Positions 1 through 64,000 of a stretch of 64,000 nt of DNA are shown piece by piece (within the stretch, counting starts at the first letter, position 1; every line of letters starts with the position of its first letter). The notes under the pieces were generated by a model that saw only the letters and a program-made list of their open reading frames with translations, had not been told where the DNA came from and made no database searches. Made by a program: the position numbers and the translations under genes. The stretch covers positions 1,054,001 through 1,118,000 of the forward strand of contig CP084620.1 of the NCBI GenBank assembly GCA_025917655.1, written 5' to 3'. This DNA is from Chlorella sorokiniana. Taxonomy: Eukaryota > Chlorophyta > Trebouxiophyceae > Chlorellales > Chlorellaceae.

Positions 1-2055
1 AGGTGCTATGTGCCTTGTAACCACAACTCATAGAGCTCCTGCTGCGCTTGGCAACACCGCGCAGCTGTGGCTTGTGCGTTGGCCCACGCAGGATTCCGAC
101 ACTGCTGGCAGCGGCCCCGCGGCCGCCAAGGCGCTGAACAGCCTGTGGGGCTGGAGCCGGGGGCTGGCGTCCAGGGTGGAGGCGGCGGCCGCTAGCGTAG
201 GGCGGGAGCTGGCGGAGACGGTTCAGGACGCGCAGCCAGCGGTTCGGGAGGCCACAAGGTGCGTTGTGGGCTGGGTAACGGGCTGTGAAGGTGTCAAAGG
301 ACGCTTTGGTGGCTGATCACAGGCTTCCAGCCTGCTGTGGGGCGAGTGTGAGAGGCGGCAACAGCTGCTATGGGGGGGCGAGTGAGAGAGGCGGCAACAG
401 CACGCTGCACCGCTCATCCCCCTGCTCCCCTTGCTTGCCCTGTGATGCGCAGCAAGGCGGCCGCGGGGGCCGCGCCGCCGAGTTTCGCATCGGCTCCACG
501 CTGGGCGCGCTGGGGCGGCACGCTCAGGGCCTGCTGGAGTCGGCGCTGGAGGGGCCCAGGTGGGTGGCAGGCGCAGGCGGGTTTCTGCGCTGCCCTGCCG
601 GTGACGGGGCTGCTGGTGCAGGGCGGGCTGGCCTGGGAGGGAGGAAAGCGCGGCAGCTGCTGCGGCCAGGCCCTCCCGCTTTTCTCTTGCTCCCTCTCGT
701 CAACTGCCCCGTGGGCCCAACCTGCCAGTGTCCACCGGCTGCCTGCCTGTCTGCCCGCAGGCGCTCCGAGGCGGCCGGGGGCGGCGGGGAGCCGAGGCGT
801 CCAGCTTTGCGGACCAGCTGTACATCCAGGGCGGGCGCAGCGCGCAGGAGGAGCTGGAGGGGCTGTCCAGCGACAGCGCGCGGTGGGTGGGCGGCCGCGC
901 TCGGCAGCGGCCGTCGCGGGCTTGCTTCTCTGCTGCTGATTAGCAGCTTGCGCCTCCTGCTGGTTCCGCCCCCGGCCCCACTGCTGCTGGCTGCGTGTGG
1001 CGCAGTAACAGCACCCCGGCCTGCTTCGTGACGAATGTACCTGCGGTACTGCCGCCTGCAGGGTGGCCAACCGCCTGCGCTCGCTGCTGCCGGAGGAGGA
1101 GCGGCAGGCGCTGGAGGCCTCGCTCGCTGAGCTGGCGCCGCTCTTCGACCTCAAGGCGCAGCACGCGGCAGCCCCTGACGGCGGCGCTGGCGGCGAGGGT
1201 GCCGGCGTGGCGGCGGCCATCGCCGCGGGCCACAAGATGGTTGAGGAGCTGGCGGCGGCGGGCTTCCAGCGGGCAGAGGCCCTGGCACGCGAGGCGGCTG
1301 CCGGCGCTGCGCGGCTGGTGGCAGCGCAGGGCAGCGGGGAGGATGGGGCCGGGCAGGGCGCTGCAGCTGCTGGCTCGGCGGGTGCACAGCCCGCCCCTGC
1401 CGCTCTGCGCTTGCTGGCAGCCCTGCACGCGGAGGGCGTGGCGGCGCTGGCCGAGCTGTGCAGCCTGTGCCTGGAGCGGCTGCTGGCCCTGGCGCGCAGC
1501 CTGGCCTCCTGCCACCGCTATGGCCGCCCCGCGGACGACGGCATTGCCTGGCCCGCGGCACCGCGGGAAGCTGCGCTGCTGCTGCGATGCCAGGCGCTGC
1601 GCATGCGGGAAGACGTGGCGGCGGTGGCGGCTGCCTTTGGCGCCGCACTGGCCTCGGCAGGTGTGAGTGTGTGTGCAGCAGGGGCTGTGAAGCCTGCACA
1701 GCCCTGTGGTCCTGGGGACAGCAAGTGGGCTGCACAGCCCTGCGGTCCTGGGGACAGCAGCTGGCCTGTTTCTGGCATGTCTGGAGCCCTGCCAGATGGA
1801 TGCGAGGCGTGTGTGCTCATGCATACCTTGAGCGTTCCCTGGCTGCCCCCGTGTGCATCTGCAGCCAGCGCCATGGACGCGGCGGCAGCCACACCCGCCG
1901 ACAAGCCACATGCCGCAGCGGTGGCCCCGCTGGCGCACGGTCTGCAGGCCGACGCTGAGGCGGCGGCGGGGCGGCTGCAGGACGCGTGCCGCTCGCTTCT
2001 GCAGGTGGTGTGGCTCACCAGCGTGCCGCGGGACTTGCTGGAGGATGTTCTTTGA
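1..2055 (+). CDS. FAM114/DUF719-like protein, 3' part
   Basis: The 5' end lies outside the window: the first coding stretch begins after a splice acceptor (CAG near 90). The readable exons give a helical Ala-rich segment (LNSLWGWSRGLASRVEAAA), then GSTLGALGRHAQGLLESALE, then FADQLYIQGG followed by EELEGLSSDSARVANRLRS, LLPEEERQALEASLAELAPL and FDL. The last part matches in order the FAM114A (DUF719) signature of an acidic FxD(E/Q)-x-L helix, the 'EALE-LS-ES' helix and 'L-EEL-L--EL--L---F'. The final exon (about 1863-2055) ends LLEDVL-stop after an intron at about 1660-1862. FAM114 proteins are poorly understood Golgi/vesicle-associated proteins; the cellular role here is unknown. Family assignment is by motif order only. 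Confidence 0.6.
1694..1765 (+). repeat. 36-bp tandem duplication in the last FAM114-like intron
   Basis: Two adjacent copies of a 36-base unit beginning CTGCACAGCCCTG (1694-1729 and 1730-1765) differ at a few positions. Both lie inside the intron between about 1660 and 1862, so they do not affect the protein. Confidence 0.8.
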
Positions 2056-2128
2056 GCGCAAGCGGCGGTCTGCAAGCTATGAAACAAAGCGCGCCAAAAG
2101 CACATTGGGCCGCCGCCCCTTAGACTTT

Positions 2129-2203
2129 TGTAAAACCCTTTGCGTTGCTGCTTTCATTGCGCTGGTGCCCTTGCGCTGGCTCGCCCTGCACCTGCCGCTG
2201 TAA
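2129..2203 (+). promoter_or_regulatory. TGTAA polyadenylation-type signals after the FAM114-like gene
   Basis: TGTAA, the usual polyadenylation signal of chlorophyte algae, occurs at 2129-2133 and again at 2199-2203, 74 and 144 bases past the stop codon at 2053-2055. The second lies in a locally AT-rich stretch. Which one is used cannot be told from sequence. Confidence 0.4.
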
Positions 2204-2322
2204 ATTAATATCTGATGGTGACACGTGTGACTTAGAGCGTGGCCAAGCTGGAGTGTGGCCATGTGGCTAACATCACGGAAGAGAGTGCAGGCAGAAGTGC
2301 ACGTGATGGTGCCCGCCCCTCA

Positions 2323-3195
2323 TCATGTGAAGTAGATGGTCTGCGGGTGCGCATGCCCGAAGCCAGCCAACAGGGTCATGCTCCCTGCCAGCACGACCAA
2401 GGCACCAATCGCCAGCACCGTCAGCAGCGCCCACCGCACTTCCGAGCGGCGTCGGGTTGCAGGAGCCAGTTGCAGGCCCACATAGACGCCAGCCAGAAAT
2501 GCCTGCACGCAGCGAGACGCATGTTGGGCACCCTTAAAGGTTCAACAGTAATCGAGTGATCTGGCAGGCCAAGCGCAGCTTCCAGCGGCAGCACCCACCT
2601 GCTCCCAGGAGGCGGCCGTCATCTCCGCCATGCTGCCATGCTTGGCTGCAGCACCCAGATCAGCAGCAAGCTTCTGCAGTGCCTCTTGCATGGTGCAAGG
2701 CAAGCCAGAGGGTGGTAAAGGTGAGCGGCTGATGTCCTGGCTGCGGTGGACGCTGTCCTCCTGCGCTGCCTGTGTCAAACCGCTGTAGCGCATCTCCTCG
2801 CCCTTGCTGGGCGTCGCATCTTCACGGGCGTGGTGGCAGGGCAGCTTTCCTCTGATCGTGGCTTATCAGGGAGGCTGAGAAGCCCCTGTTGCAGAACAAG
2901 AGGCGGGATTTGATAAAAGAGCAAGGAAGCGGCGGCATTGGTAGCCGTCGTTGGGCGAGGCTGGCAGACAGCTGTCAGTGCCCCATCTTTTGCTGCTTGT
3001 CCCCCGGTCAGCTCACCATCCAGACATGTTGTTAGCTGTGTCCTCTTCATTGACGGACCGAAATCCTGTGGAGTATGCACCGCGGGGCTGTGCAAGGTCA
3101 CGAGCAGTCCGAAGCTTGGCAGCAGCTGCTTGAGATGCCAGTCGAGCTCCTTCGCCACCACCCCAGGGAGGCAGTCGGCTGGGCTTGCCGGGCAT
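2323..3195 (-). CDS. hypothetical small protein with a C-terminal membrane helix
   Basis: I do not recognise this family. The 3' half is the firmest part: an exon ending at 2599 (reading LAADLGAAAKHG, then MTAASWEQ) joins in phase 0, across an intron with a GTGGGT donor and CAG acceptor (2503-2598), to a last exon at 2323-2502 reading AFLAGVYVGLQLAPATRRR and then a hydrophobic helix (WALLTVLAIGALVVLAGS), ending HPQTIYFT-stop. The helix and short tail suggest a tail-anchored or single-pass protein. The 5' exon is unsure: an ATG at 3195 opens a reading frame with a donor near 3016, but I could not join it cleanly to the exon starting around 2840. Orientation is supported by splice signals and by the absence of a better plus-strand reading. 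Confidence 0.4.
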
Positions 3196-3773
3196 GTCTT
3201 GTCACGGGCTTGCGCCTAAATCTAAACGTCACAGGAAGCACTTATAAAATAAGCGAGGCACGGCAGCGTCAGAGCAGTGTCGCAATGACAGCTGGTCAAG
3301 TGGCAGCGCCAGGTGGAAAGGTCAGCATGGCCGTGGCGATTGCTGGGACACTCGTCCCATGTAGGCAGTTTTTTGTGCCCATGGCTTATCCATCAAGGTT
3401 GCATGAAAGGCTCTGCCTAACACCTTTCCTACTATGTTGGGTGCACATTTAAGGCGTGCCGACCACGAACCTCCGCCTCTTGCCTTTGTTCGCAAGCCTC
3501 CGCTCGCTGTGCCACATGAGTTATTGACAACACGTTATGAAACAAAAATGGTCAGTTGCATGATGAAAAATATTCGTTTCAAGAAGGCAGATACTTTCAA
3601 GCAAAATTTTGCTATACGGGGAACAGCAAGGGCTCATGGCAGCGTCACGCTAATGGCTTCAGGGCACCAGTTTGTTGGCTGTCGACAAGGCGGACAAGTT
3701 TGCTCGTTGTGTGGAGGCATATGGCATGCAAAATACAAGCAGCAGCATACAGGCATGAAAGGAATGGGGCCGC
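3196..3773. other. intergenic, AT-richer than its surroundings
   Basis: Between the start of the small membrane-protein gene and the stop of the subtilase. Base composition is visibly more AT-rich than the coding neighbours, and no conserved protein, repeat or RNA was seen. It probably holds the small gene's promoter and the subtilase 3' UTR, both on the minus strand. Confidence 0.4.
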
Positions 3774-6700
3774 TCAGGGCCCTGATGCCGCCTGCACCGC
3801 GCCACCTGCAGCAGGCTGTGTGTTGAGCCAGCTGTACAGCAGCCGGTTGGGTGTGCCTGGCTTCAGATTCTGCCCCGTCACTTTGTTCAGCGTGGCGGAG
3901 GATTTCAGGACGGCAGATACGTCGCTTGGGGTGGCCCGGGGTTGTCTCCCAGGTATGTTGCTGCAACACCTGCAGGCACCCGGTGGGGAAGACGAGCTGG
4001 GAGATTGTGTGCGGGCAGGCCGGAGAGATGGCCAGTTCACGAGCTTGGGCGCAGCCCAATCAAGAGGGATGCCCAACACAAGGGCCGTCTGCATGCCCAC
4101 CTGCCACCAGAGGCACCGCCATGCTGGTGCCGGAGGCGTAGGTGTAGGCGGAGTCGGTGACGGCGTCGCAGCGGGAGGGGCCGCCGCATGCGGAGAAGAT
4201 GTCCACACCCGGGGCCCACACGTCAATGCAGGGGCCCGAGTTGGACCACCTGTACGACTCCTCGGGGTCGCCTGCAGGGCGGTGGGGTGGGATGGGTGGG
4301 AGTGCACAAGAGCGTGAACCATGGTGCAGCTGAGAGCATTAAGCATTCACAGGGTGGGAGGAACAGCCACAGAGGCAGCGCCTCCGGTGCTGCCACCTCA
4401 CCCGCCCTGCTTCCATTGTGTTTGGTGGCCAGGTTGGTGGCGGACACAGTGACCACCTCGGGCACGTTGGCTGGCGATAGGTGTGTGTGGGGGGGGGGGG
4501 AGGTAAAACATGACCGTCTATGGCATGGCCAAGAAGGATTGGGGGCACCAGCGGCGAGCGCCCAGCCCTGCCGGCGTGAACCTCTTCTCGGCAGCCCCCA
4601 AAGCGGCACTCACGCCCACGTCCCCCCCGCTGCCGCTGACCTGGCGCCACATAGCAGGCGTCCACCCCCGAGTTGCCCGAGGCCACCACCACGTTGACGC
4701 CGTGGTCGTTGATGAGCGAGCGCACCGCGTCCTCCAGCACCCGCGACCAGGAGCCCACCTGAATGCCCAGGCTCAGCGTGACCACAGCAGGCTTGCGATG
4801 GTTGGCTGCGCCGGTGGGGAGACAGACAAGAGGGCAACATTCTGGTCAGTGCAAATTATTAATGTTCCACTCATGTTCCACTCATGCTGCTAGCAGAGTG
4901 CTTGTCAGCTGGGGCAGGTCCCGGTTGCGGCAGCCAGGCGCTGCCAGCTCCAACCCCACGGCGCCGCACCTGCCACCCAGTCAAGCGCTGCCACGGTGTC
5001 GGAGATGGTGCCAGAACCGGTGCAGTCGAGGATGCGCACCGCCACCACCTCTGCCTCCTTGGCCATGCCCACCCGCAGGCCCACGGCGGTGCCAGACACG
5101 TGGGTGCCTGCCGCACAGCACGGGAGGGGCGGGGGGGCAAGCAAGGGTGAAGCACGCACAGCGCGACTGCCCACCTCTGCACATCATCACAGAGACGGTG
5201 CTACCCTGCAACCCTGTCCCGGAGCGTGGGAGTGGGCTCACCGTGTCCGTCGCAGTCGTCTGCCACATAGTCGTCCTCCACAAAGTCGTAGCCTGCGTAA
5301 GCAGGGAAGGGGGTGCAAAGTTTGGGAGGCATGCTACCCGGGAGCCGCCGTGCTGCTGCCCGCGCCGCTCGCACCATGCGAGGCGCGCGAGCGGGAGCCA
5401 TCCAGGGTGCGGAACTCTTGGTGGGTGAGGCGCAGGCCGGAGTCCACGACGTAAACGGTGACGCCGCGCCCGGTGCCGGGGCTTCCGTCTGCACGGGGGT
5501 AAAGGAGGGCGAGAGGCAGCTGATCGTACCGGCAGGAGCCGCTGCTTGCTGCTGTGAAGCATGCGCAGCGCGCCGCCCCGCCACTCACCCGTGCCATAGG
5601 CGAAGCGCCCGTCCAGCGGCAGCTCCCGCTGGTCCACTCGGTCCAGGTTCCACTGCTGGCTGGTCAGGGTCTGCGCATGGGAGGACAAAGGAGGGCAACG
5701 TGGCTACGCCCGATCACCAGACGCCCCTCCAGGCACAGCGATGGATCGCCAAGTAGGCATGTCCAGCAGAGAGAGCGCTGCATGCGCTCACCTGCACTTT
5801 TGGCCCTGGGTTGCTGATGTTGCGGCCCTGGCTGATGGCAAACATGTCGATGGGGCCGGAGGTGGAGCTGGGCGTGCCCTGGCGCTCTGCGGGGTGACAG
5901 CAGCGACGATGCGAGGCAGGTCACTACTGGTGGCACCAGTACTGGAGCCAGAAAAGAAAAGTGGGGGAGCGAACCAAGCAATAGGAGGAAGCGACACGCA
6001 AAGCGGCGCAGCGCCTTGCCTTCAAAAGCCTCCACGCGCGGCATTGTCAGCACTTGTTGCATGCGCGCGAGGCGCGATGCCTCACTTTCTTGCTGCCCTG
6101 CTGCTGCTGCCTGTGCTGCTGCTCTTGCTCGTCCGGGGGTGCCAGTAGGTGGAATCCTCTGCCTTGTACACCTGCCACAAGCAGCGAAGTTTCTCAAGCA
6201 TGCAGGGACTCGCAACAACTCCCAAGTCAGCCCTCCGCGATGGGCCTCGAATTGAGACCGCACAGGCCGTGTCAGCAGCCAGCCTCTCCCCACCTGCGCA
6301 TCGGGTTCCCGGTAAAACACAGAGGAGGGCGGCAGGCAGCGCTCCAGACGCGCCAGGTCGCTGTCGCCGAACTCCCCTGCAAAACCTGCAGCAGCGGCAG
6401 GTGGCGCAGAGGCGGGGCCGGTTGCCGCAATGGTCGCCACGTGTCCATTGCCCAGTAACGCTGCTTTTGCAAGCAACACACATAGTCTGGCACCACCCAC
6501 CAGAGATGGTTTGGCTGTAAATGCGCTTGCACACGCCTGGCATGTGGCAATCGGCCGGTAAGCGGAGCGCACGGTAGAAGAGGCGGTATAGCAGCGGCAA
6601 GGTGTTGCACATCATGCGCAGGCGGGCCAGTGTTGTGGCGTCACGGAAAACAATGATCATGCTGAACTTGCTGGTTGCGGTCCCCGCTGTGGGGCTGGCA

Positions 6701-7009
6701 TTTGCGCTGGTGTTCGCTGCCTCGGTGGCGGGGGGGGCCTAGCGGCTGAGGGCCCTCTGCGTCAGTCACAGTGAATGGCAGGAGGGCTGCCACATCCGCT
6801 GCTGCAATGTCTGCTGCTTCCTCTGCCGGGCCATCGGCCACTGCTGCAACGTCAACTGCAACTGCACCTGGTGCAGCTGCTGCGGCCAAAACGAGCAGCG
6901 CTGACAGCAGTACCGCCCGTCCAAAACTGCCAAGCAGTGCTGACGGCGCCACACGCCGCTCTGGGCTGCGCTGGCTGCCGATGCTGCTGGGACACTCGCT
7001 GCTCCTCAT
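3774..7009 (-). CDS. subtilisin-like serine protease (S8, proteinase K type), secreted
   Basis: Multi-exon peptidase. From the ATG at 7009 there is a signal peptide (GRAVLLSALLVLAAAAA), then an I9 propeptide (MIIVFRDATTLARLR ... RIYSQTIS joined to GFAGEFGDSDLARLE, VFYREPDAQ), then the S8 domain with Asp in VYVVDSGLRLTHQEF, His in DDCDGHGTHVSGT, the oxyanion Asn in VVVASGNSG, and Ser in YASGTSMAVPLVAG. The C-terminal TPSDVSAVLKSSAT and GTPNRLLYSWLN match the end of fungal/algal proteinase K-like enzymes. The catalytic set is complete. Two single-base frame breaks interrupt it: a run of eight G at 6729-6736 between signal peptide and propeptide (one too many), and CCCGGGG at 3935-3941 near the end (one too few). 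With every catalytic residue intact I read these as sequence errors rather than decay. Likely role: secreted or vacuolar protein degradation. Confidence 0.9.
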
Positions 7010-7525
7010 TTTCCAATGTCTGGCAGCTGCTTGAGCAGGAGCTTGCTCACTAGTGTTACGACTAACGCGTGAGCAACCTCCACGCTCGACAGCTTCTTCT
7101 AGCGCTTGCTTGCTGCAGGTGGAGGGGTAAGGCTCCCAAGGCACGGCCCACTGGCTGCCTTGGGGCGATCGTGACTGGGCCGCGGGCCTGACCGACCGCC
7201 ACACCTCAAGGTCCCAGACAACCGTTCTCTTAAGCCGACCAAAAGTCAAAGAAACAAGCAGAGACGACGAGCGGCGCGTGTCGACGCAAGGCCACCAGCT
7301 TCAGAACACCTGGCGGCAGCAGGAAAGAAACTGGCAAATAGTCCACAAGCCTGGCGCTCATTCTTGAGCAGGATGGTTTGGCGGATCACTGACACGACAT
7401 TGCAGTGCAGTAATGGTAGCCAAACACAAAGAAATGAAGCGCCTGCAGTTTTGAGCTTCCACACAGGCCTTCCAAGGTCCACACTCGTGCAAGGCGCAGC
7501 TTGCTGCCCGATCACTCATGCCTGC
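7010..7525. other. intergenic between methyltransferase and subtilase
   Basis: Holds the subtilase promoter/5' UTR and the methyltransferase 3' UTR (both minus strand). No conserved coding or RNA feature seen. Confidence 0.4.
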
Positions 7526-8867
7526 TTATGCATCCGGCGAGGGCCGCGCCACCAACATGTACGTCGTACCGAAGTGCCAGCGGCTCATGCTGTCGATCTG
7601 CAGCCCTGCCTGGCGCACCATGCGCTCGATGTCGCGGTTCCACCAGCAGCCCCACTTGAGGAAGTGTTGGGCTGCAGGGGCGTGGCAGGAGGCCAGCGGG
7701 CACCAGGCAAAGTGTGTGCAACACGGCGCAGCAGGCCCCATGCAGGGCCGAGAAGAGGAAGATTCCCTGCTGCGCAAGCGAGCACAGCGCTCGCCGCAAA
7801 CCTGCTGTAACGTGCTTCGCCCCCAACCAGCCAGCTTGCCTGCCCCATTATCAAGGACGTTGTTGATGAAGGTCCAGGTGCCGCGTCCGTGCTGCAGGAG
7901 CAGAATCCGTCCCCCAGGCTTGCAAGCGCGCGCCATCTCCTGCACCTCCCGCCAGCATGGAAACGTACAGTCATGAGCGGCCATCAGGGAGCGAACCCAG
8001 TGAAGAGCACTCGCAAAACAGCGGGTGCAAGGCCCTCCAAACCACAAGTCCCAAGCTCGCCTTGAGCGCTGTCACGGGATCGTCCTGCGAGCACAGCCCA
8101 AACGTGTCCACCACCACGTCAAAGCTGTGCGGCGGGAAGGTGCGCCGCTCCTTCAGCACGGGCCGCTGCGGCGAGCCTGGCTCTCGCTCAGGTGCGTGCT
8201 GCTGCTGCTGCTGCCCTCGCTGCTGCGCCTGCCCCTGCTGCTCGCCGTCCGCCGCCGCGCTGCGCCCGCCCGCTTTGACGTCCACCAGGCGCTGCGCATC
8301 CGCCAGCTCAAACCGTACAGGCGACAGCCGCCCCACCCTGCGCCAGAGCTGCGTACTTGTCAGCCGCATTGACCAGCATGTTGCGGGAGCTGTCGGTGAG
8401 GGTGAGCGAGCGGATGCGGGCGGCCTGGTAGTAAGGCACGTTGCGCCCCGTGCCAGCAGACACCTCCAGCACGTCGCCCTGCATGCAGCAGCGGCCGCAG
8501 CAGAGGGAGCTCTTGGGAGTGAGGTCCTGGAACACGAGAGCTGGGACCCCTGCCTGGCACACTTGCCGCGCACCTCGGCTTGCCTCATGAGCCAGCGCCG
8601 CATCAGCTTCAGCCCCATCAGCGTCTCGTCCACGTTGATGAGGCTGTCGTAATGGTCGGCTATACGGTCAAACGTGTCCTGGCTGCTGGCGGCGGCATCG
8701 GTGCGGTCCTCGCCACTTCCCTGCCGCTGGGCTGGGTTGACGCTGCCGCACCCGCACGGCGACGGCGCGGGTGCCTTGCTGCTGCGCAAGTACAGGTAGC
8801 CTCCCACTGCTGCCGCGAAATACAAGCCCACGCCCTTGGCGATGGCGCTGGGTGTGACCTTGACCAT
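7526..8867 (-). CDS. OMS1-like membrane-anchored SAM methyltransferase
   Basis: The methyltransferase fold is clear: motif I GDVLEVSAGTGRNVPYY, then ELADAQRL, motif II/III region FDVVVDTFGLCSQDDP, EMARACKPGGRILLLQHGRG, and a C-terminal WWNRDIERMVRQAGL ending FGTTYMLVARPSPDA-stop. Before the domain lie a hydrophobic segment (GVGLYFAAAVGGYLYL) and DRIADHYDSLINVDETLMGL with a charged linker. This order, membrane helix then class-I methyltransferase with HGRG after motif IV, matches the OMS1 family, whose yeast member sits in the mitochondrial inner membrane. Methyl acceptor unknown. The start at 8867 is the first in-frame ATG (MVKVTPSAIAKG). An upstream exon ending near 9037 joins in phase (GCA-A, then GG) but has no ATG of its own, so a longer N-terminus is possible. 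Confidence 0.8.
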
Positions 8868-9368
8868 TCCTCGAAGCCCTGCGTACACAGAACATACAGG
8901 CGTAAGGGAGGGCGCAGCGCGTGCCAGGTGCTGAGTTGCCCAGCCCCCGCCCCAGGGCAGTGGCTGCCATGTCGCCTCAGTGTAAGGTGCGGAGCAATCG
9001 TCAAGAAGTAAGCCAAATGCGCGCACCACACTTGCAGGACTGAAGGAGCGGCGGCCTAGGAGCCGTCGCAGTTTTACACAAACCCAAATGACTGCAATAT
9101 GCAACAGCTTCGGACAGTTGCAGATGCAGATTATCGACCACCCAGATGAGCTTCGCCAAAGTTGGGGTAGCCCGGTACAGCCAACTGTGCTGAGAGTCTA
9201 AGTATGAGCCTAAACGCATTGGCTGTGATTCAGGTGCATCATCAGAAGAGATCAATTGCGTCACGCTTCGCCCTCTCCTGTTCTCCGCATCGCAGGGCAA
9301 AACGCTGTGCATTGCTCTCCCCGGCATCCCAAGCTTGAGTGCTGCACTCTGACATAAGCAACGGTATC
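8868..9368. other. divergent upstream region, OMS1-like / DUF4460-like genes
   Basis: Separates the minus-strand methyltransferase from the plus-strand gene at 9369. It may contain one more methyltransferase 5' exon (about 9037-9104, reading WVCVKLRRLLGRR). The rest is presumably a shared promoter; no TATA-like element stands out. Confidence 0.35.
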
Positions 9369-10973
9369 ATGTGGCTCCGTAGAGCAGCAGCCGGGCTCCT
9401 AGCGAGTCGCCAGCTTGCGGTCCCACGTGCTGCCGCCTCAGCCGCCGCCACAGGGCCGCTGTCGGCAGCTCCCCACGCGGCATCCGTGCTCTTGCTTCAA
9501 CCAGCTCGTGGATTTGCTGATGCTTTGTTTGGAAAGCAGCAGCATGCCCAGCAGCAGGATGACGGAGTGCAGCAACAAATCCTTCCTTTCAGCGTCATGA
9601 TGAAGCAGCTGGAGGCAGCAGTGACACAACAGGTGCTGCCAACGGAAGCGCTGGCCGCTAACCGGCAGGCCATGGCGACGCTCAAGGAGTTTGCTCGTGG
9701 CCTGGAAAATCCGTCAAGCTACCCGCCTTCCGCCGTGAAGGTCGTCAAGTTTGTGTTCAGGTGACTGCTGGGCGTAGGTGCCTGCCCGCGGCCCCATCAG
9801 CGGCTGCTGCCGTGGCTCAGTGCGAACAGGCTTTGGTGCTGGCGCTCGGCAGCCACGTATCTTCCCATGCCTGCAGGGATCCCCACTCCCAGGGGCGCCT
9901 GCAGCAGGTGAAATGCCAGCTGAAGACCACGGGAGGCAACTGCGCGCAGCTGGTGCAGCAGACGCTGGGCCAGCTGCTGCTGCGCGTGGGTCTGCCGCCG
10001 CACTTCTACTTTGATGGCGACCAGTTCCAGCCGCGCATGGTGCGCGAGCGGCAACCGATTGCACGCAGAGGACCAGGTGGGCAAGCAGCATGCCTTACCC
10101 CCCCCATTTGGGCGCATTGAAGAGTCAAACTCTCGGCGCTTGCAGCTCATTGGCCCGCGGCAGTTGTGCTTGTTGCTCAGCCCTGCCATCTGCCCACCCG
10201 CTTGCAGCCAAGAAGCCCACGGAGGATCAGGTGGAGGCGGCGCGGGCAAAGGCAGCAGCGGCTGGCTTTCCCAGCCAGACCATCACTGAAGAGCAGTTTG
10301 AGGAGCTGGGGGCAAGCTGGTGAGCGGCCGGCCCTGGGCACCAGGTCCTGCCTGCACCGCCCCAGCCCGCTCTGCTCTCGTGGCGTTGCCGCGCCATTGC
10401 TCACCTGCTGCTGCGCTGCCCGGCTCCCAGGATGTGAAGCGGGAGCAGAAGGCTGCAGAAGACCAAGAGAAGGCACGGACGCTTGAGGACATAAAGAAAA
10501 TTGAACCAGTGCTGCAGGGCGTGGCAGCAGTGCCCTGGCTTGCCAACCAGCAGGCAAGAGCGCAGGCCCAGGCAGCGCTGACCTCCTGCTTGTGCCTGCT
10601 CATAGTGCCACAACCGAGCTGCTGAGGCATACTCAGCTGCTGTGCAGGACCAAGAAAGCAAGGACAAGGTGCAGTTGCTCACAACCCAGGGCTTGGATAC
10701 GATTGAGTCATGGGGTGAGGAGGGGTGGGCCTGCCAGGCACACTGCTTGCAGGGCAGGGAAGGCGTTCCGCCGGTGCTGAGACTATGCGTGGCAGCTGCG
10801 GTGCAGGCTTCGACGTGCGTGGGGCCGTGCACCGCATATGGCGCGGCGAGCGGTCGCTCAAGGCGCTGCAGGCGGGCAAGGATCAGGGCAGCCGCCTGGT
10901 GGTGCAGGCCATCGTGGCGTTTGCGCTCATCATGGACAAGAAGTACGGCGGCAAGCAGACGTACCAGGGATGA
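9369..10973 (+). CDS. probable mitochondrial protein, resembles DUF4460 (TCAIM N-terminal region)
   Basis: The ATG at 9369 opens MWLRRAAAGLLASRQLAVPR, Arg-rich and lacking acids, typical of a mitochondrial transit peptide. It continues LPFSVMMKQLEAAVTQQVLP, ALAANRQAMATLKEFARGLE, then SAVKVVKFVFR. After an intron: GRLQQVKCQLKTTGGNCAQL, LGQLLLRVGLPPHFYFDGDQ. The layout (VxP, N-x-x-x-L-x-x-L, then a K-F-x-x-R strand and a second strand V-x-L-T) parallels the DUF4460 domain of TCAIM-type mitochondrial proteins, but the usual FYFAVHPD motif is not evident. Later exons are charged and helical (DVKREQKAAEDQEKARTLED) and the last ends MDKKYGGKQTYQG-stop at 10971-10973. Introns have GT-AG ends. Function unknown. 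Confidence 0.5.
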
Positions 10974-11329
10974 CGCTGGCAGGACGCCATGCCCTCGCCC
11001 TGTCCGGCCTTGCTCGATGAGCAGAAGTGATGAGCAGATTGTGAGCAAGCAACCAGAAGGGGAAGTTAAACGAATTCAGCTCATGTTGAGTGAAACAGCG
11101 CACCTTCCAGTGGCGCGCCATGTATCACCCGTCAGCAGGAGAGGTGCCCTGTCTGTGCAATGGGCCAGCTCTGCAATTTTTGCCTCGAACCATGCTCTGC
11201 TGCATGCTGCATGTGCCCAAAGCACTGACTCCATGCCAATCCTTACAACCAATGTCCGGCAAGGTCAGCCCCAGTGTTGTCCCTTGCAAGCTGAGCATAC
11301 GGCAATGGAGCTGGCGCCGCCATCCCGCG
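10974..11329. other. convergent intergenic region
   Basis: Lies between the stops of the plus-strand gene ending 10973 and the minus-strand gene ending 11330. Probably two 3' UTRs; no coding or repeat feature seen. Confidence 0.4.
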
Positions 11330-13769
11330 CTACTCGGCCTTCACTGGCAAGCGGAAGCTCAGCGACAGCGCGACAAACGCGGCGGCCAGCTGCAGCGCGA
11401 TGGAGGTCAGGCCGCACACCACCATGGCGCGCTCCCCCGCCGTCTCGCGAACGCAGTGCTGCGGCAGGTCGACCAGGTAGTCCGAGCCGTGCTCCTGCTG
11501 GCGCTCGAGGTGCTGCGGGGGCAGGGAAGGGGCAGGCAGAGGAGGATGGGAGCGGATGATGAGCAGCAGGCGAGGCGGGGCAGGGGCATGCAGGTCGGCA
11601 GGAGCCAGGCTCGGCTCTGCAGCAGGCTTTGCTCTGCAGCCTGCTGTTTTGCGCTGGGCGTTCGGCATGCCACGCGTTCCCCGCCGGGGCAGCTCAGGCC
11701 GGGGTTTGACGCCAACACACCTTGCTGAACTCGGCCTCGAAGCGTTCGCGCTGCTGGCGGCGTGCTTGGTCGATGCGCGCGAGCTCGCGGGGTGCATCGC
11801 CCACCAGCAGTGCGCCGTAGTTATCACGCCTGCTGCGCTCCAGGGCCGCCTTCATGTTTGGCAGCTCAGACTTGGCCTGGTGGGTAGGTGAGAGCGTAAA
11901 TCATTATCATTCTTGTCCTATCAAACGAGTGTTGGTAGGAGGACGTGCAGGGCAAGCAGCCATGACCCCGGCCATGCCAGCAGGCACAGGAGCGCTACCT
12001 CTGCCAGCTCCTCGCTCTTGGTGCTGTCGTGAGGCACAGTTCCAGGGTTGGACAGCGCGGAAAGCAGCTCCTGGTACTCTGAAACAGCAGGACAGGGGGC
12101 AACGGGGGGACAGAGCACGCTGAGGGGCAGGGCAGAGGGCGGCACCCTTGCAACGCTCCTCACAAGGTGCCGCCCACCTGTGCGGAATACTCCTGGCAAC
12201 AAACGCCCCCACCCACCCTGGAAAGTGATCTCTTCATCCTTGCTGGCGTGATGGCGCTGAATGCGCTGCAGCACGGCGTCCGCGGTGTCCATGCGCCGCC
12301 GCAGCATCGCCTTGTCCTCCTCTGACAGGCGCTGCACCGGAAGCATGGCAGAAGCGGGTGAGGGATGGCTGCGCTGTGCAGAAGACGAATGTGCCCAAAT
12401 GAGGGCCACCTCTCCCCATCTGGCCGTGCATGGCCATCATGCGCTGCCCCTGAAGCCTGCCCATCTGAAGCCTGCCCAGAAGTCTGCCTGCCACCATCAC
12501 CACCACCACTCACACACACTCAAGCCGCCCCCACCCTACCCCAATGGTCTCCGCCGTCAGGTTGTCGTTCTTGAGCACGCTGTCCAGCAGCTCCTCAGCG
12601 TGGCGCCGCACCATGTCCACCTTGGCCCTGCATGCACCCCGCGAATGGGTGGGTGAGGTGGATGTGCTGCTGCTGGCTCAGCATCGGGCACGTGGGTGGG
12701 AACACAAAGAGTTCACTACATCCCCGCGTGCCTGCACCCGTCCCTGTCCCCACCCCCACCCCCACCTGATGTACGTGAGGTCGGTCATGCGCAGCTGCTC
12801 CTGACCATGCTTCAGCTCCGCTGCCTTGGCCGCCCGTGCTGCACCCATCCCAGCTGGTCCTCCAGCTCGCCCAGCCGAGCGTACACAGCGTGCATAGCCT
12901 CCTGCTGCGCCAGCGCCCCACGCGCCGCTCCAGCGCCACCCCACGGTGGTACAGCTCAGCTAGGGCGCAGTCCACTTGGGCGTCACGGACCGTCTGCGGC
13001 AGACGAAACGTTGGTGCGCGTGTGTGAGCGAGTGACAAAGGTATTTCTTGGTTGTGGCTCAGGGAAACGTCATGGCTGAGGGAAACGTCATGGCTGGCAT
13101 GGCCAATTGCAGCGGTGGCCATTGCTCGTTGATTCATGGTCATCACATCACAAGACCTCCAACAATGCACACCTCAATCCTCCAACGCACCTCTGAAATC
13201 ACCGAAAAGGCCAGCAGGATGCCCACCAGCGATGCCACCAGCTGCAGGTTGACGAGGGAGGGGCTGCGCGCGCGCCCCCACGTACCCCGCCACTCCGCTC
13301 AGCACCAGCACCCCGCCAAGCACCTGGCGAGAGAGGTGCACCCGGGGGCTGCCGTTGGGTGAGCTCATGAACACGCAGCGTGGCGATGTACATGCACATG
13401 TGCGCAAAGCTTCCACATGCGGGGGCCCCTGCGCGCCCTGCTGCACCCACCTTCCCCGTCGTCTCCGTCATGTGGGAGAGGTAGAAGATGCTGACCACAA
13501 AAATGACCAGGCCAAGGGCGGCAGTCGCCAGGGAGATCCCGCGCGCCGCCGATGCCCAGCGCCCGGTGGCTGCAGGAGCGCGGGAGCGACCGGCTGGGTG
13601 CGGGAGGGCAGCAGGCACGCAGTGTACGGCGTACGGCGGCGAGAGGATTGGGCTCTGCGGAAGCCCAGCTGTGGACCCCACCTTTCTTGGATGCAAATCC
13701 ATCCGAAAAGAGCATCCCGTGCGGCGCAGCAGGGTAGGGTGCCCCGCGTGATGCGCCGTTGCCCAACAT
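11330..13769 (-). CDS. multi-pass membrane protein with long coiled-coil region
   Basis: Unrecognised family. The start is the ATG at 13769 (MLGNGASRGAPYPAAPHGML), whose exon joins in phase 1 to ATGRWASAARGIS and a first helix (LATAALGLVIFVVSIFYL). The next exon gives two further helices (VLGGVLVLSGVAGYVGAR and NLQLVASLVGILLAFSVIS). Then come charged helical exons: DAQVDCALAELYHRGVALER, AKAAELKHGQEQLRMTDLTY, AKVDMVRRHAEELLDSVLKN, RLSEEDKAMLRRRMDTADAV, EYQELLSALSNPG, ALERSRRDNYGALLVGDAPR, RQQREREAEFSK. A last helix (MVVCGLTSIALQLAAAFVAL) precedes RLPVKAE-stop. Three helices, a long polar loop and a fourth helix recall tetraspanin topology, but the tetraspanin CCG motif is missing. Frame breaks occur at a (GC)n run near 13270 and CCCC at 12916-12919. 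Confidence 0.6.
13056..13091 (+). repeat. 18-bp tandem duplication in an intron
   Basis: Two adjacent copies of GGCTCAGGGAAACGTCAT, the second with one change, lie within an intron of the minus-strand coiled-coil membrane-protein gene. Confidence 0.7.
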
Positions 13770-14201
13770 GTCTTGTCTGGTGTGGTGGTGCGGCAGGCCG
13801 GCCTCTGCAGAGTCCAAGGCGGTGGCTTGGCACCCAATCAACGGTTCTCCGCCGAGCTCTACCACCTTCTGGGCCTTGAGACTTCTTGCAGGTAGGCCTC
13901 AGCGCTGCGGCGACCGTGTCTAGGCAGTGCCCGAAGGCCTGGTGGTGGCTAGGAGGCAGGTGCTGAACAAGGCGACAGGCTAAACAACAAAAGGTAATAA
14001 GAATTGTTCTTGTGGGCGTTGAGACAAGGGTTGAGGCTCGGCTTCTCACAACTGCATTGCAGATGAGCTGGATGCCTCGTTGTCGTGGCCAAACCGGATG
14101 AGGCATTGGCAGAGAACAACGACAATTTGTGATTAGTGTGGCCGCGAAGTTCGCGTCAAGCAGCTCCTCGTTTGGCCTCAAGCCCACTACGGGCAGCTGC
14201 T
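13770..14201. other. divergent promoter region, coiled-coil membrane protein / ataxin-3
   Basis: Separates two genes read outward. It contains locally AT-rich sequence around 13978-14010 but no element I can name. Likely holds both promoters and 5' UTRs. Confidence 0.4.
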
Positions 14202-16510
14202 ATGGCGGAGGACCGTTTACCGCTGATTGATGACGCGGAAGACAGAGCCGATCTCATATATCATGAGTCTCAAACTGCAGCGTTATGCGGGGTAAGCAGG
14301 TGGTGGGTCGAGCTGTCTGGATCGCTCCTGTGCGCTCTCTTATTCAACTATCCACCACTCATGCTGTCGCAGGTTCATGCCGTGAACACCCTGCTGCAAG
14401 CGCCGCACTTCAGGTGAACATCGCACCTCGCTGCTGCTGCCGCCACGTCTTGCCGCCTTGCCAACACTGGCGCCTTCCCCTGCAGCGAAGTGGAGATGGC
14501 ACAGATTGCGCACGAGCTGGACGCTGCGGAGCACGAGCTGATGGCCAGCGCAGGCGTGGACAACCCAGACTTCTTGCAGTGAGCGGTTGCAGCTTTGGGA
14601 CTTGTGCGCCGTCATCCTGCTGCTCGCGTTGTCGGGCTCCGCTGGTGCCTGCCCCACGCTGCCGCACGCTCCGCACCCCCTCCCCCGCCTCAGGTACGTG
14701 GCAGAGGGCAGCGGCAACGTGGCAGAGAACGGCATGTTCTCCATCCAGGTGCTGAGCCGCGCGCTGGAGGTGTTTGGGCTGCGGGCGGTGCAATGGAGCA
14801 GCCCGGAGGCGGCGGCAGCCCGCGCCGACCCCACCACCCAGCAAGCCTTCATTTGCAACCAGCAGGTGGGCCTGGGGCTGGTGTTGCGTGTCCCCAGAGC
14901 AGCAGGACCAGGGCAGCCGCATGCCGCAGGCAGCCTCCGCGTGGTGTTGTTGCTGCTGCACCGCCGGCCTCCCTGCGTGCCGCGCCCCACCCCCTGCCTT
15001 CCTTGGTCCCCCTCAGGAGCACTGGCTGACCGTGCGCTGCATACACGGGCAGTGGTGGAACCTGAACTCCATCTACCCCGCCCCCGAGCCCCTCTCCACC
15101 TTCTACCTCTCCGCCTTCCTGGGCTCCCTGCAGCAGGAGGGCTACACGGTGGGTGGGTGGTCGGTGGGTGTGTTTGGGGGTGGGGGCGCGGCGCTGGGCG
15201 CCTGGGCCGGCACAACCCCAGCGCGAGGGGGGCATTGAGGAATGGCCTTGCCATCGCAGGATAGGATGGGCGATGGGCATGCATGCCGTGGCAAGCAGCG
15301 CACTGCTAACGGGCTGTCACAATCCTCTTTCCGGTTCCCTGCTCACAGTCCCCCGCCATGTGTTTCTCACCCCTCCCTGCTCGCGCCCCCTCCGCGCCCC
15401 CCCTCCCCCCCACCACACACACACACACAAGATATTTGTCATCCTGGGAGACCTCCCCAGAGCCAGCCGCCTGTCGGCGCCGACGAGCGCGCCGCCCCAG
15501 GCCAGGCTGGGCGCTGGTTCACTCCCGAGGAGGCGCGGGCGGCCAGCCGGGAGCGTGAGGAGCTGAAGAGGAAGGGCTACGTGCAGGCGGCGGTGCAGGG
15601 CGTGCTGGGGCAGGCCAGCGGGGGCAGGGCACCTGGCTGACGCTGCGGCGCCCGGGGCCAAGCGGTCGCTGGAGGAGGGCGATGGCGGCGGGGCGCAGGT
15701 GGGTGGGGCCTGCCAGCGTTACGGCTGCAAGCTTCCCAGCGGCCGCGAGCTGCGGGGCTGGCCGCCCGGCAGCGAGCCCTGCTGCAGTGCCCCAGCCGTG
15801 ATTGCCACTCTTTCAATCGTGCGCTTCTCCTCCCTGCTGCTGCCAGGGGAAGATCCAGACCTGGCGGCAGCCCTGGCCGCCAGCCTGGAGGGCGGGGACG
15901 GCGGCAGGCAGAGCTTGGCGTGGGGCCACGTCGGGAGGCTGCCGCTGCGGACGAGGATGCTGACCTGGCGGCTGCCATTGCAGCCAGCCTGGCTGACCAG
16001 CACGGTGACCCAGCAGGCCCGGTGCAGGAGCAGCAGGGGCAGCAGAGCCTGGGCAGCCCGCGCTCTGTTGCAGCGCTGCTCAGCGATGGCGAAGATCCTG
16101 AGCTGGCGGCGGCGATCGCTGCCTCGTTCAGCCCGCAGGCGGGTGCATGCGAGCCAGAGCAGCAGCAACAGGGTGAGCAGCCGCAAGCGCCAGCTCGCCA
16201 GCAGGGCGGCGAGGAGCAAGCGGCGGCAGCTCTGGTCGCGCAGTTGCCTGAGCTCCCTGCTGAGCCCGAGGCTGGGGGAGGGGGTGGTGGAAGTGGCAGT
16301 GCGGCTGCCAGGCGGCTGCCGCGCGAGCCGCCGCTTCAGCGCAGTGCACACTGTGGGGCACCTCGCAGCGTTTGCGGCTAGCCAGGGTGCTGACATGGCG
16401 GCCTGCCAGCTGGCGCTGCAGTTCCCCGCCGCGTCCTCAGCGACTGGGGGCAGAGCCTGGGGGCGGCGGCGGTGGGGGATAAGCAGCTGGTTGCCCTAGA
16501 GCCCAAGTGA
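14202..16510 (+). CDS. ataxin-3-type deubiquitinase (Josephin + UIMs + UBX)
   Basis: The start ATG at 14202 opens MAEDRLPLIDDAEDRADLI. The Josephin cysteine protease domain follows: Gln in YHESQTAALC, catalytic Cys in AALCGVHAVNTLLQ, FSIQVLSRALEVFGLRAVQW, ICNQQEHWLTVRCIHGQWWN with catalytic His and Asn, and LQQEGYTIFVILGDLP. This matches human ataxin-3 nearly motif for motif, and Q, C, H and N are all present. Next come FTPEEARAASREREELKRKG and three ubiquitin-interacting motifs (EDPDLAAALAASLE, EDADLAAAIAASLADQ, GEDPELAAAIAASF). The C-terminus is a UBX domain (VEVAVRLPGGCRASRRFS, then VLSDWGQSLGAAAVGDKQLV) ending ALEPK-stop at 16508-16510, in a frame reached after two one-base breaks in G/C runs (about 16271-16283 and 16424-16427). 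The protein likely trims ubiquitin chains and binds Cdc48/p97 through UBX. Confidence 0.9.
15413..15428 (+). repeat. (CA)n microsatellite in ataxin-3 intron
   Basis: Eight CA dinucleotides directly precede the splice acceptor of the exon encoding IFVILGDLP, in place of a plain pyrimidine tract. Confidence 0.8.
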
Positions 16511-17281
16511 ACCAGGCATAGGGCCCAGCCCCTCCCTGCTGTGCGTGCTGGGCTGCAAGCCGCGATTCCAGCCCTTGAGGCCCGTGCTGCCTGCCAAGCA
16601 GTTCCTCACGCCCCTGTTGCCGTGCATTGCAACCACGATTACATACAAAGGCAAGGTGATGGATTGAGCAGTGGGGTGTGGTGGGTGGGCAGGTTGGGGC
16701 CGGGCAACATGGCTGGGCATGGATGATGGCGGGAGTTCATTTGTTGGTTGCATGCCACGTTGATGCAACCTTGGTTGGTTGGTGGTGAAGTGAAAATTTT
16801 GGCTAAACAAGGAGGTTGCACACATTGGAAGAAACAGTTGTTGGGAGTCACCAGGTCGTCTTGAGTGCACCACGAGGTGCCAAAGAAACAAAGGCCACGC
16901 CTTCATGCCAGCGCAGGCAAACTGTTTGCCATGGCCGCAAGAAGGCCGCCCAAGCGGTGAACCAGTGCAGAGACATGCAGTCACAGAGGCGGCCAGGCCG
17001 CCAAAGCGCTACCATGGCCGCCAGTCGGCACTGCAGAACTGCGTCGGCACAGCAAGAGGGGGCAGCTGGGCAGGATGAAAGTCAGCTGGCCAGGCTGGGC
17101 GGGACGGGAGGCCATGGATGGAGATACATGTTGGCCATTGTCGACAAGTGGGAGGAAGGGGTTGGTTTGTGAGCTTGAGGTGGGGTGCCAAGATGGGGGA
17201 AGCTTTGGGGTGCCAAGATGGGGGAAGCTTTGGTGCCAAGTTTTGGTGCCAAGATGGGAGTGAGGAGGCAGCTCGGGAGAC
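16511..17281. other. convergent intergenic region with repeats
   Basis: Between the stops of ataxin-3 (+) and the SBP gene (-). Contains TTGGTTGGTTGG-type simple sequence near 16770 and a 25-bp tandem repeat at 17182-17260. No coding signal was found. Confidence 0.5.
17182..17260 (+). repeat. 25-bp tandem repeat
   Basis: Two perfect copies of a 25-base unit beginning GGGGTGCCAAGATGG (17182-17206 and 17207-17231), followed by two shortened degenerate copies starting GGTGCCAAG. It lies just past the stop codon of the minus-strand SBP gene, so probably in its 3' UTR. Confidence 0.85.
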
Positions 17282-18861
17282 TCAGTGCTGTCCCAGCATG
17301 TGCTGCAGGGCAGCAAGGCTGAGGCTGTCGGCGTGGGTGTTCACGGCGGCAGAGCTGACAAAAGCCGGGTTCACTGCTGCAATCTGGGTGAGCAGGCTGT
17401 GAAGCGGCAGCACATCCCCAGCCGGCGGCCGGGCAGGCGGCGGCGCCGGCGGCGCCGGCTCGCTGGTCTGCTGCAGCTCAGCGACGGCGGCTTGGAGCAG
17501 GCTGCACAGCCCCGCCAGCAGCAGCTCCTCTGAGCTCTGCCGGCCGCAGCTGAGGGCATGCACAGCCGGGGCTGGGGCACAGGCGGCAGCCATCCCAGGC
17601 CGCGACTCCCCCAAGTCGAAGCGCGTCCCGCAGGACTGCTGCTCCAGCGGCCAGCTGCACTGGCGCGCCGCCTGCGGGGCCGCCGCCGCCGTCGCCTGGT
17701 GCCACGCGCTCCATACGCTGCGGTGGGCCTGATCCTGCTGCTCCTGCCGCGCATGCGGCGCTTGCTGGGCAGGCAGCCAGGTGCTGGGCTGGGGCTGCGG
17801 GGAGGGGGTCTCCACGTGCCAGCAGGCCATGAGGGCTTGCTGCAGCTCGGACTGGCTGTTCACCGAGGGCTGCAGCTCCATCCCCAACAAGGCGCCCAGA
17901 GCGGGAACGCATGCCTGCTGATTTGCCTGCGCATCGGCAAACGCCGAGTGGAGCTGATGCTCCTCCCGCTGCATCGCTCCCTGCGGCGGCGCCTGCTGGA
18001 GCAGCAAGGCCGCGGCGGCATCTCGCGGCAGTCCGGGGCCTGCTGCCGCCAGCGACTGCAGCAGGGACAAGGGCCAGCCATCCAGCTGCTGCTGCTGCTG
18101 CTGCTGGGTGTGCTGTGCTCCCTGCCGCTGCTGCTGCTGCTTGGCGGGTCGGTCGCTGTCGTCGCGGGCGCCGCGCCCGCGACCCGGCAGCACGCCGCCG
18201 TTGCGGAGCATGGCCTGCTCGCGGCGGCGCTTGCGCTTCAGGCTGGCGTGGCGGGCGAGCTGCTCACGGCAGGTCCGCATGATGCCGTCAAAGTACGAAA
18301 GGGGATGGAAGCGGCCGCACTGCGCGGATGCAAATCGCACGACGCGGGGGCGGGCGCGTCAGCGGAAGGGTATCAGCGGAAGGGGCGCGGGCCGTCCGCT
18401 GGCAGCGTCACAGGGCCGTCCGCTGGCAGCGTTACAGGGCCGTCCGCTGCGCACCTGCTGGCAGAAGCGCTGCAGCTGTCCGTCCAGCATCAGTGATGGT
18501 GCCAAAGCATCCTTCTCGCACACGCGATAACGCTGCGGCAGGACGGGGGCTGGGGCGCAGGGATCAGCGGCGAGCGAAGAGGCGCACCGCATGCGGGGTG
18601 TGCGGGGCCGCTGGGCGGCCCCTTCCGGGTTTGGCGCTGCCAGAGCATGGGCAGGGCCGCTGCAGCTGCCCTCACCCCTCCTCCCACCTTGTAGAAGCGC
18701 TTGTGGTTGATCAGGTCCACGCCACAGTGCTGGCAGCGCTGGTTGAGCAGCCTGCCGCCGGCTGGGGCGCGTGGGCCAGCGGTGCCCGACGCGCCAGGAG
18801 AGCCTTGGCCGGTGGGAGGTTCGCGCGCCGCGCTATCAGCAGAACTCTGCAGCGGGTCCAT
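17282..18861 (-). CDS. SBP-box (SQUAMOSA promoter-binding-like) transcription factor
   Basis: Three exons, 18861-18688, 18532-18455 and 18319-17282, join in phase 0 at both junctions to give about 429 residues with no frame break. The N-terminal half carries the SBP DNA-binding domain: CQHCGVDLINHKRFYK, RYRVCEKDALAP, LQRFCQQCGRFHPLSYFDGI, RTCREQLARH, then a nuclear-localisation patch (KRKRRR). The second zinc site (C-x2-C-x3-H-x11-C) is canonical. The first is odd: C-x2-C instead of C-x4-C, and CEKD where CEVH/CEEH is usual, so its histidine is Asp. The rest is Gln/Ala-rich with a poly-Gln run (CTG repeats near 18091) and looks like an activation region. The domain resembles that of the Chlamydomonas copper regulator CRR1, but no target can be inferred. 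The start was chosen as the first ATG before the domain. Confidence 0.9.
18389..18449 (+). repeat. 24-bp tandem repeat in SBP gene intron 2
   Basis: Two copies of a 24-base unit (starting GGGCCGTCCGCTGGCAGCG, one mismatch) and part of a third end five bases from the intron's 5' splice site (minus strand). A short AGCGGAAGGG duplication lies next to it. Confidence 0.85.
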
Positions 18862-19893
18862 GGCGCAGGACGAGGAGCCGCGGCGTGCAGGAGCGGCTGA
18901 GTGCGGGGGCTGGCCTTAGAAGTCGGGAGTAGAGTGAAAAAGGGCGGTCTTCGCCCTCTCAACGACGAACTGGGGCGCTGCAGAAAATCAAGAGGGTGCA
19001 GAAAAGGATGAGACACTGGCCACGGGCGAGGGACCGGCCCTGGCTCCTAAGGGCGCTTGTCATAAGTCAGTGATGATACGGACTGAGTTTTGCGTCTCCC
19101 TGAGCGCTTACCCGCAAAATTAGCCGATAACAACCGCAAAGTGGCGGGCGTAGTTAGAAGGTGTCTTCCCGGGCTCGGTGAGGCTCGGTGAGACAAGTGC
19201 AAGGCCTGGTTCCGGCTACAAAAACAGCTGAAGGCAACCCGGACAGAAACTAGCGGCTTTAGGAGGAGGAAGCCCTGCGAGGAAAACCTCCGAAGGGTCG
19301 GTGGTACTCGCGTAAGGGCACCTGAGATGCAAGACTTCTGAGCCTCCCTCTCGAAGGTTAACAGCGAAGTTTGCGAGAACAGCAGGTTAGCATGCCTTGT
19401 GTAGAGAGGACGGGTCCCGTATTTTACAGCTTCGACACGTGCACTTTTTCAGGGCGACCCTGTTTGCTTCGGGTAGGGAAGTTGCTTCGCTCTTGAACCT
19501 ACATCTTGCACGACCACCATCGACAGCAGCTTCATTAGGCCGGCCGCCGCCTGCCTGCCTCGGGGAAGGCCTTCCCCCGCCAGCCGTGGCAGGGCGCCGC
19601 CTGCATCCCCTGCTCCTGCTGAAGGCATCCCCGCACTCACCACGGCATCCCTGGCCAACTTTGATGTTTGCACCCATTTCTAAGCGCACTTCGCTCAAGA
19701 TACCATGCATTGAGGGCTACAGGACTGGTGTGCACCCCAGCAGAGGGTGATAACATTGGGCAGCCGTCACCCGGCCGCAGGCTCCTGACGCTGCTGTTGC
19801 TCTGCGGCAAGCGGAGCGGGCAGGGCCGCTCCCAACGTGTTGTGTGCTGGTCATTACCTAACCAAGTGCAAGTTCCAGACCATAACCGCAGCG
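18862..19893. other. intergenic, about 1 kb, no gene recognised
   Basis: Holds the SBP promoter/5' UTR and the SurE 3' UTR (both minus strand). The stretch 19030-19440 is less GC-rich, lacks open frames and has several short inverted repeats, so a structured non-coding RNA is possible; no known RNA family signature was found. Confidence 0.4.
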
Positions 19894-21885
19894 TCAGGGG
19901 TTGGTGGGTGGCGTGGCAGCTGCTGGAGCGCGGCTCAGACAGTCGCCATGCACACGCTCGTGCGCCACTGCGTTGGATGCGGCGTCATCTGCATTGGCTG
20001 CCTCCAGGTGGCGGGGGATGCCGCCCACCTGCACCCCCAGGTGCTGCGCAGCAGCCTGCATGGCCGCCGCCACTGTGAGCAGCAGCTGCGGTTGCTCGCG
20101 CTGCGAGGCCGCGACGGCCGTGAGGGGCATGTCTGCGTGGAGTGGGGCGGGCAGAGCGGGGCCCAGCACATCTGCACAACACCATTCCTTCAAAGCCACT
20201 GCTGCGCCAGCTCCCGACGCCAGTGGAGCATGCGCACAGGCTGCTGCTCACACCCGCATCGCAGCAGCGCCCCCCAGCCATGCGTTTGCTGCGCGCACCT
20301 GACCGCAGCGCCAGGGGGTGACAGCCACCCAGCCCTGGCCCACCGCCCACGAGTCGCACCCCTGTGAAAGGTCCCCCGCAGGCTGCCGGCCGCGTTGCGG
20401 AAGGCCCGCAGCGTCACCGCCCCCGCGTGCCCCTCACTGTAGTGAGGGTCTGCATCCATCTCCTGCATGCAGCAAGTGGGGCTGCCATGGGCCCGGAAGC
20501 ACAGGCGGGCAGGGCAGCGCAGGCTGCGCAGTCGCGCTACTGAGCGGGTCAAAAGCATCGCCAGCCGGGCGGTGGGGGCAACGCGCCTGCCAGTCTGGAA
20601 AGTGGCAGTGCACCCCCTGTTCCGCCAGGAAGAAGCCGCGGATGTCGGCGACGCCGCCCTTGGGCACTGCACCGGCGGGGAGGGTGAGCCGGAGTCGAGC
20701 ACGCACGCGGGCGCCCCCATGGCAAGGCGGCTTCCCGTGTGCAAGCCATGGCCCATTTCCGGCTAGGCTCCACGCCACCCATCCTCCCCCACCCCACCAC
20801 CGACACACACTCACCATTGACGTTGATGACGCGGCCCGCCAGGTTGGAGGTGGGGAAGGTGTGGCGGCGCGGCGCTGGCAGCACCCCAGCACCGCCTTGA
20901 TGAGGGCCAGCGTGTAGGTTGCCGCCGCCCGTACTGCTCTTGGGTGCGGGCCAGGTAGTTGTCCAGGGATACGGCGATGGAGGGCACGTCCTGTGCGGGG
21001 ACGGGGTGCATGAGGGCAGTCCATGCAGTGAGGCGCATGATGGCGTGGACGCCAACGCAGGAGCTGGGGCGCGGCAAGTCGGGCGGCCTGGCAGCGCCAA
21101 CAGGCGCGCTTGCGTGTCAGCACCCGCGCATGCGCAGCGCAGGTGCAGTTTGCAAGTCCTCCCCTGCGCGTTTGCCTTGCACGCCGCCTCGCGCGCCGCC
21201 CCCACCGTCCCAGAGTAAATGACGTGCAGGCCGCAGTTGTCGCCGCGGTTGATGCCCGAAACCACCAACTGGAAGGAGGGGCTGGCCAGCAGGGGGCCGT
21301 ACAGCGCGAGCATCACCGAGTCGGCTGCGGGGCGGAGGTGGGGGTGGGGTGCTGCAGCTGAGGGGTGCCAGGACATGCAAGGGGTGCCACGTGCACACCC
21401 AGCTGGGTAAACCACCCAGCATGGTTGCAGGAAAATGAAAGGGTGGCTGTCACGGGCGCCTCATGCCCTTGCGTACGCCACCTGGCGTGCCATCCACCGC
21501 AAAAGCCTCCTCCGCGCCCTCCACATCCAGCTGCCACGCGTGCAGGTGCTTGCCCACGGTGATGCAGTGGCTCTGCGCGGAGCGCTCGCCCGCAGGCGCT
21601 GAGACGGCAAATGTGCAGAAGCCGTCCTGGTGCAGGGCGGCTGCCAAGGCACGCAGCCCTGGCGCAGTAATGCCTGCAAGGGCAAGGCGTGCAAATAGAG
21701 CGGCGGCGAAACCGGCGGCGGCGGGATTAGGGATGTCAGGTGCTGCATAGCCAATGCCGATCCATCGGCATTGCAATGGATCCAGCCATAGTAAAACATT
21801 TGGACTATCTGGCGTCGAAAGCATTGGAGACGGTGACGTTTCGCTCACCATCGTCATTTGAGATTAGAATCCGAGGCTTGGACAT
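19894..21885 (-). CDS. surE: SurE-type 5'/3'-nucleotidase (survival protein E)
   Basis: Exon 1 from the ATG at 21885 reads MSKPRILISNDDG and splices in phase 1 to GITAPGLRALAAALHQDGF, re-creating the SurE hallmark NDDGI-x-APG with the metal-binding Asp pair. It continues TFAVSAPAGERSAQSHCIT, then after introns LASPSFQLVVSGINRGDNCG (SGIN motif), HVIYSGTVGAAREA, DVPSIAVSLDNYL, NLAGRVINVN, and QGWVAVTPWRCGQ near the usual SurE end (G-[YW]-V-[SA]-V-T-P). SurE proteins are metal-dependent phosphatases acting on nucleoside monophosphates and polyphosphate. Two features are unusual: an exon reading KGGVADIRGFFLAEQGVHCH between the N-V-N and VTP motifs, and a last exon (ADMPLTAVAASQREQ ... TPPTNP-stop) extending well past VTP. 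Exon borders in the 3' half are approximate. Confidence 0.85.
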
Positions 21886-22193
21886 GTTGTATCGATTGCA
21901 CGAAACCGCATGCAGTGCATCCTCATTAAAAGAGTGCATCCTGCGGAGGACATGCGAAACTTGCGGTACGCGTGGGCAGTACACGATCAACCTACTTTAA
22001 TGCGCCCCTTGGTCGGAATGCAGTCATACGACACCCCCAGCTGTTCTCCACTATCCAATCGATAAAACCACACTTTGGTTGCACGGTGCTTAGGGGCAGC
22101 TCTTCGTGTGCGGTCTGCATCGCTGTTTGCAAACCTTGCAGCTGTGCTACAGCTGTAGCACAGCAAGTCGGGGCTCTGAGTGCAGGTGGCACC
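21886..22193. other. divergent upstream region, SurE / SNF2
   Basis: Short region between two genes read outward. It is distinctly AT-richer than the coding parts, as expected of a bidirectional promoter here, and has an inverted repeat around 22140-22163 (CTGTGCTACAGCTGTAGCACAG). Confidence 0.4.
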
Positions 22194-25100
22194 ATGCAAG
22201 GCGGGCCAGGATGTTCCAAGGAGCCGATGCATGCAGGCCTGCCTGCTCAAATCTTCCCCAACAGTGTAGCTGCTCTCCTGCAAGGGATGGGGCAGCAGGT
22301 CGCGCACATCAATGTGCAACGAGTGCTTGAGCTGGTGAGCGAGGCGATGCGGGCAGGATGCAGTGCCTTGCTGTCAAACCGGGACACAGCTGTTCCTACC
22401 TGCTTGCAGGCGCTGGCTTCAAGTGCCAACCAGCCACAGTTCAAAGGACAGGTTGCACCGAGATGCAGCACCTTCAGCCTTGCAAGGCGAGTGTGTTGGC
22501 TGCCAGCACAATGGTTGCTGCACGGCGCTTGTTCAAACCATATCCTGTCGGCTGTGCAGGGAGGTTGCAGTGGGGGCATCAAGCGCTGACAGTCGTCCTC
22601 TGGCTGGGAGCAGCATGCACAACGCGCAGAAAGCAAGCATGCAGTACGAGGCCCAGCTGCAAGCCCTGCAGGCTGCTCATGCAGCAAAGGCCCTTGGCAA
22701 ACGGATGCAAGCTGCAGCTCCTTTGAGGTGAGCGTGTCGGGCAGCACCCAGCTTGGCACCGACATGGCAGCAAGCACCCACAGGCTCAAGTTGCTCACCT
22801 GCCCGCTTGTTGCTTGCAGGCGCACACAGGGCACGCCGCCAATCGCGCCTTTAACCAGTTACATGCCTGGTCTGCGCCGTTTTGTGGCGACCCCAGCAGC
22901 CGCCGAGATCAGGCAGCGGCTCGAGGACGACAGGGAGGTGGCGGTTGAGCTGGCAGCCAGCCCCACGGACAGCAATGCCTGCCGCCTGAAGCTGCACCTG
23001 CTGGCACCTGGGCGCACACTTGCGGCTGTGGCGGAGCGGCTCAGCTGCGGAGGTCGCGCGGCGGCCTTGCAAGCGAGGCTGGAGGCGCAGCTGCGCGATG
23101 GTCAGGCGCACCAGGCCGCCCACCGCCGCCTCCTGTCCTCTCAGCGGGCCCAACTGCTGGGGACTGCTCGCGGCTACCCTTCACCTAACCCCAGGGCTGC
23201 CCTGGCACGCCTGCTTCGCCAGTCTGTGCTTGAACGGCAGCAACAGCCTGCTGACGAGAGCAGGACGTCTGCTGGGGTGCCACCAGCACTGCAGCAGCGC
23301 AACGAGGCCGTGTTGAGCCAGCACAAGCAGCTCAAGAGAGCGTGGCGAGAGAAACGGTGGGCAGACTGTTTGGGGCTGGGAGGAACATTCCTCGGGGTTA
23401 ACCCCACCGAGCAGCACGCCAGGCTTGAATTCCAGCGCTGCCGTGCATGTCCACGACACGCAGGCTATCAATTCCCACCCTGCCTCGCCCATGCAGGGCG
23501 CTGGAGCAGCGGGAGCGCATGGCGCGCTGCGCAGCAACGACGTGGAGGAGTACATGCGGCTGGTGCAGGGAGCGCGCAACAGCAAGATCGAGGCCCTGCT
23601 CTCCCAGGTGGGCGCCGATCAGGGCAGCGCTTTCGGTGGCTTGCACGGGAGCGGCGCGGCCCAGCACCCACATGGGGCACACAGCAGATGCTTTGCGATG
23701 TGTGTACGCTTGCTTATCTTGTGGGGTGCGGGACCCCACCTCCCGCCGCAGACCGACTCCTGCCTGCGCCAGTTATCAGCCCGCCTCGGCTCAGCCGGCG
23801 CTGGCGTGGCGCTGCAGGATGCCGCCGCCGCCGGTGGCAGCCCCTCCCAGTCGGGCAGCCCACAAGCTGCTGCTGGGGGAGGCATTGCTGCCCTGGAGCA
23901 GAGCCATGAGGCATGGAACCAGCTGGCCAGGGCCTTCCTGGCCGAGGTGCATGAGCAGCCCAAGCTGCTGACAGGTGATGCAGCGGGGGATACAATCAGC
24001 GTTGGCAGCCTCAGCCGAGTTGTCCCGCCGGCTTTGACCACCCTGGCTCTGTTGATGGGATGCCTTTGTCTCGCTTGCACCCCATCCCTCTCCCTCCTGC
24101 GCAGGCGGCGAGCTGCGTGAGTACCAGATGGCGGGGCTGCGCTGGATGGTGGGGCTGCACCGCCAGGGCCTCAACGGCATCCTGGCAGACGAGATGGGGC
24201 TGGGTGGGTGGCTCCCCCGCCTGTACCCACTCGCTTGCGCGCCACTCACCAGCAGGCGATCCTGGATTTGCAAGCACTGAGCCACGCCCACTTCCCGCTG
24301 ACCCGCAGGCAAAACCATACAGGCAAGGGGCTGCCTGGATGCTCTGGCACACCCAGGTCCTCCAGAGGCATCCGCCGCTGCTCCCTTTGCCGCCGCCTGC
24401 ACGGCAGGGCCTGCCTGCCGCCCCCTGCGGTGCAGGTCATCGCCCTGGTGTGCCACCTGGCGGGCGAGCTGAGGGAGCAGCGTGCGGTCCTGGTCGCTGT
24501 GCCCTCCTCCGTGCTGCCCAACTGGGAGGCGGAGTTTGCGCGCTGGGCGCCCGCGCTGCGCGTCGCCTCCTACAAGGGCTCCCGAGCAGCGGGAGGCGGT
24601 GTGGGAGCGGCAGCTGCGACGCGGGCGGGCGTGGGCGGGAGGCCGGGGTGCGTGTGGTGCTCACCACCTATGACTTCCTCATGTCCAAGGCAGACAAGTG
24701 AGGCTGAGCTGGCGCAGGCTCGCCACCTGGCCGCGCAGCGACTGCCCAGCTTGCACCATCCGCAGGTGCATAGAGTGTGCCCGGGCGACGGCTACGTGCC
24801 GAGGCAGCGTGCCGTGCTGCCTCCCTCCACCCCCAGGCCCCGCCTCAGTCGTGTGCCCTGGAGCTACCTGGTGGTGGACGAGGGTCACCGCCTGAAGAAC
24901 GCCGCCTGCAAGCTCAACGCCGAGCTGCGCGCATACTCCACCCAGCACCGCCTGCTGCTCACGGGTGGGCTGTGCGCCCTTGTCTCCACCCCTTGTCTCC
25001 ACCCGCGCTGATTGATGTGGTTCAGGCGTTGCTCCTCACTGCCCCCCGCACGCAGGCACGCCGCTTCAGAACCGGCTGGAGGAGCTGTGGAGCCTGCTTA

Positions 25101-28100
25101 ACTTCCTGATGCCCAGCCTGTTCAACTCGGGCGAAGATTTCCAGGAGTGGTGAGGGGGATATTCGTGCATGGGTGGAGTGACCTGCGCAACGCACAGCAA
25201 TCTCTCAGCTCCCTTTTCGCTGCTCAAGTGGCCTCGCTAGTACCAGCAGGTTTGGCGGCGCAGAGCGGCGCAGCACGGCGGCTACGTCAGCTGAGGGCGG
25301 CAACAATGAGGCAGAGAGCGACGACGACTTGGGCGCCGAGGCGGCGGAGGCAGCGATGCTGACTGAGGAGGAGGCGCTGATCATCACCAACCGCTTGCAC
25401 CAGGTGGACTTTGGACGCCCAGCTGTGAAAATCCCAGCGCCCTCTCAGCGCCCTGCTTGCATCCCTGTGGTGCCAGACCAAATGCCGCTGCACCTGCTTG
25501 CCCCCAGGTCCTGCGCCCCTTCATGCTGCGCCGCCTGAAGGAGACGGTGGCCTCGGAGCTGCCGCAGAAGTCGGAGCGCCTGCTGCCAGGTGGGCTGCCT
25601 GGGTGGTGCCGCCAGGCCACCTGGAGCCCCGCGGCACGGCATGCCACAGGGAAAACAAACTCAGCAACATGGCAATCATCATGGTCCTCTCCCGCAGTGC
25701 TTCCCAGCCCCTACCAGCAGGCACTCTTCCGGCTCATGGAGCGCGAGCTGCGGGGCGGGTCGCTGCGGGGGGTGAACAACGTGTTGATGGAGATGCGCAA
25801 TGTGTGCAACCACCCGCTGATCAGGTGCGGCACCGCACAGGGCCACATTTGGGGGGGCTACCGTGGTGCATATGGGCAGGCCAAGGCTTGCTGGTTGCCA
25901 GTGCGCGTGCTTTGATGCTGCCACGGCTCCACGTGTGCTCCACCCGCAGCCGGCTGCACCCAGAGGGTGGCGAGGCGTCCCTGCCGCCGCACAACCTGCC
26001 GGCAGAGGTGCGGCTGTGCTCCAAGCTGGAGCTCCTGGACCGAGTGCTGGTGAAGCTGAAGGCGGGGGCCACAAGGTGGGCTGGGCCGTTGGCGCTATTG
26101 TGCTGAGTCTGCCGCAGGATCCAAGCTCCAGACCACACCGGTTGCCCCAGTCGCACAGTAGGATGCCTGGTTTGCCAGCCTCACAATCCTGATTGGACTT
26201 TATTCCCTGGGCCAGGTGCTGCTCTTCTCCACCATGACCCGCGCCCTGGACGTCGTCGCCGACTACCTGGACTGGCGCGGCTTCTTTCACCTGCGCCTGG
26301 ACGGAGCCACCTCGGCGGCGGAGCGCGGGGAACTGGTGGCCCGCTTCAACGACCCGGGTAGGTGGCCCTGTTCCTGGTCTTCCGCAGCTCTGCACTGATA
26401 TACAAAAGGATGAGAGCTCGGCAGCAGGTGGGACCTTGCTCTGCTCGTGCTACTGCACCCGCTCCTCATTTCATCGGTGCAGCTGGCGGCGCGTTTGTCT
26501 TCCTGCTCAGCATCCGCGCGGGCGGAGTGGGGCTGAACCTGCAGGGCGCCGACACCGTCATCATGTACGACACAGGTGGGGGCAGGGGCTGAGGTGGGGC
26601 GGGACGCTTCGCAGGAGCTTGCCGTCCCGCCTCGCACAACAGACCTGGCAGATAAAGCAGCTGGGGCTACGTGCCCGCTCGGCTCCCTGCCAGTCGCCAA
26701 GCTGTCCAGTGCACCCAGCGCTGGGCTAACCTCACTGCCCCCACCCCACCCCCCACCCCCTGGCAGACTGGAACCCACAGCAGGACCTGCAGGCGCAGGC
26801 GCGGGCACACCGCATGGGGCAGACACGCGAGGTGGGGCCTGGCTGCTGCGATTGGGCTGTAGCAGGCTACACAGGGCGGCTCCCCGTGTGTGTGGCTGCG
26901 GGTGACCGCTGTACTACCGGCTGGGACCTCGCGCCTCTGCCCTCCTGCAGGTGCTGGTGCTGCGCCTGAAGACGGTGGGCACGGTGGAGGAGCGAGTGGT
27001 GGGCGTGGCTTCGGAGAAGGCCCAGCTGGCCGACCGCTCCATTACTGGTACGGCTCAGCTGCGTGTTGGGACCAGACCAGCCTCTCCAAGAAAGGTGAAT
27101 CACTGCTCACCAAGGTTGCCTTCCGCGCGCCTTTCGCTGTTCCGGTCACGCACAGGCGGCTTCTTCGACGGCAGCACCAGCGCCGAGGAGCGGCAGCGTT
27201 ACCTGCTGGACACCATCCGCGCCTCCAGCCAGGCCGGCAGCGGCGAGAGGCAGGACACAAGCGGCCAGCTGAGTGACGACGAGCTCAACCGCCTGCTGGC
27301 GAGGGGCGATGCTGAGCTGGAGCTCTTTGAGGCGGAGGACCGGCGGATGCGGGTAGGTGCTTCCGGATAGCCAACACGCTGAGGAGAGCCAGCCTTTTCC
27401 TGCTTCCAGCTTGTGTCACATTGCCGCCACCCCTGCACGTGCACTTTGGCTTTGCTGCCTGCCTGCAGGATGCGGAGCTGGCCGGCTGGCGGGCGGTGGT
27501 GGGGGGCGGGCGGCGATGCCGGGCGAGTGGGATGCTGCCCTACAGCCGTCTAGCCGGCGACGAGGAGGTGGCGCCGCTGGTGCTTCAGGCGGAGGAGCTG
27601 CTGAAGCCCAAGCAGGCCGAGGATGCAGGTGGGCCGGATTGAGTTCATGCAAGCCGCAAACGCCTGAGCAGCAGAGCTGGTTCGGGTCAAAGGAGGTGCA
27701 TGCCACTGGCGTTCACTGCCCCCTGGGCCTTCTGCGCAGGCGTGGAGCTGGGGCGTGGCAAGCGGCAGCGTGCCGCCGCTGCCTACCGAGACATGGGAGA
27801 GCTCGACTTTGACCGCCTGTGCCGGCAGGGGATTGCGCAGGGCCAGGCGCCTGTACCGCTGCTCCTGGCAGCCGGAGTCGCTGCGACACAGCCGGTGGTG
27901 GAGTATGGCTCGGCACCCGCAGCTGCCAAGCGCCGCAGGGGCGCAGCGGTGCCGGACGACCCGGTGCCTTCAGCCCCGCAGCCAGGCGGCAGAAAGACCA
28001 GGGGACCGCTGGCCGCCACTCGTGCCGCTTTGGCCACAGCGCCAGGGCTCGACGCCGCCGATGCGCAGAAGAAGCAAGCATCAGCAGGCACCCATCCAGA

Positions 28101-29942
28101 GGAAGCTGCCCTTCTCCCGCAGCGGGCCGCGATGCATCCAGCGAGCCACGCTGCTGCTGCTGCTGATGGGGATGCACGGGCTGAGGAGGGCGATCCAGAG
28201 GCAGCTGTCGTACGCTGCAGGTCAGCTGCTGGCCCAACCAGCCCGAGCAAGGCTTCTGCACCATATCAACAGGGCGGCGGGAGCAGGGATGGCACAGCAG
28301 TAGCTGGACCTCTGATGCCAGCTCCGTTGCTGGAAGCGGGAGCGCCGGGTGGGCTACCAGCAGCCGACGCCGACAAGGAGCAAGCTGCCCAACCTGTGGG
28401 GCAATGTGCTGCCCAGCCAACCAACGCAGCAGCCACGACAAAGCCCCCGCCAGAGCTCAAGCAGCACCATGTGCCGCCAGCAAGGCAGCCTGTGTCAGCA
28501 GGTGCAGAGGCAGACCCAGCGCCTGGCGGCGACGTCGTGCATGAGGCACCTACTGGCAAGCGTCGCAGCAGCCTTGATGAGCTGGCAGAGGCTGCTGAGC
28601 TGGCACAAGCTGCCGAGACAGGCGCTCAGCACGGCCATGCACCAGCTGCCAAGCGCCAGAAGGCCGTGGCACCGCAGCACGCGCAGCACAGCGCTCCCAC
28701 CAGCTCAGCTGCAGCTGAAGCCACCCACACAGCCTCAGGAGTTCCAACTGCAGAGCGCAAACAGTGTGCCATGTGCGGCTCGAAGACCACTTCGGCAGGG
28801 CACTGGCGAAGACACCCCACCACCGGGGTGAGGCAGCCTGGTTGTGTGGTGCTGGTGGAGATGTGTTTGGGGGTGGGGCTGTATGCATGCGGGTGAGGTC
28901 TTGAGCACACACCTTGCGAAGCATTTGAGCCATTGTTCCGTGCGCCACCTGCTATTGCAGGCTCGTTTGTGCAACCGCTGTGGCTCTCAAGTCTCCAGGA
29001 AGAAGAATCAGGCAGCCAAGCATGGGCAAGCAGTGCCTGCATTGGATGGAGAAGCGCCCCCAGGAGGCCCAGGAGCAGCCTGCGCTTGGAGCTTCGCCTG
29101 AGGAGGAAGAGACAGCTGTGCCGGCAATGCAACCATCGCGCCAGACGCCAGAAGCACCCTTTGCAGGAGCAGCAGCAGGAGCAGATGCAGCTGCCCTTGC
29201 GGTATCGAGTGCGCCAGATGCAGAGCGCAAGCAGTGTGCCATGTGTGGATCAAAGACCACCTCTGCAGGACGGTGGCGAAAGCATCCAACCACTTGGGTG
29301 AGGCGTGGTTGTTCGCTGCAATGTTGGTGCTGTCAGCAAGGCTGTGGGCGTCCTCCAGCTTTCCATTTCTTGCGCGCCACCTGCAGGCCTGCCTGTGCAA
29401 CCGCTGCGGCTCAGAAGTCTCCCGCAAGAAGAAGAAGCCTACGACAAAGCCTGGAGAGGCAGCAACCGCAGTGCATGGAACGATTACTGGCACGGCACCT
29501 GAGCATTCAATGCCTGGGCAGACAGAGTCAGCAGCGCTGCTTCCAGCCGCACTGCCTCCGCGTCGGATGCCAGCTGCAGCTGGAAATGCAGCAGAGGCCA
29601 GGGCAAGCAGTTTGTCAGCCTTAGGTGCTGCAGAGGAGAAGGGGCAGGGCCTAGCCTCCCACGCAGCACAGCAGACAGCTGTGGAGGAACGGCGCTGCAC
29701 GCACTGCGGTGTGGCCGACACGCCCATGTGGCGCAGGTGTGTGGGGCGCAAAGAGCTGTCTCCCACATGCAATACATTGACTTTCTTCCAACTCTCATGC
29801 ACAGCGCCTGTCAGATGCCTCCTCCTCCTGCTGCAGGCACCCCACCACGCGCAGGCTCCTCTGCGACCGCTGCGGCCGCTACGTGCGCACTCACAAGGGC
29901 CAGCTGCCGGAGCCAAAGGTGGCGCCTTCTCGCATGCCCTGA
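22194..29942 (+). CDS. SWI/SNF-family ATPase with three C-terminal GATA-type zinc fingers
   Basis: N-terminal exons (start taken as ACCATG at 22194) lead to [18 protein letters not shown] and a charged helical region ([20 protein letters not shown]). The Snf2 motor follows: [34 protein letters not shown] (ATP site), [13 protein letters not shown] (DEGH box), [89 protein letters not shown]. After it lie [20 protein letters not shown] and [17 protein letters not shown], as in Brahma/BRG1 and plant MINU proteins. The exon 27740-28827 runs unbroken from GRGKRQR to the first zinc finger. Fingers at 28765-28981, 29235-29407 (C-x2-C-x20-C-x2-C) and 29696-29873 (x18, [14 protein letters not shown] / [13 protein letters not shown]) precede the stop at 29940-29942. 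Likely a chromatin remodeller recruited by its own DNA-binding fingers. A few one-base frame breaks occur, for example near 23520 and 29055. Confidence 0.85.
24309..24322 (+). other. 14-nt microexon encoding the ATP-binding lysine of the SNF2 motor
   Basis: The exon before it ends DEMGLG in phase 1 at a GTGGGT donor. Only GCAAAACCATACAG (24309-24322) restores GKTIQ, after CCCGCAG, before the next exon begins [12 protein letters not shown] at 24436. Its donor is GCAAGG, so the following intron (24323-24435) is GC-AG. Confidence 0.75.
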
Positions 29943-30492
29943 AAATCCCCTGCAATCATACCTGACAGAGCTTCTGCTGCTAGGTACGAGTTTGAATTAT
30001 CTTGATCAGACCTGGGGGTTCTTGATGTGAGCTGTGAGCATCTATCCAAGGTTGGCTTACGGCGGCAACGGCCTCCACCGCAGGCTGCCACAGCCAGAGT
30101 GCGCCGACGCGCCATCAACATGCACAGCGGCATAGCTCAAGCAAGCATTCGAGGTCCAAGCGCTGACAAAGCAGGAAGCGACGGTGCAAGTGTCCACCAG
30201 CGTCCAGGCAGCTCCAAGCAGCTCCGGGCGGAGCGGTGGCATTCTTGTCGCGACAGACAACACCAGCAATGTATTAATGATATACTAGCAATGCACTCAA
30301 CAGCGAAAAATAACGAGTATGGTTAATGGCTGGATGGTGGTGCAGCGTGCGCATGACTGCCATTGCCACAGCCAGCAGGCTCAGTGCTGGGTGTGGCGGC
30401 CGGCTAAACTCTCAAGCACTCTCCTCGGAAAACTGATTCTTGTGTTGCCAGGGACTAGTGGGATGGCACTGCTGTGCCAGCGCGCGTACACT
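29943..30492. other. convergent intergenic region
   Basis: Between the SNF2-GATA stop and the CNNM stop. AT-rich around 30260-30320 (possible 3' ends). No gene recognised. Confidence 0.4.
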
Positions 30493-33400
30493 TCACGAGC
30501 CGGTGCTGCTGCCTGCAGCGTGCTGGCTGCTGCTGCCCTGCAACCGGTCGCCGTCTATTGATGGGCGGCTGCCGCTGGTGCGGCGGCTGTCTATGAGCAG
30601 AGGCTCAAGCAGATCCATCTGCAGGGGAGGCCGGTGTGGAGTTTGGGCAGACAGAGGGAGGGGGCGGGCAAGGGGGCAGCAGCACAACAGATCAGCGGGT
30701 TCAGTCCTCGGGCACAGTGTTGGCCACACCCCCACGCGCTCGGTGACTGAACAGCACTGGAGACGCCCCCAAGAAGCCTCCAACCCACCTGATCCTGCAC
30801 CCGCTGGCTGACGTTGGTGGAGCGGCGCGCGGGCGGCGGCGGCAGCGGCACCACGATGCGCGGGGTGCTGGCGCCGCTGCTGGCCGCCATGTCGGAGCGC
30901 GTGCGGCGCAGGCCCGGGAACAGCGGGGGCAGGCTCTGCTCCTGCTCCTGCTCCTGCTGCTGCTCAAGGTTGCTGGGGTTGGTGTGTGCTGAAGCGTTGC
31001 CAGGGCCGGCAGGGGCTGCCTGGGCCACGACGGTTTCGGGGGAGCTCAGGCTGTGGCGGCTGCCTGCACCGCGCGGCAGCGGCGAGCGGCTGCGCGCGAG
31101 CGCGGCGGCCCACCCCTGCCTCTGCCGCCGCCTGGCGTGACGTTGGCCGCCGCCAGCTGCGCCGCCACCTCCTGACGGAGGGCCTCAGCCACCAGCGCTG
31201 CCCCCACGGTGCCCTGCTTGTACAGCAGCCCGCCGTGCATGCTGCCGCCGCCGCTGCCAGCCAGCCCGGGCTGCGGCTGCCGCTGCGACCGCGCCACGGG
31301 CGACAGCGCGCCGCTGCCCAGCGCTCGCGGGCTGCGCGGCAGCTTCCCGGGGGACCTCAGCCCTGCGGCGGTGCCGCCCACCGCCACCTGTCCCACCCCG
31401 ATCAGCGCTGCCGCGACGTCTGCCGGGTGCGGTGCCGACGGTGAGCCTCCCTCGGGTGTTGCGGCCGCAGAGTAGTTTGGGGCAGCCGCCGCCGGGCGCT
31501 GGTGCAGCTGGCGCTGCGGCAGCATCTGGCAGCCTGAGGCTCAGGTCGCGCCGCCGATGTGCCTCATCCAAATGGTCGCTGGAGCGGGCGGGGGCAGCGG
31601 TGCCGCCGCCGCCCTGCCCCTGGTGCATGAAGTCGGCGCCGCCGATGCGCGGCAGCAGCGCCCGGGCGCCCAGCACTCCCCGCAGGTGCGGCGGCAGCGA
31701 GCGCATGAGGCTGGCGGCGTTGATGGGGGTGCGCTGGGGGGCAGGGGCGGGGGTGGGGGCGGGGGTGTGAGCACAGCCTCCTTAACGGCCGTCAGGGATG
31801 GGGAGGCGGCGGTGGGCATGCTGACTGGGGAGGGTGAACCCGCAAGCTCTCACAGCTCATGCCCTGCCTTACACCTACCCCCCCACACACACACACACAC
31901 ACATGCACATGCCCGCACAGCATGCACATCCAGCCACCCACCCGCAGGTTGTCCACAAACTGGTCAGTCTCATCCAGGATCTCAGCCTGCAGCAGCTCCT
32001 GCGGGAAGAGGAAAGGAGGGGGGAAAGGGGGGGGGGGAGGGGAGGGGGGCAGCAGTGCAGATGCGTGGTTAAGGAGTGTGACAAGGCACTCATCATTCTG
32101 AGGACGCAACGTCCGCCCAGCAGCCCGGCCAGCCTGGTGCGCTGCGGCGAAGCAGCCAGGAGCGGCGTCCCACCTCCAGCACGTCCTCTGCAGCAGGGGA
32201 TGGCGGCAACCAGCAGCAAAATCAAACTTGCAAAGCCTGCGATGTCCTGTGCGCCGCGGCTGCTGGCCTTGTTGCAGGGCCCTGCCAGTGGCCCATTCAG
32301 CCACCATGCGTCCCGCCGCCCACGGGCAGACAACCACCACACACGCACACACACCACCGCCACCACAGCCACCGCTCGCATGACCACCTACCAATGGTGA
32401 TGATGCCCACGGGCTCAAAGTCGGCGGGATCAAAGATAAAGTCGTCTGCGGTGGCAGTGGGGCGCCTCTCAAGCTCCTCCTCCTCCTCCCGGTCAGACTG
32501 CAGGTAGCCACACAGAGCCCGCGCGGGCACAGCTTCTGGGGCTGTTGATAGGCGTGGAAGCCCGGGCGCTGGGCGGCAAGGAAGAAGCGGCGGCGCAGCT
32601 AGCTCTGTGGCCTGCAAAGCAGGGGCCGCCGCCGCTCGCGCACCTCCAGGCTGGGATCGTCGCTCATGGAGTCGACGTTGATCATGAGCGCCTCCTCGCT
32701 GCAGGCAGTGACAAGCAAGTAAAGAGCCTGTTCAGTCTGTGCTCAGCTAAGAGAGAGAGGGCAGCAGCAAGTGCAGCGAGGACCGCCCAGCAAGCACAGC
32801 TGCGCCGCCTGAGCGCTCCGCCGCGGGGCACCCACTTCTGTTTGCGCCGCCGCTGCGCCGCGCCTCCTTCTTCAGCTGCATCAGCACCGCCATGTGGCTG
32901 CGCCCCATCTCAAACAGCTTCAGCATGTCGTACAGAGGGGTGTCTGGGTGTGGTGGGTGGGGTGGGGTCGGAGGAAAGATTCTCAGTTGCTGCGGCTGTG
33001 ACAGTGGGACTGGAGGTTGCCGTGGTCCCCAGGCACAGGCGAACGGGTGGTAAAATAGAAGCGCCACGCAGCAAAGGCACAGCTGCACACAGCTATTCCA
33101 TCACGTATTGCAGCAAAGGCAGTGGGGCTCTCGAGTGGCGTGTACGCCTCCCCGTGCCCCCACCCAGCTGCCCAGCCGCCCGAGCCTCCCCGCGCGCACG
33201 TAGGGCAGCGACCGCACTTTCTGGCGCCCCACCGTCTTGCCCTGGGCTGCATCCACCAGCAGCAGCTCCTTGACCAGCATGATGCCCAGGATGGCGCGCC
33301 GGTCGCCGGGCGGTGCACCGGGATGCGGCTGTGGCCTGCAGGCGAGCAGGGGGAGGCGAGCGGGCCCATGGGTGCGCTGCACGGCCGGAGGGAGAGGGCT

Positions 33401-35254
33401 AGGGCGAGGGCGAGGGCAGTGCCGGTCATGCATCTGCCAGCCCCTTGACCTCGCAACCACCCGCAGAGACACAAGAGCACAAAACCACCATGCACAGATC
33501 CCCCATCACCTCCTCAGTGACCACAGCAAACACGGCCGAACAGCCCACCCCCCAGCCCCACCCGAGGCCATGATGGCGGTGAGGGTGGCCTCATCCAGCA
33601 CCGCATCCGCCGGCAGCATGAACACCATGTCCAGCGGGGTCATGGCGTCCCGTGCCGTCTTGTGCGTCATGTCCAGCGCGCCCTTGATGATGCTCACCTC
33701 GTCTGCGGGGGAGGGTCGAGGGGAGAGGGAGTAGGGAGGGAGGGGATTGAGGGAGGTGTCCAACGCAAAGGCGGGGCAGAGGCAGCGGCCTGCCCGAAGA
33801 CAACCGTAGAGGGGGCAGGCGCGGGCAGGTCCATGCAAGTGTCCAGCTCGGTACCCTCCTGCTCTGCCCCGAGAACTCACCCGCCGACAGCTGGCCCCCA
33901 AATTCGAGGCCCTCCCGGTGAATGTCCACTAAAGCTTTGAGCTCGGCACGCCTGTGGTTTATGGGGGTTTATGGGGGTTTATGGGAGGGAGAAAGAAGTC
34001 GCACGGCCTCCCACCTATCATTCCTGCCTGATGCCACTTGCGCATCGCGCCCAAACGCAGCGGGTAGGGTGGGCACGCCGCCGCTCCGATGCCTCCCCAG
34101 CTGCGGCTGGCCGCCTGCTCTCCCAAGCAGCTCTTGCCACAGCCTGGCCAGCCCCCGCCTGCATGCGCCGCACCTGAAGAGCGCGGTGTGGCGGTGGCCC
34201 AGCACTTGATCCAGCACCCATCCGATGGGCATGGAGACGGGTGCGGTGAGCAGCATGAGCAGGCGCACAAAGGGGGCGCTGTACGCTCCAATCTGGAGGC
34301 CGTACCGCGAGCAGGCGGCCTGGGGGATGATCTCACCTGCGGGCGGAGGGGCGTGCGCATGGGGAGGTGGGCAAACAGCGGGCCAGGGCCGTAAGGCCAT
34401 CCAGAGAACGTACCAGCGAGAGGTTGTGGCTCGGGCAACGCTGTCAACACACCACACAGCCAACCGCATGCAGCGGCAGCCCGGTCAACATCCACCCTCC
34501 CCTCCCCTTCTTCCCTCCTCCAACACACATACGCACCCACCCAGCCCCCTCACCGAAAAAGAGCACCACAGTGACCGACAGCACCACCGCCGCCAGAGGG
34601 TTGGCCAGCCGGTCCAGCACCAGCGGCAGCGCCTCGGCAGCGCACGCGTTGCACACCAGCAGCGTCACCAGCAGCACGTGGGGCCGCCGCAGCACGGGCT
34701 GGATGCGCTGCGCCAGCCGCTTCTGGCGCTCGGTGCCGCTGCGGCGCAGGATCTGGCGGGCGATCGGGGAGGGAGGGGCAGAGCACTTTTGCGAGGGGGC
34801 GAGGGGCGGGGGGCGGGCGGGGGGGGGGACATGCACACCATGGGCATGCCTGCCTTTGCCACGCACTGCCGCCGCCTCCAGGGCACAGCAGCACCCACCT
34901 CTATGTCCACTTGATCCAGAGACATCAGGCCCAGCGTCAGCCCGCTCATCATCCTGCATCAACAAGGGCTCGGGGTCAGCACTGCAGGGCACAGGCACTG
35001 CTGCCGCGCACCGGTGCACAAACGGGGTGGTGCCTGCCGTTCATGCCCGCGTCTGCAGGCAACCGCCTCACCCGGCCATGGCCGTAAGGAATATGGCCAG
35101 CAGTATGTAGGGCACGAAGTCTTTTTATACTCGGGGTCCCAAGCAGCCGGCTGAAGGGGCTGCGGTAGGCAGGGGTCTGGGCCGGGAGACGGGCCGGGGC
35201 GGGCCCAGGCGCTTCAAGGCCCAGGTCGGGAGCGGTGCCAACGGCCTGAATCAT
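30493..35254 (-). CDS. CNNM/CorC-type metal transporter (DUF21 + CBS pair)
   Basis: The membrane DUF21 domain reads FVPYILLAIFLTAMAG, MMSGLTLGLMSLDQVDIE (the family's G-x-T-L-G-L-M-S-L motif), ILRRSGTERQKRLAQRIQPV, PHVLLVTLLVCNACAAEALP, SVTVVLFFGE and IIPQAACSRYGLQIGA. It is followed by RAELKALVDIHREG and a CBS module (ALDMTHKTARDAMTPLDMVF, HSRIPVHRPGDRRAILGIML, TPLYDMLKLFEMGRSHMAVL), then DFEPVGIITIEDVLEELLQA and EILDETDQFVDN. CNNM proteins move or sense Mg2+ at membranes. A long, poorly conserved Gly/Ala/Pro-rich tail ends MDLLEPLLIDSRRTSG ... SSTGS-stop. The ATG at 35254 is the likely start, but its frame does not run directly into FVPYILL: a short A run (35122-35126, T on plus) lies at the break. 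Confidence 0.9.
31882..31904 (+). repeat. (CA)n microsatellite in CNNM intron
   Basis: About eleven CA dinucleotides within an intron of the minus-strand CNNM gene. Confidence 0.8.
33957..33989 (+). repeat. TTTATGGGGG x3 repeat abutting a splice acceptor (G-quadruplex potential)
   Basis: Three adjacent copies of TTTATGGGGG (the last imperfect) followed by AGGG give four G tracts on the plus strand. On the gene's minus strand this is CCCCCATAAA repeated directly upstream of the CAG acceptor of the exon encoding RAELKALVDIHREG. Confidence 0.7.
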
Positions 35255-36182
35255 GCTGTGCCTGCAGGCCAGGCAACCCAGGGCAAGGACAAGTAATCAG
35301 CAGGGGGCAGGAGTGAAGCGTGTGGCGGCACCGGCAGCGGCGCCACCATGCAAGCTCGCAGGAGGTCCTTACGGAGGACTTGTCGTCAAAACTATGCAAT
35401 CAAGCAGTCAGAAGATTTTGAATGACGCCCGCGCTGCCCTGCAAGCTCACCTCCAAAATGCTTGTGCGTGCAAGCTGCCAAACAGCAGCAGTCTGGCGCT
35501 CATGGGCATCATTGCATCTAAATTCACTGATGTCAACGATCAAATGATACGCAAGGCGTCGTCTGCTTGAAGTCGGGGCTTACGCCATTTGTTGGTCTTC
35601 CGCACGGCAGTTAACCAGAACGCCGGCAATTTGGTGTTGCAAGTAGTCGAGTTCAGCGTGCGTGCCATTTACCACGGACGTTGCCCGTGAGCATCGCGAC
35701 GTCATGCTGTGCTGGATGCCGGATGCTGCCCGACATGCTGCCGCCGGTGCCGCAAGTGGTGCTGCACCCCGGCTGAACCCTGTTTGCCTTGACTTCCAGC
35801 GAAACAATCGAAAATATTGATTCCACTCACCACAAGAACGTTCAGTGGACAAATGGGAGCAGGAGAGCAGAGAATGGTGGGCCAGCCAAGCGCCGTGCAC
35901 GCGCTCGGCTTGGAAACGCAGCGTGAGGAGGGAGCATAGCAAGGTTGTGCCACAATGGCACAGAGCGGCAAAAACTAAATTCATAGGGCTTCCAAAAGGA
36001 ATAAGGTGAGGTGTTGGATATAGCATGGCCATGAGGATAGAGGGAAAGAATGCAGTTCAAAAGAGATGATGACGCCGTCGTTTCATGGGTACAGAGAACA
36101 AAAGACAGCAAGAAGGCGCCGACACGACTGCCACAGCAGCGCAAGCAGTCTCGTGCAGCGCTGGCAGAGCAGCTCATTGCCG
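35255..36182. other. intergenic, mostly without features
   Basis: Upstream of CNNM and downstream of the VTT gene (both minus strand). Apart from a small plus-strand reading frame at 35394-35570, nothing coding was recognised. The 35580-36180 part is AT-richer and probably includes the VTT gene's 3' UTR. Confidence 0.4.
35394..35570 (+). CDS. possible 58-aa small protein
   Basis: The ATG at 35394 opens MQSSSQKILNDARAALQAHL and ends DVNDQMIRKASSA-stop. The composition is balanced (mixed Ser, Asn, Lys, Asp, Met) rather than the Ala/Arg/Pro-rich look of chance frames in this GC-rich DNA, and codon use is less GC-biased. No homologue is recognised. It would be transcribed away from CNNM, whose start is only about 140 bases off, so it could equally be chance. 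Confidence 0.25.
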   Translation: MQSSSQKILNDARAALQAHLQNACACKLPNSSSLALMGIIASKFTDVNDQMIRKASSA

Positions 36183-37361
36183 TCAAGCCAGCTTTCCCGC
36201 CGCAGCTGTGGCACCTGCCTGCGCCGCGTGGCGTTGCTTGAGCAGCATCGGGGCAAGCGCCACCGCGCCCACCGCGGCACCCAGCGCCAGCAGCCGGCCG
36301 CTGTAGAGGTCGGTGAGGGAGGTGAGGTCCCCAGGTGGCTGCCCGCGTTGACGGCCACAAAGTTGTTGGGAAGGCAGCCCAGCAGCGTGCCTGCAAGGGA
36401 GGGCCAGCCCCAGCGATGGGCAATCAAAGGCAGCAAAGGCGCTCCGCGGCTGCCGCGGCTGCAGCAAAGCCTGCAGCAGTGCCGGGCACGGGGGTGCAGC
36501 GCATGCACAGCGCGCGCTGCCGCCGCTGCGGGGCTCACCCAGGGCGAAGGGCGCCAGCGGGACGCCCACGATGGGCGAGGCCACATTGATGAATGTGTTG
36601 GGCAGGATGGGGGTGACCCGCAGGAAGACGATGTAGTTGAGGAGCTGGAGGCGGCGGCGCCCACCTCCGCCGCAAACTTGTCCACGCGCTCGGGCCACAG
36701 GGCACGCGCCAGCGGCTGGCCCACCGCCCACGACAGGCAGTAGCAGGAGCAGGAGCCGGCGGTGGAGACGACGGCCACCAGGGCGGCACCCTTCCATGCC
36801 CCATACAGGCCGCCCGCCAGCAGGCTCAGCATGATGGTGCCCGGAATGGCAAAGGTCTGCATGAGCACGTAGGCAGCGCAGTAGCCGGCCAGCACGGCGC
36901 AGGGGGCGGCAGCGGCGTAGCGCTTCAGCACGTCGCGCTGTGCGGCCAGCTGGGGCAGGGTGCGTGGCGGAAACGCTCGCAAAGCGCAATATCCTCGTCC
37001 TGCAGCGCAGGATTGTAGGGACCGGTGAGCGCACCGGAATCGAAACGCAGCAGCAAGCGGGAACTGGGCGGCAAGGCGGCAGCAAGGCTGCAGGGCTCAG
37101 CAGCCTGCTGTCGGAATGGGCGCTCTTCGCACAACGTTAGTTAGCAAGCCTCATCGTTCAGTACAGGGGCTCTACCTGGAGAGGCGGCAAGGCCCTTTGT
37201 GCTATGACGGCTGCACTGCCCACACTTAGGAGCAGGATGCCTCCCAGCAGCAAGAGACTTCGTCGAGCCTTTAAAGTCTGCGAGCCTCGCTGCTTTTGGG
37301 CGCTTGCTCCGGCGAGTGCCGCACCGTTGGGCGCCCCTGCTGCAGGGTCACTCACGCTCAT
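36183..37361 (-). CDS. VTT/SNARE-associated domain membrane protein (TVP38/TMEM64/TMEM41 family)
   Basis: Exon 1 from the ATG at 37361 gives a polar N-terminus and one helix (RSLLLLGGILLLSVGSAAV), ending at a CAG|GTAGAG donor. The VTT domain follows: LPQLAAQRDVLKRYAAAAPC, VLAGYCAAYVLMQTFAIPGT (the family's F-x-I-P-G motif), LSLLAGGLYGAWKGAALVAV, CYCLSWAVGQPLARALWPER, VDKFAAE, then LLNYIVFLRVTPILPNTFIN (R-x-x-P-x-x-P-x-x-x-x-N), VASPIVGVPLAPFALG, and TLLGCLPNNFVAVNAGSHLG. It ends AAAGKLA-stop at 36183. TMEM41/VMP1-type members scramble phospholipids in the ER; TVP38/TMEM64 members act at Golgi or ER. The exact subfamily is not settled. One frame break lies at about 36650-36664 and another near the start of exon 2. 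It sits 170 bp downstream of the DHX29 stop on the same strand. Confidence 0.85.
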
Positions 37362-37506
37362 AGCTGCGGCTGAATATCACGGCTTAAATAGTAGACAAAC
37401 GCGCTACATCCTGCACAGAACCCCCGCGCTTCCTGATGCGGTCTTGCCAGCGCGGCGGCGTCTTGCCGCTGAGGCATGCTGCCCCCTTGCGGCGGCAGGA
37501 TGCATC

Positions 37507-37511
37507 TTACA
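37507..37511 (-). promoter_or_regulatory. TGTAA polyadenylation-type signal for the DHX29 gene
   Basis: On the minus strand TGTAA starts 21 bases past the DHX29 stop (37532-37534). Together with the downstream gene starting at 37361 it implies a very short 3' UTR. Confidence 0.35.
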
Positions 37512-37531
37512 GCGCCAGGGCGCCAAGCCGG

Positions 37532-40500
37532 TCAGCGCTGCCACCTCTGGGCGGCCTCCTCGGTGTTCAGCAGGTCCACGATGCTCTGGATGAGCGCACC
37601 GCCCGCGTCCTCCAGCCGCGCCGCCGGCTGGCGCACCTTGCGCTCCAGCAAGGCATCCAGGGCCTGGCGCAGGCGCTTGACCAGCACCGCTGTCTGCGCG
37701 GGGGCCCTGCAGCCAGGATCGCCACGCGGCAGCCTTTGGCCTTGGGGCTGGGCTGCAGCCGGAGGGCAAGCAGGCAGCAAGCGGCAGCACCCGCCTGGTG
37801 CTGCCGGGCGCCCGCGCAGCCGCACCTGATGCGCAGCCAGCCGTCCACCTGCACGTAGCTGCTGTCGTGCGCCACCGAAAGGGCGCCGCCGAAGAGCAGG
37901 ATGGCGGCGGGGCTCGCCACGGTGCAGTCGCGGATGAAGGTGCGGCTCGTGCGCACCTGCAGAGGGGGCAGGCGCGCGAAAAGAAACATCGGTGCTTGTG
38001 CGGCGGCATCAGCCACCACCCCTGCCGCCGCCAGCAAGCTCCTTCCAGGATCATCGAGGGAGCCGGCACGCAGGGCAGAACCCAGGAGGCAGCTGCTCCG
38101 GTACCTTCTCCAGGTAGACCAGGTACGGTCGCTGGTACTGCTGCGTCTCCAGCGGGTGGCAGATGGAGCTGGGGTGCACCGCCACCTCCCCGTCCCGTCG
38201 TGCCAGCCCGGCCGCTTGCCTGCGCCGCGCAACGCCGCAGGACTCAGTCAGCACAGTGCGATGGGCCTTGCGGCTACGAGCGCAGGCATGGCAGCCCGTG
38301 CTCAGTGCAGTTGGCGGGCAAAACAATTCGGGCTGCCTGGGCCATGATGGAGGAGGCCCCGCCTCCCGCCGCCCCACCCGGCGCCGCTTCGTCATCCATG
38401 ACCGCCACGTTGGGGTACAGCGCCGCCAGCAACACCGCCTTGACCACCGCTGCAGGGCAGGCAGACAGGCAAGCGACAGATTGTGAGTAGGCCCGCACAG
38501 GAGAGGGAGGCACTGCCCAGCGCCCGCGCAGTGCCCTGCCGTGCACAGAGGCCCGGGTCGGCGTGGCACTTCATTGCCCTGCTCCAGCTCGTGCACCCAC
38601 CCGGGTGTGCCGCGTAACGGTTGAACGCCGCCTTGCGCTCGTCCATCCAGGCGCGGCTGCCGCCCGACCGGGACCTGCAGCGGCGCGGCATGGGTCTCAG
38701 CAAGCGGTACAGTGCTGGGGCGACAGCTGCGGGCCGAGCAAGTGATGCAAGCATGCGCAGCGTGCAGCCAACGGCGCCCCTGCGCCGCCCTCACCCGCCA
38801 CAAAGCCGATGTCGGCCAGGAACGTGGCAAACTGCCAGCGCATGTCGGCCAGCATGTCCAGGGCCTGCTCAGACAGGAAGTGGCGGCGGGCGTAGTTGCG
38901 CGCGGCGCGGTGCCCCCCGCTGGCCCGCGCCGCCAGCCAGCCGTCCACCGCCGCCGCCATCAGCAGGTGGTCGCTCTGCTGCCCCGCAGCCAGGCTGCCG
39001 CTGGCGGGGGCCGCCAGCGCGGCCCGCGCGCTCGGCGGCGTCCTGCTGGGCCCCGCTGGCAAAGGGAGACTTGTAGCTGAGGCAGGCGGCGATGGTGAGG
39101 GCGGGGGCCAGGCAGCCCAGGGAGGCGCTCAGCAGCAGCAGCTTGCCGATGCGGGCGTCCACCGGCAGCGCGGCCAGGTGGTGCCCTGCGGCAAGAAGGG
39201 ACGACCGGGCGCAGGGTGAGGCAGGCAGGGACATGGCGTCAGCGGCGACAGGCCCCTGGAGGGTTGACGCCGCTCCGCCAGGCGCCTTGCCAGGGTGCAG
39301 GTGCATGCGCAGGCGGACCCAGACAGCCTCCCCGCCGTGCCAGCTCACCCAGCGGCGTCAGCTCCTCGGCCGCAGTCAGTGCGCCGACCTCCTGCAGCGT
39401 GCGGATGGCGCCCGCCACCGACTTGTCTGGCGGCGGCTGCGGCGACAAAGGGGGATAAAGGGGGTTGGGAGGAGGGGGGCAGCAGATTGCCCATCATTCA
39501 GGCATGCTGCTGCGAGGGCTGCTAGCTGCCACAGCGGTCACTCTACTGGCACAGGCGGGCGGCAGGCTGTGGCCCCCAGAGGCGCTGGACCTGCAGCACT
39601 TTGGCCAGGAAGGCGCCTGCCCTGCCCAGGCGCAACAGGTGGATCTGCGGAGCGGGGGGGGGGTAGCCCTCCGTCGCAAGAGTGCGCACGCAGCTTTGAC
39701 AGGCGGGAGGTAGGGTGCAGAGGCCAAAGTTGCCCATTCCTTCTAGATCCCCCGCCCCCGGCCTTCCTGCTGGCCAGCCTGCCCCTCACCTGCAGCACCA
39801 GCTCCTCCAGGGGCACCCGCACCATTTCAGGAGCCTGCAATCAGGGGGCAGGCGCGACTGGGTGGGCATGGGAGCGGCAGCTTCCTCCAGGGCGTAGCCA
39901 GCATGAGTGGCGAAGGCAGCTGGGCCGGCTCGGCTTCCCCCAACGCACCCATGCCGCACCTGATAGCGGCGCATGCGGTTCTCGCGGCTGCGCGTGTAGA
40001 GGCCGTAGCAGACGCCGGGACGCACGCGACCCGCACGCCCCCGCCGCTGCTTGGCTGCAAGCGTGGAGGCGGGGGGGGGGGGAAGCAGGGCTCGCACGTC
40101 AGCTGTGCCTGCGCAACCTCACTGGCGCCTAGCTTGCCCTTGATATTTCGCCGTCCGCACCCTATGACAGCAGAGGCGAGGAGAGCAATGGGGCGCGGCA
40201 GCGCATGCACCGGCCAGCACCCGCCCATCCCCGGCAGGCAGCGCCGGTGGCCGCCCACCCGAGGCCGCCGACACCCAGTCCTCCACCAGCAGGGACATGC
40301 CGCGGGACGCGTCGTACCGCCGCTCCTTCACCTTGCCTGCGGGGCGGCAGGATGAGTGGCGAGCAGGGGCAGAAGACGCGCGTGTCGTGCAGCGCAAAGG
40401 GTCGGTTGCATCTGCCCCTGCCTTGACTTGGAAGGGGGCCGCTGCTGTGCAGCTGCTCATGCAGTGAGTCCCGGGCTCCCACCGCAATCAGGCTGCGGTG

Positions 40501-43500
40501 CCTGCCTGCCAGCACCGCCCCTTTTGCAGCGTGCCCGCTGCTTGGCCGCCATTGCGAGCACCCCCACAGGCAGCGCCACATTGTTTTTGGTGGACGCAGT
40601 CGCACCCGCGTCCACCACGAACACCACGTCCTCAATCGTCAGGCTCGTCTCCGCAATGTTGGTGGCCAACACCACCTTGCGCACGCTGCGCGGCGGCACC
40701 CGGAACGCCTGCCGCTGCTCGCTGCAGGGGCACAGGCCGGGGGTGCTGGGTGCGTCAGGCTGGCGCGTGCATTGCACCGGGTCATCAAGGTCAGCATCAG
40801 CCAGCGACGGGACGCGAAGATGCAGCATCGGCGGAGGGCATGCGCCCGCCCAGCTCGGTCTTCACGTCGAGCAGGTGCTGCCACACTGCTGTCCCCTGGC
40901 GGCGCGCACCTTGGGGAGACTGTGGAGTGCAGGGGGATGACCCAATCGGCAGCGGCGCGGAAGCGGCGGGACGCGCACAGCCTGTCCCGCAGCTCCTGGA
41001 TCTCGCCCATGCCTGGCGGATGGGGGTGGGGGGGGCGTAGAGTCTAATGAAGGTGGGAGGACAGTCTGCTTGCGTGCGAGCAAGCGGGTGTTTAGCCCCG
41101 GATGGACGGCCGCCAGGCAGCGCAGGGAGAAGAGGAACCGCCAAAGCTCTCGTTGCCACCTTACCACCTAGTTGTCCCAGCCCCCTTTCCGCCCCCCGCC
41201 CCCGGTCCTCCCTCTCCCCTCCGCGTCCCCACCCGGCAGGAAGACCAGTATGGCTCCGGGCTGGTCTTGGTTGGCCTCATCGATGTGGGCCACCAGCAGC
41301 TCCAGCAGCTCGAAGTCCAGCCGGTCCTCGTCCAGCAGGGCCAGGCCGCGCAGCACAGAGGGGCTGCGGCAAGGGAGCGGAGGGGGCAGAGGGGAGCGCT
41401 GGGTTGCCAGTGGTGGCTGGGCTGAACAGGCGCAACTGTGGGCGGGGGTGACAAAGGAAGAGGGCAGGGTGGTATGAGGGAGCAGTGTGTGCTAAGCCAC
41501 GGCAGGTGCCAGGCCAGGAGGCGGGAGCGCCCTCCAGCCCCACCCCCACCTGTACCCAGCCAGCTCCTCCTCCTTGAAGTGCGGGTTGAGCGGCCCCACG
41601 TCTGCCAGCGCATCGCCCCACCCCGCCTGCACGGCCCGCAGGTTCTTGGCGCCCGCCGTCAGCGCCACGCGGCGCTGCGCGCGGCGGTCGTGCTGCGGGC
41701 GCAGCGCTGCGGGCGAGTCGGCATCCAGGATGTAGCCTGGCGGGGTGCGGGAGGAAGGGGGCGGAAAGAGCGTGGGCACCTGGGTGTTTGGTGGGCTTCA
41801 AGAGCTGCTGGCGGCGCAGATGGCCCGCATACGCAGCACGCTGCCGCGGGCCACTCGCTCACTGCTGCCCTCACCCTCCCAGCCCGGCCCACACCGCTGC
41901 TTACTGCCCCCGCGCACCCGTCTCCTCATAGCAGTCCTCCAGGAACCTCTGCTCAACAGGGAACGTGCGGCCCTGCGAGAAGGAAGGTGAAAGCCGGTGG
42001 TGGCAGCCGCGCCATGGCGCGGGCCCGCAAGCTGCTGCCTGAGGGCTGGCAAGCGGGGCCGCCGCCCCCTGCCGCCGCAGCGCAACACACCCTCCCAACC
42101 CGTGTCGCCCTGCCCTGCGCCCCCCCCGCCGCCCCCTCCCCCCCCCCCACACACCGGAGACACAAACACACACACACACGTAGCCCCCTCACCTGGGCAT
42201 GCAGCACGGGGCAGGCGCCAAAGTAGGCAGCGAAGAGGTCGGAGTCGAGGGTGGCGGACATGAGGACCACCTTGAGGGGGCGGGCCGCGGCGCGGCGCAC
42301 CCCACCAGGTCCCGCAGCAGCGCCATCAGGAAGTCGCCTGGAAGTCGTGGGGTTGCGCATTGGAGGGGGAGAGAGGAGACAGCTTCGTCAGTCTTGGGAG
42401 GCGGGGGCGGGATCCGGGCAGCCATGGCAGGCTGCGCGGGGCAGCCTGGCCGTAGCAAGGCTCCCCCCGCCCTCCACGCGCGCCCGCCCACCCCACCCCA
42501 CCCACCCTGCAGCGTGCGCTCGTGCACCTCATCCACCAGCACGTGGCTGACGCCCAGCAGGGCGGGGTCGCCCGGCCAGGCGGCGCAGCAGGATGCCGGT
42601 GGTGCAGAAGAGCAGGCGCGTGTCGGCGCTGGTGGCGGCGTCCAGCCGCACGTGGTAGCCCACCTGAGTGAGGGGGTGGGTGGGTGGGCGGTGAGGCTGT
42701 GGGAAGGGGGCAATCGTGGAGAACGCACGTGCGCCCACACAACGCAGCGCAGCACGACGGCCGCAGCCAGGGACCAGGCCAGAGAAGCCAGCTGTCCTGC
42801 ATGGCAAGAACGTTACTGCCGGCCAGCAGCTTCCCAGGCTGAGCGGCCCCACCTTGCAGCCTGGCTGCCCCGGCGCCGCCTCGCCGCGCTCAGCCGCCAC
42901 GCGCTCGGCCACCGACATGGCGGCAATGCGGCGGGGCTGGGTGCAGACGATGGAGCAGGCGGCGCCGGCGCCAGCCTCTACCGCCGCCTCAAGAATGTAC
43001 TGCGGTACCTGCAGGCATGCGGCGGTACAGGGAGACACAGCATCGTGTCGGCAGCTCTGCCACGGGGCGGCGCATGCAAATTACGCGGCAAGGTAGCAGC
43101 ACGGAGGCATCGCCTGGCGCTGCAAGCCCCTGTGCAGGCGGGCAGGCCGCCAGAGCGCAACGGCGGCGCGCCTGCGTCGTTTTGCCGCTGCCCGTCTCGC
43201 CGCTGACCACCACCACGTCGTGCGCGCTGAGCGCTGCGTCCAGCGCCGCCCGGATCTCCGTCACTGGCAGCCTGCACCCACGTCAGGACGAACAGAAGAT
43301 GCCTGTGTATCGTGATGTAAACCCGTTCAGAAGCAGGGTGCCCCCTGCCACCACCACAATCACACACACCAGCCCCAGCTGCAGGATCTCCTCAGTGTGC
43401 GGGGAGGGCGGCAGCGGCGGCACGCCCGCTCACTTGGCCCGGTCAGCCAGCCAGCGCCGCCCTCCTCCGACCCCCGCCATGCGCGCTGCTCCTCCGCCAA

Positions 43501-45883
43501 CCGCTCGCTCTGCCGCTGCTGCGCTCGGCTCGCTGCGGCGCTGCTCCTCGCTGCCGCTGGCCGCCACGATGGCGGCCAGCAGCTGCTCCTGCCAGCCTCT
43601 GGCTTCCTCCTCGCGCCGCGCTGCAGCTCCGTCGACTTCCTGCCGCGACTGCACCGCCCGTTGCGCCTCTGCTTGCTCCAGGAGCCGGCGCACAAACGCC
43701 TCCCTGGCTGCTGCCGCCTCCTCCGTCTCGGCCGCGCTGGCTGGCGCGGCCTCCTCCCCCTCGCCCGCCTGCCACGCCAGCCAGAGATCCTGGAAGGTGC
43801 GCGGCAGCTGCGCCCACACGGGCGGCGAGGCCTCCTGCAGCTGCGCGTCGCTGGCCGCCAGCTCAAAGAGGGCGCGGGTGGCGGCGGCATTCTGGGCCTC
43901 CTCGATGCGCTCCCAGCCGTCCTCCGCCTCCCGCAGGCCGAAGGTGCGGGGCCCCTGCTGCACCTGCTGCTGCCTCTTGCGTGGGACCTTGCCGCCGCCC
44001 GCGTCCACCGACACCGAGTATCGGTAGCCCCCACCCGCCAGGCGCATGCCGCCGTGCGGCAGCCGCTCAAGCGCGGCGCGGCCCAGCCGCTGCGCTGGCA
44101 GTGCTGCTGCAGCAGCGCCTTGGGCTGCTGCTCCTCCACCTTGGGCGGCTGCGGCTTGCCGCCGCCCTGCTTGCCCTTCTTCTTGCCGCCGGCGGTGCCA
44201 GCGGTGCCCCAAGGCTGCACCGCCGCCGCCGCAGCTATCAGCTGGGCTCGGCTCTTCCTGGCCTTCACCACCTCCGCCTCCTCCAAAGCCGAGCCGTCCC
44301 CAAACAGGTCAAAGCCCAGCCCAGCCCCATCCTCGTCATCGCTGCCTGCTGCACCTGCTGCCGCCTCCTGGCCCCCGCCGTCAGAAGCAGCGGCCTTTGG
44401 CTCGCAGCCTCCCGGCGGGTGGGCTTCATCGCTTCCTGCTGCCTCCTCTGCAGCACCTTGTTGGGTCCCTGCAGCGGCTGCCTCGCCAGCTGCCGCCCCT
44501 GACGCAGGCGCGGGCTGCGCCGCCGGCATCGCTGCCTCCAGCTCCGCGTCGCCAATCCCCAGCTCCTGCATCTCCTGACGAAGCAGGCCGATCAGCTGCC
44601 CGCACGCCTTCTGCTTGTCCTTGTTGCCCGCCGCCTTGGCGGCTGCCGCCTCCGCCCTCGCCTGCGCCATCTCCGCGGCGATCAGGCCCACGCGGTCGTC
44701 GCGCGGCAGCCGCTCCCGCGCCCGCTCAGCCCGCCGCCGCTCCACCTCGCGGGGTCGCCCCACACCTCCCAGTCCTCGATGGACGACGCGTCAGACTGCA
44801 AAGGGGCGCGGCGGGGCTTGTGTGTGTCTGCTGAGGGGGACAGCGTGTGCAGCCAGGGCGATTCAAGCCGAGAGAGGGGGCTCTGCAACGGTGTGAGGCC
44901 ATGCTGGCTCAGTTGGTGTGGCACCACAGGGCGACGGAGCACGGCCGCACCTCGCACTCCACCTCGCTGCTGCCCGCCTCCGAGCCGCTCTCGTCCTGCA
45001 CAGGGGGCCGTCGCCAGGCAGCGACGGTTGATGCGGCGGGCTGGCGTCCGCGGCGGCGCCATCGCGCGAGAGCATCTCCTCCATTTCAGAGCACCGTGTT
45101 TGTGGAAGGGCAGTACAAGCATCCCGCACCTCCATGTACTGCAGGATCCAGGCCCGTCGCTGCTGCTCCTCCCGCGCGCTGCTCCTCCGCCGCGCGCTCA
45201 GCCTCCGCCGCACGCTGCGCTTCGGCCGCCCGTCGCTGCTCCAGCGCCGCCCGTTCCTGCTCGGCTGCTGCACCTGCGGCGGCGGCCGTCTGCCGCTCCT
45301 CAGCGGGCGCCTCCCGAGCCACGTGCTTCACATCCACGGCGCCGCCTGCCGCTGCGCGCCTGGCTGGCGTAGCGCCGCGGCAGCTCTGCTGGCTGCAGGT
45401 GCAGCAGCAGCCAGTCGAGCGCGGCCTCCACGCTGAGCCCGCCCAGCGGCAGCGCGCTCAGCGCCGCCTCCACCTGCTCCCCGCGGAAGCCGTGCTGCTG
45501 CTGCAGCGCCGCGTACACGCCCAGCAGCTGCTCAGCGGTGGGCGCGCCCTGCGCTGCAGGTGCGGCCGGCGCACGGGGGCGCCGCCGCCGCGCTGGCAGG
45601 CGGCAGGGATGCGGTGTCCCACGGGACATCCAGCTCCTGCGACGATGGAAGAAAGGAGGCGGCATTCACAGGGCGTCTATGCTCACCCAGCCTGGGTGCG
45701 TGGCACGACAGCGAGGAGGGCGGCCCCGGCCGAAAGATGCAGGCAGGTGCAGGACCGCCTCACGCTGAGGGCCTGTCGGATCTGCTGCTCCGTGTGGTGC
45801 GCGATTTCCACGGCGCTGCTCTTCTTCTTGCTGGCAGCCTGAGCAGCGGACTGCGCCTTGGCCTTGCCGCCCTTGGGCGGCAT
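37532..45883 (-). CDS. DHX29: DHX29-type DEAH-box RNA helicase
   Basis: From the ATG at 45883 (MPPKGGKAKAQSAAQ) the N-terminus has the DHX29 layout: a UBA-like segment (SVEAALDWLLLHLQPAELPR), an acidic/charged linker ending WILQYME, DPREVERRRAERARE, GSDDEDGAGLGFDLFGDGSA, and LPRTFQDLWLAWQAGE. The helicase core reads VVVVSGETGSGKTTQ, VPQYILEAAVEAG, CTQPRRIAAMSVAERVA, LLFCTTGILLRRLAG, VLVDEVHERTLQ, KVVLMSATLDSDLFAAYFG, GAILVFLPG, VVLATNIAETSLTIEDVVFV and AKQRRGRAGRVRPGVCYGLY, followed by the HA2 region and the OB-fold tail (VKAVLLAALYPNVAVMDDE, GEVAVHPSSIC, YLVYLEKVRTSRTFIRDC). DHX29 binds 40S ribosomes and helps scanning through structured 5' leaders. Several one-base breaks occur (42300-42303, 44751-44754, near 44071 and 42575). 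The intron between TTQ and VPQ is GC-AG. Confidence 0.92.
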
Positions 45884-46402
45884 GGCAAGCGGGCTGCTGG
45901 TGCTGCGTGCGTCAAAGAAGCGGAGGCTGCCGGGCCAGGCGCCTGTGCCGTGATGAGCAGGGCCCGGCTATTCACTTGTGACCAGTATAGCTTTTGTAAC
46001 TACGATCACTCTTTACTAAGCCCGTTTGCCTGAGAAGCTAGGACATAGCATGTGTTGAACAATGCAGGTGTGCCCCGATCACGGCGATCAATATATTGTG
46101 GATCCGCGATATCAATTTTCAATGAATAAACAAGCGCACGGCTCGGTGTGGAACCGCGCAGGACGGCTTCAGCAGTACGAAATGGGACAGTGACGAAAAA
46201 GTGTTAAACCCTCGTGCTCTCGACACCGTTGTCGCCGACCTTTACGCACGGGAGTTGCTTATATCGTTTCGACTGTGCTCTTCTTTTCCCGGTTGACTTT
46301 AGCCGGCCCGCAGGTTTCTCTGCTCTTTTGGAGCTGAGGATTCATATTCTGAACTGTCTGATCGCTTTTTAGTGCCAACCCTGAACGGCCGGGGCTAGGG
46401 CC
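45884..46402. other. divergent promoter region, DHX29 / adenylate kinase-like
   Basis: About 520 bp, clearly AT-richer than the flanks (46060-46140 includes ATATATTGTGG and AATAAACAAG). It reads as a bidirectional promoter; no coding signal. Confidence 0.5.
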
Positions 46403-49400
46403 ATGCGCGAGGCGGCCACCCTGCTAGCCCGCTTGAGACAGTTGGCGGCAAGCAGTCGGCTGGCCTCATCTATAGCGTGCAGCAGCAGTACTGGCGGCAG
46501 TCTAGCAGCGTTGGCGGAGTGCCCAGTTGTGACCCGTTCAGACTGGGCACCGGGAAGGGCAGCGCTGTTTCGGAGAAGCGGACGATTGCACTGCAGGCAG
46601 TATGCGCAGGTAACTCATCGTGGGGAGGGAGTTTGGCGAAGGGCCGCCGCCACTGCCCTGCGCTGGCGCTCTGCCAGCACGGGAGCGCAGGAACAACTCA
46701 GGCAGTTGTGCTCAACTGACCTGGCTCTGCTTGCGATGCACGTTATGCAGGCAGCAACGGCGGCGGCATCAACAGCAGCAGCAGCAACGGCGGGCCAGAA
46801 GGCGCCTTTTGCGGCGGTGCGGCCCCCGCGTTGCGCCCCCTCGTGAGCAAGGAGCGGTTGAGCCTGAAGGCGCAGGTCATTTTCGAGTCCAGCTGGAAGA
46901 AGATTGAGGAGAAGTACAAGGAGGCGAGTCGCTGTCCTCCACATGCATGAGTGCTCCATGCAAGCCAGCTCTTTGGGACTCGCCTTGCCCCCCCCCACGA
47001 GGCATGTGGTCTCTGCCCCCAGCATCAACATGTTTACGTCGCTTGGCTTCATCCATCTGCAGCGCCTGGTGTGCCCACGGGAGGTGGTGTGGCTCAACGG
47101 CGCCCGGGGTCTGGCAAGGGCACCAAGTGAGCACTCGCTGCCACTTCCGCACGGCTGGCCCCACCCACGTTTCTTCATTCTTCCCTGACACTCTACTCTG
47201 CTGGCTGGCCTCCCCCGCTGCAGCATGCCCTTCATCATGAAGAGCCGGGGCTGAGCCGCGCCATTGGCATGAGCCAGCTGCTGGACACGAGCCCCGAGAT
47301 CAAGGTGGGGAGAGGGCCGGGCGCTGCGCAGGGGCGGCGCGATTTGAAGCCGCCTGCCGAGCGCTCCCGCTGCCAGCTCCCCCAGATTGTGGCCTCAGCC
47401 TTCCCGCCTGCCCTCCCCTTCGCTGCCCGCAGGCCATCATCGACCGCGGCGAGCTGGTGCCCGACAACATGGTGCTGGATGCGCTGATGGAGGTGGTGCT
47501 AAACCCAGAGGTGGGTGGGAGGGGGAGGTTGCTGCCAACGTGTTGCTGGTCAACTGGTATGCTGTCGTGCCGGGAGCAGCTGCATCATTGCACATCCCTC
47601 CTCACCGTCTGTATGCGGCCCGGCAGCGAGGTTCTAACACCCCCTTTCCTTCCCCCTACAATCCCCACCCCCACCCCTCGCCCTTGCCCCGCAGACCAAC
47701 GACGGCGCGGGCCTGGTGATCGACGGCTTCCCGCGCACCGCGCTGCAGGTGGACTTTGTGAAGCTGCTGCACGACAAGCTCATGGAGCTGAGCCTGCAGC
47801 ACGCCGACACGCCCGAGGAGTGGCGGTTCCCCCGCCCCTCGTTCAAGGTGGGTGGGCGTGCTGTTGGGGAATACTGCCGCCGTTGGCGGCGCCATAGTGG
47901 ACGCCCTGGCTGCCGGCAGGCTTGGTCCAACTGTTTTTTGCTTTCCTTTTGTTCCTTTTCCTCTTCCCAACACTTTATTCCCTTTTCTTTGCCCAGCTTC
48001 ATTTCTTTCACGCCGCTGCACCCAGGTGGTCATCCTGTATGTGGACGAGGAGGAGAGCGTGCGGCGGCAGATGCGGCGCGCTCAGCTGGCGGCGATGCAC
48101 AACAAGCGCGTGATGGATGCGGGGACGGGGACGTGTGGGACGTGGTGAGGGGCAGCCCCCGCCTCGTCCGCTGCTGCTGTCGAGTTGAATGCTGTCTGGG
48201 CTCTGCCACCTGTTGTTGCCACCTTCTCACTGCAATGGCTGGTGCATTAGAGCCCAAGCGTCCTGTATCACCCAGCCCGAGAGTTGCTGCATCCGCTGAC
48301 CCCAACTGCAGCGTACAACCGACGTAAATGAGGCGCTGTGTAGACGGCGGTACCAGGTGGGCTGAGAGCAGAGCTGCCTGCTTGCTTGCTGGCAGCGCTG
48401 GGCAGCCTGTCAACCCGCTGGCGCGTGCAGCCGACCGCTGCTGTTGGGCCAACCCGGTCACTCCTTGCTTGCGTGGGCTCATCTTCGTGCCCGTAGGTGT
48501 TCAAGGCGCACTACCACACCATCCTGCGCCTCAAGTCCTACTTCCCTTTCTCCCTCATCGACGCCATGGGGTCCCTGGAGGAGCGCGGCAGCAGATCATG
48601 CGGGAACTGCGGTACCAGTCGTCGCTGGACCTGGATGAGGCGACGTATGCAGCAATCAGGTGTGCGTGTGTGGAGGGGGGTACAGGAGGGGGGCGCACGT
48701 GCAGTCTACAGTCTGTAGTACGTGACAGGGCGGCTTTGCTGCGTTGGCTTCAGGCTGGCAAGAACTCCAGCGCAGCCGTGCTTGACAGCTGGTGCTGCGG
48801 AGTGGCGCGCCGCCTTTTACTCCTTGCCCCCATACCCTTCCCACCATTGAACCCCCCCCGCCCTTGCCCCCGCTCTCTCCAGGCACCTGCCCCTTGCACG
48901 CGACTTGGTGCGCGTGGCTCGGCAGCGGCTGGTGTTCCGGCTGGACGCGTACTGCAAGCGGGACAACAAGCTCTTCTGCGATGTCATCAGGTGGGGAGCA
49001 GCAGCAGCGTACCGCCTGCGGCGCGCCTGACAGTGCCGCCCAAGGCGCCGCCGCTGCTCCACGTCGCCCAAAGGCTCGCGCGGCTGCTCAAGCGCCCCTT
49101 CCCCTACACACCAACCAGGCTCATCGACGCGGAGGTCATCCCGGTGCTGAAGCAGTCCAGCCTGGCGGGGGCAGCCGAGTTCCGCACGCGGTCGCCCCTG
49201 CTGGAGCGCCACCCGCACGCTGTCGACATCCTCATCGATGTGCTGACGGACCGGGGCTTCAGGTGGGGAGGGCAGGGGGCTGCCTGGGAAGGGAAGCCAT
49301 GGGGGCAGGTTGAGAAGCTGCCCATCTTGTCGTTGTCTGCAGCCCTGTGCTTTGAGGCGTGCAGCAAGCAAACAACACGCAGAACGGGACAGCTCGGAAC

Positions 49401-50710
49401 TCTTCAGCTTGTCTGCTGGGGTGTCCCTTGAACGGGCCTCTCCCCGCTGCCCCCGCCGTGCCTGCCCTGCAGCGCCGCACACTCGCTGGAGGAGCGGCTG
49501 GTGCCCCAGCGGGTGAACCTGGCCACCGGCGACATTGAGCTGCGCATTGATCATGTCCACGTGTTCAGGTGGGGGCAGGGCTTGGGGGCCAGCGGGAGCA
49601 GCAGAGAAGCTGCCGGCAGGCACCCTGCGCCCGTTCCTACGCCACATGAAGGGTATGCAGCCCATGGTTGCATCAACCCGCTCCGCACTCGTGCCTCCCT
49701 GCCCGCAGGATCACCTTTGACAAGGAGAATGTGCGTGACCTCAGCACCCCCACCACAGTCACCACCCGGCAGGGCGAGGACGTGGCCATCGGAGCCACCT
49801 TCATCCCCAAGCACTTGCTGGTGCGCCACGCTGCCCCCTGCAGGCTGGTGCCCTGCCGCCCAACCCCGGCGCCTTCTTCTGGCGATGGCCCGCGCTGCTT
49901 GCCTGCCCGGGATGCGGCTGCGCTTGCAGCGCATTGTGATGGTGCGTCGCTTCGCCCCGCCTTCCCTTCCTTGCAGCGGGAGGAGGGCAAGCGGATGGCG
50001 GAGGCGCGGATGTGGAGCCCCGTCAAAACAAACAAGGGGAGGAGCCAATCTCGGCAGTGGGCGCAGGCCCTTCTGCCGCAGATGCTGCGCGAGGCAGCTC
50101 CCCGGCGGCAGCCACCAGCCGGTCATCGGCCCCGGCCTCCCTCTCCCCGCTGGCCACGCCTGTGCAGCAGTTCAAGCAAGCGGCGGCGGCTGCAGCAGCG
50201 GCAGGTCGGCTAGACGGCTACGACCAGGCGTCGGCTTGTGCTGGCTCAGTGCAGCGGGAGGAGGCGCAGGCGAGCCGGCCGCCGCTCTTGCTGCGCCCGG
50301 CGGCTGCGTGCAGGGATCAGCGGCAAGCAGCTGACGCTGCCAGCATGCAGCCTCTGGTGCAGGGCATGGCTGCTTGACGCACGGTGGTGTAGATAGGCAG
50401 CCAGCGCCCAACTTGCCAGGCAGGATTGTTCTAGACTAGACTAGCCACCGGCATGCCTTGCAATCGTGCCGGCCAGCACACGCAGCGCCCGCTTGTGGCC
50501 TCACACGGCCCCAGCCCCCCTGCAGGCTGCGCGGGGCAGCGAGGAGGCCGTCGCCTACCTGCACGCCCGCCACACGCTGCAGGGCGCCGCCGCGCCCTCC
50601 GCCGAAGAGGCGGAGTGTGAGGGGAGTCTGCCGCGCGGCGGCGGCACCGCGAGTACGAGCTGCTGGACATGTACACAGCGCTGGAGGCCATGAACGAACG
50701 CGACGACTAG
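46403..50710 (+). CDS. adenylate kinase-like protein with large C-terminal extension, organellar
   Basis: The ATG at 46403 opens MREAATLLARLRQLAASSRL, Arg/Ala/Ser-rich as in organelle transit peptides. After KAQVIFESSWKKIEEKYKE comes the kinase: INMFTSLGFIHLQRLVCPRE, then a P-loop (VVWLNGAPGSGKGT if one C is restored at CCCGGGG 47103-47109), AIIDRGELVPDNMVLDALME, the adenylate-kinase signature GLVIDGFPRTALQVDFVKLL, and VVILYVDEEESVRRQMRRAQ. The long C-terminal part (FKAHYHTILRLKSYFPFSLI, HLPLARDLVRVARQRLVFRL, LIDAEVIPVLKQSSLAGAAE, ERLVPQRVNLATGDIELRID) resembles no domain I can name. It ends MYTALEAMNERDD-stop at 50708-50710. Further frame breaks: near 48585, 50036-50039 and 50621-50624, again mostly G runs. 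Likely role: organellar nucleotide-pool balance. Confidence 0.8.
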
Positions 50711-51272
50711 CGGACGCAGCAGCGGGCAGACCAGTGGGGGGCCGGCAGGCGCCGACGCCGGCAGCAGCAGCGTCCACCCTGCCTTGCATGTGGAGGCACC
50801 CGTCACTTTTGAACTCTGTCTGTCCTGCACCGCCACCTGTACATGTGGGCCGCTGTCAGAGCCCAGGGATGACCCTCCGTCCCTCATGCAGTGATGCGGC
50901 CCATTGCCATGCAAAGACGCACTGCCCTTCTTTTGCTTGTCGTGCACCCCTTTTGTCTTCTCAAGTGTGCCATTCCGTTTCTATACACTCTCCCTAGCCA
51001 CCCTTGCTTGGCCGCGCCATGCGCGCTTCACCCACCTCCTGGCCGCCCTGCAATCCCATAGCACTGTGCTTTGCTTAGCTGTCTGTTGCATTGCATTTTG
51101 ATTGTGTTTGCTACAACCCTGCCTCCTGCCACGAGGGCAGCCAGCATGTTGTACGTCTGTTGTCCTGCTCAGGAGCCGTGTGTGGCAAGCTTTACGGTGG
51201 CAAAGCCAGCAGCAGCAGGCTACTGGCACCGCCAATAACCTCTGTTGTCAGCACTGCGCTCCGCCATTTACA
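50711..51272. other. convergent intergenic region
   Basis: Between the adenylate kinase-like stop and the ATG5 stop. T-rich patches (50930-51010, 51080-51115) suit 3' ends. No gene recognised. Confidence 0.4.
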
Positions 51273-53051
51273 TCATGCGCCCACAAGTCTCCCGCTGCCG
51301 CTTATGTGCAGCACAATGTAGAGGAAGAAGTCGGGGGCGTGGAGGTGGGCGTGCAGCCAGGCCAGCGGGGCATCCAGCGGCGGCGTGGTGCCGCCCACCA
51401 ACAGGCGCTGCTCGGCGGCCGCCTGCTCCAGCAATCGCTCTGCAGCCGCCTCGCTGCCTGCTTGCCCCGTGGCCGGCAGTGCTTCACTGCTGCCGCCTGC
51501 TAGCGCGGGGCCATGGCTGCCGCTGGCCTGCTGGGCTGGCACACCCGCGGCAGCTTCCGCCCCCCCTGCCGCCGCTTGATCTGCGGAGTCCTCACCCCCG
51601 CTCTCGCTGGCACCCTCGCCCACGCTGTCGCCCCTCGCTGCTGGCGTGCTGGGCTGCGACGATGTGGCGTCGGATGCTGCTGAGCGCCCAGGCGCCGCCC
51701 CAGCCCTGCCCGCCGCCATGCAGTCCGCCACAAGGGGCAGCAGCGCGTCCCTCAAGCTCACGCTGGTCCCATCTGCTGCCTGCGCCTCTGCCGGCCTTGA
51801 GGTGGTGGCAATGTCTTCGTAGCTGCTCAGGTAGCCTGCAAGCCAGGCCGGGACCATGGAACTGCTGCATCAGCAGCAACGCGGTTGCCTCACTGCAGAC
51901 TTTCTGCAGGTTCACTCCAGTTTGCACAAACACACGGCCAGCCACTACCAGCCCCATCCCCACCTCCATCATCTCTCCGGATGAGAAGGCGAAGCGGCAC
52001 CGCGGGCGGCGGCCGCGCAGCGCCACGGGCGCCAGCTGCAGCGAGGACAGGATCTGGCGGTACGGCTGCAGGCTGCTGCCCATCACGTGGCGCCACAGGT
52101 CCTCCTGCACCAACGGTGTGGCGGCCAGCACCGTCAAGGCACCGCGCATGAGTGCGTGTCTGCTGCTGCACAAGCGAGCGCAGGAAGCGGCTGCGCGGCC
52201 CTGCCTGCGCCCCCGCCGCCATCTCCATCACGCGCTGCGCGCTGCCGCGGCAGATGCAGGCCGCCTCCTTGAGCGAGTTGAAGAAGGCTGCCCGCAGCCC
52301 CGCCCGCCGCTGTACGTCGGCAGCATGCGGTCCGGGAAGGCGCGGAAGTGGATGGTGAGGCGCCATGGCAGCTCGCCGCTGGGCGCCGCAACGAGGTCAT
52401 ACAGCACGCCGGCAGGCAGGCCCCTGCGACAGGCATTGCAACGGGATCGGTTGCAAAGTGTTGTCACAGGAAGCTGAGGTGCCACGCACCACCGCTGCAT
52501 GCAACCCTCGAAATCCTCAGGGGGGTGGCTTGGTGCCACGCACCACTTGAGAGGCAGGCGGCCGTGCTCAAACCAGGGCGTGGCATCGCCGGGCGGCAGC
52601 AAGTGCTGCAGCTGCTGCAGCGCCTGCGGCACCAGGCTGTGCAGGTAGCTCTGCCGGGGCACCAGAAACTGCACGCGAGGGTACAAGGCCAGCGGCAGTG
52701 ACTTGGCGCCACCACGCCAAAAGCAACCGTGTGTCCTGCCCTTGCCAGACTCACATACAGCACGGGCGGTTGCTCTAAGGAAGAGACCTCATTCTCAGCA
52801 AGAGTCAGATGCACTGGGATCTGCAGGGGAGGGCCAGCAACCCCTGACGAGAAACAGCAGGCGGAGCAGGGCTGCCGTCCGCGCCGACAGCCGCTGCCAG
52901 CAGGTGGCAAAGGCAGCTTGTGTGAATCTCGTACATCAGCTGCACCCGCAGGGACTTCTTATTGACAAATAAAAAGCAAAATACTTGCCGCTGCGCGCCA
53001 ACACTCGTCTGAAACAGCTTGTGCTGCAGTCTGCAGCGCTGCAGGCATCAT
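51273..53051 (-). CDS. ATG5: autophagy protein ATG5
   Basis: Exon 1 (53051-52989) reads MMPAALQTAAQAVSDECWRA-A and joins in phase 0 to exon 2 (52820-52755), giving WRAAIPVHLTLAENEVSS, the UblA start. Then FLVPRQSYLHSLVPQALQQL, LLPPGDATPWFEHGRLPLKW, GLPAGVLYDL, ELPWRLTIHFRAFPDRMLPT, and FFNSLKEAACICRGSAQRVM, which aligns with the plant NFVNSLKEAAYI segment and keeps the Lys that is conjugated to ATG12. Next EDLWRHVMGSSLQPYRQILS, the UblB region (FAFSSGEMMEVG ... VSLRDALLPLVADCM) with an acidic/Ser-rich insert, and PDFFLYIVLHISGSG just before the stop, as in Arabidopsis (PEFYLHISVLV). ATG5-ATG12 is the E3-like enzyme for ATG8 lipidation. The first intron is GC-AG (donor GCAAGT). One frame break lies near 52308. 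Confidence 0.93.
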
Positions 53052-53335
53052 GTCACCGATAAGGGCCCGCCAGCAATCGTAAGGCATGTCGCGACTCCGA
53101 TTTCCAGGGTTGTCGGTCGCGCCAGGTCGCCTGTCCAGCTCAGCAACTCAGGAAGATGAAGTGCGTTATACAGGCGCATATTTCAGAAATTGAACTTTGT
53201 CAGACCGTTTATATCTCTGCCAAACATCATGGATTGACACAACAGCCTGAGGAGCCCCGCCCTGCCTCTCCCCTAGTTTGCAACCCCATTTTCAGGGGTC
53301 TATAGCGGCCTCTCGCTCCTCATACCACCACAGCC
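53052..53335. promoter_or_regulatory. divergent promoter region, ATG5 / PPR
   Basis: Under 300 bp between two outward-reading starts. Contains a T/A-rich stretch (TTTATATCTCTGCC near 53207) that could serve the PPR gene. No named element. Confidence 0.35.
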
Positions 53336-56300
53336 ATGATGGAGATACATTCTACACTGCAGCTGCCCACCGGCGCACGCTCTAGTTGGGTCCCGACCCG
53401 GCCTTGCTCGAGACGGCTTGTGACGGTCTGTGCAGCTCCAAAGGTGCCGCATCGAAGACATCTGAAAAGTAGCCAGGCAGCCAGTGCTGTGCTACTGGCA
53501 TCTTCGGCTGCGGAGCAGCAGCAGCAGACGGCGATCGACGGAGGCTCTGCCCCAGCTGCTGGGCTGTTCTTGCAGCCTCCTGCCAGCAGCGCAGTGGTGC
53601 AGCAAGCGACAGCATCCGCAGGCGCAACGTTACCAGCCAGGCCTCCCCGCCAGTGGGACCAGCTGCAAGCACGGCCGCTGCCGGGCTTGGCGCGGCCGCC
53701 CGCGCCGCCCGCCGCCGCCCCCGGCTCCTCGCCGGCGCAGGCCGGCGCCGACCCGCGGCTGGCGCGCCTCACGCAGCAGCTGATGGCCAGCAGGGACCAG
53801 GAGGAGATGGTGGCGGTGCTGCAGCGGGAGCAGGCAGCGGGGCTGGGCGCCGCCGACGTGCGCCGCCTGCTGACCTACCTCAACCGCCAGGGCGCCGCCG
53901 ACGTGGCTCTGGCGGCCTTCCGGGCCATGAGGGCCGCGGGGCTGCCCTGGGCGGGCGACGCCGTGCTGCGCACCAAGCTGATCAAGATGCACAGCCGGGC
54001 GGCGAGCGGTACGGGCGCCGCGCTGGAGCTGTACGACGAGATGCGGCGGGACGGCATCCCCCGACGCCGTCACCTTCAACACCTGCCTGGCGGCCGCGGG
54101 CCTGGGCGGCCACTGGCCCCGCGTGCTGGGCCTGCTGGGCGACATGCGGGCGGCGAGGGTGCCCTGGGACGCCTTCACCGCGTCGGCCCTCCTCTCAGCC
54201 TGCCAGGCGTGCGGCAAGTGGGAGCAGGCGCTCAAGTGGTTTGCCCAGGCCCGCGCCACGCCCGGTGAGCGGGGCGGGGGCAACCAAGGGGGTGACAGCA
54301 GGGAGCCCAGCGTGCAGCCTGCCTGCCGAAGAACAGTCTATGGTCAACAGCAGGGGGAGCGCTGAGCTGAAAAGCAGCCAGCAGCGCCCTTGGCCGTACC
54401 GTAAGCCTGCGCCCCCACCCTGCGCCCCGTCCGTCCTTACCCCTGCCGTGTCGTCCTTTCTTCCTTTCCTCCCGGCAGGCCTGCAGCTCAACGTGGTGCA
54501 CTACACCACCCTGATGAGCTGCCTGCAGAAGGCGGGGCAGGTGCGGCGGTGTTCCAGCTGGCCGCCAGGCCAGCCGCACACGCAGGCCGACCCCCGGCTG
54601 CCCGGGTGCAGCATCCTGCTCCTGCTGCTGCATCCCCTCACATCCCCCGCTGTGCTGCCCATGGCTTGCAGTGGGAGCGCTCGCTGGAGGTGTTCCGGGA
54701 GATGGAGGCGGCGGGGATCATGCCAGACGTGGTGGCGCGCAACGCCGCCATCGCCGCCTGCGCCAAGGCGGGTTTCTTGTGCTAGGGACAGCGCTACGGC
54801 GACAAAATCACGGCCCTGCATCAACGCCCTTCTCAGTAAGGGCATCACAGTCAACCTCTGCTTCCTCTTTGCTCGCACCGTCGCGCTGCAGGGTGGCGAT
54901 TGGGAGACGGCCTGGGCGGTGTTCCTGGCCATGCGCCAAGCCGGGCTGCGCCCTCCGTCGTTTCCTACAACGCCCTCATCTCCGCCTGCGAGCGCTGCGG
55001 CCAGCCAGACAGGTGAGCACACGCGCGCGCTGGCCTACGCCCCGCCCGGCCTGTGCTGCCGCTGCTGACAGCCCGGGAGCTTGGCTGCCGCTCGAGCCAG
55101 CTGGTGCCACCTGCATTGGCGCCGTTGTCGCACGCGGCCGCCCAAATTGGATCCCCCTGCCTACCTTGGACCTTCCCCCCCACCCTTTTTTGTCCGCAGG
55201 GCGCTGGAGGTGTTTGAGGGGATGAAGCGGCGCGGCCAGCGCCCCAACGCCGTCACCTTCAACACCCTCATCTCGGCGTGCGCCAAGGCGGGGCGGTACG
55301 CCAAGGCGCAGGAGCTGCACGCCGCCATGGGGCCGCGGGGCTGCCCGAGGATGTCTTCACCCTCACCGCCCTCATCACGGGTGGGTGGCGGCGGCGGGGT
55401 GGGGTGGGTGTGGGTGTGGAGTGGGGTGTGTCCATTAGAGTGCGCAGGGGGTGGCGGGGGTGTACTGTGCACGCAAAAGGCATGAAGGGCACAGAGCCTT
55501 GCAAGGTCATGGGTAGCCCCATCGCTGTCATCACTGCTCTCACAGTGTGCCGGCCTCTGCACGCCCGCCGCCCACCCCCACTTCAGCCTGCGAGCGTATC
55601 GGGCACTGGCAGGGCGCTGAGGAGCTGTTCCTAGAGTTCCAGCGCCGCGGCGTGGCCCCCAACACCGTGGCCTACAACTGCCTGATCTCCGCGTTGGGAC
55701 GCGCGGGGCAGTGGGAGCGAGCGCTGGCCGCCTTCCGGGCCATGAAGGCTGGCGGGGATGGAGGCGAGGGCGACACGCTCGCCGTGCCCAGCACCGCAGC
55801 CGCCTACCCCGCCCTCGGCAGCGGCGCTTGCTGCCTCCTGCACTGGCGGCCGCAAACGGCACCGAGCAGATTGGCGGCAAGGCTGCCCCTATTTCTGTCA
55901 CAGACTCCATAGACATCGACGTGGGGTGCCTGTACGCCGGCAGCGCCCCCGCCCCCGACCGCATCACCTACGGCTCGCTCATCGCGGCCCTGGAGCGGGG
56001 GGCAGTGGGAGGCGGCCCTGGCACTGTTTGAGGAGATGCAGGCGGCGGGTTTCCAGGTGGGACCCGCCGGCGGGGGCTGCTCCCGCGTCTGCTGCAACGG
56101 GGGCTGGCTGATGTGGGGAGGGGGCGATGGAGCGCCTGCTGTCACCATCACACTCGGGCAGCCCCCTCTCTCCCCCACCATCGAAGCCCACCGTGCCCCC
56201 CCTCTCCCCCTCCCCACCTCTCCCCTCTCCTTCCCCAGCCCAACGGCTACATCTTCACCTCTTTGATCAACGCGTGCGAAACGGGGGCCAGTGGGAGCGC

Positions 56301-56722
56301 GCGGTGCAGCTGTTCCGCCTCATGCAGGGCCAGGACATCCCCGCAGACTCGATGGCCATGGTGGCGCGCAAGGCGCTGTGAGCAGGGCCAGCGGTGCAGG
56401 GCTGCCTGCCCTCGCTGCCCTGCTTGGGGCACAGGGCATGCAGGCTGGGGGCTGCTGTGAGCCTGTTGACCTCCAGCTGGGCGTTGTGGTCAGGGAGGGG
56501 CTTGGGTGATCCGTGGCCAGCTGCAGATGGGGCCGGGCCACCCTGGCACTAACCCCGCCCCCACTCTTTGCCATGCCACTCCGCAGCTATGCCTTCCCGT
56601 CCCTCATCAAGCTCATGCCCGCACCGCTGCTGCAAGCCGCGCGCGCCACGGTGGATACGGGCCGGGCAGCGCGGCAGTGGATCGAGGACAGCAAGCAGAA
56701 GCGGGAGGAGGAGGGCGGCTAG
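53336..56722 (+). CDS. pentatricopeptide repeat (PPR) protein, organellar
   Basis: The ATG at 53336 opens an N-terminus rich in Ser/Arg/Ala (RPCSRRLVTVCAAPKVPHRR), a likely chloroplast or mitochondrial transit peptide. About ten 35-residue PPR motifs follow, for example VVHYTTLMSCLQKAGQWERS / LEVFREMEAAGIMPD, VVSYNALISACERCGQPD, LEVFEGMKRRGQRPNAVTFN / TLISACAKAGRYAKAQELH, RGVAPNTVAYNCLISALGRA, and APDRITYGSLIAALERGGQW. The tail IEDSKQKREEEGG-stop ends at 56720-56722. P-class PPR proteins bind organelle RNA and affect its stability, splicing or translation; the target is unknown. At least five breaks interrupt the repeats at C/G runs one base short (54058-54062, 54951-54953, 55337-55340, 55997-56002, 56283-56287). 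Each added base restores a perfect PPR consensus, so the gene itself is very likely intact. Confidence 0.9.
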
Positions 56723-57072
56723 GCGGCGGCCCAGCAGTCGCACTGCCGTTTGTTTCAAGGCAGCAGCTGACAGCAACACAATCCCTCCCCACAAGTACAC
56801 CAGCACAACTTTATGATAAATTCCACAACAACTGATGCGTCCAAAACCTCTGTCCCCTCAACGATCCCCCAGCATGCTGTCCCCCATGCTGCTGCGCAGC
56901 GGCTGCAGCCTCCATCCCCACGCTGCACTGTGCACTTGCAACACTTCATGTCAACCGTCCACAGAGCTTGCACAGGAATCTGCTGAAGCGACCAGCTGCA
57001 CACTGAGCTGTGTCTCCTGAACCGGGCACGCCTAAGGGCGTCGGGTCGGGTGTTGCAGACGCGCATGCCGCC
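56723..57072. other. convergent intergenic region
   Basis: Between the PPR stop and the PLMT stop. Contains an AT-rich patch (TTTATGATAAATTCC near 56811) suited to a 3' end. Nothing else seen. Confidence 0.4.
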
Positions 57073-58081
57073 TCACTCCACGTGCAGCTTGTCCTCCTGC
57101 ACGGCTGTGGCCACATACAGCAGCGTCCAGTAGAACACCAGCAGGCCCAGCCCTGCAGGCGCCTGGCTCCACACCTGCGGGCGGAGAGACGGGGCAGGAA
57201 GGGCAACAGCGCGACTTGGGTGGTTGCTTGCACCACGCCCTGACACCCCCTGCCGGCCCTACATTTTGCTGTACAGGCAGAAGCCGCGCAAGAATCCCTT
57301 TGATCGAAGCTGTCGTGCAGGAGCTGACCGTGCGGAAGCCGCCCCTGCTGTGCAAGGGCAAGCCAGGCAGCCCCCTGCTCACCAGCACCGCGGCGCCCAG
57401 CACGGTGGCAACGCTGCCGACGTACTGCGGGTGGCTGACCACGTTGAAGGGGAAGCCCGTGGCCCAGGGGATGCTGTGGCCCAGCTTGAAGCCGTAGTAC
57501 ACACCCGCATGGCCAATGGCCTGGAAGATGCCCACATTCAGCCACTGCGGGCGCAGGGCGGAGGCGATGAGGCAGCACGTCAGTGGCGCAGGGCGTTGGG
57601 CGCGTGATTGCTGCAACCAAACCCATGCGCGTGATGGGTGGGAAGTATCGTCGTATCAAGCGGACTGTAAGCCGCCATTTGTTTCAACAGAGACCCACCT
57701 GGCCAAAGGCTGCAAGGGCGCCCCAACTGCCCAGGCAAGCGGCGGAATAGCCGCCACGCTGACGCCGTCGGGCTTCCGCAACAGCCACCAATAGGCGACC
57801 GAAAGGAACTGCACGCCTGCATGACATGCAGCATCAAGCCTTCATCTATCGGTAGGGCCGTAAGGCACGGGGATCGGGGTGCTGCCATGTCTTTGATGGC
57901 GAGCTTCGCTGCCGATCGCACCCTTGAGGAACCAAGCTACAGTTTCGAAGGCCTCAACGCTGCGCTTCTTGAATAACGCCATCCAGCGCTGCGGAAAGAA
58001 CCATATGAAGGCATACAGGAAGTGGGGCAGCGCCAAGGCCCCGCAAACGAGGTAGTTGGACTCTGCAAGCGAAAGCGGCAT
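57073..58081 (-). CDS. PLMT: phosphatidyl-N-methylethanolamine N-methyltransferase (PLMT/PEMT family)
   Basis: From the ATG at 58081: MPLSLAESNYLVCGALALPH and FLYAFIWFFPQRWMALFK (first helix), VQFLSVAYWWLLRKPDGVSV, then WLNVGIFQAIGHAGVYYGFK, LGHSIPWATGFPFNVVSHPQ, YVGSVATVLGAAVLVS, and a last helix GLGLLVFYWTLLYVATAVQE ending DKLHVE-stop at 57073-57075. The G-[RH]-x-G-V-Y-Y-G-x-K-L-G motif followed by F-P-[FY]-x-V-x-x-x-P-Q-Y-x-G-S is diagnostic of the small ER enzymes that use SAM to complete phosphatidylcholine synthesis, and the end (E-[ED]-K-L/x) fits too. Length (about 165-170 aa) is normal for PLMT. An in-frame ATG nine codons upstream (58108) is an alternative start. Its 5' neighbour, 134 bp upstream on the same strand, is isopentenyl phosphate kinase. 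Confidence 0.9.
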
Positions 58082-58241
58082 GATCTCTGTTCGATGATAA
58101 GTCTCCATCGACGGGTTTGGAAGCTATCCATCTTTGAACTGCCGCCCCCGCTACCTGCCACCTCATAGTGGCATGTCCGGTGCTGAGAGGTGCCGCCCAA
58201 GATGACCGCAGTTGGACCTCCACAATTCAGAAGCAGTATAA

Positions 58242-59277
58242 TTATCTCGTTTGCAGTCTACTGCAGCACACGATAGTGCCTTCCCAGTCTGGGGGCAGCG
58301 TGCCCGGCAGGCACGCTGCCAATGCCGCTGGGCTGCCCGCTTTGCTGATCCGCACCTCTGCCCCCAGCCGCGCCACAGCTGCCGCCTCTTGTATTTTGGC
58401 GGCAATACCCCCGGTTGTATCGTGTGCTGCTGTGCTCGTTTGCAGCGACTGCACCAGGCTGCCCTGCTGGGTGTAGGCTGTCACGTCTGGGCTCACGTCC
58501 CTGCCGCTGCCGCTGCTGCCAGCTTCTGCATTCACCTGCAGCCGGGCAATCCGCTGCGCCCCAGGCTGCTCTGGCGGCCGATCGTAAATGCCGCTCACGT
58601 TGGTCTGCACAGCAGCATGGAGAGGGCGGTGTAGCGCCGGTGAGGCGCTCATGGAGCACAGCGCCGCACTCTGCAACCAGCCAAGCAGCTACGCCCTCGG
58701 TCAGCCAGATCACCCACCAGAAAGACGACGAGGGGAGGCGCAAGCGCTCAGTCAGGCGTGTGATGATCAGGTCTCCCGACAGAATTGTGCAGCCCAGGGC
58801 GGCGTCGAGGATAGCGTCGCCGTGCAGCACCGGAATCAGCCCCGCCGCCAGCAGCGCGGCCACGGCGTCAGCGCCATCGGCTGCCAGGACACGGTTGCTG
58901 CACGACCAGCTGCCGCATGGCGAGAGCCCCACCGCAGGCAGGCCCGCCGCCAACAGCGCCGCCACCACCAGCGCGTTGAGCTTGGTCACCGAGGCGCGAG
59001 TGGCGGCAAAGCCGTGGCGCACGGCCGCGGAGGTGGCGAGGCCTCCGCGTGCCACGCCGCTGGCCGCCGCCTGCTGGTGGCCAAAGGATCCAGCGCCGTG
59101 CACAACCACGATGCGGGGCCCCAGCTCGGCGTGGAGGCGGGCCAGGTGCAGGGCGCAGGCCTGCAGCACCTCCCCATCCAGCGTTTCCAGCTGCCCCTTG
59201 TGCGTGATGGCTGCACCGCCCAGCTTGATCAGCACCGCAGGGCTGCCCGGAGGGTCAGCAGTGGGCTCCACGTCCAT
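58242..59277 (-). CDS. IPK: isopentenyl phosphate kinase
   Basis: The ATG at 59277 gives MDVEPTADPPGSPAVLIKLG, then KLGGAAITHKGQLETLDGE, RIVVVHGAGSFGHQQAAASG (the HGAGSFGH motif with the catalytic His), AAVRHGFAATRASVTKLNAL, AAGLIPVLHGDAILDAALGC and TILSGDLIITRL. After one intron come TNVSGIYDRPPEQPGAQRIA, AHDTTGGIAAKIQEAAAVAR, GAEVRISKAG and PPDWEGTIV near the end. This is the amino-acid-kinase-fold enzyme phosphorylating isopentenyl (or dimethylallyl) phosphate to the diphosphate. The segment before the intron (RLRLPSSSFW) fits the family poorly. A one-base shift would read LAPPLVVFL, the expected strand, but then the splice phase disagrees, so this exon end is uncertain. N-terminal targeting cannot be judged. 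Confidence 0.92.
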
Positions 59278-59791
59278 CGCTCTTGTACCTGCGGGCACTG
59301 CGGAGTGGCAGCACCAGATTACTGGGGCGGGAGCTGCACATGGTCGATAGGGTGCAGGCGGACAGCGTTTATGGTATGCTTCGACGGGCGCATGATACAT
59401 AAACACCGCATCACCTCGCGAACCACCCAAACTAGCCCGCAGCTGGGAACTCCAGCAGCGTTGCTCCACAGTACATGGCGCAAACACTAGTCCGTGGCTC
59501 AAAAGCGCTCAGAAGCTCCCTAAGGAAATGAGAACATTCATCCGATTGCCTGGGCTGCTTGATTGGCCCAAGTACGAGCACAGCAGCGGGGCACAGCGCG
59601 GGCACACCACCTTGCCTGGCATTTCTTTACACTCTTTACAATCACATGGTCAGTCAAAGAAAGAGTTTGAACAAAGGAAACTTTCACTTGAGAATGGGGT
59701 ATATGATCAGCAGTACTGTGAACACTAAGTGCAGAGCGGGCATCGCAATGCACCGCCCCTGACGCACATCGCTTCCTCCGATCCAGCTCGG
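59278..59791. other. intergenic between cysteine-rich gene and IPK
   Basis: Holds the IPK promoter/5' UTR and the cysteine-rich gene's 3' UTR (both minus strand). AT-rich around 59630-59730. No gene recognised. Confidence 0.4.
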
Positions 59792-61805
59792 CTAAGCGCG
59801 CACGCAGTAGCCATAGCCATCGCCACGGAACTTGTAGCCAACCTGGCACTGGGTACACACCGCGCCATTGTGGCATGCCTGCAGCAAGGGGGTTGGAGGG
59901 CTCAGCCAGACGAGCAGGCGGCGCACGGCTCAACCTCGTGCACGACTGGCCCTGCCCGCACCCTTTTGCCCACCTTGCCGGAGTTGCAGGGGGAACACTG
60001 GTTGCAGAATGCTATGTAGTCCTCGCACTGGTAGCAGCCCTGGTCCTGCCAAAAATAGTTCACTGAGCATGAACGGCACCACTGGTTCTTGCCGGGCCCG
60101 CTCTGCGGGCAGTTGCCCTGCAGCGACAGGCAGGGGGCGCGGGGAAAGGGGGCAAGTGTGTTGGGGAGCACTTAGAAACAGAGATGCGGATTTGCACCTG
60201 TCATCCCTGAACTTGCCTGGTATCCCCAGCACCAAACACAGTCGGTCAGGGTGCCAGCCTTGTTGATGGTTCCCTTTGCGCAGCCCGGGCGAGTGCACTG
60301 CAGCGGCGGGGAGGGGGGGGAAGGCGCGCGAGGGGTTTGGTGCGAGAGATTGGCTATGCGCTGTGCTGCTCATCGAGCGCTGTGACAACCACAGCACAGC
60401 AGCCAGCTGGAAGCGCAGCATCGCCGTCTTGCCACTCCTTCTGCTCACCGGGCCACAGCCGCCCTGGTAGGTGCCAGTGTACAAGTACTCGCCGCAGGGG
60501 CAAGACTTGTCATCGGGGACACACTGTTTCTTCTGGAGCATCTTGCGGGCGGCAGGCGATTCGCCACTGCCCACGCGGTGGCACTCGCCTGCACCACGGA
60601 GTGGGCACGGCTAGTCATGACCACACCGCAGCGGCAAGACAGTTCAGTGCTAATCCTCGCACAGTACCGTCCTCCTGGCACCGCTGCATGCACCCCCCAC
60701 CCACACAAGAAACCACACACAGACCTCCCGCCCCTCACCGTCTTCAGCCAGCTCATAGCCGTCGAAGCAGGCTTGGCACGTCTCCGGCTCCGGCTCCTCG
60801 CCCTCCTGCCCAACCACGGGGCTACACTCCTTGCAGAAGGGGGTCGTGCAGGCCGGCAGCTGGGGGCAGGCACACAGGCGGGCGTCAGGGACGAGCCTGG
60901 CCAGATGCCATCATGCGCACCCCCGGTGGCCTCCACCTACTCAGCAGCACTCTCCTCCTGTCTGCTGCCGCCCTCCCCCTCCCTCCCGCTCAGCCCACCT
61001 CCAGGTGCGACTCATCCACATCCAGCTCCACATCTGAGAGGGTCACATTGACCTCGCCGCCGCCTGCGGGCACCGCCACCGTCGCATACACCACCGCCTT
61101 GTCCTGGTGGTCGATGTGGTTGCAGGTGATGGTGATGCGCAGGCTGTACACATCCCCCTCCGCGTCGGCCTGGGGAGCAACAGGCGGAGGAGGGCCAGGC
61201 GGGACCAGGTTCTGTGCATGCATGGCAGGAACACTGTTCGAGGCTGCTCCCAACACAGGCTCTTGGTTGCAGGCGTAGAAATACGTGCAGAAGAAGCTGC
61301 TGCCGTACCTTGAGGCAGCCCACGGCGCCCGCAGTGCGGTCATCTTCGGAGCAGGGCACCCAGCGCTCGTTCACGGGGCGTGCCTCGCCGGCTGTGCCCA
61401 CACCAGGAACGTACTGTTCATCAAAATACTACATTACAGAATGGGATAGGAAAGACTGCACAGTCAAGTAAAAGGGCAGGGAGGACATTGTGCTGCCTGC
61501 CAGCCACCCTCCATCCTGCCACCACCACCACCGTCACAAGCACACCATCACTTACACACACTTGTCTGCGTCCATGCCATCCCCCCCACCCCTCCGCCAC
61601 CTGTTGTCACCTGGATGGTTGCGTTGAGCACGTCTTCGGGCACGTCCATGAAGCTGTCCTGGGTGTCGGAGATGTTGCTGATCCACTGCCACTCGCCGCT
61701 GGGGTCGTCCTCGTTCACGGCGGAGCAGAACTGGGAGTCATCCTGGGCGCGCGCCAGGGCGGCCACCAGGCACAAACTGAGCAGCAGAGCAGGGCTGCAG
61801 CGCAT
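59792..61805 (-). CDS. secreted cysteine-rich protein with furin/TNFR-like repeats
   Basis: The ATG at 61805 opens a clear signal peptide (MRCSPALLLSLCLVAALARA). Following exons read SQFCSAVNEDDPSGEWQWIS, ISDTQDSFMDVPEDVLNATI, ERWVPCSEDDRTAGAVGCLK, then a beta-rich segment (DVYSLRITITCNHIDHQDKA, VVYATVAVPAGGGEVNVTLS). After this come cysteine-rich units: CTTPFCKECSPVVG, CQACFDGYELAEDG, KKQCVPDDKSCPCGEYLYTG, CAKGTINKAGTLTDCVWCWG, WCRSCSVNYFWQDQGCYQCE, FCNQCSPCNSGKVG and CHNGAVCTQCQVGYKFRGDG. It ends GYGYCVRA-stop at 59792. The C-x2-C spacing resembles furin-like or growth-factor-receptor cysteine-rich modules, suggesting a disulfide-bonded extracellular or lumenal protein, but no named family fits. 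No transmembrane helix or kinase domain follows. Confidence 0.7.
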
Positions 61806-62458
61806 GTTGTGTGCGTGCCCTCCGAGAGACTGGGGGAGCGTGAGAGGGCCTGCAGGCACCAGGGCGGCAGGCGGCGGCGGGAGGGTGAAGAAGAGTAGCC
61901 CGGTTGCAGCGACAACCGCGACTGTCCCTTGTGCTGAGTGAGTTTGCCCACTGTTTGCGCAGCCCGCGCCACTGTGCCAAAATGGGCGGGCACACTGCAC
62001 GTCCCCGCACCACAAACACCGACACCTCAAGTCAGTTGCCTTGATTTGCTGTATATGTGCATTCCGGACATTTCCGCACGCTGCATCGCAGGGTTGTAAG
62101 GCCGCGGCCCCCGCAACATGTGTTGGGATTGCTCACCTGTTTGGGTTGATACTGATGTAGAAGCTCAAATTAAGGGAAGTTCCTTCTGTCGGTCGCAAGC
62201 ACAGGGCAGACTGCCCTGTTGCGCCTGGGCACCGATGCCAGAGTGGCGGCAGGGGATGCCAGGGGATCTGCACCGGGGTAGGGAACCGTGGCAAGCCCTT
62301 CAACAATTAGCCTGCCTGCAGCCTGCATACATGGATAGACGGTCCCATTACAGCATTTCACAGCCTTGAATACATTATAGCCACTGCGTTATGCCAGATA
62401 CGTGTGCTTTTGCTTTTGATGCGCCCGCGCCAGGTGCAGTAGCAGCCACGTGCCCTCG
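61806..62458. other. intergenic between protease homologue and cysteine-rich gene
   Basis: Promoter/5' UTR of the cysteine-rich gene and 3' UTR of the protease homologue, both minus strand. AT-richer at 62340-62420. No gene recognised. Confidence 0.4.
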
Positions 62459-63795
62459 CTACTTGTCTGCCAGCTGCTTCTGGAGCCATTCTGCATAAAG
62501 CGGCATCCATGCATACATCGCAGGGCTGCTGGCACTAGATACGGATGGATCTGAGCTGCAGGAAAAGCCGCTGGTCAGAAGCCCCAGCTGCAGAGGGCCG
62601 CCCCCAGGCGCCGCCGATGGGTCCAACAGCGGTGCACCCAGGTTGCCAGCAGCGCAAGGCCTGAAGCTGTGGCTTAGCGCTGCACAAGAGGGGGCAGAGG
62701 TATGAGTTGAAGGCTGGGTGATCAGCGAGGCTTCTCCTGAGCTTGACACACACAGACATATATTCCCACCAGTGCATGCTCGGGTGCTCAAGCTGCTGGC
62801 GGTGCCGCTAAGGGAGTAGGCTGCCTGCAGGCCCTCGCACTCCGCCTGCGGCAGCAGCGCCAGTGTGTCCTCGTGCAGCTGCGGCCAAAAGCTGTCGCTG
62901 CTGCGACTGCCAAAGCCCAGGGCTTGCACCGGCATGCCAGGTGCTGGATCTTCGTATGAGGCTGCGGACAGAGCGGGAGCAGCGGAGGTTTTACCGCTGC
63001 GCACATCACTTGGGTTCTAACAAGTAGATTGAGCAACACATGCAGAATTATCTGGCTGACGGCAGTGGCTATGCATGCAGCATTGACGGCAGTGCTCAGA
63101 CACGCCCTCAGCTCACCATTGGGAAGTGCCACCGGCTTGATGCCGCTGGCCTGCTCCAGCACCACCAGCGCTAGATTGTCGTGCTGCGGGGCAGCTGCTT
63201 CATACTGTGGGTGCACCATGGTCTCTGCCACACGGAAGACCTCGTAGGCATCCGCACGCCTGCACTGCAACACGGCACTGGTGAGGGGAGGGCTGAACGC
63301 CGAAGCTGCTCAGGTTGCCTGGGCGACAGCTGCATTGACATGCAGGCCAGCAACACCTTGGTCCGCAGCCCACCTGAAGGCGTCAAGGTACATGTTGCTC
63401 ATCCCCACATACACCAAGTCTGGGGCTGGCTTGCCGCGGCCGGGCGATGCGCAGGACGCTGCGGTGAGCACGGCACGGCTGCTGACCAGGGCACCGGTGC
63501 ACAGTGGCCCTGCTTCCTTGCTGACCAACAGCGCTGCAAAGGGGTACCGGTCTGCAGGTGAGAAGTCCATTGACTTGGCCGAAATGTACAGAGCGCATGC
63601 TGGCCGAAGCCTGCGTGATGAAAGTGCGCAAGGATGGATGGCTGGGCGCCGGCGCTCAGGAGGCGGGCTTGGCGGATCGGCGGCATCATTCTTGCATGGT
63701 CGGCGGCATAGATTTCACCTAGATACAGCTCCCAATAACAGCAAGCAGACGACACGCCAGCCAGGATGTGAGCTTTTGGTAGCGGCTGCAGACAT
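62459..63795 (-). CDS. trypsin-fold serine protease homologue lacking the catalytic His and Ser
   Basis: Exon 1 from the ATG at 63795 encodes a signal peptide (GWRVVCLLLLGAVSR) ending in phase 2 at a GTGAAA donor. Exon 2 (from 63610) continues LRPACALYISAKSMDFSPAD, RYPFAALLVSKEAGPLCTGA, LVSSRAVLTAASCASPG, then DLVYVGMSNMYLDAFR. Next come RVAETMVHPQYEAAAPQHDN, LALVVLEQASGIKPVALPNG, GMPVQALGFGSRSSD, and CAAGNLGAPLLDPSAAPGGG, ending WLQKQLADK-stop at 62459. The S1 fold is evident, yet TAAHC is TAASC (His to Ser) and GDSGGP is GNLGAP (Asp to Asn, Ser to Leu). The middle Asp is kept (HDNLAL). It should be secreted and proteolytically inactive, perhaps a binding or decoy protein. No frame break is needed around the changed motifs, so the losses look real. 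Confidence 0.8.
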
Positions 63796-64000
63796 GTTGT
63801 GTCAATTGCCGCAGAGATCTACGGGGTGTTACCACAAAGGTCGGTGACTATCAACGGATCGTCGCAACGACCTATGAAGTTGCCAGTAGAAGCCAAAATG
63901 GGGCCTTTCCTCCCGCCCAACCGCCCAGTCCCTCCCTCCCAGAGGCCGACGACTGCTGGACTGCTGCACTGTGCTAGCTCAAAAACCACCTTTGACGAAA

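Follow-up and report, generated by a model that had tools for sequence, protein, structure and literature searches.

The guidance of SWI/SNF ATPases is generally attributed to transcription factors and accessory subunits. GATA-type zinc fingers are present in the remodelling complex NuRD, but on separate subunits (MTA, GATAD2), whereas in the gene analyzed here, from a window of 64,000 nucleotides of Chlorella sorokiniana (the whole stretch of DNA studied), they would be carried by the ATPase. A nucleosome-remodelling motor fused in this way to a GATA-like zinc-finger tail would be an unusual built-in docking of a chromatin machine.

Gene structure and class of the motor

The placed exons have CAG at their acceptors and GT or GC at their donors, and they were joined into an exon-wise composite protein. 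The parts of the gene are the following:

22194..22333, + strand: possible first coding exon (ATG at 22194, GTGAGC after 22333)
22820..23974, + strand: N-terminal and HSA-like part (exons 22820-23356, 23497-23607 and 23752-23974)
24105..27047, + strand: SNF2 motor, SNF2-rel_dom and Helicase_C, 13 exons (from Pfam and the alignment with C. vulgaris P0002)
27156-27352 and 27469-27628, + strand: post-motor exons
27740..28827, + strand: fusion exon, with the GRGKRQR segment, a low-complexity linker of ~310 residues and the first half of finger 1
28765..28827, + strand: finger 1, first half (21 residues)
28961..28981, + strand: finger 1, second half, ARLCNRC, after the intron 28828-28960
29099..29101, + strand: TGA closing the frame of the second half of finger 1
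29235..29297, + strand: finger 2, first half (21 residues)
29387..29407, + strand: finger 2, second half, ACLCNRC, after the intron 29298-29386
29696..29736, + strand: finger 3, first half, x18 spacing (13 residues)
29837..29873, + strand: finger 3, second half (13 residues), after the intron 29737-29836
29940..29942, + strand: stop codon of the last exon

Comparison with relatives gives hardly any support for the start at 22194: the N-terminus of the Micractinium protein P0001 (residues 18-147) matched positions 22269-22574 with an E value of 0.005, composition correction being off, and this match overlaps only part of 22194..22333 and extends beyond the assumed donor at 22333. The part between 22820 and 23974 was aligned with C. 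vulgaris D9Q98_003464 (P0002, a 'hypothetical protein' of 1534 aa at NCBI) at 79/168 and 78/119 identical residues, the latter for the stretch in the HSA position. Within the motor region, 24309-24322 is a micro-exon of 14 nt whose donor is GC.

A domain search of the spliced composite, proposed by the earlier note, was carried out with Pfam, and SNF2-rel_dom (258.6 bits), Helicase_C (77.5 bits) and GATA (46 bits over two stretches) were all detected. No match was obtained in the composite for a bromodomain, for QLQ or, at E 0.1, for SnAC, nor for HSA in either the composite or P0002. SnAC (PF14619) is annotated in most plant SYD rows among the matches listed but is also unlisted for the closest relatives, P0001-P0016, so its absence was not used against SYD membership.

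A tree of 42 rows was built from the window protein and 41 relatives hand-picked from the 120 listed of 1197 matches. The window protein was placed in a SYD clade of 28 rows (support 100/99) as the sister of P0002 (100/92), and this clade excluded both the bromodomain SNF2 rows and the remaining plant SNF2 rows (the latter taken to be MINU-type). The earlier note had framed the gene by comparison with Brahma, BRG1 and MINU-type ATPases, a framing that the tree does not bear out; judged by its sequence, the gene encodes a SWI/SNF ATPase that belongs to the SPLAYED (SYD) class and comes from a Chlorella-like alga. Besides the clade and the two motor domains, it has in common with plant SYD ATPases the lack of a bromodomain match and a GRGKR segment after the motor, found here in exon 19 (25 residues); YGRGKR was found in many plant rows in a pattern screen of the 120 matches listed. 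It differs from them in the missing SnAC match and in the C-terminal GATA-type fingers.

The junction with the fingers and their properties

A single frame is kept in exons 13-19 (26216-28827), joined in phase through CAG acceptors and GT donors, from motor lobe 2 through the first half of finger 1. The earlier note had described exon 27740-28827 as encoding without interruption the GRGKRQR segment and the first half of a C-x2-C-x20-C-x2-C finger, and this was confirmed: the exon is one open frame of 362 codons with no stops, the other two forward frames having 2 and 8. Openness by chance at such a length was uncommon: of 5000 Markov sequences in each case, 13 of the first order and 193 of the second order were open.

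The search for SNF2 and GATA in one protein among relatives, another of the proposed checks, led to P0002. The order is the same in this single predicted protein as in the window: SNF2, Helicase_C, GRGKR segment, linker and GATA fingers. The two differ in the array, with four finger motifs of two alternating kinds in P0002, and a pair (fingers 1 and 2) plus finger 3 in the window. Identity to P0002 was 251/316 in motor lobe 1, 154/175 in lobe 2, 94/159 in the post-motor region and 69/225 in the linker. Conservation in the fingers was selective: finger 3 and the last finger of P0002 were identical at 31/42 residues, so that this finger appears nearly as conserved as the motor, whereas fingers 1 and 2 seem poorly conserved (17/42, and 5/15 with only 15 residues alignable). 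The fusion of motor and fingers therefore looks real from these comparisons. P0002 itself is a gene prediction, presumably derived from a published annotation made with BRAKER1 and RNA-seq. In the main text of that paper, RNA-seq-based BRAKER1 annotation is described and the tag D9Q98 does not appear (PMC6972661), and the word 'GATA' is absent from the main texts of PMC9170682, PMC3842944 and PMC6972661. The earlier note knew of no described protein with this order; none appeared among the papers listed in literature searches aimed in part at this question, but P0002 was already in public databases.

The claim of three GATA-type fingers was upheld in part. All three contain C-x2-C-x17-20-C-x2-C with a tryptophan (spacing x20, x20 and x18), but against PF00320, with a gathering cut-off of 26.8 bits, scores of 24.9, 16.8 and 40.2 bits were obtained for fingers 1, 2 and 3, and only finger 3 exceeded the cut-off. 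One intron interrupts each finger. With 88% identity, fingers 1 and 2 form a pair that has 15 synonymous and 7 non-synonymous differences in 43 codons (pN/pS 0.15). Finger 3 shares the C-x2-C-x18-C-x2-C spacing and TPxWRR, as TPMWRR, with GATA factors (GATA-1, GATA-3, AreA, plant GATA 18), and in the PDB it matched 14 distinct sequences with E values of 0.01 or less, all of them GATA factors, with GATA-1 the best (1.1e-11). By contrast with those factors, fingers 1 and 2 have the x20 spacing and lower scores, the fingers are placed on an ATPase, and the CNACGLY of aligned GATA factors, which we take to be the stretch in contact with DNA, reads CNRCGSQ, CNRCGSE and CDRCGRY in fingers 1, 2 and 3. 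As all three fingers differ from CNACGLY, GATA sites cannot be taken for granted as their targets, and binding to GATA DNA is putative. Thus, of the proposal of a remodeller with its own sequence-specific DNA reader, the union of motor and fingers in one protein stands through the order of P0002, but the reader is called into question by the changed CNACGLY and by the two scores under the cut-off.

These same features would also fit a real fusion in which the targets of the fingers are proteins or the surface of the nucleosome, so that the ATPase is tethered to a partner subunit, an explanation that we regard as possible but rather unlikely. It was modelled on the GATA-type fingers of the NuRD subunits, which we assume to act in this manner. 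It would also be in line with a related finger elsewhere in the genome, for which one open frame was found to run together with the beginning of a SET domain. A GATA//BAH protein, listed for Chlamydomonas in PMC8320531, points the same way. On the other side stand the retained TPMWRR, the good GATA score and the PDB matches of finger 3. In addition, the 26 PDB matches of finger 1 with E values of 1 or less include no NuRD subunit; GATA factors were on top and the rest included unrelated zinc fingers and other proteins. We lean towards a SYD-class ATPase followed, in one protein, by a flexible C-terminal linker and an array of GATA-type fingers.

Gene models of relatives and frame breaks

Such fingers were found in 1 of 120 relatives in the pattern screen (120 listed of 1197 matches); P0063, whose CxxC pair is not accompanied by a tryptophan, was excluded after visual inspection. 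When the composite finger region was compared with long proteins, none of the 7990 scored candidates had an E value of 1 or less, a weak negative since P0002 was missed despite its related fingers. The finger region of P0002 retrieved only P0002 itself among 4604 scored candidates. In P0003, P0004, P0005 and some further relatives the gene models stop before or shortly past GRGKR, that of P0003, from C. sorokiniana, before it, and the tail is absent from the gene models of the related algae Auxenochlorella and Trebouxia. These short models, together with a stop at 27640-27642 reached by reading through the donor at 27628, would be expected if two products were made, a short SYD ATPase (by early polyadenylation or retention of intron 18) and a finger protein from an internal start. 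We consider this very unlikely, as the conserved GRGKR and half of finger 1 share one open exon, P0002 is predicted as a single protein, and P0001 continues past GRGKR to PVPLL (72.5% over 40 aa from ELGRGKRQR to PVPLL against the fusion exon). The rest of the P0001 tail was discarded as uninformative, being a long stretch unlike the window tail. TGTAA, which we take to be the green-algal polyadenylation signal, was not found on the + strand between 21000 and 31500; it is also absent after 29942, so this says little about early polyadenylation.

The single protein that we favour is not a single open frame in the assembly. Five frame breaks were located: one in exon 2 (before 23524, within 23497-23607), two in exon 6 (24436-24697), one at the join of exons 12 and 13 (26075/26216) and one in exon 20, between fingers 1 and 2. 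In the last case the frame of the second half of finger 1 stops at the TGA 29099-29101 and finger 2 is in a different frame, so that the earlier note's clean splicing into two further fingers holds for each finger taken alone but not for the chain. A 31-nt micro-intron rejoining the frames in exon 20 was rejected because the placed introns measure 89-191 nt. In HSP70/TCP1 controls (112 matches, 19.4 kb) one adjacent out-of-frame pair was detected, and reading there gave a second break; these two breaks of an HSP70-like gene are both at G runs. In ten other SNF2 loci, where matches were short, no frame break was noticed, and breaks were denser in the window gene than in the controls. Since the HSP70-like gene has similar breaks, our preferred reading is that those in the window are consensus errors, and we infer that an intact protein is made. 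A decaying copy with genuine breaks and no protein, suggested by the excess of breaks over the controls, is highly improbable given the absence of a second close copy among the 27 genome matches listed, the acceptors (CAG) and donors (GT or GC) of the placed splice sites, the high motor identity to P0002, the low pN/pS of fingers 1 and 2 and the breaks of the HSP70-like gene.

Proposed docking by the motor protein

In the favoured arrangement, the linker would give the fingers reach to DNA beside the nucleosome. The fingers would then hold this DNA, finger 3 being the most likely to have a sequence preference and fingers 1 and 2 acting as helpers, and the motor would slide or evict the adjacent nucleosome. 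In this way the ATPase would dock by itself, with no need for a separate recruiter.

A possible source of the array is a GATA-like finger family expanded in this genome, as 19 related fingers were found in one tandem cluster elsewhere. A tentative and rather doubtful extension is that in this Chlorella lineage the family serves as a plug-in targeting module for chromatin enzymes, fused to SYD and perhaps to a SET methyltransferase, through which enzymes that depend on separate recruiters in other organisms choose their own genomic sites.

The models of Auxenochlorella and Trebouxia without the tail offer natural comparisons. With a finger array carried by the ATPase itself, a single-celled alga would allow a direct study of how large a share of remodeller targeting is due to the motor protein.

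Placement of the motor and the fused protein of C. vulgaris

When the exons of the remodeller gene were joined and read across the frame breaks (the composite), Pfam detected SNF2-rel_dom (258.6 bits), Helicase_C (77.5) and GATA (46 bits in two stretches), and no HSA, QLQ, SnAC or bromodomain was found at E up to 0.1. In a tree of 42 motors the remodeller grouped with plant SYD (support 100/99), so that, by its sequence, it is a SYD-type ATPase. Its sister was the C. vulgaris protein P0002 (100/92); the next closest were the Micractinium and C. sorokiniana proteins. The other side of the tree held bromodomain SNF2 proteins and other plant sequences, with a few algal ones among them; these other plant sequences we take to be MINU-type.

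In P0002 (D9Q98_003464, a gene prediction of 1534 aa), Pfam identified SNF2 and Helicase_C together with GATA (64.4 bits over three stretches), and the MGRGKRQR segment is followed by four W-containing CxxC-CxxC motifs. A pattern screen found such motifs in this protein alone among the 120 relatives listed (of 1197). The tail after GRGKR was only 15–51 residues long in P0004, P0005, P0009, P0013, P0014, P0035 and P0075, longer tails without such fingers were found in P0011 and P0040, and the C. sorokiniana and Micractinium models stop or pass into other sequence at the tail region. Another type of tail was observed in P0053 (2475 aa), a motor relative with 47% identity and Tudor-type domains close to its C-terminus.

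No description of a SNF2-GATA protein was found in the literature searched, and GATA is absent from the main text of a SWI/SNF survey (PMC9170682) and of a plant Snf2 survey (PMC3842944). A GATA//BAH protein of Chlamydomonas is listed in PMC8320531; therefore, GATA fingers on green-algal chromatin proteins are not wholly new.

Gene structure and frame breaks

By splice-site reading, 22 exons were placed across 22820–29942; every acceptor is CAG, and every donor is GT, bar one GC donor:

24309–24322, plus strand, micro-exon of 14 nt with a GC donor, encoding GKTIQ of the motor

GKTIQ is part of the motor's ATP-binding motif. The earlier note had claimed that the ATPase is joined to three GATA fingers through exon 27740–28827 and clean splicing. 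The GRGKRQR segment indeed opens this exon and the first half of finger 1 closes it, and no frame change occurs across the joins of exons 13 to 19 (26216–28827). Clean splicing did not extend to the whole array, however: a TGA at 29099–29101 closes the frame of finger 1 past its second half, and finger 2 and the remaining downstream sequence lie in another frame. One intron splits each finger, in phase 0 in fingers 1 and 2 and in phase 2 in finger 3. Upstream, on the minus strand (20549–21863), lies a SurE-like gene, detected as two ORFs (40 and 51.3 bits); it and the remodeller gene are probably arranged head to head.

Comparison with P0002 located four further breaks: one in exon 2, a pair in exon 6 and one at the join of exons 12 and 13. 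By eye, the exon 6 pair and the break at the end of exon 12, three of the five in all, lie at or next to G or C runs; that of exon 20 lies somewhere between fingers 1 and 2. As a control, HSP70 (57) and TCP1 (55) matches in the same genome (38.8 Mb, 15 contigs), totalling 19.4 kb, were screened, and one pair of adjoining out-of-frame matches was detected, within an HSP70-like gene (C3:1270454–1271083, locus L056). A second break was found on reading this gene; both lie at G runs and suggest consensus errors. Since this gene is broken too, the assembly does contain such breaks. The remodeller gene is more broken than the controls, and no adjacent break was noticed in the short matches at ten other SNF2 loci. 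Consensus error is our preferred reading of the breaks in the remodeller gene, not a proof.

Conservation and relatives of the fingers

Finger 3 matches the last finger of P0002 at 31 of 42 residues (73.8%; aligning the fingers separately gave 68%), a value not far from those of the two motor lobes (79.4% and 88.0%), and the linker is only 30.7% identical over 225 alignable residues; selection thus seems to maintain the last finger and to let the linker drift. Fingers 1 and 2 share 88% identity with each other and 28–41% with any C. vulgaris finger, which suggests that they arose by a lineage-specific duplication. The pN/pS of their codons was 0.15.

A search of the genome for PF00320 gave 22 matches (E up to 0.001); none lies inside the window, where introns split the fingers. 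Related fingers were located at:

C6:2208144–2241432 (loci L047–L050), tandem cluster of about 33 kb, 19 GATA-like CSHC fingers by pattern
C1:3318165–3319871 and beyond (locus L053), open frame of 568 codons with a finger and the start of SET

The C6 cluster, where all three ORFs inspected have a second, longer-spaced finger with QCAxCGS, represents a local expansion of GATA-like fingers, and the array of the remodeller may derive from this finger family. The closest match to finger 3 outside the remodeller gene is C1:3318543–3318668 (59%, E 5.4e-10). The C1 frame scored 37.8 bits for GATA and 21.4 bits for the SET start (cut-off 22.4); the genome search gave SET 50.8 bits with one stop within. 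Between finger and SET, in another frame, lies what we take by eye to be an AWS-like stretch, and beyond SET, likewise by eye, a presumably Tudor-like one. Locus L053 may encode a second chromatin enzyme that bears such a finger, a lead and not a result.

Proposed role of the finger array

Architecture and conservation are read from the sequence itself, and the mode of action below is inferred. All 14 PDB matches of finger 3 at E up to 0.01 were GATA factors, and this finger is the one of the array that most resembles DNA-binding GATA fingers. The 26 matches of finger 1 at E up to 1 were led by GATA-3 (1.3e-4) and also included unrelated zinc fingers. GATA factors have CNACGLY around the last cysteines, whereas this stretch differs in the remodeller's fingers; therefore, an altered DNA preference and protein binding are both possible. 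Docking on protein or the nucleosome is the less probable alternative, and we lean slightly towards the account in which the fingers dock on DNA. The long flexible linker would let the fingers bind close to the nucleosome during motor action.
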